Positions 1 through 64,000 of a stretch of DNA of 64,000 nucleotides are shown here, in pieces. Each line of letters starts with the position of its first letter. Position 1 is the first letter of the stretch. This stretch comes from Roseiflexus sp. Lineage in GTDB: Bacteria; Chloroflexota; Chloroflexia; Chloroflexales; Roseiflexaceae. The stretch lies in NCBI GenBank assembly GCA_025062325.1, contig JANXAL010000022.1, positions 1 to 64,000 on the forward strand, given 5' to 3'. The notes beneath the pieces are model-generated. The model was given only the letters and a program-made list of their open reading frames with translations, had not been told where the DNA came from and ran no database searches. Made by a program: the position numbers and the translations under genes.

Positions 1-240
1 GCGCGCGCGCGCGATCAGTTCGTTGGCAATCCGTTCGTATACCTCATCAAAACGTTCCGCCTGTTCATACAGGTCGTCGAATGCGTGAACGATGACGGAC
101 GACGGCAGCGCGGCCACCGTCGGATGGACAGCAGTGCGCAGATAGAGAACGCGCGTCGTGGAAATGACCTCCCACGCCGCGCGCGTGATCATGCCCGGAT
201 CGCCCGGACCAAGACCTACCAACGTGATCGTCGTGATCAT
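1..240 (-). CDS. MazG/YabN-type protein, N-terminal tetrapyrrole-methylase-like domain (partial)
   Basis: Only the first 80 residues are in the window; the rest lies beyond base 1. The protein opens with TLVGLGPGDPGMIT, the glycine-rich SAM-binding motif of the tetrapyrrole (corrin/porphyrin) methylase fold, followed by an HPTV segment and a stretch around FDDLYEQAERFDEVYERIA that resembles the N-terminal domain of Bacillus YabN. In that family the methylase-like domain is fused to a MazG nucleoside triphosphate pyrophosphohydrolase that hydrolyses NTPs to NMPs. The MazG half cannot be seen, so the fusion is inferred. The ATG overlaps the TGA of the upstream foldase gene (ATGA at 237-240), which suggests translational coupling in a lepA-foldase-mazG run. 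A stand-alone tetrapyrrole methylase is the main alternative. Confidence 0.75.
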   Translation of the reverse strand, partial: MITTITLVGLGPGDPGMITRAAWEVISTTRVLYLRTAVHPTVAALPSSVIVHAFDDLYEQAERFDEVYERIANELIARAR

Positions 241-1250
241 GGCGTCGGAGTCGGCAACGGCGCAATTGTCGGCAGCGGCGCAAGCGTCGGCGTTGGGAAG
301 ACCGGCTCGACCAGACGCTGCTCCTGAATAGCTTTCTGTCGTTCGCTCTGCAACAGGCTTCTGACGGCATTCTGCTGCTCGATGGGCAGTTCCTGCGCAA
401 CGCGCTGTTCGATAATCGCTGGCGCTTTGGCAGGATCGAGCGCAGGCGCCTGCCCGCGCGAGACCAGACGGATCACATGCCAGCCGAATTGGGTCTGCAC
501 CGGTGTTTTCGTGATCTCGCCCGGCTGCAGGTCCTCGAACATGGCTTTGTCAAATTCGGGAACAAACTGTCCGCGCTGAACATTCTCGTAGACGCCGCCA
601 TTCTGCGCCGAGCCCGGGTCCTGCGACAGCTCCTTCGCCAGATTGGCGAACGACTCGCCTTTGTCAAGACGTTCGATCACCCGTTTTGCCTCTTCTTCCG
701 TCGCCACCAGAATATGCGCCACCGTTGCCACATCGACCATACGCTGCGTATCCGCCATCACTTCGTCGGAGATACGCTTGCGAATGTCCGCCTCGGAGAC
801 GAGAGTTGCGCCAAGTTTCTGGCGCGCTAGAAAGTAGGTCACGAACAGGCGAAATTCCGGCGACGACTCGCCTGGCAGACCGAGTTGCTCCTGGATGGCC
901 TGTTCGAGCGACATATTGCTCCCCATCTGGATTTGCTGGCGAAAGCGTTCGATCTGTTCATTCACCTCGGCGTCGCTAACGGTAATGCCGCGCTGCCGCG
1001 CCAGACTGAGGGTCAACTGCTGATCGATGAATTGCGACACCAGTTCTTGTTCGATGTCGAGGCGCGAGGGTAACGACAAACCCTGCGCCGCCTGCTGCTG
1101 AAATCCTTTCTCTATGCGACTGATGCGTTGGTCGAGGTCCTGGCGCGTAAGGACCACGTTATCGACCCTGGCGACGATCTGCATTCCGGCGCCGCACGCA
1201 GCAAGCGTCAGCGCGACCAGAATGGCGACAATGGCATGTTTGAGATTCAC
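237..1250 (-). CDS. PrsA/SurA-like peptidyl-prolyl isomerase lipoprotein (parvulin type)
   Basis: A 337-residue extracytoplasmic folding factor. The chosen start is GTG at 1250, with an AAGGA-type ribosome site just upstream; it gives a clean lipoprotein signal peptide ending in the lipobox LAAC. The longer frame upstream has no such logic. The mature part begins with a SurA-N-like helical chaperone region (DNVVLTRQDL and a long run of Gln-rich helices), then a parvulin domain with AHILVATEEEA, GGVYENVQRGQFVPEF and FGWHVIRL. Parvulins catalyse cis-trans isomerisation of Xaa-Pro bonds in secreted proteins. The C-terminus is a Pro/Thr-rich tail (PTPTLAPLP). It follows lepA by about 140 bp and overlaps the mazG-like gene by 4 bp. 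Confidence 0.9.
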   Translation of the reverse strand: MNLKHAIVAILVALTLAACGAGMQIVARVDNVVLTRQDLDQRISRIEKGFQQQAAQGLSLPSRLDIEQELVSQFIDQQLTLSLARQRGITVSDAEVNEQIERFRQQIQMGSNMSLEQAIQEQLGLPGESSPEFRLFVTYFLARQKLGATLVSEADIRKRISDEVMADTQRMVDVATVAHILVATEEEAKRVIERLDKGESFANLAKELSQDPGSAQNGGVYENVQRGQFVPEFDKAMFEDLQPGEITKTPVQTQFGWHVIRLVSRGQAPALDPAKAPAIIEQRVAQELPIEQQNAVRSLLQSERQKAIQEQRLVEPVFPTPTLAPLPTIAPLPTPTP

Positions 1251-1303
1251 GAGAGGTCCTTTCCACGAATGGTTGCCTTGCCGGAGAAGCATATTAGGCT
1301 CCG

Positions 1304-1387
1304 TAGCGCCGCTGCATTGCAACGGCGCTACGGGACATTGCCGCGACCTTGCGGGGCGTTGCCGTGCCCCTACGGGGCAATGCAACG
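1304..1387 (-). terminator. Two hairpins between lepA and the foldase gene
   Basis: Directly downstream of the lepA stop is a nested hairpin at 1357-1387 (outer arms CGTTGC/GCAACG, inner arms TGCCCC/GGGGCA). A second perfect 8-bp stem, TAGCGCCG/CGGCGCTA, lies at 1304-1330. Neither is followed by a T-run in the minus direction, so they may be weak terminators or RNA-processing/stability signals. Confidence 0.5.
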
Positions 1388-1390
1388 GCG

Positions 1391-3202
1391 TTACGACTCA
1401 TTAGCATTCAACGAGAGCACCGCCATGAATGCTTCCTGCGGGATCTCGACGCTGCCGACCATCTTCATGCGCTTCTTGCCTTCTTTTTGCTTTTCGAGCA
1501 GTTTGCGCTTGCGCGTCACATCGCCGCCATAGCACTTGGCGAGCACATCCTTACGCAGCGCCCGGATAGTTTCGCGGGCGATCACCTTGCTGCCAATCGC
1601 CGCCTGAATGGGCACCTCAAACAACTGGCGCGGAATCAGTTTGCGCAGTCGCTCGACCAGCGCCCGCCCCTGCGCATAGGCGGCATCGCGATGTACAATG
1701 AGCGAAAGTGCGTCAACCGGCTGACCATTTACCAGAATGTCCAGTTTTACCAGATCGGCAGGCTGATACCCGACAAGCGTGTAGTCGAGCGACGCATATC
1801 CCTGCGTGCGCGACTTGAGCTGATCGTAGAAATCAACCACGATCTCGGAGAGCGGGATTTTGTACTTTAGCGCCACACGTTGCGGATCGAGATGTTCCAT
1901 CGACTCGAAGACGCCGCGTTTGCTGGTGACTAACTCCATAATCGAGCCAATATAGCGTGTCGGCGTGATGATTGTAATGAGCATAATCGGCTCTTCGATC
2001 GCCTCGATCCGCCCCGCGTCCGGCATATCCGCCGGATTGTCCACCGTGATCACGTCGCCGTTCGAAAGCAACACCTGATACTCGACGCTTGGCGCGGTGA
2101 TCAGCAGGTCAAGACCATATTCACGCTCGAGACGTTCGCGCACAATCTCCATATGGAGCAGGCCCAGGAAACCGCAGCGGAAGCCGAAACCGAGCGCTGC
2201 CGATTTTTCGGGCACAAACGACAACGCTGCGTCGTTGAGCTTCAATTTTTCGAGCGCGTCGCGCAGATCGGTGTAGGCATTCGTATCGACCGGATAGAGA
2301 CCGGCGAAGACCATCGGCTTGGCGGGGCGGTAGCCGGGAAGCGCAATCTCGGCTGGCATGTCGGCAAGCGTGATAGTATCACCCACCTGACACTCGCCGA
2401 TCTGCTTGAGACCGGTGGCAACATAGCCGACCTCACCGGTTTCGAGGATGTCAAGCGGCGTCATCTGCGGACGAAACGTCCCCACTTCGAGCGCCTCCGC
2501 CTCAGCGCCGGTGCCGAGCATGCGCAATCGTGCGCCAAGAGGAAGCGACCCATCAACGATGCGCACATAGGCAATGACTCCCTTGTACGGGTCGTAATGA
2601 CTATCGAAGATCAATGCGCGCAGCGGCCGGTCGCGCTGACCATGCGGCGGCGGAATACGCTCGACAATCGCTTCAAGCAGTTCGTCAATGCCAATCCCAT
2701 GCTTGGCGGAGACGCGCAGTACATCCTCGGCAGGCAAACCCAGCACCTGCTCAATCTCCATCGCTACGTGATCCGGGTCGGCGCCGGGCAGATCAATCTT
2801 GTTGATCACCGGAATGATCGTCAGGTCGTTCTCCAGCGCCAGATAGACGTTCGCCAGGGTCTGCGCCTCGATGCCCTGCGATGCGTCGACTACTAGAATA
2901 GCGCCCTCGCCCGCAGCGAGCGCGCGCCCGACCTCGAAACCAAAATCAACATGCCCGGGCGTGTCGATCAGGTTGAACTGGTACGTCTGACCGTCGCGCG
3001 CAGTGTAGTACATGCGCACAGCTTTGCTCTTGATCGTGATGCCGCGCTCGCGCTCGAGATCCATGGCGTCGAGCACCTGTTCGCGGCGTTCACGCTCGCT
3101 GATCGTCCCTGTCATTTCGAGCAGACGGTCGGACAGGGTGGTTTTGCCATGGTCGATATGGGCGATAATTGAGAAATTTCGGATACGCTGCTGATCGGCC
3201 AT
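1391..3202 (-). CDS. lepA: Elongation factor 4 (LepA) ribosome-associated GTPase
   Basis: A 603-residue translational GTPase that binds the ribosome and can back-translocate it. G-domain motifs are intact: AHIDHGKT at 14-21, DTPGH at 80-84 and NKID at 134-137, followed by EF-G-like domains II, III and V and the LepA-specific C-terminal domain. Length and order match the family. Two in-frame ATGs lie at 3208 and 3202. The second is preferred because a GGGAAG ribosome site is 6 nt upstream of it but touches the first. A consensus promoter (TTGCGA, 17 bp, TATACT) lies upstream. It is the first gene of a minus-strand run with the foldase and mazG-like genes. Confidence 0.97.
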
Positions 3203-3247
3203 GCTCATCTTCCCGGAGACGCTGCGCTATCGCTCCAACGAGATGGA

Positions 3248-3276
3248 AGTATAGCAGATGCTGTGCTCTGTCGCAA
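3248..3276 (-). promoter_or_regulatory. Sigma-70-type promoter for lepA
   Basis: On the minus strand, TTGCGA (3271-3276) and TATACT (3248-3253) are separated by exactly 17 bp. Transcription would start near 3241, about 38 nt before the lepA start. The promoter is back-to-back with the plus-strand promoter at 3283-3311. Confidence 0.7.
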
Positions 3277-3282
3277 CGAAAG

Positions 3283-3311
3283 TTGACAGACGCTGTCATC
3301 ACCGGGATAAT
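3283..3311 (+). promoter_or_regulatory. Sigma-70-type promoter, probably leaderless, for the 3320 membrane-protein gene
   Basis: A perfect TTGACA (3283-3288), a 17-bp spacer and GATAAT (3306-3311). Only 8 bases separate the -10 box from the ATG at 3320, so transcription should start at or next to the start codon, with no room for a ribosome-binding site. Confidence 0.7.
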
Positions 3312-3319
3312 CGGCGCTG

Positions 3320-5707
3320 ATGCGTATCTCAACTTCCATTGCGCTTGCTGGCGAGGAAGCGGCGCTGCTGCTGACGACGCTGCGCGATGGCGCGCTCTGG
3401 CGCACGCTTGCGCTCTTCGCGCTGCTGCTGACGCTTGCAGCGCAACTGCCGCTACACTCCGCCATCGATGTCGGGCGCGAGGATGGCGTCGGCAGCGATC
3501 TGCCGCTGGTGCGCGGGATGTTTCCGGTTGAAGAGTCGCCCTACGGCCTGTTTCGCTGGACGACCGAACACGCCATTGTACGTCTTCCAGGCATCGGGCA
3601 GCGTCCACTGGCATTGACCGTTCGCGTACTGGCAGTGAACGATGAAGTCGCAACCCGCGGTGCACGCGAACTGGAATTCTGGTCGTCCGGTCAACGCCTG
3701 GCATCCCTGCCCGTGCGTCAATCCGGCGCGATCTACCGTTTGCTGATCCCGCCCCCCGCTGATTGGTCCGGCGATCACCAGATCGAAATCCGCAGCGCCA
3801 CCATCACGCCCACCGGGGATCGGCGCGCAGTCGGCACGCCATTGACGACCATCGCGCTCTCCGCCGGAACAGGACCAGCGCTGCCGCCATGGCGCTCGAC
3901 GCTCATCTGGATCGGCGCGGGTCTGGCGCTGTGGGTGACATTGCGACGGGCAGGATTTGGGCAGGGCGTCGCTCAGGCGATTATGCTCCCGCTGATGGCG
4001 CTGGCTGCAACCGGCGCCTGGCTCGATCCGCCGCGCTTTGCATTCGGCGCCGCACCCGCTCTTGTTGCCCTGACAATTGGATGGGCGCTGGTGGTGATGC
4101 TGTGCGCCGCACCGGAGACGCTGCGGCGCACCGGCCTGGCGCTGGCGGCGATCACGGCGGCAGCGTGGCTGGCTGACTGGCGCGGACCAGTAATCGACCT
4201 CGGACGGGCGACAGTGCATTTGCGCGCGGTTGCCGGACTAGCGGCGCTGACATTCCTGGCTGCCGCTGCCACTCGTCCGGCGCTGGCAGGGATTGCGGCG
4301 CGCCTGGGTATCGCGGTCCCGGCGGCGCACTGGCGCTGGCTGCTGCTGATCGTTGTGATCGTCTTTGCGACGCGCTACGGCGGGAAAATCTACCCCGATT
4401 CGATGCCTGGCGATATCGGATTCCATGCCAATCGTTTCGCCGATGCCGCATTCGGCAGGATATTGCTGGTATCGCGCAATCGCGGTGTCGATTTTCCGTA
4501 CCCGCCTGCTTTCTACCTCATCCTGGCGCCATTTACGCTGCTCGACATAGAGCGGCGCGCGGTGCTCCACCTCGGCGCAGCGCTGCTCGACGCCTTCAGT
4601 CCGCTCCTGGTCTACACACTGGCGACAGCGCTGCAGCGGGGATATGCTGACGCTTCATCACGCCTCGCGGCTAGCCGTTCATTCCCGGCGCCGCTGGTCG
4701 CAGCGGCGCTCTATGGGCTGACGCCAGCCGGATACCTGACGACCTGGTGGAACTTCAGCACCCATATCTTTACGCAATTCGCGCATCTGCTGATGATCAC
4801 CATCCTGGTCGTAACATGGCAGTCGCTCCAGCATTTCTCAAAGGGACTGACGCAAAAACGCAACGGTACAAAGCCTCGCAATCACTGTTGCACACCATTT
4901 CGCCCTCGCGCCTTTACGTCAACTTTTCTGGGAAATCCTCCGGACGCCGCCTCAGAAGACGCGGCATCGGCGCATTCCCCCCCTGTCTGTCCACCACGGC
5001 GCACCCGCCTGTTCATGGCGCTGGTTACGGTGCAACTCTTCGTCTACCTGGGGCATTTTGGCTTCTGGATAAACACATCGTTGCTGGGAGGCTTCGGGCT
5101 TGCAACGCTCATTGTCCTAGCGCTGCAGCGTCGGCTCGGCGCGCTCCAGGCGCTTGCATGCTACGGCGCTGCCTTCGCAACGGCGCAGACCGTCGCCGTG
5201 CTCTTCTTCTACAGCGCTTACACGGGCATGTTTGTCCAACAACTGACAGCCACAATGACTGGCGGGCTCACCGGACTGGCAGGGCGCGCACCAACGCCGG
5301 TCGAGGCGTTGTGGCGCACGTTGTGGGACGCAGGATTCCGGCAACACTACGGTTTCTTTCCGCTGGCGCTGCTCCCGGCGGGCATCGTCTGGCTAGTGAA
5401 CGGCGCCGCGGCGCGATCTGGCTATCATCGCGCACCTGCCGCCATTCTAGCGACGGGAACGATTGTTGTCGCCTGCGGATTTGCGGTGTTGCCCTTCCTC
5501 AGCGGATCAACCCTCGCAACGCGCTGGTTGATGTTCTCCGCCTGGCTGGCGGCAATTGGCGCGGCTGTCGGCGCAGCGGCGCTCTGGCGACGGGGATGGG
5601 CCGGACGCATCACGGTACTGGTTGCAGGGGGATATGTCGTCTGGGTAACCGCCGGTATGTGGCTGGCGGCGCTTCTGTGGCGCATTCGCCCGCCGGAGCC
5701 GTTTTAG
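3320..5707 (+). CDS. Large multi-pass membrane protein (glycosyltransferase-C-like topology)
   Basis: A 795-residue protein, not assignable to a named function. An N-terminal transmembrane helix (about residues 27-45) is followed by an extracytoplasmic beta-rich domain (about 50-190), then ten or more hydrophobic helices with short loops. The layout is shared with the 728-residue product at 47065-49251, so the two look like paralogues; the topology recalls GT-C glycosyltransferases or polysaccharide membrane proteins, but no catalytic motif is certain. Residues about 507-565 (bases 4838-5010) form a polar, low-complexity loop between helices, unlike the rest of the protein and probably inserted DNA read in frame. 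The gene appears to be transcribed leaderless from the promoter at 3283-3311. Confidence 0.85.
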   Translation: MRISTSIALAGEEAALLLTTLRDGALWRTLALFALLLTLAAQLPLHSAIDVGREDGVGSDLPLVRGMFPVEESPYGLFRWTTEHAIVRLPGIGQRPLALTVRVLAVNDEVATRGARELEFWSSGQRLASLPVRQSGAIYRLLIPPPADWSGDHQIEIRSATITPTGDRRAVGTPLTTIALSAGTGPALPPWRSTLIWIGAGLALWVTLRRAGFGQGVAQAIMLPLMALAATGAWLDPPRFAFGAAPALVALTIGWALVVMLCAAPETLRRTGLALAAITAAAWLADWRGPVIDLGRATVHLRAVAGLAALTFLAAAATRPALAGIAARLGIAVPAAHWRWLLLIVVIVFATRYGGKIYPDSMPGDIGFHANRFADAAFGRILLVSRNRGVDFPYPPAFYLILAPFTLLDIERRAVLHLGAALLDAFSPLLVYTLATALQRGYADASSRLAASRSFPAPLVAAALYGLTPAGYLTTWWNFSTHIFTQFAHLLMITILVVTWQSLQHFSKGLTQKRNGTKPRNHCCTPFRPRAFTSTFLGNPPDAASEDAASAHSPPVCPPRRTRLFMALVTVQLFVYLGHFGFWINTSLLGGFGLATLIVLALQRRLGALQALACYGAAFATAQTVAVLFFYSAYTGMFVQQLTATMTGGLTGLAGRAPTPVEALWRTLWDAGFRQHYGFFPLALLPAGIVWLVNGAAARSGYHRAPAAILATGTIVVACGFAVLPFLSGSTLATRWLMFSAWLAAIGAAVGAAALWRRGWAGRITVLVAGGYVVWVTAGMWLAALLWRIRPPEPF

Positions 5708-6050
5708 CGCATGTCTTGCGGCGCGCTCACTAAACCACGTCCGGAGCCCAGCTCTTCACGGGACGCGGATGCACGCGGATACAGACGGATTGAGACGGAT
5801 TTGTGCGGATGAGCGCGTTTTCACTTGAACTGCCTGTCGTAGATGCTGGGCGCTGGCTTCGACAGGCTCAGCCAATGCCGGCCGCGAAATGGTCAATGTG
5901 GACAAGATTGTTCGATGTCTGGTTGATCGCTCGATAAGAAAAAGCGCCAGCACCAAAACCGGATCGTTGAAGTGATGGTATACTGAATAGGAGAACTCCG
6001 CACTGCTTCTCTGAACGCCGGAACGATCAGCAGCGACAAAGGGGACGCGC
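5708..6050. other. Gene-free 343-bp region with phased repeats and a candidate -10 box
   Basis: No coding signal is seen here. It holds a five-unit 10-bp repeat (5761-5810), a dispersed-repeat motif GCTTCGACAGGCTCAGCC (5856-5873), an extended -10 candidate TGGTATACT (TATACT at 5979-5984) with no good -35 box, and an AAAGGGGA-type ribosome site before the ATG at 6051. Confidence 0.6.
5761..5810. repeat. Five 10-bp-phased GGAT repeats
   Basis: Five consecutive 10-bp units each end in CGGAT (GCGGAT or ACGGAT). The spacing is exactly one helical turn, so all the cores face the same side of the helix. Confidence 0.75.
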
Positions 6051-8108
6051 ATGAAACGGATTGTGAGCATCAGTCTTGGTTCGGCACGACGCGACTACCG
6101 ATTCGTCACCACCGTCCTTGGGCAGCAGATCGAAGTGCGGCGCATTGGCACGAACGGTGACACGGCGCTTGCCGCGTCACTGGTGCGCGACTTCGATGGC
6201 AAAGTGGACGCGATCGGTCTGGGAGGGTTGACACCGGTATTCCACGTCGGTGCAGCACGCTACCCCCACCATGAGGCGCTCACGATTGCGCGTCAGGCGC
6301 GCCGCACGCCGGTCGTTGCCGGCAACCTGATCAAGCAGACTCTTGACCGCTGGTGCGTGCAGCAGGCGAACCAGGCGCAGCGCGGCATGTTCAACTACCG
6401 CCGCATCCTGGTGACCAGCGGCATTGACCGGTACGCCCTAGCACAAGCGCTGGCGCAGTACGATGCAGAGCTGCGCTTCGCCGATCCGGTCGTTCATAGC
6501 GGCTTGCCGTTCTTGCCGATGCCGCGTTCTATTTCCCAACTCGACCTGTATGCCGCGACGATCCTGCCAATAGCGGCGCTTCTGCCGTACCGTGTGCTGC
6601 ACCCAGTGGCGCTGGGAAGCGAAGGGCACGATGCACGCGCCGAAAAGCACTTCGCCTGGGCGGACGTGATCGCTGGCGACTTCGCCTACATTCGGCGCTT
6701 CGCCCCGCATGATCTGAAGAACAAGGTGATCGTCACCGATGACCCATCGCCTGAAGAGATCGAAGACCTGCGCGCACGCGGCGTGCGCACCCTGGTCACT
6801 CTCTCGCCGCGCTTGGAGAGCGCCGATCCAACGCGCCGCCCCTTCGTGTCCGCCGATGTGCTCGAAGCAATCGTTGTGGCCATCCTGGAGTCGGGTCCGA
6901 CCCCGACTGAGGGCGATATTATCAATTTCATCGACGATGCGGATTGGGGACCAGAGGTGATCACGTTGAGCGACGAGGCAGAGAAGCCGCGGTTCGCATT
7001 CGTGATCCATCCCCTATCGCCAAAGCATATCGCCAATCATCCGCGGTTCCGCTTCACGCGCTACCTGCCGGAGCGCCTCGTCGAGCGGGTGGCGGCGCAC
7101 TTCCCGCCGATATACCTCTCGAAGATCCGCGGCATCCGCTCGAAAGCGACCGGCGAGGAAATCGAAGGCTTGCTGTTCACGCTGGGCGCCACGCCACGCG
7201 AATTGATGCGCCGTGATACATCGTTCACCTATCGCCGTCTGATCAAATGCGCTCGTATGGCGGAACGCATGGGCGCGAAGATCATGGGGCTTGGCGCATT
7301 TACCTCGGTGGTTGGCGATGCAGGCATTACCGTCGCGCAAAAGAGCGAGATCGGCATTACGTCAGGCAACTCGCTGACCGTGGCGGCGACGCTCGAAGCC
7401 GCCAAGCAGGCGGTCATCAAGATGGGGGCGACTGACCTGACGCGCGGCAAGGCGATGGTCGTCGGCGCCACCGGTTCGATTGGCTCAGTCTGTGCCCGCC
7501 TGCTGGCGCAGGCGATCGGCGATGTTGTGCTGGTTGCGCCGCGGGTCGAACGTTTGCTGGCGCTCAAGAAGCAGATCGAGGCGGAAACGCCTGGCGCGCG
7601 GGTGACGGCGGCGACCAGCGCTGATGCATATCTGGCGGAATGTGATCTGATTGTCACCACGACGTCGGCCCTGACCGGTCGCGTGATCAATGTCGATAAA
7701 CTCAAGCCTGGCGCCGTTGTGTGCGATGTGGCGCGTCCGCCCGACGTCAGGAAAGAGGACGCCGCCCGTCGCCCCGATGTGCTGGTGATCGAGTCAGGCG
7801 AGATCCTGCTTCCCGGTGAGCCTGATTTCGGCTTCGACATTGGATTGCCGCCGGGCACAGCGTATGCCTGCCTTGCTGAGACGGCGCTGCTGACGATGGA
7901 GCACATGTACGGCGATTACACCCTTGGCCGGAATATCGACATCGAGAAGGTCAAGGAGATGTACCGTCTGATGAAGAAGCATGGGCTTCAGCTCGCCGGT
8001 TTGCGCTCGTTCGATGAGTATGTCACCGATGAGATGATTGCGGAAAAACGGCGCCTGGCAGACGAGCGGCGCCGCCAACTGGGGATGCCGGTCACCGCAA
8101 CGACGTGA
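6051..8108 (+). CDS. Fusion protein with C-terminal acyl-ACP-reductase-like dehydrogenase domain
   Basis: A 685-residue protein in two parts. The N-terminal half (about 1-330) is an unrecognised alpha/beta region containing GLGGLTPVF and a shikimate/quinate-dehydrogenase-like feel. The C-terminal half (about 340-640) resembles the cyanobacterial long-chain acyl-ACP reductase: LGAFTSVVGDAGITVA, SGNSLTVAATLEAAKQA, a Rossmann motif GATGSIG at 472-478, and ACLAETALL, in which Cys607 lines up with the acyl-thioester-forming Cys294 of the Synechococcus enzyme. That enzyme reduces acyl-ACP to aldehyde with NADPH. Substrate here is unknown; wax-ester or aldehyde metabolism is one possibility, a redundant redox role another. 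The Nudix gene follows after 3 bases, so the two are probably co-transcribed. Confidence 0.85.
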   Translation: MKRIVSISLGSARRDYRFVTTVLGQQIEVRRIGTNGDTALAASLVRDFDGKVDAIGLGGLTPVFHVGAARYPHHEALTIARQARRTPVVAGNLIKQTLDRWCVQQANQAQRGMFNYRRILVTSGIDRYALAQALAQYDAELRFADPVVHSGLPFLPMPRSISQLDLYAATILPIAALLPYRVLHPVALGSEGHDARAEKHFAWADVIAGDFAYIRRFAPHDLKNKVIVTDDPSPEEIEDLRARGVRTLVTLSPRLESADPTRRPFVSADVLEAIVVAILESGPTPTEGDIINFIDDADWGPEVITLSDEAEKPRFAFVIHPLSPKHIANHPRFRFTRYLPERLVERVAAHFPPIYLSKIRGIRSKATGEEIEGLLFTLGATPRELMRRDTSFTYRRLIKCARMAERMGAKIMGLGAFTSVVGDAGITVAQKSEIGITSGNSLTVAATLEAAKQAVIKMGATDLTRGKAMVVGATGSIGSVCARLLAQAIGDVVLVAPRVERLLALKKQIEAETPGARVTAATSADAYLAECDLIVTTTSALTGRVINVDKLKPGAVVCDVARPPDVRKEDAARRPDVLVIESGEILLPGEPDFGFDIGLPPGTAYACLAETALLTMEHMYGDYTLGRNIDIEKVKEMYRLMKKHGLQLAGLRSFDEYVTDEMIAEKRRLADERRRQLGMPVTATT

Positions 8109-8111
8109 ACC

Positions 8112-8702
8112 ATGCCGCTGACACCTGTCGTTGAGGCTGAGATCGCTGCGCTTGCGGCGCGCTACGGCGCTCCGCGGCGTGTCACTGTCAGGCTCGATGG
8201 CCATCCCTTCAAGCCGGTCATACAATCTGACCGTTATGGTGAGGTTTGCATGGTTGTGCGGCGGCGCAACGGGCGCTTGCTTACGGCGATCAAGACGTTC
8301 TATCCCGCCGGGTGCTTCCGCTTGCTGACCGGCGGCGTGGCGCACGGCGAGACGATCGAGGCGGCGCTGCGCCGCGAAGTGGAAGAGGAAACCGGCTTGC
8401 AGACCATTATCCGGCGTTTCCTAGCAGTCATCGAATATCAACCGTACGCATTTGCTACGTTTGCCTTTCTGCTCGATGAGTGCGGTGGCGAACTCGGATC
8501 GCGCGATGCGCACGAGCGGTTGGGCGCATTTCGCGAGGTTGATGTGAGCGAATTGCCGGTGCTGGCAGCAGCGCTGGAAGCCGCTCCGGATCAGTTTGAC
8601 GATGAAATTAGAGGAAGCTGGCGTGATTGGGGACGCTTTCGCGCTATCACCCACCGGGTGGTGCATGAGGTCTTGATCAATGGCGCAGCGGATGAGAGAT
8701 GA
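8112..8702 (+). CDS. Nudix hydrolase
   Basis: A 196-residue enzyme with a complete Nudix box at residues 74-96: Gly74, five residues, Glu80, seven residues, then REVEEETGL at 88-96. This loop binds the divalent metals used to hydrolyse a nucleoside diphosphate linked to another group. The flanking beta-strands (EVCMVVRRRNG, FATFAFLLDE) fit the fold. The substrate cannot be read from the sequence. The start lies 3 bases after the stop of the reductase fusion gene and the end overlaps the next small gene by 23 bases, so all three appear to be one transcription unit. Nudix enzymes often clean up cofactor derivatives, which would suit a partner of an NADPH-dependent reductase, but this is inference. 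Confidence 0.92.
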   Translation: MPLTPVVEAEIAALAARYGAPRRVTVRLDGHPFKPVIQSDRYGEVCMVVRRRNGRLLTAIKTFYPAGCFRLLTGGVAHGETIEAALRREVEEETGLQTIIRRFLAVIEYQPYAFATFAFLLDECGGELGSRDAHERLGAFREVDVSELPVLAAALEAAPDQFDDEIRGSWRDWGRFRAITHRVVHEVLINGAADER

Positions 8703-9042
8703 GACGGCGTTTGAGGCACAGCGCGCCTGGATGCGCCGCGTAGCGCTGAGCCTGGTGTTTGCCGCTGCGGTCGGGCTGCTCGTCTTTATCGTGGCGCGCG
8801 GCATTTCCGGGGCGCTGTTGTTTGTTGAACATCAGGAACTGCTCCGTTCGGCGGCAGCGGCAGTGCGCACCGGCATCGAAGGATTACCGACCGCCGATCT
8901 GCGCACGGCGCGATTGCGCGCAGAGCGGAGTATGGATCTGCACACCCAGATCGGGTTGCTCTGTGCGTTCGCCGCTGCAGCGCTCACAGCGGTCGGCAGC
9001 TACCTGTGGCTCGAACAGCGTGCAGCAAGGAACGACCAGTGA
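8680..9042 (+). CDS. Small membrane protein with two transmembrane helices
   Basis: A 120-residue protein of unknown function. Two hydrophobic helices are seen (about residues 20-42 and 90-110), separated by a polar segment (about 45-88) rich in Ala, Arg and Glu that would lie on one side of the membrane. The start at 8680 has GAGG 9 nt upstream and overlaps the end of the Nudix gene; a later ATG at 8692 has no ribosome site. The overlap and orientation suggest co-expression with the Nudix and reductase-fusion genes. No family is recognised. Confidence 0.7.
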   Translation: MAQRMRDETAFEAQRAWMRRVALSLVFAAAVGLLVFIVARGISGALLFVEHQELLRSAAAAVRTGIEGLPTADLRTARLRAERSMDLHTQIGLLCAFAAAALTAVGSYLWLEQRAARNDQ

Positions 9043-9249
9043 CTATCACTGATGGAGCATTTGTCGCAACGACTGGCCATTGCGTCAGCGCTGTAGCAGA
9101 CATGCAGACAGCGACCCAGTCAGAACACCTGCCGGATCGTCATCCTGAAACGCTTTGCGCCTGTGCGCCTTTGCACCAGTCTTCGCAAAAAATGCTGCAG
9201 TTCACACACACGCGCGAGGGGGCACAAGGTACAAGGACCGTGGAAGAGC

Positions 9250-10062
9250 ATGCCTCATGCATTGCTCCATACTGCTGAGCGCCTGCGTTACGACGAAACG
9301 CATGGACATATAACCTGGACGCCGCCTGTTGGTGAGACGCGCGTCATTGCTGGCATCCAGGATGCACTCGAAGCCATCGCCGGGCTAGAGCGCGGGTTCA
9401 ATGCGGACGTCGTCGGGCTGGGGCTGCATGCCCTGATCCTGACGCTGCGTGCGCGTCGGAGCTATCCGTCGGATGTCGCGCGCGGCGCTATGATTCAGGC
9501 GGCTGAAACGTTGCGCGACGCCATCCATCCGCAGTACGGGCCGATCCTGGATCAGGCGCTTGCTATTGCCGACAGCGCCCTGCTGACCGGCAACGATGCT
9601 ATAGAGGCGCTGACTGCTTTCACGAACGATGCCATTGCACGCCTCGATCGCGCCGCAGAACGATGCGGACGACGCGCTGCGGCGCTGCTTGATGAGAATG
9701 ACTTCCTGCAGATCATTGGCGCTGGCGCAGCGCTGCGCTGGATGCTGCAGACTGCCATCGATCAAGGAATAGTGCTGCGCATCGCTGACACAGACCGACG
9801 GGACGAAGCGACCGTTTGCGTCGTTGCAGGCGCATACGCTCTTCTGAATGGCGACATAGCAGGCGTGCATCCCGCAGAAGTCGCGATCGTTGCTGCCGTG
9901 CGCCAGAGAGGCGCGCCGGTCTATGCCCTGGCGCCCGACGGGCCAACCGCTGCAGCATCGCCAGGCGCGCGCATTCCGGCGCAGTGTATCAACGCAATTG
10001 TCACTGACCGCGGCATCTACCGACCTGAACGGATTGCCGCATATCATCATCTCTCCCCATAA
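9250..10062 (+). CDS. Divergent eIF2B/MtnA-family protein
   Basis: A 270-residue protein that looks like a distant relative of the eIF2B/methylthioribose-1-phosphate isomerase (MtnA) fold. An N-terminal helical region (ALEAIAGLERGFNADVVGLG) precedes a Rossmann-like half with VCVVAGAYALLNGDIAG, recalling the family's NG-x-V/I phosphate-binding region, and GAPVYALAPDG. MtnA isomerises methylthioribose-1-phosphate in methionine salvage, and other members act on ribose-1,5-bisphosphate or as regulators. Key MtnA motifs are not clear here, so isomerase activity should not be assumed. The start at 9250 is chosen because a GGA-containing site is just upstream; an upstream frame extension looks random. 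It lies directly before the rpoB promoter. Confidence 0.7.
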   Translation: MPHALLHTAERLRYDETHGHITWTPPVGETRVIAGIQDALEAIAGLERGFNADVVGLGLHALILTLRARRSYPSDVARGAMIQAAETLRDAIHPQYGPILDQALAIADSALLTGNDAIEALTAFTNDAIARLDRAAERCGRRAAALLDENDFLQIIGAGAALRWMLQTAIDQGIVLRIADTDRRDEATVCVVAGAYALLNGDIAGVHPAEVAIVAAVRQRGAPVYALAPDGPTAAASPGARIPAQCINAIVTDRGIYRPERIAAYHHLSP

Positions 10063-10119
10063 GCGCGTATGCGAGCTGGCTTTTGCGTTCAAAATTCGCT
10101 TGCAACTGGTGCGATTTCC

Positions 10120-10148
10120 TTGACGCCGTATTGCTGGTGTGGTATCAT
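10120..10148 (+). promoter_or_regulatory. Sigma-70-type promoter for rpoBC
   Basis: TTGACG (10120-10125), a 17-bp spacer and TATCAT (10143-10148). Transcription should start near 10155, about 305 bases before the rpoB ATG. Confidence 0.8.
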
Positions 10149-10461
10149 TGTACTTCGCAATTTGCAAGCGCCGGAGCGGACGAAGGAGGAACTCACCGGC
10201 ATTCAATGCGTTGTTCAGACGCATCTCCAGACCAGACCCATCAGACGCACGAACACGACTTACGGTTTCTGCCAGTGAGGGAGATGGAGCCGTGAGTGTG
10301 TTTGTGTTTTTCGGTTTTTTACCGCCAGAACAACCTGTATCCGGCAATCAGATGCCAGTGACCGCTGATCGCTAGCGTTACGGCAGCGGTATGACTATCG
10401 TTGCCCGAGCCCGACACGACGACGGTCTCCCTGGCAACTGACAAGCAAGAGCGAGGTGCCA
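10149..10461 (+). other. Long untranslated leader of rpoB
   Basis: About 300 bases with no convincing gene lie between the promoter and rpoB. A GAAGGAGG-like site near 10183-10190 could start a short leader peptide, and a T-rich stretch with a weak CGGT/ACCG hairpin lies near 10300-10325. No rplJ or rplL gene is present upstream, unlike in many bacteria. Confidence 0.5.
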
Positions 10462-14151
<3,690 letters not shown>

Positions 14152-14168
14152 AGCGCCTGTCTGCCACG

Positions 14169-14200
14169 CCCTCTCGCAGGCTTTCTTGCCTGCGAGAGGG
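14169..14200 (+). promoter_or_regulatory. Perfect 12-bp hairpin between rpoB and rpoC
   Basis: Arms CCCTCTCGCAGG (14169-14180) and CCTGCGAGAGGG (14189-14200) enclose an 8-nt loop. No T-run follows, so full termination is unlikely; an RNase site, pause or attenuator is more plausible. Confidence 0.7.
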
Positions 14201-14236
14201 ATATGTGTGCTCTGACAGTACGATGTGGAGAAGCCA

Positions 14237-18778
<4,542 letters not shown>

Positions 18779-18792
18779 GGGCGACCCGCTTC

Positions 18793-18993
18793 TCAAGCGT
18801 AGGCTTTTTAGTGTGCGAAGCGGGTTTGCCGTATCCCGACGCCCTTGTTCCCCTCGCCCCTCCCGGCCCCCTTCTCCTACCCCTCTTCGCCCCCGCATGT
18901 GGGGGGGTGGGGGGAGAAGGGGGAATTAAGGCATCCTGATGCCTGAAACAGACGATCAGCACGAGAAATGGCCAGACAGATCTGCACCTGTGA
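18793..18993 (+). repeat. Dispersed GC-rich hairpin repeat, family A, copy 1
   Basis: Starts 15 bp after the rpoC stop. It has the family order: GTAGGCTTTTTAGTGTGCG, a C-rich tract, an inverted G-rich tract, GGCATCCTGATGCCTGAAAC, and an end near ACCTGTGAG. Similar copies lie at 26661, 29077, 33724 and 43748. Confidence 0.85.
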
Positions 18994-19019
18994 GGGCGAC
19001 CCACCGGGTCGCCCTCACA
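18989..19019. terminator. Perfect 14-bp hairpin, likely bidirectional terminator
   Basis: Arms TGTGAGGGCGACCC and GGGTCGCCCTCACA enclose a 3-nt loop. It lies between the convergent rpoC and the gene at 19015, whose stop codon is inside the right arm. Confidence 0.75.
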
Positions 19020-19560
19020 AGGTAATGCCTATCCGCGCTAGCACAGCAGTTGCCGCTCCATCGACCCGCATGAGCGCTAATCGCCGCTGCAGATAGGCGT
19101 AGTCGAGCGCCTGACGGCGCGCAATGGCTGTAGCATCGGCAATATCGTGCTTCCCTTCCTCCGGACCGCGCGCCAGCAGCGCTTTGTGCAACGCCACATC
19201 TTCTGGCGACAGCACTGGAACGAGCGATCCGAGCAGTGGAAGACGCCGCACACGACTGCGCATCTCAGCATCGAGCGTGAAGGGATAGATCGCCTGACCG
19301 CGCCGGATGGTCAGGTCATCAAAAATCTTGATGCCACGCCAAAGGATGCGCTGACCGTCGAACTGCACCACTTTCTGCTGCTGATTGAGCAAACGTACAA
19401 TCTCTAACAACTTGCCCGGCTCAACGAGGATGTCGATATCCTGAATTGGGCGACGATTGCCGTAGAGATGCGCTGCAGCGCCAGCGCAGACCGCCCACGC
19501 GAGATGATGTGCATCGAGGGTGCGCTGCACAACGCTGAGGTTGCCTGCGATGAGAGACAT
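19015..19560 (-). CDS. Nucleotidyltransferase-fold protein (AbiEii/DUF6036-like)
   Basis: A 181-residue protein with the opening of a polymerase-beta-type nucleotidyltransferase fold: CAGAAAHLYG at 26-35, then PIQDIDILV with Asp41 and Asp43 as the metal-binding pair. Related proteins include AbiEii-type toxins and many uncharacterised nucleotidyltransferases that recognise small molecules or RNA. No partner antitoxin or HTH gene is adjacent, so a toxin role is not supported. The middle (residues 60-110) is beta-rich and the C-terminal 60 residues are helical. The stop codon lies within the terminator shared with rpoC. It is the last gene of a minus-strand group with the GNAT and sirtuin genes, but a gap of about 100 bp separates it from them. 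Confidence 0.75.
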   Translation of the reverse strand: MSLIAGNLSVVQRTLDAHHLAWAVCAGAAAHLYGNRRPIQDIDILVEPGKLLEIVRLLNQQQKVVQFDGQRILWRGIKIFDDLTIRRGQAIYPFTLDAEMRSRVRRLPLLGSLVPVLSPEDVALHKALLARGPEEGKHDIADATAIARRQALDYAYLQRRLALMRVDGAATAVLARIGITL

Positions 19561-19659
19561 GAACGCTACCTGATGAACATCGTGTAATCATGCTAGCCAG
19601 TCTTATGATAGTGGAACGACGGCGTTCGTGACAAGAGACCTGATGGTCCTACCTGCATA

Positions 19660-20277
19660 TCACCCATAGAGGCCAATGAGCGTGCGACGCCTGATCCATT
19701 CCTCGCGGTAGAGGCGCATTTCGAAGAACTCAACCTTCAGGCCGCGCGAGTCGTCGCGAAAATGGCGGCGCAATGGCGCGTAGGCCGGTTGATCGAGGAT
19801 ACGCCGATCAAATAGTGCGCCCGCAGTGCGCCAGTCGCTGCTGACATACTGAAAGCCAAGGCGGGTATAGCAGCGCACTGCACGAATATTTGGCGCTGCG
19901 ACATCGAGCACCATCAGGTGATACCTGAGCGTTCCAAAGTAGTAATCGAGAAACAGCGTGAGCGCTTCGGTACCCAACCCACGACCAACATAGGGCGCCG
20001 CAAACGTGACGCCGAGACGCGCCTGACCGCGCCGCTCGTCGATTTCACGGAGCGAGATGCGTCCGATCAGCGTACCGCTGCCATTCTCAACCGCCCAGCT
20101 TCGTCGAGAGACGCCATAGTCGCGCAATGCGTTCCACATTCCACTGCCGAATGACGATGGGCGAGGCAGATTCCATAGAGGATCGAACGGATCGTTATAT
20201 GGTGGCCACTCATCAGCCAGTTCATCATCGTGACTTTCCCATGGGCGAATAAGGACTCGCGGACCGCGCAACTCCAT
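19660..20277 (-). CDS. GNAT-family N-acetyltransferase (RimJ/RimL type)
   Basis: A 205-residue acetyltransferase. The GNAT core is seen as GTLIGRISLREID, then GVTFAAPYVGRGLGTEAL, the acetyl-CoA pyrophosphate-binding loop with GRGLGT, and PNIRAVRCYTRLGF, the conserved C-terminal motif. Such enzymes move an acetyl group from acetyl-CoA to an amine on proteins or small molecules; the substrate is unknown. The start at 20277 is preferred over an ATG at 20283 because an AGGAG site is 6 nt upstream of the former and touches the latter. It lies 21 bp after the first sirtuin gene in the same direction. A sirtuin beside an acetyltransferase suggests an acylation/deacylation pair, but that is inference. 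Confidence 0.88.
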   Translation of the reverse strand: MELRGPRVLIRPWESHDDELADEWPPYNDPFDPLWNLPRPSSFGSGMWNALRDYGVSRRSWAVENGSGTLIGRISLREIDERRGQARLGVTFAAPYVGRGLGTEALTLFLDYYFGTLRYHLMVLDVAAPNIRAVRCYTRLGFQYVSSDWRTAGALFDRRILDQPAYAPLRRHFRDDSRGLKVEFFEMRLYREEWIRRRTLIGLYG

Positions 20278-20298
20278 GACCATCTCCTGCTGACAGGC

Positions 20299-21078
20299 TC
20301 AGATCGCATCAACCTGCAACTCGTCTAGACCACCGACATTGCCGACGATCAACTGCACGAGTTCCGGCATAACCATGCCCGGGGTCGTATTGACGACGTA
20401 ATCTGCCATCAGGGTATAGACCGACTCATCGGGCGCGATAGTCATGACGAATGCGCCATGGCGACGCGCCACGAATGGGAACGACGCAACCGGTTCGATA
20501 GCGCCAACCGTGCCGACACAGAGGAAGACATCGCATTGTTCAACGACCTGCCGCGCACGGCGCAGCTCGTGGTGCGGCAATCCCTCGCCAAGCATAACGA
20601 CATCCGGTCGCAGCAGGCTGCCGCACTGCGCACAGCGCGGCGGGATTTCGCCATCATCGTCCCAGGCGAATGCAAGATGACCCGATTCGTAGCAGCGACA
20701 GCGGCGCAGGCTGCCGTTCAATTCAATGAGATCGCGTGAACCGGCCCGCCAGTGCAGCCCATCAATCGACTGCGTGATCAGGGTAAACTCTGGATAATAC
20801 TGTTCCAGATCAACGAGTGCATAGTGCGAGGCGCTGGGTTGCGCGCGCTCTGCCAGCGCACGCCGATAGGCATACCACTCCCACACCAACCGCGGGTTGC
20901 GCACGAATGCCTGCGGTGTCGCCAGTTCACTGACATCGTACTGCGCCCAGTGACCAGTATGCGCTTCACGAAACGACGGAATCCCGCTTTCCGCTGCCAC
21001 GCCGCCGCCGGTCAGCGCCACCACGCGCCGGGCTTGCAAGAGACGACGGATCACATCGTCAGGCAGTGTCAGAGGCAT
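20299..21078 (-). CDS. Sirtuin-like protein with degenerate active site
   Basis: A 259-residue Sir2-fold protein next to a canonical paralogue at 21128-21874. Normal sirtuins have GAG-x-S for NAD binding, TQN-x-D, and a catalytic His in the HG motif. Here these read TGGGVAAES (23-31), TQSID (102-106) and LNG, so catalytic His becomes Asn121 and the conserved Asn becomes Ser104. Cys-x-x-Cys (RCAQC) is kept, as is Tyr69-x-x-Arg72, typical of class III deacylases. NAD-dependent deacylation is therefore unlikely; a binding or regulatory role is plausible. The start at 21078 has GGAG 6 nt upstream. The AAC codon for Asn121 is seen directly in the sequence. Confidence 0.9.
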   Translation of the reverse strand: MPLTLPDDVIRRLLQARRVVALTGGGVAAESGIPSFREAHTGHWAQYDVSELATPQAFVRNPRLVWEWYAYRRALAERAQPSASHYALVDLEQYYPEFTLITQSIDGLHWRAGSRDLIELNGSLRRCRCYESGHLAFAWDDDGEIPPRCAQCGSLLRPDVVMLGEGLPHHELRRARQVVEQCDVFLCVGTVGAIEPVASFPFVARRHGAFVMTIAPDESVYTLMADYVVNTTPGMVMPELVQLIVGNVGGLDELQVDAI

Positions 21079-21127
21079 TGACATCTCCTTCTTGACCCAC
21101 CAGGGCAAAGAGCGTGGTCACGACTCA

Positions 21128-21874
21128 TCATGACGGCGCAGAACCGAAGGCAGCCATCATCAGTGCCGGAAGCAGTTGTCCTGACGGCGCATAGAGATGC
21201 AGATCCAGCAGACCTTCCAGCGCACCAGGAGCGATGTTGATCTCAACCGTATATGCGCCAGCAGACCGCGCAATCAAAGGGAGATCGGCAGCAGGACGCA
21301 CGACTCCCGATGTACCGATACAGAGGAAAAGTTCACACCGTTCAGCGGCCGCCACGGCGGTGCGCCAGGCTTGCGGCGGCAGCAGTTCGCCAAACCAGAC
21401 CACATCAGGTCGCACCAACCCACCGCACCGCGGACACTGCGGCGGCGCATCCTGAGGCGCAGTCGTCAATTCAACAGGCTCATCATCGTTAAAACAGCGA
21501 TAGCGGAATAGGTTGCCATGCAATTCTACCACGTTTTGACTTCCAGCGCGGTGGTGCAGACCATCGACGTTCTGGGTGATGAGCGTAAAATCTGCGACCC
21601 GGCGTTCCAGATCGGCGAGCGCTCTATGCCCCGGGTTAGGTGCTGCGGCCTCGACCAGTGCGCGGCGATAGGCATACCACTGCCACACGAGCGTTGGGTT
21701 GGTGCGGAATGCCTTGGGGGACGCCAGTTCTTCCGGATCATAGCGCGCCCACAAGCCGGTTTGCGCATCGCGGAAGGTTGGCACGCCGCTCTCAGCAGAA
21801 ACGCCAGCCCCCGTCAGAACTGCGACTCGTTGCGCAGTGCGTAAACGTTCGATGAGCGTATCGGGGATTTTCAT
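21128..21874 (-). CDS. NAD-dependent protein deacylase (sirtuin, class III-like)
   Basis: A 248-residue sirtuin with all catalytic motifs: TGAGVSAESG (21-30), TQNVD (100-104) and the catalytic His119 in ELHG. A C-terminal zinc pair reads CPRC. Tyr67-x-x-Arg70 (YAYR) matches the acidic-acyl pocket of E. coli CobB and SIRT5, which remove succinyl and malonyl groups from lysine. Sirtuins use NAD and release nicotinamide and acyl-ADP-ribose. It lies 49 bp upstream of the degenerate copy in the same direction, most simply a tandem duplication. In a cell that builds malonyl-CoA and succinyl-CoA for carbon fixation, a deacylase for these groups would be useful, but this is inference. Confidence 0.93.
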   Translation of the reverse strand: MKIPDTLIERLRTAQRVAVLTGAGVSAESGVPTFRDAQTGLWARYDPEELASPKAFRTNPTLVWQWYAYRRALVEAAAPNPGHRALADLERRVADFTLITQNVDGLHHRAGSQNVVELHGNLFRYRCFNDDEPVELTTAPQDAPPQCPRCGGLVRPDVVWFGELLPPQAWRTAVAAAERCELFLCIGTSGVVRPAADLPLIARSAGAYTVEINIAPGALEGLLDLHLYAPSGQLLPALMMAAFGSAPS

Positions 21875-21906
21875 ACGGCAATTTGCAGACTATCGTGCGC
21901 GATCAA

Positions 21907-23310
21907 TTACGGCTCTCCTTCGGATCGCACATACAATTGCGAGACCCAACCTTCGATCTGTCGCCCGTTGATTTCGCCGCGCACCCGTACCCAGGGAACG
22001 CCATCGACGATGCGCGGACCTTCGAGCTTCCGCACACGGGTTCCATTCGGCAGCAACGCGATCACACGGGTGTTCAGTCCCGGCGCGTCGCGGAGGTTCA
22101 AACCCTCGACATCACCAATGGTCACCGTCAGCACTTCGCCCGAACCGCCCGACACCCCGGTTAACCAGTCGGGTAAAGGAACATTCTCCGGTAACGGTAG
22201 CTGCAGACGCGGCAGGGAAATGTTCATTAACCCTTCGAGTACTAGACTCGTAAGGACATACGCTCCTAAACCTACCAGCATGAAGAGCGCTACCATAGCG
22301 ATAAGCGCTGCCAACGAACGCTGGCGTGTTCCGCGCATGACGCTCTGGTGATCGGCAGTCGTCGTTGGGCCAGATGACGGTGTCGCAGTGACTGGCTGTG
22401 GGTTAGGAGACGCCGCTTCCAGACGATTGATTGACGGCAACGATGTCTGGTGTCCTTGACTACTCGCAGCGGATGCACGCGGCGTCAGACGATCCGTGGC
22501 GGAATTGATAGCATGGCGCATGTCATCAAGCGCCTGGCGCAGCGACAAGGCATCAGGAAAACGGTGTGACGGATCGGGCGCTGTGGCGCACGCGATCACA
22601 CGCCCCAGCGACGGCAGGTAGATATGCGGGCGCACGCTGGTGAGGATGGGAAGAGCAGCATTTCGATGCGCCCGGAGTAGAGCATGCAGATCATCACCCT
22701 CAACTGCTCTGCACCCGGTCAGCATTTCGATCAACAACACGCCCAGCGAGTACACGACGCTTGCAGCGCCAGGAGGATGACCGGCGCTACGTTCTGGAGC
22801 ACGGTACCAAGCGATATCGGCGCCAAACTCCGCCGGCGTCATGCTCCAGTTTTCGACCAGTTTGACGCGTCCTTCGTCCACCACCATGATATGCGCGCTA
22901 CTGATTGGCGGATGTAGCGCCCCAGCCGCCTGACACGCCGCAACGGCGCCAACGATCTGGCGAAAGAACAGCAACGCCACTTCGACCGTCAGAGGTCCCA
23001 CGTCGCGCAGCGTCTTGCCCGACACGTATTCCGTCACCATGAACGGACGACCGGCAACTTCACCACTGTCATAGACATGCAACAGCGACGGATGCAGGCG
23101 ACGCGCGCCAGACTGCGCCTCGGCGACGAAACGGCTGCGCAGCGCTTCCTGAGAGACCAGCTCTTCACGGAACAGCGCCACCAGCATCGGGCGTTGCAGC
23201 CGCTCGTCGTATGCCCGGTAGATGACAGCGAGACGTGTCGCACCCAGCCGCTCTTCGATCCGGTAGCGGTCGTGCAGCAGAGGTGCGGCAGGCGCAGGAG
23301 ACTGAGCCAT
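21907..23310 (-). CDS. Membrane-anchored pseudokinase with extracytoplasmic SH3b domain
   Basis: A 467-residue protein. Residues 16-265 have the protein-kinase fold, including the RAPE segment (170-173), but the catalytic residues are lost: the ATP-binding Lys is Phe47, HRD is replaced by HPP (133-135) and DFG by ENW (153-155). A Ser/Thr/Pro linker leads to a single transmembrane helix (333-357) and an SH3b domain (393-462, VEGLNLRDAPGLNTRV and GWVSQLYV) that would sit outside the cytoplasm. PASTA/SH3b kinases sense wall fragments; here the kinase half can at best bind ligands or partners. The start at 23310 is chosen because the longer frame runs back over the opposite-strand zinc-transporter gene. 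It diverges from that operon. Confidence 0.9.
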   Translation of the reverse strand: MAQSPAPAAPLLHDRYRIEERLGATRLAVIYRAYDERLQRPMLVALFREELVSQEALRSRFVAEAQSGARRLHPSLLHVYDSGEVAGRPFMVTEYVSGKTLRDVGPLTVEVALLFFRQIVGAVAACQAAGALHPPISSAHIMVVDEGRVKLVENWSMTPAEFGADIAWYRAPERSAGHPPGAASVVYSLGVLLIEMLTGCRAVEGDDLHALLRAHRNAALPILTSVRPHIYLPSLGRVIACATAPDPSHRFPDALSLRQALDDMRHAINSATDRLTPRASAASSQGHQTSLPSINRLEAASPNPQPVTATPSSGPTTTADHQSVMRGTRQRSLAALIAMVALFMLVGLGAYVLTSLVLEGLMNISLPRLQLPLPENVPLPDWLTGVSGGSGEVLTVTIGDVEGLNLRDAPGLNTRVIALLPNGTRVRKLEGPRIVDGVPWVRVRGEINGRQIEGWVSQLYVRSEGEP

Positions 23311-23451
23311 AGCACTGTCGTGTGCGGATCGCGTATACGTGTGATTATAGCATCCAGCACGCGCCGTCGCAATGGCACAGTCACTGCAGGGTACAGTCAT
23401 GATTGACAGAAGCTGCAAAGAATACCATATATCAATAATCAGAAACCTCGT

Positions 23452-23480
23452 TTGTCCCAGGCTAAAGATTTTGATATAAT
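23452..23480 (+). promoter_or_regulatory. Promoter of the zinc/manganese transporter operon
   Basis: TTGTCC (23452-23457), a 17-bp spacer and a perfect TATAAT (23475-23480). The first gene starts at 23540. Confidence 0.75.
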
Positions 23481-23492
23481 AGACGCTATCAA
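23471..23492. promoter_or_regulatory. Inverted repeat overlapping the transporter -10 box, candidate metalloregulator operator
   Basis: TTGATA (23471-23476) and TATCAA (23487-23492) are perfectly inverted with a 10-bp spacer and cover the -10 box and start region. A Fur/Zur- or DtxR-family repressor is the natural candidate, but no regulator gene is adjacent. Confidence 0.5.
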
Positions 23493-23539
23493 TTACTGCT
23501 AGCCACAGGCATCTCATCTCCTTGCAGGAGGAGCTACGG

Positions 23540-25000
23540 ATGACCCATCGGATTCTTACTCTGGCGCTCACGGCAGTGCTCTTCCTGAGCGCCTGCGGCG
23601 ACATGCGGCCTGCGCCCGCCGGCGGCCCAACTCCATCGCCAGCAGCGCCTGTGCCAACCGCCGCGCCAGCGGCGCCGACGACTGCCCCAACCGCTTCACC
23701 GACGGCGCTGGCGCCAGCGATCAGGGTGCTGGCAACGCAGTCGTTCCTGGCAGACATTGCGCAGAATGTCGCAGGCGACCGGTTGACAGTCGAGGCGCTG
23801 ATTCCTCTTGGTGTTGATCCCCATATTTTCGAGCCAACACCCGCTGACGTGCGCAAGGTCGCTGACAGTGACGTGCTGATCGTCAATGGCGCCGGGTTTG
23901 AAGCGTTCCTCGAGCGACTGCTGGAGAACGCCAGCGGCGAGCGCCTGGTCATCGAAGCCTCGCAAGGGCTGACCAGCCGCACTGCACGTGAGGGCGAAAT
24001 CGCAGTGATGAGCCCTGAGGAACTGACCGATGTACTGTGTGTTGAGGCGGCAGACCTGTTCCTATCGGCGAAGGAGATCACCGCTGGCGCTGACCAGACA
24101 TCCGCTGTAGAACTCGTCGCGCACAAAGAGGAAGACCATGCCCATGATCACGATCACAGCGGCACGTTCTGGCAGGTGGCGTTGAACCGACAGGCAGATG
24201 GGACATATACCGGGTTCCTCAAGTGGAATGCTGAAGGTGGCGAAATCGCTGTCGCCGTGAGCGGCGGCGCACTCGCTATGACTAGCATCGAATCTGGTAA
24301 AGCAGTTGAGGCTGAAGAGACGCTGACGCTTGCCTGCTCCGGGCTGACGCGTGCGATGATTATGGATGTGGAGAAGGGGGAGTATCTCCTGGCACTGAGC
24401 GGGTTGCGCGAGCCAAAGGCGACGCTCATGATCACAATGCCCGGCGGTCACCATCACCACGACGAGGGCGATCCGCACTTCTGGCTTGACCCGACGAAGG
24501 TTGTCACATATGTCGCCAATATCCGCGACGGGCTGATGCGCGTCGATCCCGCTGGCGCTGAGGTGTATCGCACGAACGCTGAGCGGTACATCGCGCAGCT
24601 CAACGAACTGGATCGCTTTATTGCCGCGGAGGTCGCAAAGATCCCCGAAGCCAATCGTAAACTGGTCACGAACCACGAGAGCTTCGGCTATTTCGCCGAC
24701 CGCTACGGCTTCCGCATTATTGGCACAATTGTGCCAAGCGTCAGCACTGGCGCATCGCCGTCGGCGCAGCAACTGGCGCGACTGATCGAGCGCGTGCGCG
24801 AAGCCGCGGTGAAGGTGATTTTTCTGGAAACCGGCGCCAATCCGCAGCTTGCCGAACAACTGGCGCGCGAGACCGGGATCCGAGTGGTGTCCGATCTCTA
24901 CACACATTCGCTGTCTGATGCCAATGGACCCGCGCCGACATACCTCGATATGATGCGGTACAATGTTAAGCGAATTGTTGAGGCGTTGCAGCAGGGATGA
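23540..25000 (+). CDS. Zinc/manganese ABC transporter substrate-binding lipoprotein (ZnuA-like)
   Basis: A 486-residue cluster A-I (ZnuA/MntC) solute-binding protein. The signal peptide ends in the lipobox LSAC (Cys19), followed by a Pro/Thr/Ala-rich linker. The core keeps GVDPHIFEPTPADV (91-104), DPHFWLDP (311-318) and NHESFGYF with the metal-binding His/Asp/Glu. It delivers Zn or Mn to the permease. Unlike normal family members (about 300 residues), it has an inserted region at about 152-302: a His-rich HAHDHDH run, about 90 residues of beta-rich sequence, and a second His run (HHHH). The start at 23540 has AGGAGG upstream. It overlaps the ATPase gene by 4 bp (ATGA). Confidence 0.92.
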   Translation: MTHRILTLALTAVLFLSACGDMRPAPAGGPTPSPAAPVPTAAPAAPTTAPTASPTALAPAIRVLATQSFLADIAQNVAGDRLTVEALIPLGVDPHIFEPTPADVRKVADSDVLIVNGAGFEAFLERLLENASGERLVIEASQGLTSRTAREGEIAVMSPEELTDVLCVEAADLFLSAKEITAGADQTSAVELVAHKEEDHAHDHDHSGTFWQVALNRQADGTYTGFLKWNAEGGEIAVAVSGGALAMTSIESGKAVEAEETLTLACSGLTRAMIMDVEKGEYLLALSGLREPKATLMITMPGGHHHHDEGDPHFWLDPTKVVTYVANIRDGLMRVDPAGAEVYRTNAERYIAQLNELDRFIAAEVAKIPEANRKLVTNHESFGYFADRYGFRIIGTIVPSVSTGASPSAQQLARLIERVREAAVKVIFLETGANPQLAEQLARETGIRVVSDLYTHSLSDANGPAPTYLDMMRYNVKRIVEALQQG

Positions 25001-25815
25001 CACATTTCCAGCAGATCACAAACGAACCGGCGCATCTGGAGATCGAGCGCCTGACCGTCGCCTATGGACGACGACGGGTGCTCGATACTATTTCGTTTCG
25101 CGTGGAGTATGGCGAGCGCGTTGTGCTGGTCGGACCGAACGGCGCGGGGAAGTCGACGCTCTTTAAGGCGCTGGTTGGACTGGTGAAGCCGCAGAGCGGC
25201 ACCATTCGCATTCACGGATTGCCGCCTGGCGCGCACCGCGACTGCGTTGCATACGTACCGCAGCGCGAAGAGGTGGATTGGCGTTTTCCGGTTACCGTCG
25301 CCGATGTGGTCATGATGGGGCGTTTCGGGCGGCTTGGCTGGTTCCGTCGCCCCACCCGCGCTGATCGGATTGCCGTCGAACGTGGAATGGAATTGATGGG
25401 CATTGCCCATCTTGCACATCGCCCAATCGGTGAGTTGTCCGGCGGGCAGCAGCAGCGGGTGTTCCTGGCGCGCGCGCTGGCACAGGAACCGCATATTCTG
25501 CTCCTTGATGAGCCATTCACTGGTGTGGACGCAGCAACGCAGGAAGCGACGCTCAGCGTGCTCGATGCGCTCCGTGATCAACACGTCACGATCATCCTCT
25601 CGACGCACGACCTTGGCCTCGCAGCGGCGCACTTCGAGCGCGTGCTGCTCATCAACCGGCGACTGATTGGCGATGGTCCTCCGGCACGTGCGCTGCGCCG
25701 CGAACTGCTCACCGAGGCGTTCGGAGGGCAGGTGCTAACGTTGCCTGACGGCCTGGTGCTGGTCGATCAGTGCGCTTGCGACCATCCTGAAACAGAAAGT
25801 ATCGCTATCACATGA
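24997..25815 (+). CDS. Zinc/manganese ABC transporter ATP-binding protein (ZnuC-like)
   Basis: A 272-residue ABC ATPase. Walker A GPNGAGKST, signature LSGGQQQR, Walker B ILLLDEP and a switch His in STHD are all present. It powers import of the metal delivered by the upstream lipoprotein. The ATG overlaps the TGA of the previous gene (ATGA at 24997-25000), and its own TGA overlaps the ATG of the permease gene in the same way (25812-25815), so the three are translationally coupled. The C-terminal CDHPE tail is short and unremarkable. Confidence 0.94.
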   Translation: MTHFQQITNEPAHLEIERLTVAYGRRRVLDTISFRVEYGERVVLVGPNGAGKSTLFKALVGLVKPQSGTIRIHGLPPGAHRDCVAYVPQREEVDWRFPVTVADVVMMGRFGRLGWFRRPTRADRIAVERGMELMGIAHLAHRPIGELSGGQQQRVFLARALAQEPHILLLDEPFTGVDAATQEATLSVLDALRDQHVTIILSTHDLGLAAAHFERVLLINRRLIGDGPPARALRRELLTEAFGGQVLTLPDGLVLVDQCACDHPETESIAIT

Positions 25816-26654
25816 GCATCCTCTGGTCATGGATTATTGCGCCGCTCGAATATGGATTCATGCAGCGCGGCGTGCTGGCAGCAGCGCTGGTAGGCATCCT
25901 GTGCGCTATCATTGGATGTTATGTCGTATTGCGTTCGATGGCATTTCTTGGCGATGCGCTGGCGCACGCGGTATTGCCGGGCGTTGCTATCGCCTACCTG
26001 ATGGGAACGAATCTGACGGCCGGCGCGTTGGTCGCCGCTGTCGTCGTGGCGCTGCTAATCGGCGTTTTTTCTCGTCAGGGAGTAATCAAAGAGGATACCG
26101 CCATTGGCATCGTTTTCGCAGCGGCGCTGGCATTGGGAGTGGCACTGATCAGCAGTGTGCGCACCTACGCCGTTGACCTTACCCACATTATGTTCGGCAA
26201 TGTGCTGGGAGTCAGCCCGGCAGACCTCTGGCTGATTGTGGGAATTGGCGCCGCGGTCCTGCTGACCCTCCTGGCATTCTACCGTCAGTTTCTGGTGATT
26301 GCCTTCGATCCGGTGCTGGCAGCGACACAGCGCCTACCGGTCGAGCTGCTGCGGATGCTGCTCTTGCTCCTGATCGCGTTGACGATCGTTGTATCGTTGC
26401 AGACGGTTGGCGTGGGATTAGTAGCGGCTATGCTGGTGACGCCAGGCGCAACGGCATATCTGCTGACCCGGCGCCTGCCTGCAATGATGGCAGTTGCTGC
26501 ACTGATCGGCGCGCTTTCGAGCATTGCCGGACTGTACCTGAGTTATTATGTTAATATTGCGTCCGGCGCTGCAGTAGTGCTGGTTGCCACTGCGACCTTC
26601 ACGGTCGTCTTTCTCGTTGCACCGGGGCGTGGCATACTGTGGCGACAGGGTTAG
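25812..26654 (+). CDS. Zinc/manganese ABC transporter permease (ZnuB-like, ABC-3 family)
   Basis: A 280-residue membrane protein with eight or nine hydrophobic helices. The region LRSMAFLGDALAHAVLPG is the conserved early block of ABC-3 permeases, and GLVAAMLVTPGATAYLLT is the later conserved loop. It forms the channel through which the metal crosses the membrane, paired with the upstream ATPase. The start overlaps the ATPase stop by 4 bases. The 3' end is followed within 7 bp by a dispersed repeat in the minus orientation. Confidence 0.95.
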   Translation: MSILWSWIIAPLEYGFMQRGVLAAALVGILCAIIGCYVVLRSMAFLGDALAHAVLPGVAIAYLMGTNLTAGALVAAVVVALLIGVFSRQGVIKEDTAIGIVFAAALALGVALISSVRTYAVDLTHIMFGNVLGVSPADLWLIVGIGAAVLLTLLAFYRQFLVIAFDPVLAATQRLPVELLRMLLLLLIALTIVVSLQTVGVGLVAAMLVTPGATAYLLTRRLPAMMAVAALIGALSSIAGLYLSYYVNIASGAAVVLVATATFTVVFLVAPGRGILWRQG

Positions 26655-26660
26655 GGGTTA

Positions 26661-26847
26661 GCTCACAGGCGGAGATTTTTCCGGCACGCCCTGCCGTTGG
26701 ATTGCCTGTTTCAGGCAACAGGATACCTCAACCCCCCGCATGCGGAGGGCGAAGAGGGGTAGGAGAAGGGGGCCGGGGGGATGAGGGGAACAAGGGCGTC
26801 GGGATGCGGCAAACCTGCTTCGCACACTAAAAGCCCACACCTGAGAG
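26661..26847 (-). repeat. Dispersed repeat, family A, copy 2
   Basis: Read on the minus strand it runs from CTCTCAGGTGTGGGC through GTGTGCGAAGCAGG, a C-rich tract, its G-rich partner and CCTGAAACAGG to GCCTGTGAG. The plus-strand left end lies 7 bp past the permease stop. Confidence 0.8.
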
Positions 26848-27112
26848 TTAGGAGTTAGGGGTTGGGGAGCACCTTCGACCTGACCCTTCCACCTACAACC
26901 TTCTTACCTGCAACCTTCCCACCTTCTCACTTGTAACCTGCAACTTCCAACCCCTCTTGACTTGCGCCTCTTGCCTCGCACCTCGCGCCGCTCTGCGGTC
27001 AGCGAAGAGGGAAGCGTATCAACGAATGGGAGCGAATGAGCGAATGCGCCTCACGCCTTGCGCCTCGCCTCTCTTGCCTCTTGCCTCGCGCCTCACGCCA
27101 GGTCAGGGCGTG
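26838..27112. repeat. Low-complexity CCTCTTGCCTC-type and TTAGGAGTTAGG-type repeats
   Basis: This 275-bp stretch has no gene. It opens with GTTAGGAGTTAGGGG (repeat type C), then has pyrimidine-rich words built on ACCTTCCCACC and CTCTTGCCTCGC (type B), the module CCGCTCTGCGGTCAGCGAAG, and CATTCG-type words also seen at 39830-40080. A TACAAT at 27114-27119 is a candidate -10 box for pepF. Confidence 0.7.
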
Positions 27113-27172
27113 GTACAATATCCTCCTCTTCCAACTAGTCCTTGTCATATATGCTGTGCAGGAGTTGCAACC

Positions 27173-28987
27173 GTGACCGATACGCAGAAGGTTCCCCGCC
27201 GTGATGAGATTCCCGAACAGTACCGCTGGGATCTCACGACAATATATCCCGACGATGCCGCCTGGGAACGGGACATTGCCGCTATCGAGCAGATGCTTGG
27301 CGATGTGTCTGCACTGCAGGGGCATGTTGCGCGGAGCGCCGACGATCTGCTGAAGGCGTTGCGGCTGCGCGATCAGGTGTCAATGCGCCTCTGGCAGATC
27401 TATGTCTATGCCAATCGACGCTTCGACAGCGATACAACCGACCCGGTCGGTCAGGCGCTCGCCGAACGCGCCGGGACGCTGGCAGCAAAGGTCAGCGCTG
27501 CACTTGCGTTCATCGACCCGGAGATCCTGGCAGCGCCGGAGGATCAGATTCGCGCTTGGCTGAAGGAGCACCCCGATCTGGCAGTCTACGAGTATGCGCT
27601 GGACCAACTGCTGCGGCAGCGCGCCCACGTGCGCTCTGCAGAAATCGAGGCAATCCTGGCGCAGTTCAGCGACATAACCCGCGCGCCAGGCGAGATCTAC
27701 GAGGTGCTGACGAATGCTGACCTGAGCTTTCCAACGATTGAGGACGAGCAAGGACAGCAGGTGCAACTGTCGCACGGACGCTTCCTGCGGTTCCTGCGCA
27801 GCCCGGATCGCCGGGTGCGCCGCGATGCGTTCGTCGGCTACTACAGCGCCTTCCAAGGGATCCGTAATACGCTCGGTGCGTCGCTTGCCGCGCAGGTGCG
27901 TACCCACGTGGTGAATGCACGAATCCGCAATTACGCTTCATCACTGGAGGCTGCGCTGCTCCCGAATGATATTCCCGTCGAGGTATACCACAACCTGATC
28001 GCAACAGTCAGCGCCAATCTGCCTCGTCTCCACCGCTATCTTCGGTTGCGCCGACGGATCATGGGGCTGGATGAACTCCACTTCTACGACCTCTACGCGC
28101 CGCTCGTTCCCGAAGCCGATATTGCGGTTCCTTACGATGAGGCGGAGCGCCTGGTGCGGGCAGCGTTCGAGCCACTTGGCGAGGAGTACGGCGCTGCTGT
28201 CGCAGAAGCATTCCGCAGCCGCTGGATTGACGTGTATGAGAACGTTGGCAAACGTAGCGGGGCGTACAGCGATGGCGCCTATACGACGGCGCCGTTCATG
28301 CTGCTGAACTATCAGGGCCGCCTGAACGATGTGTTTACGCTGGCGCATGAACTTGGTCATGCGATGCACTCGTACTTCACGCGCAAGACGCAGCCGTATA
28401 TCTATGGCGATTACACGATTTTTGTCGCCGAGGTCGCTTCAACGCTGAACGAGGCGCTCCTGACTGATTATCTGTTGAAGACGCATGATGATCCGAAGCT
28501 GCGACGCTACCTGATCGTCGAGCAACTGGAGGATATTCGCACGACGCTGTTCCGCCAGACGATGTTCGCCGAGTTCGAGCTTGACATCCATCGCCGCGCG
28601 GAGGCGGGCGAGCCGTTGACTGCCGAGTTGTTCAGCACGATCTATCGCGATCTCGTGGCGCGCTACCATGGATCGGAAGTGGCGCTCGACGAGCAGATTG
28701 CGCTGGAGTGGGCGCGCATCCCGCATTTCTACTACAACTTCTATGTGTACCAGTACGCAACCGGGCTATCGGCGGCACTAGCGCTGCATAAGCGCATCGT
28801 CAACGAAGGGCGTCCGGCAATTGAACGGTATCTGCGCTTCCTCCGCAGTGGATCGTCGCGTCCGTCTATCGAACTGCTGCGCGACGCCGGAGTTGATATG
28901 CTCTCATCACTGCCGATCCAGGCAGCCATGGATCATTTCGATGCGTTGCTCGATGAACTTGACAGAGTGGAAGGCTCACAAGTGTAG
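27173..28987 (+). CDS. pepF: Oligoendopeptidase F (M3 metallopeptidase)
   Basis: A 604-residue zinc peptidase that cleaves short peptides in the cytoplasm. The active site is LAHELGHAMHSY, with the HELGH zinc motif and a downstream Glu in EVASTLNEALL. The helical N-terminal half and C-terminal YNFYVYQYATGLSAALAL match the M3B family. The GTG at 27173 is chosen because GCAGGAG is 8 nt upstream and the protein begins as homologues do; longer versions would add repeat-derived sequence. The final codons and TAG stop lie inside a family A repeat: the element's terminal CTCACAAGTGTAG supplies the stop. Confidence 0.94.
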   Translation: MTDTQKVPRRDEIPEQYRWDLTTIYPDDAAWERDIAAIEQMLGDVSALQGHVARSADDLLKALRLRDQVSMRLWQIYVYANRRFDSDTTDPVGQALAERAGTLAAKVSAALAFIDPEILAAPEDQIRAWLKEHPDLAVYEYALDQLLRQRAHVRSAEIEAILAQFSDITRAPGEIYEVLTNADLSFPTIEDEQGQQVQLSHGRFLRFLRSPDRRVRRDAFVGYYSAFQGIRNTLGASLAAQVRTHVVNARIRNYASSLEAALLPNDIPVEVYHNLIATVSANLPRLHRYLRLRRRIMGLDELHFYDLYAPLVPEADIAVPYDEAERLVRAAFEPLGEEYGAAVAEAFRSRWIDVYENVGKRSGAYSDGAYTTAPFMLLNYQGRLNDVFTLAHELGHAMHSYFTRKTQPYIYGDYTIFVAEVASTLNEALLTDYLLKTHDDPKLRRYLIVEQLEDIRTTLFRQTMFAEFELDIHRRAEAGEPLTAELFSTIYRDLVARYHGSEVALDEQIALEWARIPHFYYNFYVYQYATGLSAALALHKRIVNEGRPAIERYLRFLRSGSSRPSIELLRDAGVDMLSSLPIQAAMDHFDALLDELDRVEGSQV

Positions 28988-29077
28988 ATTCTTCGGCAAG
29001 CCCTTACGTTGCATTACCCGTTTCAGGCAACAGGACGTCCCAACCCCTCCTCTCCCACTGTGGGAGAAGGGGGCAGC
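28975..29077 (-). repeat. Dispersed repeat, family A, partial copy overlapping pepF
   Basis: The minus-strand right end only: CTCACAAGTGTAGA, a TTCGGCAAGCCC block and CCGTTTCAGGCAACAGG. It is joined at about 29077 to a plus-oriented copy. Confidence 0.75.
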
Positions 29078-29253
29078 TCTCGAGTGTAGGCTTTGTGGCG
29101 TGCGAAGCGAATTTGCCGCGTCCTGACGCCCTTTTGCCCCTCATCCCCCCTACCCCCTTCTCCCACGAGGGGAGAAGGGGGAGTTTACGCATCCTAACGC
29201 TCAAAACGGGCGACGCAACGGAAGGGCTTGCCCAAAAAATCTACACCTGTGAG
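29077..29253 (+). repeat. Dispersed repeat, family A, copy 3
   Basis: A well-preserved copy with an internal perfect stem: CCCCCTTCTCCC (29153-29164), loop ACGAG and GGGAGAAGGGGG (29170-29181). It runs from GAGTGTAGGCTTTG to CTACACCTGTGAGG. Confidence 0.85.
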
Positions 29254-29810
29254 GAAGGGGGCAGGGGGATGAGGGGAGCAAAGGCATTGGGATGCGCAAC
29301 CTCCCCCTACTCCCCCCAACCCTCCGCATGCGGGGGGCGAAGAGGGGTGGGAGAAGGGGACAGGGGTGATGGGGAAAGACAGGCGTTGGGACGCCGAAAA
29401 CGCCCCTTGCACCTGAGAAACTCTACCCTTGAGAGCAAGGAGGATGAGGGGAGCAATGGCGTTGGGACATAGCAAACGTCGATTGCTCCCTAAAACTCTC
29501 CACTTGTGAGGGGGAGGTAGAGAGGCTTGATGTCTGAGACCGGCAAGAAAGCAACGTAGGGACTCACTGGAAACATCTGCCTTTATGGGATCCTCCCGTC
29601 CCTTTCTCCCGTAAGGGAAAAAGAGGGAAGGGGGGATAAAAGCGCCGGAGCGCCTAAGCCAGTCGCCAGACCCGCTGCCGCACATGTGCAGCGGAGAGGA
29701 CAGACGCACGGCGGAGACCTCAACGGTCAGATCAGCAAATCGCACAGGTTTGCCCGCCGTCCCCAAACCTCAACAGGCTAGCGGCGGCGGGGCAACTCCC
29801 TGGAGCGAGA
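29254..29810. repeat. Degenerate family A copies and G-rich tracts
   Basis: No gene is seen in this stretch. It contains G-rich words (ATGAGGGGAGCAA), a C-rich word with TCCGCATGCGGGG, ACACTTGTGAGG-like ends near 29508, and AACGCCCCTTGC. These look like several broken, overlapping copies. Bases 29560-29810 are weaker and may be unrelated spacer. Confidence 0.6.
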
Positions 29811-30167
29811 TCATTCACTGGCACATCCTCCAACCACGGATTGCGTATCGGAGGAGGCGCCGTCGACGCGACGCCGAAAGCGGTTGGTGCCGGGGATTGG
29901 CTCCATCACAACGCGCGGACGCGGCACGAACAGAATATCGAGAGCTTCACGAACTGTAAGCTGATCGTGTGCCAGCGCATATATTCTGGCGATCCGCAGC
30001 GCAGTCCGCTTGCTAGTGCGTCCTACCCGTAGAATCCGCATATAAGTGGCGTAGGGCAAACCAGTGAGTCGGCAGAACTCACCCGGTGTTGGCGCAATAG
30101 CGGCAATACGTTCCGCAAAGTCAGAACGCGGCGCATAGGTCTGTGCGAGTTCGTATGGGTGCGGCAT
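29811..30167 (-). CDS. Small helix-turn-helix DNA-binding protein
   Basis: A 118-residue protein. Residues about 27-75 form an HTH: PTPGEFCRLTGLPYATYMRI for the first helices, then RTSKRTALRIARIYAL. It resembles XRE-type recognition modules, though the match is weak. The C-terminal 35 residues are basic, then Ser/Asp/Val-rich, and probably unstructured. The ATG at 30167 is chosen because an upstream part of the frame reads over the response-regulator gene. It follows that regulator by about 50 bp in the same direction, so the two may be co-transcribed. It would bind DNA or a partner protein; its target is unknown. Confidence 0.65.
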   Translation of the reverse strand: MPHPYELAQTYAPRSDFAERIAAIAPTPGEFCRLTGLPYATYMRILRVGRTSKRTALRIARIYALAHDQLTVREALDILFVPRPRVVMEPIPGTNRFRRRVDGASSDTQSVVGGCASE

Positions 30168-30213
30168 AGTTCCCACGCGCTCTCTATTACAAGAATGGGA
30201 CGGTATAGTATGG

Positions 30214-30894
30214 TTACGCAACGAACTTGTAGCCAAGGTTGCGCACCGTGATAATGTGGCGCGGCGACTCGCCATCGGGTTCAATCTTGGCGCGCAGCCG
30301 ACGAATGTAAACGGCAACCAGATTACTTTCGCCTTCGTAGTCGTATCCCCAGACCTTGCTGAGAATCTGGCTTGGACTTAGCACTCGCCCTGCATTCTGC
30401 ATCAGATAGTAGAGCAGGCGAAATTCAATTGGAGTGAGCACCACGCTGCGACCATCGTCGAACAGTACGGTATGCTCGATAGGGTCAAGCGTCAGCGGTC
30501 CCTGCGAAATCCGAGTGACCGGATTGACTATCTCGCTGTTGCGCCGCCGCAGCACTGCTTCGACCCGCGCCAGCAGTTCGGCCGGTTCGAAGGGTTTCAC
30601 CAGGTAATCGTCACCGCCGATCTGCAGCCCGGTTACGCGATCCTGCAACTGACCGCTACCGGTGACGAAAATAATCGGAACGTCTGATATCCGCCGAATC
30701 TGGCGACAGATATCGAAGCCGCTCATCTTTGGCATGCGCACATCGAGCAACACGAGATCGGGGGAGCGCTGTTCGATAGCTTGCAGTACGCTGGCTGCAT
30801 CGTAAGCTTTGATAACTTTGTACCCCGCATCTTCAAGCAGAAAAGACGTTAGTTTGACGCTGGCCAAATCATCGTCGGCGACTAGGATCTCCAT
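30214..30894 (-). CDS. OmpR/PhoB-family response regulator
   Basis: A 226-residue two-domain regulator. The receiver domain (1-115) has acidic pocket residues Asp7 and Asp8, phosphoacceptor Asp51 (LLDVRMP) and Lys100 (VKPF). A winged-helix DNA-binding domain (about 130-226) ends with RLRAKIEPDGESPRHI and NLGYKFVA, as in PhoB. Phosphorylation by a partner kinase would drive it onto promoter DNA. No sensor kinase gene is adjacent, so it is an orphan here. A strong AAGGAG is 6 nt upstream of the ATG. An inverted repeat (30941-30967) sits in the divergent promoter region, a possible site for the protein itself. Confidence 0.93.
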   Translation of the reverse strand: MEILVADDDLASVKLTSFLLEDAGYKVIKAYDAASVLQAIEQRSPDLVLLDVRMPKMSGFDICRQIRRISDVPIIFVTGSGQLQDRVTGLQIGGDDYLVKPFEPAELLARVEAVLRRRNSEIVNPVTRISQGPLTLDPIEHTVLFDDGRSVVLTPIEFRLLYYLMQNAGRVLSPSQILSKVWGYDYEGESNLVAVYIRRLRAKIEPDGESPRHIITVRNLGYKFVA

Positions 30895-30940
30895 CGGCTT
30901 CTCCTTAGCGGTACAACAACGGTCTCACTCAAGAGATAAT

Positions 30941-30967
30941 CGCCGTATCGGATTTCAGTATACGGCG
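30941..30967. promoter_or_regulatory. Inverted repeat in the divergent regulator/LOG promoter region
   Basis: CGCCGTAT (30941-30948) and ATACGGCG (30960-30967) are perfect 8-bp arms around an 11-bp spacer, close to one helical turn. A TATACT-like -10 box for the minus-strand regulator overlaps the right arm. Confidence 0.5.
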
Positions 30968-31020
30968 GTTCATTACCAAAACATTACAGAGTCGTCGGCT
31001 ACATTCACGGGAGCACAACG

Positions 31021-31830
31021 ATGCATGATGCACCCAGAGAAAGCGTAGGGCGCAACCGGCGCCGGACTGAGGACGAGCGACTGCTGGCTCGTCCTTGCGC
31101 CAACACTGATTTTCTGAGCACTGATACTTGGCGAGTGTTGCGCATTATGGGAGAATTGGTCGATGGCTTCGAGGCGCTGGCAGATGTCGGTCCGGCAGTG
31201 ACGATCTTCGGCTCAGCGCGGGTCAGCGCCGATGATCCGCTCTATCAGGCTGCGGTCGATGTAGCGCGGGCGCTTGGTGAAGCGGGGTTCGCGATTATTA
31301 CCGGCGGCGGACCGGGCATTATGGAAGCAGGGAACCGCGGCGCACGCGAAGCCGGCGCGCGGTCGATCGGTCTCAATATCGAGCTTCCTTTCGAGCAGCA
31401 CCTCAACCCGTATGTCGATACGTCGGTGACGTTCCGCTACTTTTTCGTGCGGAAAATGATGCTGGTCAAATATGCACAGGCGTTCGTCATCTTTCCTGGC
31501 GGCTTTGGGACGCTTGATGAACTGTTTGAGGCGCTGACCTTAGTGCAAACCGGGAAGGTGCGCAACTTCCCAATCATCCTGTTCGGCAGCGCTTACTGGA
31601 GCGGCTTGCTGACGTGGCTGCGCGAGACGGTGTTGCCAGCGCGTAAAATCGCCGCCGCCGATATCGATCTGCTGATCATTAGCGATTCGGTCGAGGAGGT
31701 GCGTGACCTGATAGTACGTTCGACGTACGATGTGCAGTGGCGCGCCGGAACCGAAGCCGCAGCCCAGGAAGTCACCCGCCGCGTGCTGGGACGGCGATCC
31801 GAACAGGGTGAGCATGGCAGCGATAGTTGA
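31021..31830 (+). CDS. LOG-family protein (TIGR00730-type nucleoside phosphoribohydrolase)
   Basis: A 269-residue Rossmann-fold protein of the LOG family, which contains 5'-monophosphate phosphoribohydrolases, some making cytokinins in plants. Signature motifs are GGGPGIME (95-102) and PGGFGTLDE (159-167). The preceding 45 residues are basic and may be a linker. The reaction cannot be fixed here; bacterial LOGs also degrade damaged or toxic nucleotides. The ATG at 31021 has GGGAG 7 nt upstream. It is divergent from the response-regulator gene and convergent with the gene at 31864, with a 33-bp gap. Confidence 0.9.
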   Translation: MHDAPRESVGRNRRRTEDERLLARPCANTDFLSTDTWRVLRIMGELVDGFEALADVGPAVTIFGSARVSADDPLYQAAVDVARALGEAGFAIITGGGPGIMEAGNRGAREAGARSIGLNIELPFEQHLNPYVDTSVTFRYFFVRKMMLVKYAQAFVIFPGGFGTLDELFEALTLVQTGKVRNFPIILFGSAYWSGLLTWLRETVLPARKIAAADIDLLIISDSVEEVRDLIVRSTYDVQWRAGTEAAAQEVTRRVLGRRSEQGEHGSDS

Positions 31831-31863
31831 AGGCTGGATAGCGCCGTCACCTTCGCCTCTGAC

Positions 31864-32580
31864 TCAGGCCAGCGCCAGGTGAACGCCCAAACGCGCGTAG
31901 ATCGCCTGCACCAGCGGCCAGGCATTCGCCGCGATCACTAGGCGGTCACCGATGGTGTCGACTGCCAGACTGCGCAGCAGACTGCGGTGCGGCGGCGGCA
32001 GCGGCTGCGCCGGAAGAAGAATGCGATCCCCATCGCGTTGCGCCGTCAGGTTTGGCGTCATCGCCTGCGCATACCCGCGGAGCAACGCCTCAGTCTCATC
32101 GATGGTACGCAGCGTTGCGCCAGCCGCTACCAGGGCGTAGCGCGGCACGCCACGTCCTTGCCGCCGCCGGATCACCTGCCCTTGACGCACCACACACCCG
32201 ACGACGCCATCGCGCATCTCTTCAGGGAGCGGAACCCAGTCAAGACGCTGCGGGTCGAAGACGCTCCAGCGCTCAGCGTGGGGCAGCGGATGCCAGGAAG
32301 CATCCCCCATCGGAAACGGTGGCGGCAGCGAGGGAAGTGCGCGAATGCGATCCTCGAGGGTGCGCACACGGAATCCGCGCTTGCGCAATCGCGCTAGCAA
32401 TCCCTCACGCCGCCAGGAGCGCAGCGTGAATAGCCGACCTTCCAGATCGCCTTCGCGTTTGAGCAGCGTATTAGCGCGCGAATCGCGCACCACGAATCGA
32501 CCCGGCGCGAATTCATCGATGTCGTAGGGTTTCTCCCTGGATTTCATACTACGCACGAAGGCGCTCTTATTCGCCTTCAT
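31864..32580 (-). CDS. Hypothetical cytoplasmic protein
   Basis: A 238-residue basic protein with no recognisable family. The N-terminal half is Arg-rich (LRSWRREGLLARLRKRGF) and could contact nucleic acid; the middle has a Pro-rich stretch (PSLPPPFPMGD); the C-terminus is mixed. No signal peptide or membrane helix is seen. The start at 32580 overlaps the upstream gene's end by 14 bases; an ATG at 32547 is equally possible since neither has a clear ribosome site. The overlap suggests co-expression with the rubrerythrin/DinB fusion gene. Confidence 0.65.
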   Translation of the reverse strand: MKANKSAFVRSMKSREKPYDIDEFAPGRFVVRDSRANTLLKREGDLEGRLFTLRSWRREGLLARLRKRGFRVRTLEDRIRALPSLPPPFPMGDASWHPLPHAERWSVFDPQRLDWVPLPEEMRDGVVGCVVRQGQVIRRRQGRGVPRYALVAAGATLRTIDETEALLRGYAQAMTPNLTAQRDGDRILLPAQPLPPPHRSLLRSLAVDTIGDRLVIAANAWPLVQAIYARLGVHLALA

Positions 32581-33613
32581 TCGAACCGGTTACAACAATA
32601 TTGGCAACGGTCGTCGCACCGGAGTGACGATCCGCCGCAATCAGATCGTGACGAATCTGCGCCATTTCAACGAGATGCGCTCGCTCGTGCGAGATGAGCC
32701 AGTTCGCCTGGTGCAGCAGGTTGACGAGGCCATACACCTCGTGATACCCTTCACGATGCCACGCAGCGCTGGTCAACCCGCGCAACAGGTTCAACGTCTG
32801 CGTGCGTGTCGTATGGTAGGCATCGAGCACGGCGTCAATTGGTTGATCACGGTACACTGCTGCAGATTCGAGTGTCGGCGGATGCGCAGGCGGCAGCGTT
32901 GGTCGATTGGTTTCAAGGAGCAACCAGGCGCGCTGACGAAAGATCGCATCCATATCGGCCAGATGACCGATCAGTTCCTTCAGCGAGGGAGTGGCGTCGT
33001 TCAGACGACGTGAGAGCAGATCGTCGTCGAGACCTGCCACAAGGGTGCGCAGCGCATCCTCCGTCTGTTCCAGAAACGCCATGATCGCGTGCGGTCCGAG
33101 CGTCCCCATCGCTTCAATAGCGCGGAACGCTTTGTGGGCTTCAGGAACCGTGCGGCAACGTCGACAGGCGCCTTCCAGTTTACCTTCACAGATCTCGCCG
33201 CACGTCGTGCAGACAAACAGATCACCAAGCTCACTGGCGCGCAGATCGCGTCCCTCGCTTATGGCGCGCTGCGCTCGCGCCAGCAATTCTCGTGCAAATG
33301 GCGTTACGCCGGTGATCCGATCAGCGCTGATATCGCCGATAACGGCGCCGGAAAATGCAGCGGCGACATTCTCTCCCGTTGAACGTACCCAGCCTAGGCG
33401 GCGGAATGCATCCCCGGCGCGCGCCAGCCGCGCTGCGCTCAGCGCATCGAACAAGCGCGCAATATTGAAGCGATGCTCCCGACGCGCCTGCTCCGCCCAT
33501 AGATGATATGCAACGTGCCCCATGCTTCCCAGGGCGAACATCTGACGCGCTTCGTGATCCGGGTTGGTCATATGGTAACGAACTAGGTTGTGCATTAGTC
33601 GTCTAACATGCAT
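32567..33613 (-). CDS. Rubrerythrin-like / rubredoxin-like / DinB fusion protein
   Basis: A 348-residue protein with three parts. Residues about 15-125 form a helical bundle like rubrerythrin, but the Glu-x-x-His iron-ligand pattern is largely missing. A rubredoxin-like zinc or iron ribbon uses Cys135, Cys138, Cys150 and Cys153. Residues about 170-330 form a DinB-like four-helix bundle with a His triad (His217 in GHLAD, His309 and His313 in SHERAHLVEM) that binds a metal; DinB proteins often act as thiol-dependent metalloenzymes. The arrangement is unusual. An alternative start is Met15 (33571), since no strong ribosome site marks the first Met. Function is not assigned. Confidence 0.8.
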   Translation of the reverse strand: MHVRRLMHNLVRYHMTNPDHEARQMFALGSMGHVAYHLWAEQARREHRFNIARLFDALSAARLARAGDAFRRLGWVRSTGENVAAAFSGAVIGDISADRITGVTPFARELLARAQRAISEGRDLRASELGDLFVCTTCGEICEGKLEGACRRCRTVPEAHKAFRAIEAMGTLGPHAIMAFLEQTEDALRTLVAGLDDDLLSRRLNDATPSLKELIGHLADMDAIFRQRAWLLLETNRPTLPPAHPPTLESAAVYRDQPIDAVLDAYHTTRTQTLNLLRGLTSAAWHREGYHEVYGLVNLLHQANWLISHERAHLVEMAQIRHDLIAADRHSGATTVANIVVTGSNEGE

Positions 33614-33723
33614 TGTACCTCATCTCTGGCGGCAGCGCCCCCTGCTCCTCAGAGACAGGTTTCTCGATCTGCCCGGGTGTTTTGCGCATAGCGATGCGTT
33701 GTCTCTTCGTATTCTCCTGCATC

Positions 33724-33884
33724 GCGTTTTCCGGCACGTCCTTGTGTCGCATCGTCTGTTTGAGGCATCAGGACGCCAGAACACTTCTCTCCTCCGTCAT
33801 GTGGGAGAAGGGCGCGGAGTGAGGGCAAAACAGGTGTCTGAACGCGGCAAACCCGCTTCGCACCCTAGAAAGCCTCCGCTTGGG
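33724..33884 (-). repeat. Dispersed repeat, family A, copy 4 (degenerate)
   Basis: Minus-oriented: starts near TTTTCCGGCACG, has GAGGCATCAGGACGCC, and ends beyond GCAAACCCGCTTCGCACC. The C-rich and G-rich stem is poorly kept. Confidence 0.65.
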
Positions 33885-34010
33885 AAAAGGCATACCCTGC
33901 TCTCACGTCTGGGAGAAAGGAGTTGGGGCATCCTGATGCCTAATGCAGGCGATACAACACATGAGCCTGCCAGAAAAACTGGCCCTTGGGAGGCGTAGGG
34001 CGCAGATGAC
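33885..34010 (+). repeat. Dispersed repeat, family A, half copy
   Basis: A plus-oriented right half: GGGAGAAAGGAG, GGGGCATCCTGATGCC, then CGATACAACACATGAGCC in place of the usual GCAACGG-type block. The 34011-34208 stretch after it has no gene; it carries a TATAAT at 34108-34113. Confidence 0.6.
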
Positions 34011-34208
34011 CGCCACCTGAGCGATTGGTTCAGCCATCAGAGGCTCTAGCATCATCAGCGTGCGCTCGCCAGCGTATTCCCTGACGCAGCTGACAGACAT
34101 TACCGGGTATAATGAGCAGGAAACTCTTAGCCGGACAATCCCCGATCACTGGGCAGTCCACGGGATGGCGGACGACGCCGTGAGATGTGGAGCGCCAGAA
34201 TTGCGACC

Positions 34209-35348
34209 ATGCGCGTTGCGCTCATTCATGATTATCTCAACCAATACGGCGGCGCCGAGCGGGTGCTCGAGGCGCTGCACGACCTGTTTCCCACAGCGCC
34301 GATTTACACATCGATCTACGACCCCCATGCTATGCCCGCCGCATACCGCTCATGGGATATTCGTCCATCGTGGATGCAGCGCCTCCCTGCCTGGCGCCGC
34401 CTGTTTCGCGCGTATGTGCTGTTATATCCGCTGGCGTTCGAGAGTTTCGATCTGAGCGCCTACGACCTGTTGATTAGCAGCAGCAGCGCCTTCGCTAAAG
34501 GGATCATTCCGCGACCAGACGCCGTCCACATCTGTTACTGCCACACGCCAATGCGTTTTGCCTGGCGCACATCGGACTACCTTGCTCGCGAAGGGTTCGG
34601 CGCTGTGCGCCGCGCGGCGCTGACGCTACCGCTCGCACTGTTGCGGATGTGGGATGTCATATCGGCGCAACGGGTGGATGCCTTCATTGCCAATTCGCGC
34701 ATCGTCGCGCGGCGCATCCGGCGCTACTATCGGCGTGAAGCGGTTGTCGTTCCGCCGCCCGTTGATCTCCCTCCGTTTTGCGAAACGCTGCCGGGCGCGT
34801 ACTTCCTGGCAGGCGGGCGTCTGATTCCCTACAAGCGGCTCGACCTGGCAGTCCAGGCATGCACACGGCTGCGGTTGCCGCTCAAAATCTTCGGTGATGG
34901 TCGTGATCGCGCGCGGTTGCATGCAATGGCGGGACCGACGATTGAATTCCTGGGATGGGTCAGCGAAGCGGAGCGTCGCGCGCTCTTCGCAGGTTGCCGC
35001 GCATTCATCTTTCCTGGCGAGGAAGATTTCGGCATTGCGCCACTCGAAGCCATGGCCGCCGGACGACCAGTGATCGCGTATGGAGCGGGAGGAGCGCTGG
35101 AAACGGTTGTCGAAGGGGTGACTGGTCGCTTCTTCCATGAACAGACCGTCGAGGCATTGATGGAAGCGATTGTTGCGACGCTGACAGAACGCTACGACGC
35201 ACGCGCCATCCGCCGCCACGCTGAACAATTTGGGCGGGAAACGTTTCTCGAACGGATGCGGCTTTTGATTGAGGAAATTATGCAGAGGGGCGAGGGGCAA
35301 GAGGCGAGGGCAAGAGTAGATGACCAGGGTAGAGACGGAGCATTGTAA
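34209..35348 (+). CDS. GT4-family glycosyltransferase
   Basis: A 379-residue retaining glycosyltransferase. The N-terminal domain starts MRVALIHDYLNQYGGAERV, a standard GT4 opening with a loop that grips the acceptor. The C-terminal domain has the donor-binding segment GEEDFGIAPLEAMAAGRPVI, with the spaced Glu pair that contacts the sugar nucleotide. It is likely to add a hexose in exopolysaccharide assembly, since Wzz-like and BY-kinase genes follow. The start at 34209 matches the family; an in-frame ATG at 34185 would add 8 residues. The last 20 or so residues (GEGQEARARVDDQGRDGAL) are probably not part of the fold: their DNA resembles the CTCTTGCC repeat read in reverse. Confidence 0.9.
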   Translation: MRVALIHDYLNQYGGAERVLEALHDLFPTAPIYTSIYDPHAMPAAYRSWDIRPSWMQRLPAWRRLFRAYVLLYPLAFESFDLSAYDLLISSSSAFAKGIIPRPDAVHICYCHTPMRFAWRTSDYLAREGFGAVRRAALTLPLALLRMWDVISAQRVDAFIANSRIVARRIRRYYRREAVVVPPPVDLPPFCETLPGAYFLAGGRLIPYKRLDLAVQACTRLRLPLKIFGDGRDRARLHAMAGPTIEFLGWVSEAERRALFAGCRAFIFPGEEDFGIAPLEAMAAGRPVIAYGAGGALETVVEGVTGRFFHEQTVEALMEAIVATLTERYDARAIRRHAEQFGRETFLERMRLLIEEIMQRGEGQEARARVDDQGRDGAL

Positions 35349-35495
35349 CGTCTTACACTGTGACGTTCCTGGGAGAAGCGAGAGGTTAGCGCGTTGCAGG
35401 GCGGAAGGTTGACTGATAATGGTCGGGGGGTTCGATCCAGGCGAAGTTCAGCAATCTAACCTAACCCTTCCCCTGGTTTTCAGTTCTTGGTGCTC

Positions 35496-36122
35496 ATGCC
35501 CATCTCGACATACATCGCCATCATTCGTCGCCACTGGCCTCTAGTGGTTGCGCCTGCCGTCATTGCAGGCGTGATTAGCCTGGGGCTGGCGCTGCTCGAA
35601 CCGCCGCGCTATCGGTCGTCCGCCAGTCTGCTGATCACGCGCAGCGAGGACCGACGTTTTGACACCGAAGACGCTCTCGCGTATGATCTTCCTGCAATCG
35701 TGCAGGGGGCGCCGTTCAGCGCCGAAGTCAGCAGCGCACTGGCGCTCACGGGCGTATCACTCCCGCCCGATCAGGTGCGTGCGTCGCTTGGAGCGTCAAA
35801 CCAGCGGCGGGTTGTGCAGATTTGGGCGGAAACTGGCGATCCAGGGCTTTCCGAAGCGCTGACAACCACCGCCGTCGCACTGATTCAACGACGCGGACTG
35901 GCGCTATGGGGCGATCCAGCGGCAACGCCGGATCGCCCGCTGGTCAATGTAGTCGTGCTGGAACCGCCTGGTCCGGCGACGCGAACCAATGGCTGGACTG
36001 CGGCAGCAGTCACGGCGCTGCTTCGGGGACTTGCTGGATTGCTGGCAGGCGCATTACTGGCGTTTGGCGCACACTATCGAGCAACAGCGCGTACTCTGCC
36101 GTTGCGGGAAGGAGGAGGGTGA
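35496..36122 (+). CDS. Wzz/YveK-like chain-length determinant protein 1
   Basis: A 208-residue membrane protein: an N-terminal helix (about 15-35), a periplasm-facing region with beta and helical parts, and a second helix (about 170-195), the two-helix layout of Wzz polysaccharide co-polymerases. Such proteins set polysaccharide chain length and partner with BY-kinases. Sequence conservation is weak and the central region is short, so it may be a truncated or specialised version. The start at 35496 is the second ATG of the frame; neither has a strong ribosome site. It is directly followed by a second Wzz-like protein, which begins 2 bases after its stop. Confidence 0.75.
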   Translation: MPISTYIAIIRRHWPLVVAPAVIAGVISLGLALLEPPRYRSSASLLITRSEDRRFDTEDALAYDLPAIVQGAPFSAEVSSALALTGVSLPPDQVRASLGASNQRRVVQIWAETGDPGLSEALTTTAVALIQRRGLALWGDPAATPDRPLVNVVVLEPPGPATRTNGWTAAAVTALLRGLAGLLAGALLAFGAHYRATARTLPLREGGG

Positions 36123-36123
36123 C

Positions 36124-36813
36124 ATGCAACTTTCGGATTACCTTGCCGTACTGCGCCGTCGCTGGTGGATTATTCTCCTGACAGCGGTTGTGGCAGTTGC
36201 AAGCGCACTAATATTCAGCCGTTTTCAGGAGCGCGTCTATCGCTCCGAAGCAAGCTATCTGGTCGTGCCAAATCGGATCGACAACGGTCTGTCGATTGTG
36301 CTACAGAACAGTATGAGCAGTTTCCGTGAGATGGCGCTGGCGCGCCCGCAATTGCAGAAGATCAGCGATGAGTTGCAACTCGACCGGACGCCGGAATGGT
36401 TGCTAAAGCACGTAGCCATCCAGCCGCGCCCTGACGAACGCAAAATGATCGTGCAGGTGGATTATCCTGATCCGGCGACGGCGCAACGATTGGCGGACGC
36501 AATCGGCAACAACATGGTAGCGCTGGTTAGTGCGCGCAACAATTTCCTGGAAGGAACGGATCGGATCAGCATGACCGTGCTCGAACCGGCGACGCCGCCC
36601 GTGCTCCACCGTCCGCAGACCCGTGTCAATGCCCTGGCTGGCGCCGTACTCGGGCTGGTGCTCGGCATCCTGCTGGCGTTCGTGCTTGAAGCTCTCGACG
36701 ACACGATCAAGACGCCAGGTGACGTTGAACGGTACGTGCAACTGGCGACGCTAGGAGCAATTCCTACGACCGGCAGCGATGCCCGGAGCACAGCGTTGCC
36801 AGCAAAACGATGA
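36124..36813 (+). CDS. Wzz/YveK-like chain-length determinant protein 2
   Basis: A 229-residue protein with clear Wzz topology: LSDYLAVLRRRWWIILLTAV is the family's N-terminal block and transmembrane helix, and RPQTRVNALAGAVLGLVLGI is the Pro-rich start of the second helix, with a cytoplasmic tail of KTPGDVERYVQ type. Such proteins bind a BY-kinase and control export polymerisation. AGGAGG lies just upstream of the ATG. The next gene, a BY-kinase, starts 12 bases after the stop, so the two are surely linked. Two Wzz-type proteins in a row suggest a split or paired complex. Confidence 0.88.
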   Translation: MQLSDYLAVLRRRWWIILLTAVVAVASALIFSRFQERVYRSEASYLVVPNRIDNGLSIVLQNSMSSFREMALARPQLQKISDELQLDRTPEWLLKHVAIQPRPDERKMIVQVDYPDPATAQRLADAIGNNMVALVSARNNFLEGTDRISMTVLEPATPPVLHRPQTRVNALAGAVLGLVLGILLAFVLEALDDTIKTPGDVERYVQLATLGAIPTTGSDARSTALPAKR

Positions 36814-36825
36814 ACAAAGGGAACG

Positions 36826-37506
36826 ATGCAGAAGAATCAGACAAACGGACACATCGACTCCCCGCTTATTGCGTTGCGCGATCCGCTCTCGCCAGCGGCG
36901 GAAGCTTATCGGACGCTACGCACCAATATTCAGTTTTCTAGCCTCGACAAGCCGCTGCATACCCTAATGGCGACGAGCACGGCGCCTGATGAGGGGAAAT
37001 CCACCACACTGGCGAATCTGGCAGTAACCATCGCTCAGGCGGAGCAGCGCGTCATTCTGGTGGATTGCGACCTGCGCCGACCATCGCTCCACACCCTGTT
37101 TGGTTTGTCGAATGAGGTCGGGTTGACCAATATGATCTTGGCGCAGGACGACGCGCCGCCGCCGCTCCAGGATACAGGCGTGCCGGGGCTCAGTCTGCTG
37201 GCAAGTGGTCCATTGCCGCCGCGCCCTGCCGATATCCTGGGTTCACGACGTATGGAAGCCGTGATTCAGCGGTTGCGCGGAATGGCGGATATGGTGCTCT
37301 TCGACACACCGCCGGTTATTGCCGTAGCCGATGCAGCCGTGCTGGCGACGCGCGTAGATGGGGTTTTGCTGGTGATCGAAGCGGGGCGAACACGGCGCGA
37401 CAGGGCGCGCCGAGCGCGCGAAATCCTGGAGAAGGTCAAAGCCAACATCATAGGCGTAGTGCTCAACGGCGCGCGCTTCGACGGCGAGTACGGATACTAT
37501 GCGTAA
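36826..37506 (+). CDS. BY-type protein tyrosine kinase (CpsD/CapB-like)
   Basis: A 226-residue cytoplasmic kinase. It has the family's opening (PLSPAAEAYRTLRTNI) that docks to Wzz, Walker A STAPDEGKST (51-60), Walker A' VILVDCD (76-82) and Walker B VLFDTPP. BY-kinases use ATP to phosphorylate their own Tyr tail and other proteins, controlling polysaccharide export. The tail here is short, with Tyr222, Tyr224 and Tyr225 (EYGYYA). It is preceded by two Wzz-like genes and is the last gene before an intergenic region with a promoter, so it may be the end of the operon. Confidence 0.92.
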   Translation: MQKNQTNGHIDSPLIALRDPLSPAAEAYRTLRTNIQFSSLDKPLHTLMATSTAPDEGKSTTLANLAVTIAQAEQRVILVDCDLRRPSLHTLFGLSNEVGLTNMILAQDDAPPPLQDTGVPGLSLLASGPLPPRPADILGSRRMEAVIQRLRGMADMVLFDTPPVIAVADAAVLATRVDGVLLVIEAGRTRRDRARRAREILEKVKANIIGVVLNGARFDGEYGYYA

Positions 37507-37513
37507 GGGTCTG

Positions 37514-37542
37514 TTGCCCGACCGCGCGCCCTGTGCTACAAT
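37514..37542 (+). promoter_or_regulatory. Promoter for the stand-alone receiver gene
   Basis: TTGCCC (37514-37519), a 17-bp spacer and TACAAT (37537-37542). The TACAAT is half of a perfect inverted repeat with ATTGTA (37549-37554), 6 bp apart, which may be an operator. The mRNA would have a leader of about 170 bases. Confidence 0.6.
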
Positions 37543-37718
37543 AGCAGCATTGTAATGACATCATGGCAGAACAGGCGTTATTTTGGCGGACGTAGTCAGG
37601 TGCAGCGATGAATCAGCGCCCGGCGCGCCGCGTTAATTGATGGCGTCATTTCTGTTCACGTATGCAGCAGATGATTGATAGGCAGTCGCGCTTAGCATTC
37701 TAGCGGCGGAGATGGCTT

Positions 37719-38102
37719 ATGCCTGATTATTCAATACGAAATCCGGCAATTGTTCTGGTGGAGGATGAACCTGACATTCTCATTATTCTCCACCGCCTCA
37801 TGCGCGACCTCACCGGCGGCTACGATATTGTCACTGTAAGCAGCGGTGCAGAAGCGCTGGCTCAAATTGCGCTTCGTCCGGTGCCGCTGGTCATCACCGA
37901 CTACAATATGCCCGGGATGAATGGCTTGCAACTGACCGCCGCAATCAAAGAGACGTCCCCCGACACGCGCGTGGTCCTAATCACGGCATACGCTACTCCC
38001 GAACTGGAAAAGCGCGCCCGTGAGCAGCGCGTCGATTACTATCTGCCTAAGCCCTTCCCCCTCGACCGACTTGAGCAGATCGTGCGCGATGTGTTGAGCT
38101 AA
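37719..38102 (+). CDS. Single-domain response regulator (receiver only)
   Basis: A 127-residue receiver domain with no output domain. Acidic residues Glu15 and Asp16, phosphoacceptor Asp61 (VITDYNMPG) and Lys111 (LPKPF) are all in place. Such proteins act as phosphate shuttles or bind a partner. It lies between the exopolysaccharide operon and a lipoprotein gene; a hybrid kinase at 40096-43212 is in the same neighbourhood on the other strand and might use it, but there is no direct evidence. A candidate promoter is at 37514-37542. Confidence 0.93.
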   Translation: MPDYSIRNPAIVLVEDEPDILIILHRLMRDLTGGYDIVTVSSGAEALAQIALRPVPLVITDYNMPGMNGLQLTAAIKETSPDTRVVLITAYATPELEKRAREQRVDYYLPKPFPLDRLEQIVRDVLS

Positions 38103-38116
38103 GGGTCGAGGATTGG

Positions 38117-38181
38117 GGTTAGGAGTTAGGGGTTAAGGGTTAGCAATGGATAACCCCTTCAATACCCCCTAACCCCTAACC
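38117..38181. terminator. Imperfect hairpin built from TTAGGGG repeats, between convergent genes
   Basis: The left arm GGTTAGGAGTTAGGGG (38117-38132) and right arm CCCCTAACCCCTAACC (38166-38181) pair with one mismatch. It lies between the receiver gene (stop 38102) and the lipoprotein gene (stop 38184), where a two-way terminator would be expected. Confidence 0.55.
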
Positions 38182-38183
38182 TC

Positions 38184-39548
38184 TCACCCTCCTCCTCCCA
38201 ACCGCCGCTTACGCTCTGCCAGATAACTCTGAATTGCCAGGAACGATGGACGCGGACTCCAATCGGGGTTTAGAATGCCGAACGATGCCTGTTCGTGGTT
38301 TGGCCGCCCCTGTGCGCCCCAGAGGACGGCGAAATTCATGTTCCACAAGAACGTGACTCCAACCCAAGGTTTACCGTCCGGGGTGCGATACAGTTCATCA
38401 ATCCGCCGCATAGCGCCAATGATGTAATCGCGCTGCTGTTCGAGCGACACATAGTTGCCGAACTCGTACCCCGGCGTGTCATTTGGCGTCGCCCAACCGA
38501 ACTCTGTGATCCAAATCTGATGATCGCCAACCCCTTCTTCCACCATAAACTTGCGCACATTCTCGACGTGGCGGAAATAGTGGGTCGGATGATCGTTCCA
38601 GCAGCGATTCGGCGCAGGCTTGCATCCTTCAATATAACTCGGCTTCTCGGGCCAAAGCGTATCGGGCGGGTTGGCAGCGCCTCCGGGATGTACCGCCTGC
38701 GCATCGAAATAGTCCTTAATCAACCCGCCCTTATACTCGTACATGGCACGGTAGTAGCGCTCATCGGAAACCGCCAACGACGGATCATCGACGCCGCTTG
38801 ACGACGGCGCGCCTGCCAGCACGAAAATCCGCGGCTCGACGGCCTTGATCCGTTTGTAGCATTCGACCAGGATTTCGACATAGTGCCCGGCATCCTCAAC
38901 CGTCACGCGACCGCCATTTTCGACTGCCAGGTTCTGTTCATTCCAGATTTCGATCGCCTTGATCTTTGTGCCGTATCGCCGGACCATCGCCTCCACAAAG
39001 TTGCCCATTGTCACCGGATCGCGCGGCAAGCCATTAGTCGGGTTGTAGAACGAGGGCGCCTTGACGATGCTGATCAGGAGATTGAGATTGCGCGCGGCGA
39101 CATCGTTGACGATGTTGTCGAGCTCTCCCCACTTATACATGCCGGGTTCCGGTCCTTCGATGTCTTTCCAATGAATCTGCTGACGCACCCAGGTGTACCC
39201 TGCAATCTCCGTCAACGTCAGCACCCGCTCACGGTCAGTGTAGTACAGGTGTGCAACCACGCCATGTTCAACCTGTGGCAGCGTCAGTGGGAACGTCAAC
39301 GCAACTGGCGTTTCAGTCGGTGGAATGGTGGGAACGGCCGTTGGGTCTTTCACGATAGGTGTTGGCGAGGGCGATACCGGACTAACTGGCGAGACGACGG
39401 ACGGCATGGTTGGTGCGTTGACGACCGCCGTCGGCGGTAGCGTTCCTTGCGATTGAGGCGCACTGCCACAGGCGGCAAACAGTGGCGTCAATACGCCCAA
39501 CAGCACGATAAGCGCAGTCTGACGCCGATAGAAAAGGGGAATCTTCAC
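38184..39548 (-). CDS. Glycoside-hydrolase-like lipoprotein (clan A TIM-barrel)
   Basis: A 454-residue lipoprotein: a signal peptide with lipobox FAAC (Cys27), a long Pro/Ser/Thr-rich linker to about residue 85, and a TIM-barrel of glycosidase clan A. The likely acid/base Glu204 sits in IEIWNEQN and the likely nucleophile Glu349 in IWITEFGW. It would cleave a beta-linked glycan outside the cell, perhaps the cell's own exopolysaccharide; exact family (GH5/GH39/GH53-like) and substrate are unknown. The GTG at 39548 is chosen because a strong AAGGAG is 7 nt upstream. It is convergent with the receiver gene. Confidence 0.88.
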   Translation of the reverse strand: MKIPLFYRRQTALIVLLGVLTPLFAACGSAPQSQGTLPPTAVVNAPTMPSVVSPVSPVSPSPTPIVKDPTAVPTIPPTETPVALTFPLTLPQVEHGVVAHLYYTDRERVLTLTEIAGYTWVRQQIHWKDIEGPEPGMYKWGELDNIVNDVAARNLNLLISIVKAPSFYNPTNGLPRDPVTMGNFVEAMVRRYGTKIKAIEIWNEQNLAVENGGRVTVEDAGHYVEILVECYKRIKAVEPRIFVLAGAPSSSGVDDPSLAVSDERYYRAMYEYKGGLIKDYFDAQAVHPGGAANPPDTLWPEKPSYIEGCKPAPNRCWNDHPTHYFRHVENVRKFMVEEGVGDHQIWITEFGWATPNDTPGYEFGNYVSLEQQRDYIIGAMRRIDELYRTPDGKPWVGVTFLWNMNFAVLWGAQGRPNHEQASFGILNPDWSPRPSFLAIQSYLAERKRRLGGGG

Positions 39549-40095
39549 TGCACGGCTCCTTCGATCTAGCATGAAACCTGAGAGCAGAACAGACCCGCCA
39601 CATCCGCATTACCGATGCGGATTGCGAGCCGGGACTATTATAGTCGAGCCTTAGACACATGCCGCTGCAGCCCGGCTGAGACTCGCGTGATCCGTTGCTG
39701 ATACGAGATGTCCGGCTAGAGGCGAGGGTTGTTGAAGACGGGAAGTTGGGCAGGTGCGAAAGGGTGAAGGTTGGAGGAAGGAAAAAACCCGGATTCGTTG
39801 ACTGTGTGACACAGAGCAGGCACAACGGTTGCCCTTCGCTTATGCGCTTCCCTCATTCGCCAACCGCATCAAGGTAGCGTGGGTGCGACGGCGGCCATTT
39901 GCTTCCGTTTGCCTATTCACGTTTCTAATTTATTGACCGCGTGATCCTGCACAGGCGCGGCGGCGGCCTTTCGCTGCCATTCGCTTATTCGCTTCCCTAT
40001 TCCTTGACCACGCGATACGGCGCGGGCGCGACGGTTTCCATTCCCTCCCATTCGTTGACCGCACACCTTCGTTGACTACATGCTCCGCAACGTTC
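39549..40095. repeat. Gene-free 547-bp region with degenerate repeats
   Basis: Bases 39549-39720 have no obvious signals. A purine-rich stretch follows. From about 39830 to 40080 three imperfect copies of a roughly 60-bp unit carry TTCGCTTCCCTATTC-like words, CATTCG-like words and TTGACC-like words separated by CGGCGGCC-like blocks. Related words are seen at 27000-27060 in reverse. Confidence 0.55.
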
Positions 40096-43000
40096 TCAGT
40101 CGGACGCATTCACTGCCACCGCATCGAGCATGCGACGCACCTGACTCAATAATGCATAACGAGTGAACGGCTTGTGCAGAAATGCGACAGTTGGATTTTC
40201 GTTACTGATCGACACCTGGCGAGCATACCCGGACATAAAGAGAATGCCCACACCGGGATAGCGCGCCTGAACCCATGTTGCGAGTTCAACCCCGCTCATT
40301 CCGGGCATCACTAGATCGGTGATCAGCAGATGAATCGCGCGCGCGGGCAGCGTTTCAACGACCTGTTGCGCTTCCTGGCCGTTGCTTGCTTCAAAGACAG
40401 TATAGCCATAATCGCGCAGTATACGCGCTGCCAGGCGCCGCACTGCCGGTTCATCCTCGACTACCAGGATGGTTTCCAGACCTCGTTCTGGTTGGGTCAC
40501 CATTTCGGGTTCTTGGGAATGCGACGAGTCACAAGAGGCATAGGGCAGATAGACCTCAAACCGCGTTCCCTTGCCGACCTCGCTCTCAAACCGAATCATC
40601 CCGGAGTGCTGCTGCACAATGCCCAGGCACGTCGCCAGACCCAGACCGGTGCCCTGACCTGGCGTTTTAGTCGTAAAGTACGGCTCAAAGATATGCTCTT
40701 TCACATCATCAGGGATGCCTACACCGGTATCCTGGACAGTAATGCAGACATATGATGCTGATGTCTCTCCTCCAACCGTCGTCTCCACGAGCGACGTGGC
40801 GACAGTCAGCGCGCCACCCTCTGGCATAGCGTCGCGCGCATTGACAATCAGATTCATAATAACCTGCTCGAATTGATGCGGATCGATATGGATGGGACAT
40901 GGGTATGGCGCCCGCGCCCAGGTAAAGTGAATATCTTCACCGATCAGACGAAGGATCAGCGGCGCCATGCCGTCAATGAGCACATTGGCGTCGACCGTCT
41001 GAGGATGGCTCGGTTGGCGGCGTGCAAAGGCGAGTAACTGACGTACCAGCCCCGCAGCCCGGCGGGCGCTCTGCTGGATCGCCAGAACATCGGGGTATGC
41101 CGGTGAGTCAGGCGAGAGCGCCGTCAACGCCAGGTCGGCGCTCCCGCCGATGACAGTTAGGATATTATTGAAATCGTGCGCCACACCACCTGCCAGCCGT
41201 CCAACCGCTTCTAAGCGCTGGGCATGCATGAGTTGCATTTGCAGCCGCTCGCGCTCAGCCTCTTCCTGCTTGTGCGCAGTAATATCGAAGAAAATCGTCG
41301 CAAACTGATCCGGCCCGAGCGGCGACACTGAAATGAAGAAATGCTTCTGCATCGGCTCAAAGTACACCTCAAAGCGCGCTGGCTGACCGGTGGCGACGAC
41401 CGCGCTGAACTCTGCAAGATAAGGCGGCTCTGAGGTCCTGTAGACCTCAGTGGCGCGACGATGAATAACATCCGCGCGATTCATGTTGAGGATTCGCTCA
41501 TACTGGCTGTTGACATCGAGGATTTCATAGTTGACCGCTCTGCCGTTGTCATCATAGATCAGGCGATGCAACGCTACACCCTCGAACATGTGATCGAAGA
41601 GCGAACGGAAGTACTGCTCACGCTGATGGAGTGCGGTTTCCATACGCTGGCGATGAATAGCGCTGGCGATCAGTTGACCGGTCAATAGAAACGCTTCAAT
41701 CACCACGTCGGACGGATCGTATTCACTGGTGACCGAGTCGAAGCCGATCCATCCAATGAATTGCGCGCCAATGAAAAGCGGAATGCCGACCGCAGTTTTG
41801 ATCCTGAGTCTTTTGAGCTCCTGCCGTATCACCTCATATTCGGGCGTCTCCGGCACATCCCGCTGCTGCACCACGACGACTTCGCCGCGTCGCATCCGTT
41901 CAACGACAGGTGTGAAATCGGAAAGCTTGATCTGACGGCGTCTTCCGCCGCGGTGTACGGCATCGGGACGTATCCACTCATACGTTCGGATCGCTTCGTC
42001 CCCTGCAGGTGTGACTAGAAAGATGTAACTGCGCTCAACGCCGGTAAATCGGACGACCTTTTCAAGCACACTGGTGATCTGCGTATCGATCTGCGCCACA
42101 TCGCAACGCACTAAATCGTTGGCTGCCTGCTGAATCAACTGAATAAAACGGAGCCGGTTGCGGATCAGGGCCTGATTGCGTTTCCGTTGTGTGACATTCC
42201 GCCAGATCAGGAGCCGTCCGTTGATCTGACCTTCCTGGCTAACAAGCGGGCTGATCTTGACCTCGAAGGTCTTCTGCTGCCACTCACTTTCCAAGATCTG
42301 CTCACTAGGCTCACTGCATGCCCGAACCAGTGCAGGGCAAGGCGCCAGCACAGTCTCAACGGGTTGTCCAAAGAGCGCACTGCCATCAGGAGCAAAGAGA
42401 CGCTGCGCCGCCGGATTCACATCAATAATCCGGTTGCGTGCATTCAGCACAATGACCGCATCGCTCATCACCTCAACAACATACTCGCGTGCAACTGGCG
42501 CTAGCGTAAAGAGTCGGTAGCGGAACATGCCCCACAGAATTACCAGACCGGAGAATGCCAGCGCGACCGGAGTGATATCCAGCGGCATGAGGGGGTGTAG
42601 TTCAAAGAGTTGCAACAGATTGGCAATCCAGGGCACGAGTGCGCTAATAGCAATAATAGCCGCGCTTCTGCGATACAGCGATGGCAACTGGCGTGTGGCG
42701 CGCCAGAAAATCATCATTCCTACGGTAATCAGGGTATACGCATAGATGATAAACACCCACGCCCACGGACCGGGCGTAACGTCCAGTAGTGGGAATGGAC
42801 CTTCCTGAACGAGCGTCACATGCGAGTAGAAGAGTCTGTGTACATTGTTTGTCCAGTTCAGCACAATAGTTGCAACCGGGATGACGCACCACGGCACGCC
42901 ACGCCAGCGCAACAGCCACATCGCATACCGGGTGTAAGCAATGGCAAAGCGTAGATACAGAACCGGAAGAAACGCGATACCGAGATAGGCCGCGCCGAGC

Positions 43001-43212
43001 CAGAGCAGTTTGGTGGGAAGCGACGTGCTGACCAGCATCAGCCCGTATGCCAGCGTCCACACAATCGACGCTGCCATGAGAGCAACCAGTTGCGTAGCGC
43101 CAGCCGTCATACGCTGACGCCAGGCATACAGTGCGACGGCAGTCTCAATGAGCGCTGCTATCAGAAGCAGCGAAATAAACCCGGGAATCAACCACACAAC
43201 TAGCGACTCCAC
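40096..43212 (-). CDS. Hybrid sensor histidine kinase (7TM, PAS, GAF, PAS, HisKA, HATPase, receiver)
   Basis: A 1038-residue membrane sensor. Residues 1-235 are seven hydrophobic helices, like histidine-kinase N-terminal 7TM domains. A PAS domain (about 245-340), a GAF domain (about 355-510) and another PAS (about 520-650) follow. The phosphoacceptor His679 lies in GGVAHDFNNIL. The ATPase has NARDAMPEGG, DTGVGIP and GTGLGLAT, and a fused receiver (about 915-1035) has Asp966 (LITDLVMPG). A signal passes His679 to Asp966, perhaps on to a separate regulator. Ligand and target are unknown. The first codon is GTG (43212), without a strong ribosome site. Confidence 0.93.
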   Translation of the reverse strand: MESLVVWLIPGFISLLLIAALIETAVALYAWRQRMTAGATQLVALMAASIVWTLAYGLMLVSTSLPTKLLWLGAAYLGIAFLPVLYLRFAIAYTRYAMWLLRWRGVPWCVIPVATIVLNWTNNVHRLFYSHVTLVQEGPFPLLDVTPGPWAWVFIIYAYTLITVGMMIFWRATRQLPSLYRRSAAIIAISALVPWIANLLQLFELHPLMPLDITPVALAFSGLVILWGMFRYRLFTLAPVAREYVVEVMSDAVIVLNARNRIIDVNPAAQRLFAPDGSALFGQPVETVLAPCPALVRACSEPSEQILESEWQQKTFEVKISPLVSQEGQINGRLLIWRNVTQRKRNQALIRNRLRFIQLIQQAANDLVRCDVAQIDTQITSVLEKVVRFTGVERSYIFLVTPAGDEAIRTYEWIRPDAVHRGGRRRQIKLSDFTPVVERMRRGEVVVVQQRDVPETPEYEVIRQELKRLRIKTAVGIPLFIGAQFIGWIGFDSVTSEYDPSDVVIEAFLLTGQLIASAIHRQRMETALHQREQYFRSLFDHMFEGVALHRLIYDDNGRAVNYEILDVNSQYERILNMNRADVIHRRATEVYRTSEPPYLAEFSAVVATGQPARFEVYFEPMQKHFFISVSPLGPDQFATIFFDITAHKQEEAERERLQMQLMHAQRLEAVGRLAGGVAHDFNNILTVIGGSADLALTALSPDSPAYPDVLAIQQSARRAAGLVRQLLAFARRQPSHPQTVDANVLIDGMAPLILRLIGEDIHFTWARAPYPCPIHIDPHQFEQVIMNLIVNARDAMPEGGALTVATSLVETTVGGETSASYVCITVQDTGVGIPDDVKEHIFEPYFTTKTPGQGTGLGLATCLGIVQQHSGMIRFESEVGKGTRFEVYLPYASCDSSHSQEPEMVTQPERGLETILVVEDEPAVRRLAARILRDYGYTVFEASNGQEAQQVVETLPARAIHLLITDLVMPGMSGVELATWVQARYPGVGILFMSGYARQVSISNENPTVAFLHKPFTRYALLSQVRRMLDAVAVNASD

Positions 43213-43426
43213 AGCAAGGCGCAGAGGGTCAGGATATCTGCCATTCCGGGTACACAGACATCCTGATCCCCTGGTCTCACTCCGATCGCATATCTGGACG
43301 ACCGGCTACATGGTATTGTACCACTGGTGTGTAACTAAACTGGTAGAGCAATTAACCAGACGTCGCACGGTATCGTAGTCCGGTCTTCCTGGGCGCGGCG
43401 GGCTGAAGCTCTTGCCGAGACCACAA

Positions 43427-43443
43427 AAGCCCCTTTGGGGCTT
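43427..43443. terminator. Small perfect hairpin
   Basis: AAGCCCC, TTT, GGGGCTT. No T-run follows on either strand, so it is a weak candidate. Confidence 0.4.
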
Positions 43444-43624
43444 CCACGTCCTGAGCGAGGGCTTGAGTCCGCAGCTCAGAGAACGCGCGGCCTGGCAGTG
43501 CAGATATACCGAATTCGTTTCTTAATCCTCATGAAACCGGCACCGACCGCTTCGCCGCCTGAATGCATCCGGGTGGTTAATCACCCTACGTTGCTGCCTT
43601 GAGCATCAGCGCACTGCTGCGATC

Positions 43625-43744
43625 CCTCACACGTGGAGAGCGTTTGGGGTGCGATGGATGTTTTCCGTGTCCTGACCCCGTTTTCCCCTCATCCTCCCCC
43701 ATGCCCCCCTTCTCCCACCCCCCTGCGCCCCCGCATGCGGGGGT
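43625..43744 (+). repeat. Dispersed repeat, family A, degenerate copy
   Basis: GATGTTTTCCGTGTCCTGAC, the C-rich tract and a palindromic GCGCCCCCGCATGCGGGGG end, but lacking the terminal blocks. Confidence 0.65.
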
Positions 43745-43747
43745 TTT

Positions 43748-43922
43748 CTCAAGTGTAGGCTTTTTGGTGTGCGAAGCGGATGTGCCGCATCCTGACGCCC
43801 TTTTTCCCCTCATCCCCCCTACCCCCTTCTCCCACAAGGGGAGAAGGGGGAGTTAGGGCGTCCTGATGCCTGAAACGGGCGATGCAACGGAAGGGCTTGC
43901 CGAAAAAATCTACACTTGTGAG
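43748..43922 (+). repeat. Dispersed repeat, family A, best-preserved copy
   Basis: A nearly complete copy: CTCAAGTGTAGGC, GGTGTGCGAAGCGG, CATCCTGACGCCC, C-rich tract, perfect stem CCCCCTTCTCCC/GGGAGAAGGGGG (43822-43850), GCGTCCTGATGCC, GAAACGGGCGATGCAACGG, and GCCGAAAAAATCTACACTTG. Confidence 0.85.
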
Positions 43923-44151
43923 ATGCGGGGGTTGGGGGTCGCCGCGCGCTCTCAGGCGCTCCCATAGCCGCTGCGCCCTCCGCATGCGGGGGTTGGGGAA
44001 GGCTCGATGATGTCCGCTCTACCCGGCTGGTCCTGCGCCCCCTGTATGCGGGGGGTTGGGGGGAAAAGGGAGAGGTTGCGCATTCCAACGCTCCGAGCGG
44101 GCGATGTAACGGAGGGGCTTGCTGGAAAAAGTCTCCACTTGTGAGGCTGTG
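43919..44151 (+). repeat. Dispersed repeat, family A, rearranged copy
   Basis: Three GCATGCGGGGG-type palindromes separated by short spacers, then GCGGGCGATGTAACGG and TCTCCACTTGTGAGG. It ends 12 bp before the metallophosphoesterase stop. Confidence 0.65.
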
Positions 44152-44162
44152 ATACCCCGCTG

Positions 44163-44867
44163 CTAATCACGAGGGCCGAAAAACCATTGCATGACGCGCA
44201 GTTCATCGATGGCTAGGCGCTGCCGCATCACTTCAGCATAGACGGCGCTGCGATCATACGGTACGCTGCGCAACGAGATGATACCATTCTCAATAACGAT
44301 GTAGTGCGCCTCCTGATCCGGGTCGTCCATGCGGCGGTAGGACGCGCTGCCGGGATTGAGCCAGACCTCGCGCTCGCCCAGTATCATGATCCCCTGGCGG
44401 TGGGTATGTCCCAAGATCAACCGATCAATCTCACGGCCGGGAAAGCGCGCCTGACAGAAGGTGCGATAGGCATGACGGCTTAGAATAAGTTCGTAATTGC
44501 GGTAGAGATGGGTCATACCGTAGCGAACGCCATCGACTTCGAAGGTCACCGCTTCCGGCAACGACAACAAAAAATCGGCGTCTTCCGCCCTTAACCGACG
44601 AGCGTTGTGGTGTCGCCACTGAAGTGCGCTCTCAGTCACGTGCCAGAGCGCCGGTTCATAGAAGGTCTCTGCTACCTGTCGGTCGTGGTTGCCCTGCACG
44701 CAAACGACCTTGTGCGCACGCATCCAGTCGAGCACTTCACGCGGATGCGTCCCGTAATCGACCAGATCGCCAGCGCAGTAGATGACGTCTGCATCACGCT
44801 CGCGCGCCCAGATCGCCTCCAGCGCAATAATGTTGCTGTGAATATCGGAAAGGATCAGTGCTTTCAT
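44163..44867 (-). CDS. Metallophosphoesterase (YfcE/MJ0936-like)
   Basis: A 234-residue calcineurin-like phosphoesterase. The five metal-binding blocks are clear: DIHSN, GDLVDYG, GNHD, a His in the MTHLYRN region, and GHTHR. Two metals activate water to cleave a phosphodiester or phosphomonoester. Physiological substrate unknown. The ATG at 44867 is chosen since the longer frame runs through the divergent S41 gene. The start is separated by 103 bp from the S41 start. Confidence 0.92.
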   Translation of the reverse strand: MKALILSDIHSNIIALEAIWARERDADVIYCAGDLVDYGTHPREVLDWMRAHKVVCVQGNHDRQVAETFYEPALWHVTESALQWRHHNARRLRAEDADFLLSLPEAVTFEVDGVRYGMTHLYRNYELILSRHAYRTFCQARFPGREIDRLILGHTHRQGIMILGEREVWLNPGSASYRRMDDPDQEAHYIVIENGIISLRSVPYDRSAVYAEVMRQRLAIDELRVMQWFFGPRD

Positions 44868-44910
44868 CACAGTACAGCATACCAGATGTTGGGACATAGC
44901 GTACATAGCA

Positions 44911-44939
44911 TTGCGTCCTTCTCCGGCGAGCGTTACAAT
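44911..44939 (+). promoter_or_regulatory. Candidate promoter for the S41 peptidase gene
   Basis: TTGCGT (44911-44916), 17-bp spacer and TACAAT (44934-44939); about 25 nt before the ATG at 44971. Confidence 0.6.
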
Positions 44940-44970
44940 ACCCCGCGTGACTGCGTGGCAAGGAGCTATC

Positions 44971-47064
44971 ATGAAACAACGTTCTTTCTGGCATACCGGT
45001 GCGATAATAGTTCTGATCCTGGCGCTCGCTGCCTGTGGCAACGTTGCCGCACCACCAACCGCATTGCCGACTGCTGCGCTGCCGGTGCAGAGGACAACCA
45101 CAGTCGAACCGCCCGCCGTCTCGCCAACAGCAGGAGCGACTGCTTCGCCGGAGGCGACCACGCAACCGCCCATCCCGCCGCGCACAGCAACGGGCGGCGT
45201 CGAGGTGATCACCGGCGAGTTCGCGTATACCAATGACATCATTACCGTCTACTATGTTGAACACGCGGTTGGACTCGTCGATCTCTACGGGTTTATCACC
45301 CGCAACGAAGAATGGGAACTGCCGGTTGAGAGTCAGGCGCTAGGTCCGCTGACGATTGACACCGCGAAGCGGCGCGGCAGGTTTCGCCTGGCGCTGCCTG
45401 CGCGCCCGGCAGGGGTGCTGGCGGATGTCGATAACGACACGCAGCGCGACACCGGTGTGCAGGTGTTTGTCGTAGCGTACTGGCCCAACCTGTATGGCGG
45501 TCCCTTTTCCGAAGGAGATGACCGCAGTTTTGGCTGGCCCTCCTATTTGGCTTCAACAGTTAACGATCCGGAGAACAATGACGAAATCACCGGCGGCAAG
45601 CTGATCGTGTGGGCGCCGGACGATGCCCAGCAGTTTCCAACCGATTTTGGCGCTGATGGGTTGTTATTCACCGCCGACGATCCGGTTGGTCCGCTTCCTG
45701 CCGGGTACTCGGTCATCGATCTCGATAAGCGTCCGTTTGCCATTGAGCGTGACCGCGAAGTGCGGATGACGCTGTACGAGCCCCCGGATGCAGCGATCAA
45801 GGATTTCTCCGATCTGTCGTACACCAGAGCATTCGACGAGATGTTCAAACGGGTGCGCGTTGAGTACGCCTTCAACGGCATTCCCGGCAAAGCGCCGGAT
45901 TGGGACGTGCTCTACGCCGAACTAGCGCCTCGCGTTGCCGAGGCGGAACGCCGACAGGATCAGCGAGCATTCTTTGAGGTAATGCTCGATTTTGCAAATG
46001 CCTTCCGCGATGGACATGTCGACGTTAGCTCACCGCTTTCCGGTTCGCTGTTCCGTGAGCGCACGGCTAGCGGGTACGGGTTTGCCATCCGCGAACTGGA
46101 CGACGGTCGTGCGCTGGTGGTGTTTGTGACGCGCAATGGTCCTGCTGATCGTGCCGGTATGCAGGTCGGCGCCGAAGTGCTGGCGTTCAACGGCAAACCG
46201 ATCAAAGACGCGATTTCTGAGGTGGAGCCGCTGGGAGGACCGTTCTCAACCGACTTTGCACGACGCTATCAGCAGGCGCGCTACCTGTTGCGCGCGCCCA
46301 TTGGGACAGCGGCACGGGTAACGTTCGCTAATCCGCGCAGTGCGCCACAGACCATCACACTGCGCGCTGTGGAAGAACGTGAGAGCTTCCTGGCGACATC
46401 GATCTTCAAGGAACGCGACCTGGCGGCGCTGCCCGTTGAGTTTGAGCAACGACCGTCCGGCGTGGGATACATTCGCATCAACGATAACTACGACGACCTG
46501 AACTTGCTGATTAGGCTGTTTGAACGTGCGCTAAAGACGTTCGAAGACTTGGATGTTCCCGGCATCATCATCGATATGCGCCAGAATAGCGGCGGTGCGC
46601 CATTGGGTCTGGCAGGCTTCCTGACCGATCAGGAGATCATCATTGGGCAGGATGAGTACTATAGCGAGCGCACTGGCAAGTTTGAACCGGACGGTCCGGT
46701 CGATAAGATTCTGCCGAACCAGAATCAGTACCGCTTCGACAAGATAGTGCTGCTGGTAGGTCAGGCATGCTTTAGCGCATGCGAGTTTGAGGCGTATGGA
46801 TTTAGCAAGGTTCCCGGCGTAATCGTCGTTGGGGAAACGCCGACAGCCGGGGTCTATGCCGAGGTGTCACGCGGGCAGTATTTGTTGCCGGACGACATCT
46901 TTCTTCAGATTCCAACCGGGCGCACGGTGCTGCCGGACGGAACGCCACTGCTGGAGGGAGTGGGTGTTGTACCGACGATTCGTGTGCCGGTGACTGCTGA
47001 AACGGTGCTGTCGAACCGCGATGTAGTGTTGGAGCGGGCGGAGCAAGAGATTGTCGGACGCTGA
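44971..47064 (+). CDS. S41-family peptidase lipoprotein with PDZ domain
   Basis: A 697-residue extracytoplasmic protease. The lipobox LAAC (Cys22) is followed by a Pro/Thr-rich linker. A beta-rich region of unknown role (about 75-280) precedes an N-terminal helical part, a PDZ domain (about 365-415) and the catalytic core. The likely nucleophile Ser602 lies in ACFSACEF, and His349 in RDGHVDVS resembles tricorn-type enzymes. The Lys of CtpA-type enzymes is not seen, so this is more tricorn/S41B-like. AAGGAG is 5 nt before the ATG. It ends exactly at the start of the convergent gene's stop. Confidence 0.9.
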   Translation: MKQRSFWHTGAIIVLILALAACGNVAAPPTALPTAALPVQRTTTVEPPAVSPTAGATASPEATTQPPIPPRTATGGVEVITGEFAYTNDIITVYYVEHAVGLVDLYGFITRNEEWELPVESQALGPLTIDTAKRRGRFRLALPARPAGVLADVDNDTQRDTGVQVFVVAYWPNLYGGPFSEGDDRSFGWPSYLASTVNDPENNDEITGGKLIVWAPDDAQQFPTDFGADGLLFTADDPVGPLPAGYSVIDLDKRPFAIERDREVRMTLYEPPDAAIKDFSDLSYTRAFDEMFKRVRVEYAFNGIPGKAPDWDVLYAELAPRVAEAERRQDQRAFFEVMLDFANAFRDGHVDVSSPLSGSLFRERTASGYGFAIRELDDGRALVVFVTRNGPADRAGMQVGAEVLAFNGKPIKDAISEVEPLGGPFSTDFARRYQQARYLLRAPIGTAARVTFANPRSAPQTITLRAVEERESFLATSIFKERDLAALPVEFEQRPSGVGYIRINDNYDDLNLLIRLFERALKTFEDLDVPGIIIDMRQNSGGAPLGLAGFLTDQEIIIGQDEYYSERTGKFEPDGPVDKILPNQNQYRFDKIVLLVGQACFSACEFEAYGFSKVPGVIVVGETPTAGVYAEVSRGQYLLPDDIFLQIPTGRTVLPDGTPLLEGVGVVPTIRVPVTAETVLSNRDVVLERAEQEIVGR

Positions 47065-49251
47065 CTACCGCAAATACTCGCTCACCTGGCGCACCCAGTC
47101 GGCGGCGCCGTACCAGGCTAGGAAAAGCGCGACAGTAACGGTGAGCGCTGCACCAGCGCGACCGCAGCGCTGCCATCGATCCAGCGCTGCTCCCACGCCA
47201 ATGCAGAGCGCTGGATAGATGAAGATTGTCCAGCGTACCGGTTGGTCGCTGAACAGAAGCGTTCCCAGGCTCGCCAGCGCGCCGAGCCAGCAGGCTGCCA
47301 GTGCGATACGCAACGATTGGTTACGTGAGCGAGCAATGAGCCATACGCCGATGACGCCTGCCGTCAGCGCAATCGGCGAGATGGAGGCGCCGGGGCTGAA
47401 CACGAAGCCGATTACCCACCAGTTCAATTTGTCGAGGAGCGGCTCACCTGGCGGACAGATGATCCCCTGCGCTGCCAGCGCCTCTTGCGCGATGCGGCGC
47501 TCCTCTGCTACATAGCCAAACGCTGAATAGAAGAGGACGAATGCTGCGATGCTGGCAGCGACAGTGGTCATAGCATATTGCCAGACCTTCAGGTGTTTGG
47601 GGGTGTGATGCATGTTTGCCTCGTCTTGACCCACTTCCGTCCTCATCCCCTCTGCCCCTTTCTCCCACGCTGTGGGAGGAGGAAAAGGGTCAACGCCCTT
47701 GTTCCTCTCGTCCCCCCTTCCCCCCCCGTCTCCCACAAGGGGAGCAGGAGAAGGTTTGGCGTCCTGGGTCAGACTTAGCAAGAGCCAGCCTGCCAGCGCT
47801 GCACCGGTCGAGAGTGCAACACCGCCGTGACTGAGCAGGATCAGGAAGATCAGGGCGGCGCCAGTGAGCGTCATCTTCCACGATTGATCGCGCAGTGCCA
47901 GCGTCATCCAGAGGATCAGCGGCGCCACCAGCGCCTGCGCCAGCAGGTTCGCCATTTCGCCGACCGAATAAGAGCGCAGGATTGGCGGTGCGAAGACATA
48001 GATTGCCGTGGTGTAGAGGGCCGTCGTTGCGCCTGCGCCAGCGCGCCGCACCAGCAGCCACAGGATGGCCACTGTCAGGCTTTCCAGCAGCGCTGCGCCT
48101 GCCTGTACCAGCAGCGTTAGCGCTGCGCGATTGGCGCCGACCAGCAGGACGACAGGCAGCAGCGCCAGGTATCCGCCCGGCGGGTATGGCTGCGGTCCGG
48201 CGCCCGCTCGGCATGGCAATCCTTCAGTGAACAGGATCGTGCCGCGCGCTACATCTGCCAGGTTGTTGACATGCAGCCCCAGATCGCTGGTCAGCGCATA
48301 GGGGTGAAGCATCCCTGCTGTGCGAACGAACCATGCAAACGCCGTCAGCCCTGCGGCGGTTGCAGCGTCCCCAACCGGTTGCACTGCGCGCAGCGCCGCC
48401 TCAACAAAGGGGGTCAACGCATACGCTGCCCACACCCATACTGCAACGGTTGGCGCGAATACCGTTGCATCCATGCGGCGTGCTGCAATCATCCAGGCTG
48501 CAATCAGCGCTACGGTCGCCGCAACCGCTATGGGTGCGTGCGCGGCATACCGGAAAGGCGCACAGGCGCGCTGCACCAGTGCATATATCCCTGCCAGCGC
48601 CGCCATCATCCATGCGAGGGTGGCCCATGCTGGTCGGTAGAACGCAGCTTCCACAGGAGTCGCCACGATACGGAACACTGGCAACCCCAGGATGCGCGGA
48701 TCGGAAGGGGCAATCAGGCGCGGGGTCTCGAATGTCAGGCGCAGGTCGCCAGCCGCGTCGGCAGGTGCAAGCAGAACATACGTTCGCCGCTGAGCATCAA
48801 TCTGAAGCCTGATCTGTGCGCCATCGGCGGTGCGCCAGACGCTGCTCACCGCACTGCCGTCAGGTCGTCCGCTGGCGGCAGTGACACGCAGCAGCCAGAA
48901 GTCGCCGCCGGCACCGGGGAGCACTATCGAGGAGACATCGCGCGTCCAGCGATATGGCGGAGCGTCTGCGGCGTACCACGGACGATCTGGCAGGTCTGCC
49001 GGTTCGGAGTCGTTAAAATTAACAAGGAACGGAGCATCAAAGCCGCGCTGGCGCGTTGCGCGGTCGCCGCCGACATCGAGACGCAGGGTCGGCATCGCCT
49101 GATATGCCAGCATCCAGAGCGCCAGCGCGACTACGAGGGAAACCCGCCACTGCGGCGCGCGCACAACCGCCGCGATCCAGCGCAGTTCGGCAGAGACCCA
49201 GTGAAGCACCGCTGCGCCAGAGCGCGGCGCATGAGAAGAGCGTGCAATCAA
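47065..49251 (-). CDS. Large multi-pass membrane protein with repeat-derived insertion
   Basis: A 728-residue membrane protein related in layout to the 795-residue product at 3320: an N-terminal helix, an outside domain (about 55-215, with DAPFLVNFNDSEP and PRILGLPVF), then ten or more helices. Function unknown; a GT-C-like transferase role is a guess. Residues about 493-545 (bases 47632-47765) are hydrophilic, Gly/Pro-rich and match a family A repeat in frame (PLVGDGGGRGDERNKGVD). The start is uncertain: TTG at 49251 keeps the helix; a GTG lies at 49209. The stop abuts that of the S41 gene with no spacer. Confidence 0.85.
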   Translation of the reverse strand: MIARSSHAPRSGAAVLHWVSAELRWIAAVVRAPQWRVSLVVALALWMLAYQAMPTLRLDVGGDRATRQRGFDAPFLVNFNDSEPADLPDRPWYAADAPPYRWTRDVSSIVLPGAGGDFWLLRVTAASGRPDGSAVSSVWRTADGAQIRLQIDAQRRTYVLLAPADAAGDLRLTFETPRLIAPSDPRILGLPVFRIVATPVEAAFYRPAWATLAWMMAALAGIYALVQRACAPFRYAAHAPIAVAATVALIAAWMIAARRMDATVFAPTVAVWVWAAYALTPFVEAALRAVQPVGDAATAAGLTAFAWFVRTAGMLHPYALTSDLGLHVNNLADVARGTILFTEGLPCRAGAGPQPYPPGGYLALLPVVLLVGANRAALTLLVQAGAALLESLTVAILWLLVRRAGAGATTALYTTAIYVFAPPILRSYSVGEMANLLAQALVAPLILWMTLALRDQSWKMTLTGAALIFLILLSHGGVALSTGAALAGWLLLSLTQDAKPSPAPLVGDGGGRGDERNKGVDPFPPPTAWEKGAEGMRTEVGQDEANMHHTPKHLKVWQYAMTTVAASIAAFVLFYSAFGYVAEERRIAQEALAAQGIICPPGEPLLDKLNWWVIGFVFSPGASISPIALTAGVIGVWLIARSRNQSLRIALAACWLGALASLGTLLFSDQPVRWTIFIYPALCIGVGAALDRWQRCGRAGAALTVTVALFLAWYGAADWVRQVSEYLR
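47632..47765 (+). repeat. Family A repeat inside a coding gene
   Basis: CTTCCGTCCTCATCCCC, the C-rich tract, CAACGCCCTTGTTCC, a second C-rich tract and CAAGGGGAGCAGGAGAAGG match the dispersed family. The copy lies in frame in the gene at 47065-49251 and does not introduce a stop. Confidence 0.8.
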
Positions 49252-49305
49252 AGTCAGACGCCAAACGGGAGAACGTTGAGCGTCCTGCGTTCGACGTTCA
49301 ACGTT

Positions 49306-50301
49306 CTACGCATTCACATCGAAAACCACTCGCCCGCGCACCTGACCGGCAACGATTTCATCGCAGAGTTCTTTGACCCGGCTGAGCGGTTCAACACGGG
49401 TGATCCGGTCGAGCACCTCGGTGGGAAGCTCGCGCGCCAGATTGTCCCATGCCGCACGACGGCGCTCCGTCGGGCACATAACCGAGTCGATGCCGATCAG
49501 GCGCACGCCGCGCAGGATAAACGGAAACACGGTCGTGGTCAAATTGGCGCCGCCAGCATTGCCGCATGCCGCCACCGCGCCACCAGCCGCCGTTGCAGCA
49601 AGGACGCGCGCCAACACATCGCCGCCGACGGTATCGACCGCTCCCGCCCAGCGTTCCGATTCGAGCGGACGACCCGGCGCCGCAAGTTCGGAGCGGGGCA
49701 CGATAGTTGTCGCGCCGAGTTCACGCAGATAATCGTGGGTTTCAGCGCGTCCGGTAGACGCTGCGACGCGGTAGCCGCGCCGCGCCAGCAGGGCCGTAGC
49801 AATGCTGCCAACCCCGCCAGCCGCGCCGGTTACCAGCACCTCGCGGTCGCCAGGCTTGACACCAGCCTCTTCAAGCGCCATTACCGCCAGCATGGCTGTG
49901 AACCCGGCAGTGCCGATAGCCATGGCGTGGAACAGGGTCATTCCAGTGGGCAGGGGAACCAGCCACTCGGCTTTGACGCGTGCGCGCTGTGCATACCCGC
50001 CCCAGTGCCGCTCGCCAATGCCCCAGCCGGTCAGTACGACCGGATCGCCGGGATGATAGTCCGGGCTGGTGGTTTCGATCACGGTCCCTGCCAGATCGAT
50101 GCCAGGGACCATCGGGAAAAAGCGTGAAATCTTCCCCTTGCCAGTAACGTTTAGACCGTCCTTGTAGTTGAGACAGGAGTAGACCACCTGCACCAGCGTG
50201 TCACCCTGCGGCAGATCGTCGTTCGTCAACTGGCGAAACTCAGCGTGGATTGCGCCGTTTTCCTGCGTCAGCACAAGCGCTCTGAACGTGTCCTGGGTCA
50301 T
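49306..50301 (-). CDS. acuI: AcuI/YhdH-type quinone-oxidoreductase-like acrylyl-CoA reductase
   Basis: A 331-residue zinc-free MDR enzyme of the YhdH/AcuI group. The family's YSCLNYKDGLNVTGKGK segment is present, as is the NADPH Rossmann motif TGAAGGVGS (158-166). AcuI reduces acrylyl-CoA to propionyl-CoA with NADPH. AAAGGAG is 6 nt before the ATG. It is the last gene of the mcr/pcs cluster, after an aldehyde dehydrogenase. Pcs has its own reductase domain for the same reaction, so this enzyme may scavenge escaped acrylyl-CoA or serve another acyl-CoA. The name follows family likeness; the substrate is not proven. Confidence 0.85.
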   Translation of the reverse strand: MTQDTFRALVLTQENGAIHAEFRQLTNDDLPQGDTLVQVVYSCLNYKDGLNVTGKGKISRFFPMVPGIDLAGTVIETTSPDYHPGDPVVLTGWGIGERHWGGYAQRARVKAEWLVPLPTGMTLFHAMAIGTAGFTAMLAVMALEEAGVKPGDREVLVTGAAGGVGSIATALLARRGYRVAASTGRAETHDYLRELGATTIVPRSELAAPGRPLESERWAGAVDTVGGDVLARVLAATAAGGAVAACGNAGGANLTTTVFPFILRGVRLIGIDSVMCPTERRRAAWDNLARELPTEVLDRITRVEPLSRVKELCDEIVAGQVRGRVVFDVNA

Positions 50302-50375
50302 GATCTTCTCCTTTCGGGCACAAAGCGCGTTTCCTGCGTCTACGTGCAGGATCTCTCAGACAAGATTGACTTGCA

Positions 50376-50428
50376 GACGCAAAGGCGCCAAGCTTCGCAG
50401 CGCGTATGCGTCTTCACGCCTTTGCGTC
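50376..50428. terminator. Long inverted repeat between aldehyde dehydrogenase and acuI
   Basis: GACGCAAAGGCG (50376-50387) and CGCCTTTGCGTC (50417-50428) are perfect 12-bp arms around a 29-base loop. The GCAAAGGCG-type words recur near 4850. Confidence 0.5.
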
Positions 50429-50488
50429 AACCTCATCTGCGAAACGCTCAAAGCGAGGGCTTGAAGCCTACCAAAGCGGCGTCCCTCA

Positions 50489-52036
50489 TCACCGCTTCTC
50501 CGGCAGGAGCGTATAATCGGGGAAGTTGCCGTACAACCGCTCGCCAGGAGGACCGACGGTGACCGCCTGCACCAGATATTGGCCGCCAACGAAACACCCT
50601 TTCCAGCTTTGACCGATGCCGCCGAACACCTCGTCCCGGTCGCCGCGCGAGCGGATAGCGTTGATGCCGACCTTAAAGGCGCGCACTTCAGCGGCGATCT
50701 GCTGCGCCAGACGTTCATTGTCGCAGGCGACCGATGCGACAAGACACCCATTCGAAATATTCATCTCGGCAATCAATTCTTCGACGCTATCCACCACCAC
50801 AATGGTATCGACCGGACCGAACGGCTCATTGTGGTAGAGCCGCGCATTGCGCGGAACATTCAGCAGCGAGACGGGCGCCATGTAGGCGGAAATATCCTGA
50901 TTGGGCAAGAATTCCTCATCGCAGAGCGTTCCCTGATACAGGCTGATAGCGCCGCCGCCGATTGCCTCGCTGATCAGCACCTGCAGCTCATCGACTTTGC
51001 GACTGTTGATCAACGGTCCGAAGTCGAGGACCGGCAGTGGCGCCTCCGGATGATCAACCAGCATCGGGTTGCCGATCCGCAACGACTTGAGCATCGGCAG
51101 ATACATGTCGAGAAACTGCGGGAACAGTTGACGTTGCACCACGAAGCGCACATAGGCGGTACAACGCTGTTTGCCGTAATCGAAGCCTCGTCGCAATTGT
51201 TTCGCCAGCAGATCCCACTGGCTGAACTGCCAGACGCCGTAGGCATTGATGCCTTCCATTTCAAGCATGTAGCGCTTCTCGCGATCATAGAGGCTGGCAG
51301 CAATGTCGCGCCCATTGGTTTTGCCGCCAACGAACGCCAGACATGCAACCTCCGGTCCGCGCACGAGCGCTTCGGAGAGCCGACCGCCAGAGCCGCTCAC
51401 CAGGGAGACTGGCAGACCACAGCGCCGCGCCAGCGCCAGCGACACCGTCAGCGCGAACAGTCCGCCATCGCTGGGAGTTTTGGCAATGACCGGGTTGCCT
51501 GCCAGCGTCTGCACCAGCATCGCGTGGACGAGCACCGACAACGGGTAGTTCCACGAGGCAATGTTCGAGATCAGGCCCAGCGGCTTACGTCCTGCCATCA
51601 TCGCTGGAATCTGCTCGACATACCATTCGACGCCGCTGATGCAGCGATCAACATCGGTCATTGCTTGCGCGTAAGGCTTTCCAATCTCCCACATCAGCAA
51701 CCGACCGATGAGTTCGCGGTGCTGGCGCAGCATACGAACGCAGGCATCGACGCGCCGCTGGCGTTCGGAGAGATCGGTCGTAGACCACGCGCCGAACTCG
51801 GCCGCAGCGGCGGCGACTGCGCGACGGGCGGTATCCAGATCGATCATCGGATAATTGCCGAGGATCGTCCCATCGACAGGCGACAGAAATGGCTTTGGAT
51901 GGCCCGGGAACCCCCACTCGCCGTTGATCAGGTTGAGCGGATTTCCATCCTCATCAAACGCCTCAGGAACGATGGTCTTTGCCTGCTCGAGCAGGCGAGG
52001 CCATTCCATTCCAGGTGCTATAATCTTGTGTTTCAT
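50489..52036 (-). CDS. Aldehyde dehydrogenase family protein
   Basis: A 515-residue NAD(P)-dependent aldehyde dehydrogenase. The catalytic Cys292 is in GKQRCTAYVR and the general base Glu259 in MLEMEG; cofactor-binding WNYPLSVLVHAMLVQTLAG and AKTPSDGG are also seen. It would oxidise an aldehyde to an acid. In this cluster the obvious aldehydes are malonate semialdehyde (an Mcr intermediate) and succinate semialdehyde, but substrate is inference. The start at 52036 is chosen because the upstream part of the frame codes for a long palindrome; no strong ribosome site is seen. It follows accC after the hairpin at 52056-52091. Confidence 0.88.
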   Translation of the reverse strand: MKHKIIAPGMEWPRLLEQAKTIVPEAFDEDGNPLNLINGEWGFPGHPKPFLSPVDGTILGNYPMIDLDTARRAVAAAAAEFGAWSTTDLSERQRRVDACVRMLRQHRELIGRLLMWEIGKPYAQAMTDVDRCISGVEWYVEQIPAMMAGRKPLGLISNIASWNYPLSVLVHAMLVQTLAGNPVIAKTPSDGGLFALTVSLALARRCGLPVSLVSGSGGRLSEALVRGPEVACLAFVGGKTNGRDIAASLYDREKRYMLEMEGINAYGVWQFSQWDLLAKQLRRGFDYGKQRCTAYVRFVVQRQLFPQFLDMYLPMLKSLRIGNPMLVDHPEAPLPVLDFGPLINSRKVDELQVLISEAIGGGAISLYQGTLCDEEFLPNQDISAYMAPVSLLNVPRNARLYHNEPFGPVDTIVVVDSVEELIAEMNISNGCLVASVACDNERLAQQIAAEVRAFKVGINAIRSRGDRDEVFGGIGQSWKGCFVGGQYLVQAVTVGPPGERLYGNFPDYTLLPEKR

Positions 52037-52055
52037 AACTGTCTTCGCCGAAATG

Positions 52056-52091
52056 ACATTTGAGGGCGCAGGTTCCTGCGCCCTCAAATGT
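52056..52091. promoter_or_regulatory. Near-perfect 17-bp palindrome between accC and the aldehyde dehydrogenase
   Basis: ACATTTGAGGGCGCAGG and CCTGCGCCCTCAAATGT flank two T bases. No T-run follows in the direction of transcription. It may be a terminator, RNA-processing site or DNA-binding site. Confidence 0.7.
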
Positions 52092-52116
52092 GATGCGCAG
52101 TTTTTCAGGAACCCGT

Positions 52117-53481
52117 CTACTCCAGTTTACTCTCCTTGATACGCTGGACCAGATCGGGAACGTAGCGCGTCGAGATCCGTCCTTCGCGGAACGGCGGATC
52201 TTCGAGCATTGCCAGCATAAACGGGATGGTTGTATGGATGCCGGTGATGACGAACTCACGCAATGCACGTTCGAGGCGGGCAAGCGCCTCTTCCCGATCA
52301 GCGCCCCAGACGATCAACTTCGCCAGGAGCGAGTCATAGTACCCTGGCGGCGAATACCCGGCATAGAGATGCGAATCGACGCGCACCCCCGGTCCGCCGG
52401 GAGGCAGGTAGTACTCGATCTCACCGCTCGACGGCATGAAATCGCGATCCGGATCTTCGGCATTGATCCGCGCTTCAATGGCGTGCCCGCGCATGACCAC
52501 GTCCGACTGCTGGATCGTCAGCGGTTCGCCTGCCGCGATGCGTAACTGCCACTTGACCAGGTCAATGCCGGTGACCATTTCCGTGACCGGGTGCTCGACC
52601 TGGATGCGGGTATTCATCTCAATGAAATAGAAGTTGCCGTCGGGATCGAGCAAGAACTCCATGGTTCCTGCATTGACGTAGTTGATCGCGCGCACGCCCT
52701 TGAGCGCCGCTTCACCCATGCGCGCCCGCAGATCGGGATCGACGGCTGGCGATGGCGCTTCTTCGACGATCTTCTGATGGCGGCGCTGCGACGAACAATC
52801 ACGTTCGCCCAGATGAATCGCATGGCCGTACTGGTCTGCCAGCACCTGGATCTCAACATGCCGCACCTGCGGCAGGTATTTTTCCATCAGCAGCGCGCCG
52901 TTGCCGAACGCCGCCTCAGCTTCGGCTTTCGACGTAGGATACGCCTTGATCAACTCAGTCTCATTCTGGGCGACGCGCATACCACGCCCGCCGCCGCCGC
53001 CGGATGGCTTGAGGAGCACTGGATAGCCAATCTGCCGCGCGACTTCAACCGCTTCTTCAACATTGCGCAATTCACCGCGCGAACCCGGCACGGTGGGCAC
53101 GCCAGCATCGCGCATGGTCTTTCTGCCCAGCGCCTTGTCTCCCATCATCCGGATGGCTTTCGCGTCGGGACCGATGAACTTCAGTTTGTATTCGGCGCAG
53201 ATCTCGGCAAAGTATGGATTCTCCGAAAGGAAGCCGTAACCGGGATGAATGGCTTCGCATCCGGTCATCAGCGCCGCGCTGATCAACGCCGAGGGATTGA
53301 GATACGATTTTGCCGACGCCGCAGGACCGATGCAGACGGCTTCATCAGCCAGGCGCACTGCCAGCGAGTATTTGTCGGCTTCGCTATACGCCACGACCGC
53401 TCGCACGCCAAGTTCGTGACAGGCGCGAACGATGCGAACTGCGATTTCGCCACGGTTGGCGATGAGCACTTTCTTGAACAT
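52117..53481 (-). CDS. accC: Acetyl-CoA carboxylase, biotin carboxylase subunit
   Basis: A 454-residue biotin carboxylase that uses ATP and bicarbonate to carboxylate biotin on AccB. The ATP-grasp core is clear: MFKKVLIANRGEIAVRI opening, Lys116 and Lys158, the Gly-rich lid GGGGGRGM (161-168), HLGERDCS and FIEMNTRIQVEHPVTE. The start at 53481 is the standard family start; a longer frame would add 13 residues with no support. It lies between pcs and an aldehyde dehydrogenase in the cluster that also contains accA, so it feeds malonyl-CoA into the 3-hydroxypropionate pathway. AccB and AccD are not in the window. It could also serve propionyl-CoA carboxylase. Confidence 0.95.
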   Translation of the reverse strand: MFKKVLIANRGEIAVRIVRACHELGVRAVVAYSEADKYSLAVRLADEAVCIGPAASAKSYLNPSALISAALMTGCEAIHPGYGFLSENPYFAEICAEYKLKFIGPDAKAIRMMGDKALGRKTMRDAGVPTVPGSRGELRNVEEAVEVARQIGYPVLLKPSGGGGGRGMRVAQNETELIKAYPTSKAEAEAAFGNGALLMEKYLPQVRHVEIQVLADQYGHAIHLGERDCSSQRRHQKIVEEAPSPAVDPDLRARMGEAALKGVRAINYVNAGTMEFLLDPDGNFYFIEMNTRIQVEHPVTEMVTGIDLVKWQLRIAAGEPLTIQQSDVVMRGHAIEARINAEDPDRDFMPSSGEIEYYLPPGGPGVRVDSHLYAGYSPPGYYDSLLAKLIVWGADREEALARLERALREFVITGIHTTIPFMLAMLEDPPFREGRISTRYVPDLVQRIKESKLE

Positions 53482-53520
53482 GGTTCGCGGGCTTTCTGTC
53501 GAAACAGATGCCTTTCCCAT

Positions 53521-53853
53521 TCCATTTAGGGCAAGAGTTGGGAGGTAGGGTTAAGATGTTGCACCCTTACCCCTGACCTCTCTTGCCCCTTGCCTCTTGC
53601 CGCTCTACCGTCAGCAAAGAGAGAAATATCAAGGGCTTGCCGTCATTACGAGTCGGATCCCGTCATACCATGAGAGAAGCGGTAGCCAGGGCGCCCTGAT
53701 GAAAACGAGCAACGCAACACAGGGTTTCGCCGGAACCGCCTCTCTCGCCTCCCTTGCACGCCGCAAGGATTGCTGCTACTGAGGCCCGAGGCCAGAACCG
53801 CCTCTCCCGCCTCTTGCCTCTCTTGCCTCTCGTCTCTTGCCTGTGGCAACCGA
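53521..53853. repeat. Gene-free 333-bp region with CTCTTGCC-type repeats and a partial family A copy
   Basis: Between pcs and accC. CTCTTGCCCCTTGCCTC-type words occur near 53580 and 53810, with the module CCGCTCTACCGTCAGCAAAG that matches 26980-27010. Bases about 53685-53735 look like a half copy of family A (GGGCGCCCTGATGAAAACG, GCAACGCAACACAGGG). No promoter is obvious, so accC may be read from pcs or from a site within this stretch. Confidence 0.55.
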
Positions 53854-56800
53854 TTATACCCGATGTTCCTGATTCTGGAGCATCTCAGACCACGCCTCGT
53901 ACAGCTCGTCCTTATCCTTGAGGCCAGGGCGCGGCAGAGCATGGTTGACGACATAGGTTGCGCCCTGATGGCGGTTCTCCCACATCGCCTGGTGCGCCTG
54001 CGGGAGTTCGTGCCACTGCACGAGCGTCGGTTCGGTGATGCTCAACAGACCAGCACTGATCTCATCGTTCAAGCGCACGATCTCGTAGGCGTTCGAGAGG
54101 TGCGTGCCCCAGATATTTGCCGTCGGCATGTAGATCCGGCGCTGGCGCATCCAGACCTGCGGAGCGAAGAACGAGTAGCGTCGTCCGTCCATGTTCTCGA
54201 AGTAAACGACGCGACCCGTGAACGGCTTGATCAGCATGACGCTCACTGCCAGCGTATCGTGCCCGGCGCGCTCGATGATCAGATCGGGATACCCGCGCGG
54301 GTTGTCGTTGCTGCGCAGGAATTGCCCGACCGCCGTGCCCAGCGGCTTGAACGTCAGGTCGTTGAAGCGCCGCACCGCCGCTTTGAACGCATTGATATCG
54401 CTCCGTGCATCGGGCAGCGACGGCATGGTTTCGGGCCACTCGAACTCATCACCGTAGCGGCGCTGCAACTCCTCCAGGCTTACAACGCCTTTCAGCGCTG
54501 CACCGAAGCCAAGGCTGAGTACGAATTCACGCTGCGCATCGGTGTAGGTCACAACCACGATCCGCGCACCCATCGCGCGCGCCGACTCGATCGCCTCCAG
54601 GCCAACCTGATCGACAAGGGTGACGCGGCGCTCCAGCGTATCCGGCGTAACACCCGACTCATACCCCTCATCGCCCAGGTACGACCGGTCATCGACGCCA
54701 TAGTAGATCATCACAGCCTCACCAGCGCGCAGCCCTGCCCGCCGCAGCATCTCCGCCGGATCGGCAGCGCCCGGCTTGCCAAGGAAGGTGAAATGGTAGC
54801 CGCTCGATGCGCCGTAGAACGTCAGAGTCGGAATATGACCGTCGTGCGGCTCGCCAAGCAACTGGAAACTGCGCGGGAACGCCGTCTCACCGGCGTGCGA
54901 TACGACGTAGTCCGCCAGATGCCCATTGTTCTGCGCGCGGAAGTCGTCGAGCAGCGGACGACCGGCGGCTTCCCATTCCGCCCATTTCGACGGGTCTTCC
55001 GGCACGCGAGTGAAGATGCCAGCATAGCGCGGATCGCGGCGGTTGATGACGCCAATCGCGCCAGCGGCGCGCACAACCGCAGCACGCTCCTGCGAACTGA
55101 CCATACCGGTGACGTACAACCCGTTGCGCGCTGCTGAACGTGTTGCATCGAGACCGGTGCCGGTTGCGGCGCCCTCGACAAAGATGCGGCGACCGGGCTG
55201 AATCTTGAGCGTGGTAAACAATGCGCGATAGATGGTGCCCAGAGTCAGCATGTACGACCCAGCCGCCTCGAGCGTCAGATCAGGCAACACCGGGAAGCAC
55301 TGCGGCGCCTGCGCCACCATGAACTGCTGGTGCGACGCATCTGGCGTGTTGTACCCCTGAATGACAAAGTCCGCCGCCATCGGGTCGAGGCCGACCAGCG
55401 GCGACAGGAGATCATTCTGCCCGGAATAGATCGATACCAGGTCGCCGACCTTCAACCGCCCTTCGCGTTTGACCTCCTCGCCGACGGCGACAATTAACCC
55501 CACGCCTCCAGAGCCAGTCACATGCCAGTCGCGATCATGCTCGTCGAACAAACTGACCGGAATGCCGGTGATCGCCCAGATGTCGTTGAAGTTGACCTCC
55601 GATGCCAGGATGTAGAGTAGAACCTCGTTGGGACCGGGCTTCTCAACCGGGATGATGATCTGCTTTTCCGCCTTGATCGGGTCGCCGTGGAGTGGTGCGC
55701 CGGTGACTTCATCACGCACGGCCGCCATCGCATACTGCGCCACAGGAATCGGCGTGACGCCAGGGAAGAACGGCGTGCCAATCGGCAGGAGCATCCCAGC
55801 GTCGATCAGACGCTTCTCCTCTTCAGGCGTCAGATGGATGCGACGGCGCGTTGGCAACGGCGCACTGCGCTTGTCCAGGAAGTCTTGGATCCCGGCTTTG
55901 CCTTCATCAGGAGCGACGACCGCTTCGGCAAACAGGCGCGCTTCGCGCTCCAGGCCTGCTAGCATGCCTTTCGTGAAGCCGGTGCGCAACGCATCGATGA
56001 TCCGCTCAATCGCTTTGGAGCGACCTGCCCACTGCGCCTGATTGGTAAGGCGCGTAATTAGCGGATTTTGCAGCGCTTTCTCGAGCAGTTCCGCCATCGC
56101 CGGATCGGGCGCCTCCCATTGCGCGGTCAACTGGCGGCGCAACGCATAGGCTTCGGGCAGGGAGGGCCACAAGCTCTCGCCCACAGTTGCCGGGTCGTGG
56201 AACGGCACGAAGAAGGTCATCGGGTCGTCCGAAGTATCAGGAACGACGCGCAGTTCAACCGGTTTCCTCTCGATCGGTTGTCCGTCGCCCGCAGCCAGGA
56301 TCATCTCGCGCGCCATCCGGGTAGCGAGAGTGAGCGCATCCTCAGGGCTACGCGCCACCCTATCGACCAGCCCAATCTCATAAGCGCGCTCCGCGTTCAA
56401 GGTGCGTCCGCCCATAATAATCATCAGCGCCTTGAGGAACCCCGGCTCGCCGCGGCGACTGTAGAGCAGGCGCGGCAGACGCTGCGTACCGCCGTATCCT
56501 GGCAGCAACCGCAGATTAATCTCCGGTTGACCGAATTCAGCGTGCGGATCGGCGACGCGATAGTGACAGGCCAGTGCGAATTCCATGCCGCCGCCGAGCG
56601 CCACGCCATTGATCGCCGCAATGCACGGCTTATTCATGGTTTCAATCTTGCGGAACGCCAGGTGCGCATTGTTTGGCAGCGCCATCGCGTCCTCGACCGT
56701 ATGCATCTCTTCGAGCATCTGTTTGATATCGGCGCCTGCCACAAAACTCTTCGTGCCCTCGCCGGTAAAGACGACAGCCGCCACGTCCTCGCGTCGCGCC

Positions 56801-59607
56801 AGGTGATCGACGATCGTATTCAGTTCGTCGAGAGCGCGCTCGTTGAGCGCATTGACCGGCGGGTTAGTAACAGTCACGATTGCAATGCGCTGCGTGAGCG
56901 TCTTCTGATCTGCTGCAACACGACCATCGCCAGACGGCATCCGCCGCTCCTGCACCGCATGGTACTCGATGCGGAAGTAGCGGTAACGCTCGAAGATGCG
57001 CTGCTCTTCCGCCATGCGCTGCTTGCGTTTCCATGCCTCGATCTTCTCGGCAATCTCCTTCAGCGACTCGGGGTTGCGCAGCGTAGTAGTGTCGCCCAGC
57101 GGCTCATCGAGCATCAGGTTGCGCAGGAAGCGCCGCATATATTTGCCGGAGCGCGTCTCCGGGAAAGCGCTGACCTCGATGTAGTCCTCCGGCACGCTCA
57201 CGGCGCCCTTCTCGCTGCGCACGAGTTCGTTGAGGCGGCGGCGATCTTCGGCGGTCAACTTGCGCCCCGGCGCAGTCAGAATGAACGCCACCGGCGTTAA
57301 TCCTTTCTCGCGGTGCGGCGCGCCAACTACAATGCAGTTGCCGACTGGCGAGTCCGGCGTGATGATCTTGTCGCGCAGAATGGCGCCCTCGATCTCCTCG
57401 GTACCCATGCGGTGCCCCGACACGTTGATCACATCGTCGGAGCGACCGTGCAGCGTGAAGGAACCATCGGGGTACTTCATGGCGAAGTCACCCTGGATGT
57501 AGCCCCACTCGCCGTTGGGACCGCGCCGCCAGTAGGTCTTGATGAACCGCTCGGCATCGCCGCGCCAGCGAGGAGCAGCCGCGCCATTGCCGCTTTGCAA
57601 GGCAGCGACCCATGCCTCGAATCCCTTGACATCGCCCCAGACGGTGCGCGTCAGATAGGGGTAAGGCGCCGTAATAACGATTTCACCCTTCTCCTCGTAG
57701 TCGGCAACGCGGTACCGTGGCGCTTCGGCGCCAGTTCCATCGCGGTCGCCGCTTTCAAGCACCCAGACATCGCCCACCACCCAGGGTAGCGGATAGGTAT
57801 GCGCGTCGGGGCGGAGCGGGAAATCTTCATTGCCGTAGAAGTGGGTCCAGACGATGCCGCCATGCTCGGTCGCCCAGTACGAGTTGATATACTGCGGCGA
57901 CATCAGTTCCATGCCAAACTGCTGCACCGCAGGGCTAACCGGCTCAGCGCAGAAAGTGCAGACGCGCAGTGACGACATATCGTACTGGCGCGCATCCGCC
58001 GTATTCTGCGGATCGGCCATCACCGTCTTAAGGAAGGTCACGCCAGCTTTGAAGATGCGCACCTTGTATCGCTCGATAATGCTGGCGAAACGTCCGGCGG
58101 AGGGGAAGACCGGCGAGCCTTCGGTAATGATACCGGTGCAGCGCGTCGTCAGCGTGGCGCAGATCATATAACTTTGCCCCGTGATCCAGCCAGGGTCGGC
58201 GACGACATAGATCGTATCGCCCGGTTCGGCATCGAAGCTGACCTTCATCGTGTGCGCGACGCCAGCGACATACCCGCCGTGGACGTGGACCACGCCCTTA
58301 GGCTTGCCGGTGCTGCCCGAGGTGTAGATGATGAACAACGGAAATTCTGCATCAACCGGTTCGGCACGGCTGGTGGCATAGAGCGCTTTCACGAACTGAT
58401 CGATCGGCAGGTTGAGCAGTTCTTCTTCACTATGGACCTCGATGCCAGCAGCGCGTGCATTCGCCAGAATGGTCTCCAGCGCCTTGGCGGTCAACTCATG
58501 GCTCCAGCGGTCGCGTTCCGGTCGCCACAGAATATCCTGGCCTGTATGACGCACAACAATGACCGCATCGACGCGCGGCGGGGTGTTGACCAGCGCCTGC
58601 GCGACGGCAGTGCGGATGCGCGACTGCACCAGCGCATCAACGCCAGTCAGGCCCTCGATAGCGCGCCCGACGGCGCGCATCGCGTCGCTGCGCTCAATCG
58701 TGATCTCATCTTTGAGCGCCTCACGCACCTGCTTCAGAATATTCTCGATCTGATCCGGCGCCAGCAGCGCCGCGCCCGGCACAGGCGAGCCCTCGCCACC
58801 GCTCAGCACCGTCCTGATGATATCCAGCGCCGTCTCGACCGGTACGAACTTATCGAGCGCCTGATCGGTATACTGCTCTTTGTATGGAACGACCTGTGCA
58901 TTACGATAAGCGCCATCGCTCGTGATCACCAGCCGCGCGCCGGCGTTGTGAATGCGATCGCTCAGGGTCTTGTCGGAGAAGCCGCCGAATACCGGCGTAT
59001 AAATGATGCCCAGGCGCTTGGCAGCTTCAGTGTAGTAGATCTGCTCCATGATGTTGGGCATGTTCAGAGCGATGCGATCGCCCATCTTCAGCCCCAGGTC
59101 ACGGAGCACCTGCGCCGCCTTGACCACTTCGAGCATCAGTTGCTTGCGCGTTACTGCGAAGCTGACGACCGGACCGCCACGCCCATTGTTGAGCGACGAG
59201 TCCCAGCGGTCACCCTCGAAATAGAATGCTACTTCGTCGCCATAACCGTTCAACACGTGGCGGTCCACCTCGTTGAAGCAGGCGTTTGTCAACCCGCCCT
59301 CGAACCAGCGATAGAAGGGCGGATCATCGCCGTTGAAGGCACGCTGCCACGGTTCATGATCCGGTCCGTAAGGCACATCGACCGGCGCGCCATCGCTGTG
59401 GCGGAGTCCTTTCCAGCGCCTATCCTCTTCATCCCAAGTAATCCAGGCGCCAAGGTTACGGTCGTACCAGTGAATGGCGCTGCGAGCGATCGCGCCATGG
59501 AACGCGCCCGGATTGGTGAGCGCAGCCTGGCGCTGCGCCTCCCAATCGGCGCGGGTGCGCACGGGGTTGGTGCGCGGCGGACGAAGAGCAGACTCAATGG
59601 TGGTCAT
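53854..59607 (-). CDS. pcs: Propionyl-CoA synthase (trifunctional)
   Basis: A 1917-residue fusion that converts 3-hydroxypropionate, ATP, CoA and NADPH to propionyl-CoA. An acyl-CoA synthetase domain (about 1-870) has TSGSTGKPKG (429-438) and the catalytic Lys822 in RSGKYMRRF. An enoyl-CoA hydratase domain (about 885-1200) has both catalytic glutamates, Glu1009 (GGGMEFA) and Glu1029 (GQPEI), 20 residues apart as in crotonase. A reductase domain (about 1250-1917) of the MDR type resembles crotonyl-CoA carboxylase/reductase. The intermediates are channelled inside such synthases. It is slightly longer than the Chloroflexus protein (1822). It lies just downstream of mcr (29 bp). Confidence 0.97.
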   Translation of the reverse strand: MTTIESALRPPRTNPVRTRADWEAQRQAALTNPGAFHGAIARSAIHWYDRNLGAWITWDEEDRRWKGLRHSDGAPVDVPYGPDHEPWQRAFNGDDPPFYRWFEGGLTNACFNEVDRHVLNGYGDEVAFYFEGDRWDSSLNNGRGGPVVSFAVTRKQLMLEVVKAAQVLRDLGLKMGDRIALNMPNIMEQIYYTEAAKRLGIIYTPVFGGFSDKTLSDRIHNAGARLVITSDGAYRNAQVVPYKEQYTDQALDKFVPVETALDIIRTVLSGGEGSPVPGAALLAPDQIENILKQVREALKDEITIERSDAMRAVGRAIEGLTGVDALVQSRIRTAVAQALVNTPPRVDAVIVVRHTGQDILWRPERDRWSHELTAKALETILANARAAGIEVHSEEELLNLPIDQFVKALYATSRAEPVDAEFPLFIIYTSGSTGKPKGVVHVHGGYVAGVAHTMKVSFDAEPGDTIYVVADPGWITGQSYMICATLTTRCTGIITEGSPVFPSAGRFASIIERYKVRIFKAGVTFLKTVMADPQNTADARQYDMSSLRVCTFCAEPVSPAVQQFGMELMSPQYINSYWATEHGGIVWTHFYGNEDFPLRPDAHTYPLPWVVGDVWVLESGDRDGTGAEAPRYRVADYEEKGEIVITAPYPYLTRTVWGDVKGFEAWVAALQSGNGAAAPRWRGDAERFIKTYWRRGPNGEWGYIQGDFAMKYPDGSFTLHGRSDDVINVSGHRMGTEEIEGAILRDKIITPDSPVGNCIVVGAPHREKGLTPVAFILTAPGRKLTAEDRRRLNELVRSEKGAVSVPEDYIEVSAFPETRSGKYMRRFLRNLMLDEPLGDTTTLRNPESLKEIAEKIEAWKRKQRMAEEQRIFERYRYFRIEYHAVQERRMPSGDGRVAADQKTLTQRIAIVTVTNPPVNALNERALDELNTIVDHLARREDVAAVVFTGEGTKSFVAGADIKQMLEEMHTVEDAMALPNNAHLAFRKIETMNKPCIAAINGVALGGGMEFALACHYRVADPHAEFGQPEINLRLLPGYGGTQRLPRLLYSRRGEPGFLKALMIIMGGRTLNAERAYEIGLVDRVARSPEDALTLATRMAREMILAAGDGQPIERKPVELRVVPDTSDDPMTFFVPFHDPATVGESLWPSLPEAYALRRQLTAQWEAPDPAMAELLEKALQNPLITRLTNQAQWAGRSKAIERIIDALRTGFTKGMLAGLEREARLFAEAVVAPDEGKAGIQDFLDKRSAPLPTRRRIHLTPEEEKRLIDAGMLLPIGTPFFPGVTPIPVAQYAMAAVRDEVTGAPLHGDPIKAEKQIIIPVEKPGPNEVLLYILASEVNFNDIWAITGIPVSLFDEHDRDWHVTGSGGVGLIVAVGEEVKREGRLKVGDLVSIYSGQNDLLSPLVGLDPMAADFVIQGYNTPDASHQQFMVAQAPQCFPVLPDLTLEAAGSYMLTLGTIYRALFTTLKIQPGRRIFVEGAATGTGLDATRSAARNGLYVTGMVSSQERAAVVRAAGAIGVINRRDPRYAGIFTRVPEDPSKWAEWEAAGRPLLDDFRAQNNGHLADYVVSHAGETAFPRSFQLLGEPHDGHIPTLTFYGASSGYHFTFLGKPGAADPAEMLRRAGLRAGEAVMIYYGVDDRSYLGDEGYESGVTPDTLERRVTLVDQVGLEAIESARAMGARIVVVTYTDAQREFVLSLGFGAALKGVVSLEELQRRYGDEFEWPETMPSLPDARSDINAFKAAVRRFNDLTFKPLGTAVGQFLRSNDNPRGYPDLIIERAGHDTLAVSVMLIKPFTGRVVYFENMDGRRYSFFAPQVWMRQRRIYMPTANIWGTHLSNAYEIVRLNDEISAGLLSITEPTLVQWHELPQAHQAMWENRHQGATYVVNHALPRPGLKDKDELYEAWSEMLQNQEHRV

Positions 59608-59636
59608 AGTCCCTTTCTCCTGGACAAGCCCTCTAT

Positions 59637-62600
59637 TTACACCGTAATCGCATTTCCGCGATAGATGCGCGCCCGATAGCGGCTTTCGAGCGGAGTCGGC
59701 AATGGCGCGCTGGTTAGCAGCACAGCATTCACAAAGCGCTGCAACTCCTCTTCCTCTTCGGCCGGCGTGCGCGGCTCTTCGCTGCGCGCACGCCGCGTCA
59801 GGTCCACCTGATTGACTGGCACGTGCGGCATGGTGCGTTCACTTTCGGCGCCAGCGGTTGCTGTGAGCGCGTGGAGCGTCGTCTTGACGAAGTTCGCCAG
59901 CGCAAACTCCTCAGCCGTCGAGCGCGCCGATGTCGGCGGCGTCACCAGCGTGACGTTCGCACCCTCAATCACGCCAGCCTTGCGCACAACGCGGAAGTGG
60001 TGGGTAATCTGCTGTTCGACCAATTCCTCGAACTCTGCGGTTGTCAGCACATTGCTCCAATCGCCGTTCTCGGCGCTCAGGGCGCGGGCTGGCAATGGGC
60101 GGAACGGCGTCGAAATGACCGGACCGGGGCGACCATATTCTGCCATCGCCCGATCCATGCCGCCTTCGATGTCGCCACACGTCGGAATGACGACAAAACG
60201 CCCAGCGGACTCATACTCTGCCAGTTCGGCTGCCAGTTCGGTCGCTGCCTTGGCGGTTTCCGTCAGCAGCACGACGCGCGCGACATGGATTTCCTCAAGG
60301 AAGGTGCGCGCCAGCAGCAACAAGTGCTGCCGCAGATGCTCGCCGATCAGGTAGACGACGCTGCCCTTCATGCGCTCCAGACGCTGCTGACTTGGCTTGC
60401 CGAACAGTTCGCCCTCGGTCACGGTGCGCTCGAAGCGCAACCCGCCTGACGGATGGAACGTCTCACCAGTCACATTCCGGTCTGCCAGATAGAACACCGT
60501 CGCGAGCGCAACATCGAACTCAGTCGGCATGCGTCGCAGGTGCAGCATACCCAGAATGCCGTCACGCACCTTGATCGCTTCACGCTCAATCTGCGCCTCA
60601 GTGAAGAACGGATCCGGCGGCTCGACCGCCAGCGGACGCCGATCGTGGGGTGCGATATAGCCGCCGTTCTCCAGGCGATTGAGCAATTTCCGCGCAATGT
60701 TGGCATTCATCAGGTACGTCCGGGCGCTCCCTTCGGCATCGCTCGTCTCACGCAGCATTTTTGCCAGGCGGCGCAGCGGCGCTGGCATTGCCGGATTTTC
60801 AGCAATTGTCTGCAGATCGTTGACGAAAAGATCGGGCAGCACATTGGCGATCGTTGCTCCCTCATGGCGCGCCGCCAGCAGTGCGGCGAAGACCTCATTG
60901 AGCCGTTTGTTCTCCAAAATGAGGCGGGCGCGGCGCATGAACAGACCGGGGCGATTGCTGGCGCCTTTCAGCCGTTCGCCTTCCACCGGACCGGGAGCGA
61001 TCGCATTGATCTGAATTTCAGGACCCAAGAAACGCGCGAAGCTTTCGGCCATCGCACGCTGCCCCGCCTTGCTGACCGCGTAATCGGCGCGGTTGGGGTA
61101 GGGTATCGCCACATACTTTTCGCCGCCAAAGTACGATGAGACATTCAGCACATACGCGCCGCCTGACGCCTTCATCTGCGGCGCGAGACGACGCAGCAAG
61201 GCATAGTTGCTAATCAGATTGGCGCGCAGCGTATGGCGCCAGGCGTCTAGTGGCATATCGATCACCATTTCTTCAGCGCCGGCGATGCCCGCATTGTTGA
61301 TCAGGTAATCCACCCTGCCGAACACGCGCAGCGTGTGGTTGACCAGTCGTTCAAGTCCTTCGATATCGGAGACATCGCTGCCGGGGAAGATCGCCACGCG
61401 CGACTCAGCGTCAGGGTAGCTGGCATCCCGCACCTCGCGCACAATCAACGCCCGCATCTGCTCGAGTTGTTCGGCATTGCGCGCCGCCAGCATCACATGC
61501 GCGCCAGAGAGCGCCAGCAGGCGTCCGATCTGCCCGCCGATACCCGCACTGCCGCCAGTGATCAACGCCACCTTCCCCATGTGGAGACCAAACAGACTTT
61601 CCGCCCAGCCAAACCCTGGATTATGCACGCCGATCGTGCCTACGATTTGCTCGGGCAGGTAGAGGTTGATCTCTGCAATGCGCCGATCGCTGCCCAACAA
61701 TTTTGCCACCCATGCGCAGGTAAAGTCAAGGTTAGCGGTTTCATTATTCACATAGCGAATCACCTGATTCGCCCATACGGCCGCTCCCGGTTGATCGTCC
61801 TGCTGATGGGCGGGGTTCACCGAGTCGTACTCGCTTTCGTGACGCCAGACGCGCACCAGTTGCTCGATCGCTGCGCGCAGAATGTTAGCGTACTGATTGC
61901 CCTGCTGGTCATCGGGATTGCTGACGAACAACACACGATGCATCTGCGAGCCGGAAGGATGTTCTTCCCAGAAGCGCGCCAGCTCGCGCGCCAGCGCAAT
62001 CGTGCCCACCAGTTCCTGCTGCAGGAAGCGTTCGATGACGTGATCCTCCACCTCAATCAGGCTTGCTGATGGCGCGTGGCGGCTCAACCCCGGCAAAATG
62101 ACGGCGTGGTGAATAGCGCCTAATTCGGAGCGGATCTGATCAAGCGTGCGGGCAGCGGCGCGCGAGTCGAGCGGATCGAGATGCACCAGACGGGCTTCTG
62201 CGACCATTGTCGGGCGACCGTACATATCGGCAGCAAGTGCATAGCGCGGCTCGCGCAGGAGCGCCGAGGCCTTTTCCAGCGCACGCGGATCGCGGAACCC
62301 GACGACAACCGTTGCCCGGCAGGAGCGCAGCGCATCAGCCAGCGCAACTGCGTCGTCGGCCTGATCGCCAGCGCAGATCAAAATGACTTTGCCCGTAGCG
62401 TCAACACTGCGCAGACCGGGACGCGACACAAACGTTGTGCGGCTTTCGGTCGGCACCTCCATGCCGTGCGTCACCTCAAAGGCATGACCGGTGAACGCCG
62501 CCGATTCGTCGCTGGCGAGAAACACGGCGGTATTGGCGACATCGAGCGGAGTAGGAAAACGCTTGGCAACCTCGCCGTGCTGGTCAGCGCGGCTCAATCG

Positions 62601-63335
62601 CATGACCCTCAAGAAGCTGTTGGCAGTGTCGCCCTCAGGTTGACCCTTGAGCGCATCCATCGCCTGAAACATGGTATGGATGCGTTCACTGTCAATCGGT
62701 CCAGGATAGATCGTATTGACGCGAATCCCGCGCGCTCCCAGCTCGCGCGCCAGACCGTCGCTCAGCGCATTCAGCGCCGCCTTCGGCACAACATATGCAA
62801 TGCGCCCGTAGTAATCAGTGCGGGAGAAGATCGTCGAGATGTTGATCACGCTGCTGCCCGGCGGCATATATGGAACTGCGGCGCGCGTCAGATTCCACGC
62901 AATGCCGACCAGATTTCCAACCGCTTGCGCCAGCGTCTCGGTATCCGGCGGTTGCACTTCCGACGGCTCAAGCGGAATATCTACCAGACGGCGGCGCGGT
63001 CCGGCGCTGCCAGCGTTGTTAACCAGAATATCGATGCGATGCAGCGGTACAGGAACATCCACCCCGCCATGGACGATCTGTGCAATGCCTGCGCGCGTCT
63101 GCTTGATGTCGCTGCCATCCATCCGCAGCGCGACCACGCGATCAGGGGCGACGCGCTCTTCCTCAATGAGGCGATGGCGATACGCAGCCAGTTTTTCCGC
63201 ATTGCGTCCCGTGATAACGACCGTTGCACCTTCTGCCAGAAATCGGCGGGTGATGACCTCACCGATGTTACCAGCGCCGCCAGTGATCAGCGCCACTTTT
63301 CCTTCCAGGCGATCACATCGTCCCATCGTGCTCAT
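59637..63335 (-). CDS. mcr: Malonyl-CoA reductase (bifunctional)
   Basis: A 1232-residue enzyme that reduces malonyl-CoA to malonate semialdehyde and then to 3-hydroxypropionate with two NADPH. Two SDR parts are seen. The N-terminal one has TGGAGNIG (18-25), Tyr181 and Lys185; in Chloroflexus this half reduces malonate semialdehyde. The C-terminal half has TGGSAGIG (593-600), Tyr752 and Lys756, and does the first step. The domain boundary is near residue 560. It is close in size to the Chloroflexus protein (1219). GAGGAG is 8 nt before the ATG. The stop is 29 bp from the pcs start, indicating one operon. Confidence 0.97.
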   Translation of the reverse strand: MSTMGRCDRLEGKVALITGGAGNIGEVITRRFLAEGATVVITGRNAEKLAAYRHRLIEEERVAPDRVVALRMDGSDIKQTRAGIAQIVHGGVDVPVPLHRIDILVNNAGSAGPRRRLVDIPLEPSEVQPPDTETLAQAVGNLVGIAWNLTRAAVPYMPPGSSVINISTIFSRTDYYGRIAYVVPKAALNALSDGLARELGARGIRVNTIYPGPIDSERIHTMFQAMDALKGQPEGDTANSFLRVMRLSRADQHGEVAKRFPTPLDVANTAVFLASDESAAFTGHAFEVTHGMEVPTESRTTFVSRPGLRSVDATGKVILICAGDQADDAVALADALRSCRATVVVGFRDPRALEKASALLREPRYALAADMYGRPTMVAEARLVHLDPLDSRAAARTLDQIRSELGAIHHAVILPGLSRHAPSASLIEVEDHVIERFLQQELVGTIALARELARFWEEHPSGSQMHRVLFVSNPDDQQGNQYANILRAAIEQLVRVWRHESEYDSVNPAHQQDDQPGAAVWANQVIRYVNNETANLDFTCAWVAKLLGSDRRIAEINLYLPEQIVGTIGVHNPGFGWAESLFGLHMGKVALITGGSAGIGGQIGRLLALSGAHVMLAARNAEQLEQMRALIVREVRDASYPDAESRVAIFPGSDVSDIEGLERLVNHTLRVFGRVDYLINNAGIAGAEEMVIDMPLDAWRHTLRANLISNYALLRRLAPQMKASGGAYVLNVSSYFGGEKYVAIPYPNRADYAVSKAGQRAMAESFARFLGPEIQINAIAPGPVEGERLKGASNRPGLFMRRARLILENKRLNEVFAALLAARHEGATIANVLPDLFVNDLQTIAENPAMPAPLRRLAKMLRETSDAEGSARTYLMNANIARKLLNRLENGGYIAPHDRRPLAVEPPDPFFTEAQIEREAIKVRDGILGMLHLRRMPTEFDVALATVFYLADRNVTGETFHPSGGLRFERTVTEGELFGKPSQQRLERMKGSVVYLIGEHLRQHLLLLARTFLEEIHVARVVLLTETAKAATELAAELAEYESAGRFVVIPTCGDIEGGMDRAMAEYGRPGPVISTPFRPLPARALSAENGDWSNVLTTAEFEELVEQQITHHFRVVRKAGVIEGANVTLVTPPTSARSTAEEFALANFVKTTLHALTATAGAESERTMPHVPVNQVDLTRRARSEEPRTPAEEEEELQRFVNAVLLTSAPLPTPLESRYRARIYRGNAITV

Positions 63336-63375
63336 GGACTTCTCTCCTCATCCCCGTGGCGCCCGCCACACTGCG

Positions 63376-63404
63376 GGTATAGGCATACTATGGCAGGGCC
63401 ACAA
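63376..63404 (-). promoter_or_regulatory. Candidate promoter for mcr-pcs
   Basis: On the minus strand TTGTGG (63399-63404), 17-bp spacer, TATACC (63376-63381). Both boxes deviate from consensus. The start would be about 35 nt before the mcr ATG. The wider 63336-63612 gap has no gene; a 7-bp stem (GCATCGC 63506-63512, GCGATGC 63530-63536) sits after accA. Confidence 0.5.
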
Positions 63405-63612
63405 AATCTCTGGTTTCTGAACACTGCGCATCGCGCAACCGTGCAGTCTGCGCGTGACGCCGATCAACTCGTCGTTTGCGGAGTCGCGTGGAGGAATCAC
63501 CAGAAGCATCGCCGCTGCCCCGTGCTGCAGCGATGCCTCGGCAAGTCAGTGTACCGCCCCTTGGTTCAAGAACCGCACACGTATCATCGCAGCGCCAGTT
63601 ACAGCGCAGTCT

Positions 63613-64000
63613 TTACGCACAGACAGCCTGACGAGCATCCTCTTCATACCGCCCAATCGCCCGGTAGCGCGCGTAGCGACGTTCCAGCAGCGTTTCGATA
63701 TCCAGCGCCAGCAGTTCGTTCAGGTGGCGGCGAATAGAGTCTCCCAGCGTCGCAACCATGGTGGCCATATCGGTATGCGCGCCGCCCGGCGGTTCAGGAA
63801 CGATCTCGTCGATGATCCCCAGTTCCAGCAAATCCTGCGCCGTAATCCGCATAGCGCGCGCTGCGTCAGGCGCTTTTGCAGCATCACGCCAGATGATCGA
63901 CGCCGCCGCCTCTGGCGACGCGACTGAGTAGATGGCATGTTCCAGCATCAGGATACGATCGCCGACGCCGATCGCCAGCGCGCCGCCGCTGCCGCCCTCA
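63613..64000 (-). CDS. accA: Acetyl-CoA carboxylase carboxyltransferase subunit alpha (partial)
   Basis: The C-terminal 128 residues of AccA; the rest is past base 64000. The first visible residues are [14 protein letters not shown], the family's Gly-rich crotonase-fold turn near the acetyl-CoA site, followed by [20 protein letters not shown] and a helical tail with [22 protein letters not shown]. With AccD it transfers the carboxyl group from biotin to acetyl-CoA, giving malonyl-CoA. It lies upstream of mcr in the same direction with a gap of about 277 bp that holds a stem-loop and a candidate promoter, so it may be a separate transcript. Confidence 0.95.

Follow-up and report, generated by a model that had tools for sequence, protein, structure and literature searches.

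Pseudoenzymes, pseudokinases among them, have been the subject of much study. Among sirtuins, the closest described systems are the NAD-dependent deacylases of the CobB, Sir2-Af1 and SIRT5 type; the class M sirtuins (SirTM), which are ADP-ribosyltransferases linked to macrodomain and lipoylation genes (PMC4518038); and the human paralogues FAM118A and FAM118B, which resemble ThsA-type sirtuins and both keep and need the catalytic His and Asn (PMC12700824). The literature searched yielded no sirtuin lineage in which both catalytic residues have been lost family-wide under tight selection; the term "pseudosirtuin" was absent from it, sirtuin in combination with Roseiflexus gave nothing relevant, and a review of bacterial pseudokinases mentions neither Chloroflexi nor sirtuins. 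As far as that literature shows, a natural, family-wide pseudosirtuin of the sort presented here appears to be new.

The window, a stretch of 64,000 nucleotides from contig JANXAL010000022.1 of Roseiflexus sp., holds two sirtuin genes side by side, embedded in a run of five co-directional genes (see the table below). An initial annotation had described an upstream sirtuin (here A) with all motifs and a full-length downstream copy (here B) with His changed to Asn121, TQN to TQS and GAG to GGG; both genes are present with these motifs, and B ends where it had been placed. The motifs of A are complete (TGAGVSAESG, ITQNVDGLH, VELHGN), those of B altered (TGGGVAAESG, ITQSIDGLH, IELNGS), and B carries losses beyond those first recognized, namely S28A, GTS to GTV (GEI in relatives), IN to IA and W162M. 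The start of B is likely the ATG at 21078, with AAGGAG six bases upstream and relatives aligning there, and residue number 121 for its Asn holds with this start. Against a Pfam SIR2 cut-off of 24 bits both proteins are clear members, the match of B covering 180/180 positions of the domain; B falls below the NCBIfam cut-offs for CobB (226.9 against 320 bits) and PRK00481 (232.2 against 243 bits), and A fails the CobB cut-off and passes only PRK00481.1-3. Gaps of 32, 49, 21 and 99 bases separate the genes in the order pseudokinase, A, B, GNAT and nucleotidyltransferase-like gene, which is consistent with a single transcription unit. In Roseiflexus the pseudokinase is adjoined by a divergent zinc-uptake-type (ZnuA/ABC) cluster (23522-26654 (+)), and elsewhere in the same genome a third sirtuin is encoded, distant from both and with its catalytic motifs complete (L002, contig C11, 20013-20720).

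Features of the sirtuin locus, in coordinates of the window
Feature	Position	Strand	Basis or remarks
Nucleotidyltransferase-like gene, closes the gene run	19015..19560	(-)	Pfam NTP_transf_5, 31.4 bits against a threshold of 31.2 bits
GNAT acetyltransferase (Acetyltransf_3)	19660..20277	(-)	Pfam; 21 bp behind B
Sirtuin B (pseudosirtuin; "downstream copy")	20299..21078	(-)	259 aa; Pfam SIR2, 145 bits
Asn121 codon (AAC) in B, replaces catalytic His	20716..20718	(-)	sequence
Ser104 codon in B, replaces catalytic Asn of TQN	20767..20769	(-)	sequence
Sirtuin A, canonical, CobB-like, separate lineage	21128..21874	(-)	248 aa; Pfam SIR2, 188 bits; all motifs
Pseudokinase (Pfam Pkinase + SH3_3)	21907..23310	(-)	kinase-like domain without the Lys, HRD and DFG residues

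The family comprises 26 genomes, and searches of relatives recovered an orthologue of B in 25 of them, spread over nine genera; the single genome without a detected copy is a draft in 3840 contigs. Each of the 25 orthologues, one of them in a single-contig genome, carries Asn where the His should be and Ser, Thr or Ala in place of the TQN Asn; the catalytic His and the TQN Asn are both present in 36/36 comparison sirtuins. The other sirtuins compared, among them A, the non-operon sirtuins of the order and some from other phyla, keep the His, the sole exception being an operon sirtuin of another family (genus g28, see below); from outside the order the comparison covered only some dozens of sequences, all with His. 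A DNA pattern for ELNG, applied across the phylum, was discarded as a survey tool, being far too loose, with chance matches as common as signal.

The frame of B is open in all family orthologues, and the B proteins of named relatives are 89-96% identical to it. Over six genomes of Roseiflexus and the genus next to it, pairwise dN/dS (Nei-Gojobori) spans 0.044-0.063 in B, 0.059-0.113 in A, 0.059-0.144 in the GNAT gene, 0.061-0.100 in the nucleotidyltransferase-like gene and 0.147-0.254 in the kinase-like gene, values that are rough for the farther pairs (dS > 1), with near pairs giving the same picture; B is thus the most constrained gene of the operon. With Asn in every family orthologue and purifying selection this strong, the changes in B are more than chance. 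The earlier view that B is maintained rather than decaying is strongly supported; Asn is conserved among homologues, and a recent, strain-specific mutation, which had been named as the finding that would speak against that view, is contradicted by its fixation in nine genera. B is a pseudoenzyme in the usual sense, its catalytic residues gone from a whole lineage under purifying selection.

Setting 16 B proteins against 36 sirtuins of the active type, taken from the order and its surroundings, showed where the losses fall. Of 82 positions conserved in the active-type proteins, 16 are lost in B, including A25, S28, T35, N104, H121, W162, T190, S191 and N215 (active-type residues, B numbering); B has G25, S104, V191 and A215 at such sites, which are lost or variable across the family. 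Eight of 16 NAD-motif positions are lost against eight of 66 others (Fisher p = 0.002, a value that depends on a list of NAD-site positions taken from general knowledge of sirtuin structures and not from computed coordinates), and none of the seven acyl/peptide positions. On the phosphate side, T190 is Glu in half of the family; the GTS loop gains a Glu in many orthologues, the Asn of IN is gone in most, and genus g8 has Leu and Ala at positions 103/104. Tyr69 and Arg72, the pair that holds acidic acyl groups in SIRT5 and CobB, are kept in 16/16; V160, V161, G164, E165 and fold residues are likewise kept; the NAD-fold residues Gly24, Gly26, Phe36, Asp106 and Gly189 persist, Gln103 and Arg37 are kept in 12/16, and Phe202 and Arg206 are examples of residues that have become newly invariant in B. 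Catalysis and normal NAD binding have presumably been lost, and the initial claim that B is catalytically dead stands to the extent that residue losses read from sequence can carry it; residual binding of NAD or ADP-ribose is possible, given the NAD-fold residues that remain.

An AlphaFold model of B has a normal sirtuin fold (pLDDT 88.9), with Sir2-Af1 as the best PDB match (Foldseek TM 0.84, about 43% identity) and SIRT5 also among the matches. The match list holds two SIRT5 entries that, by their titles, are the Q140L and N141V mutants with a succinylated peptide (PDB 8z56 and 8z58). Q140 and N141 are the TQN positions equivalent to Gln103 and Ser104 of B, and crystallisation of these mutants with peptide suggests, as far as the titles tell, that such a site can lose its TQN residues and still hold an acyl peptide.

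Across the order the operon runs membrane pseudokinase, sirtuin, GNAT acetyltransferase and nucleotidyltransferase-like gene. A GNAT stands behind B in 24 of the 24 family genomes whose contigs permit the test, with a DUF402 gene between the two in genera g2, g4, g7 and g9 (e.g., L060 3031-3573 (-), L062, L132 and L141); its acetyl-CoA loop is intact (YVGRGLGTEAL), and the nucleotidyltransferase-like gene follows it in many relatives. The link between B and the GNAT persists in genomes that lack A and have no pseudokinase next to B: in g2 and g7 the pseudokinase is encoded at another place in the genome and B and the GNAT stay joined, which makes theirs the tightest link in the family. In families f2 and f3 of the order the sirtuin remains next to the pseudokinase, but no GNAT was found linked to it; several genera of family f4 have the pseudokinase, GNAT and nucleotidyltransferase-like genes together without a sirtuin.

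Nearly all genomes of the order have an orthologue of the pseudokinase, complete copies scoring above about 180 bits and generic kinases below 143. All the kinase-like orthologues examined have PPISS or a similar sequence for the HRD loop, other residues in place of DFG and no VAIK Lys, so by sequence the protein is a pseudokinase; it has a transmembrane-like stretch (judged by eye) and a C-terminal bacterial SH3 domain. Membrane pseudokinases with SH3 occur across four families of the order (L054-L062, L123-L142, L170-L180 and L198-L209). An AlphaFold model built from five sequences was poor (pLDDT 48.9) and was left out of the conclusions. A defence system as the identity of the operon is rejected on the PADLOC results, in which the sirtuins have no match and the pseudokinase matches generic kinase models only.

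Outside the family, the same operon position holds sirtuins in various states. Family f2 and most of f4 have intact sirtuins there. In f3 the operon sirtuin is half-degenerate (GGG, TQA and a lost zinc Cys, with the His kept), and at L074 440-1977 (-), L077 and L070 a degenerate and a canonical sirtuin lie side by side in the order opposite to that of Roseiflexus, which suggests a second recruitment of a canonical sirtuin beside a degenerate one. The operon sirtuin of f4 genus g26 has TQT and keeps the His; half-degenerate f4 copies were observed at L175 3664-4578 (-), L139 and L176, with TQT (g26) or with TGTGVARESG and the His kept (g20). In g28 (L178 3417-4199 (-)) the operon sirtuin has both His to Asn and TQN to TQT. 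The His-to-Asn state needs two changes on the tree, a single change being found in only 4% of bootstrap trees, and a second independent loss in g28 is likely but not certain. The range of states at this single position of the operon, from intact through half-degenerate to dead and, probably, dead a second time, offers a natural test bed for the passage from enzyme to binding protein.

The explanation we favour, tentatively and as plausible rather than probable, is that B is a natural pseudosirtuin serving the adjacent GNAT as an adaptor that binds acyl-lysine or peptides independently of NAD. On this reading B retains the fold of a sirtuin and the cleft for acyl-lysine or peptide, with its NAD site dismantled (His121 to Asn, Asn104 to Ser/Thr/Ala, Ala25 to Gly, Ser28 to Ala, GTS to GTV/GEI and Asn215 to Ala), so that B should not remove acyl groups and would most likely bind lysine peptides, whether acylated or unmodified, with no NAD consumed. 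It could then act as adaptor or reader for the GNAT encoded right behind it, with the membrane pseudokinase probably supplying a signal or anchor and an active sirtuin, A, having joined the operon in some genera. In favour are the NAD-site losses set against the kept acyl positions, the low dN/dS, the 24/24 GNAT linkage and the genomes in which B is the only sirtuin; partnership with the GNAT and pseudokinase, like acyl-peptide binding, is our hypothesis. Against it stand the kept NAD-fold residues, the possibility that the Tyr69/Arg72 pair is kept for folding, and families f2 and f3 with no GNAT linkage. A more committed form, in which B is a reader of succinyl- or acetyl-lysine that recruits or gates the GNAT under the pseudokinase, is doubtful as it stands; if true, two parts of one pathway would be former enzymes, and any binding of acyl-lysine without NAD would make B a bacterial reader of protein acylation.

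The initial annotation had proposed that B regulates or decoys the active copy, for instance within a heteromer. A and B lie next to each other in the same orientation in every one of the six Roseiflexus genomes and in one further genus, the f3 pair in opposite order hints that such pairing may have arisen twice, and FAM118A and FAM118B show that sirtuin paralogues can depend on one another, although both of these need intact active sites and that of B is not intact (PMC12700824). In a maximum-likelihood tree, the sirtuins directly at the operon position form one clade (98/98) with the B family inside it (100/99), and A belongs to a separate clade outside it (100/100), as does the canonical second sirtuin of f3 to the outside. 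A and B are hence not recent duplicates of each other, and recent tandem duplication as the source of the pair is ruled out: B is the ancestral sirtuin of the order-wide operon, which A has joined in Roseiflexus and one more genus, most genera having no A at the locus. Moreover, in 15 genomes from four genera, nine of these genomes at least 90% complete, no protein other than B matches SIR2, so regulation of an active sirtuin cannot be its sole purpose. Regulation of A as the general function of B is thus unlikely and does not hold up, though B could play such a role within the two genera where A adjoins it.

It is similarly improbable that B has a structural role alone in a complex of GNAT and pseudokinase, its acyl pocket having no ligand role. 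The operon linkage to both partners would fit, as would the strong constraint that extends along the entire protein and has made residues such as Phe202 and Arg206 newly invariant; against this, none of the seven conserved acyl/peptide residues has been lost, whereas half of those in the NAD motifs are gone. Distinctly less probable is other NAD chemistry, such as ADP-ribosyl transfer in the manner of SirTM without the catalytic His. SirTM proteins with Gln in place of this His are still ADP-ribosyltransferases, and the B site likewise holds an amide side chain, with Asp106 and part of the NAD fold kept; but SirTM requires its Asn118, change of which nearly abolished activity (PMC4518038), and the Ser, Thr or Ala of B at the equivalent position makes such transfer less likely, as do the acquired Glu in the GTS loop, the lost Asn of IN and an operon with no macrodomain or lipoate-type partner. 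Decay of B into a pseudogene, or a recent mutation confined to one strain, for which the lost catalytic residues might speak, is scarcely credible given a dN/dS of about 0.05, open frames in all family orthologues and fixation in nine genera.

Set beside the known systems, B shares with deacylases of the CobB, Sir2-Af1 and SIRT5 type the fold, the Tyr-x-x-Arg pair, the zinc-site Cys and the peptide-clamp motif; unlike them, its family has neither the catalytic His nor the TQN Asn nor the NAD loop motifs. The SIRT5 Q140L and N141V proteins resemble B in their changes at the TQN positions, with peptide still bound, and differ from it in being laboratory mutants whose His, judging by the entry titles, is unmutated, whereas B is natural and has its His replaced. 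SirTM likewise has an amide residue for the catalytic His, and deacylase activity is expected of neither; SirTM keeps the essential Asn with HG changed to QG, whereas B has NG and Ser, Thr or Ala for that Asn, and it is linked to macrodomains, whereas the neighbours of B are a pseudokinase, a GNAT and a nucleotidyltransferase-like gene. FAM118A and FAM118B, like A and B, are two sirtuin paralogues of one organism whose partnership may matter, but their catalytic residues are intact, whereas B has lost its own and occurs without a partner in many genomes.
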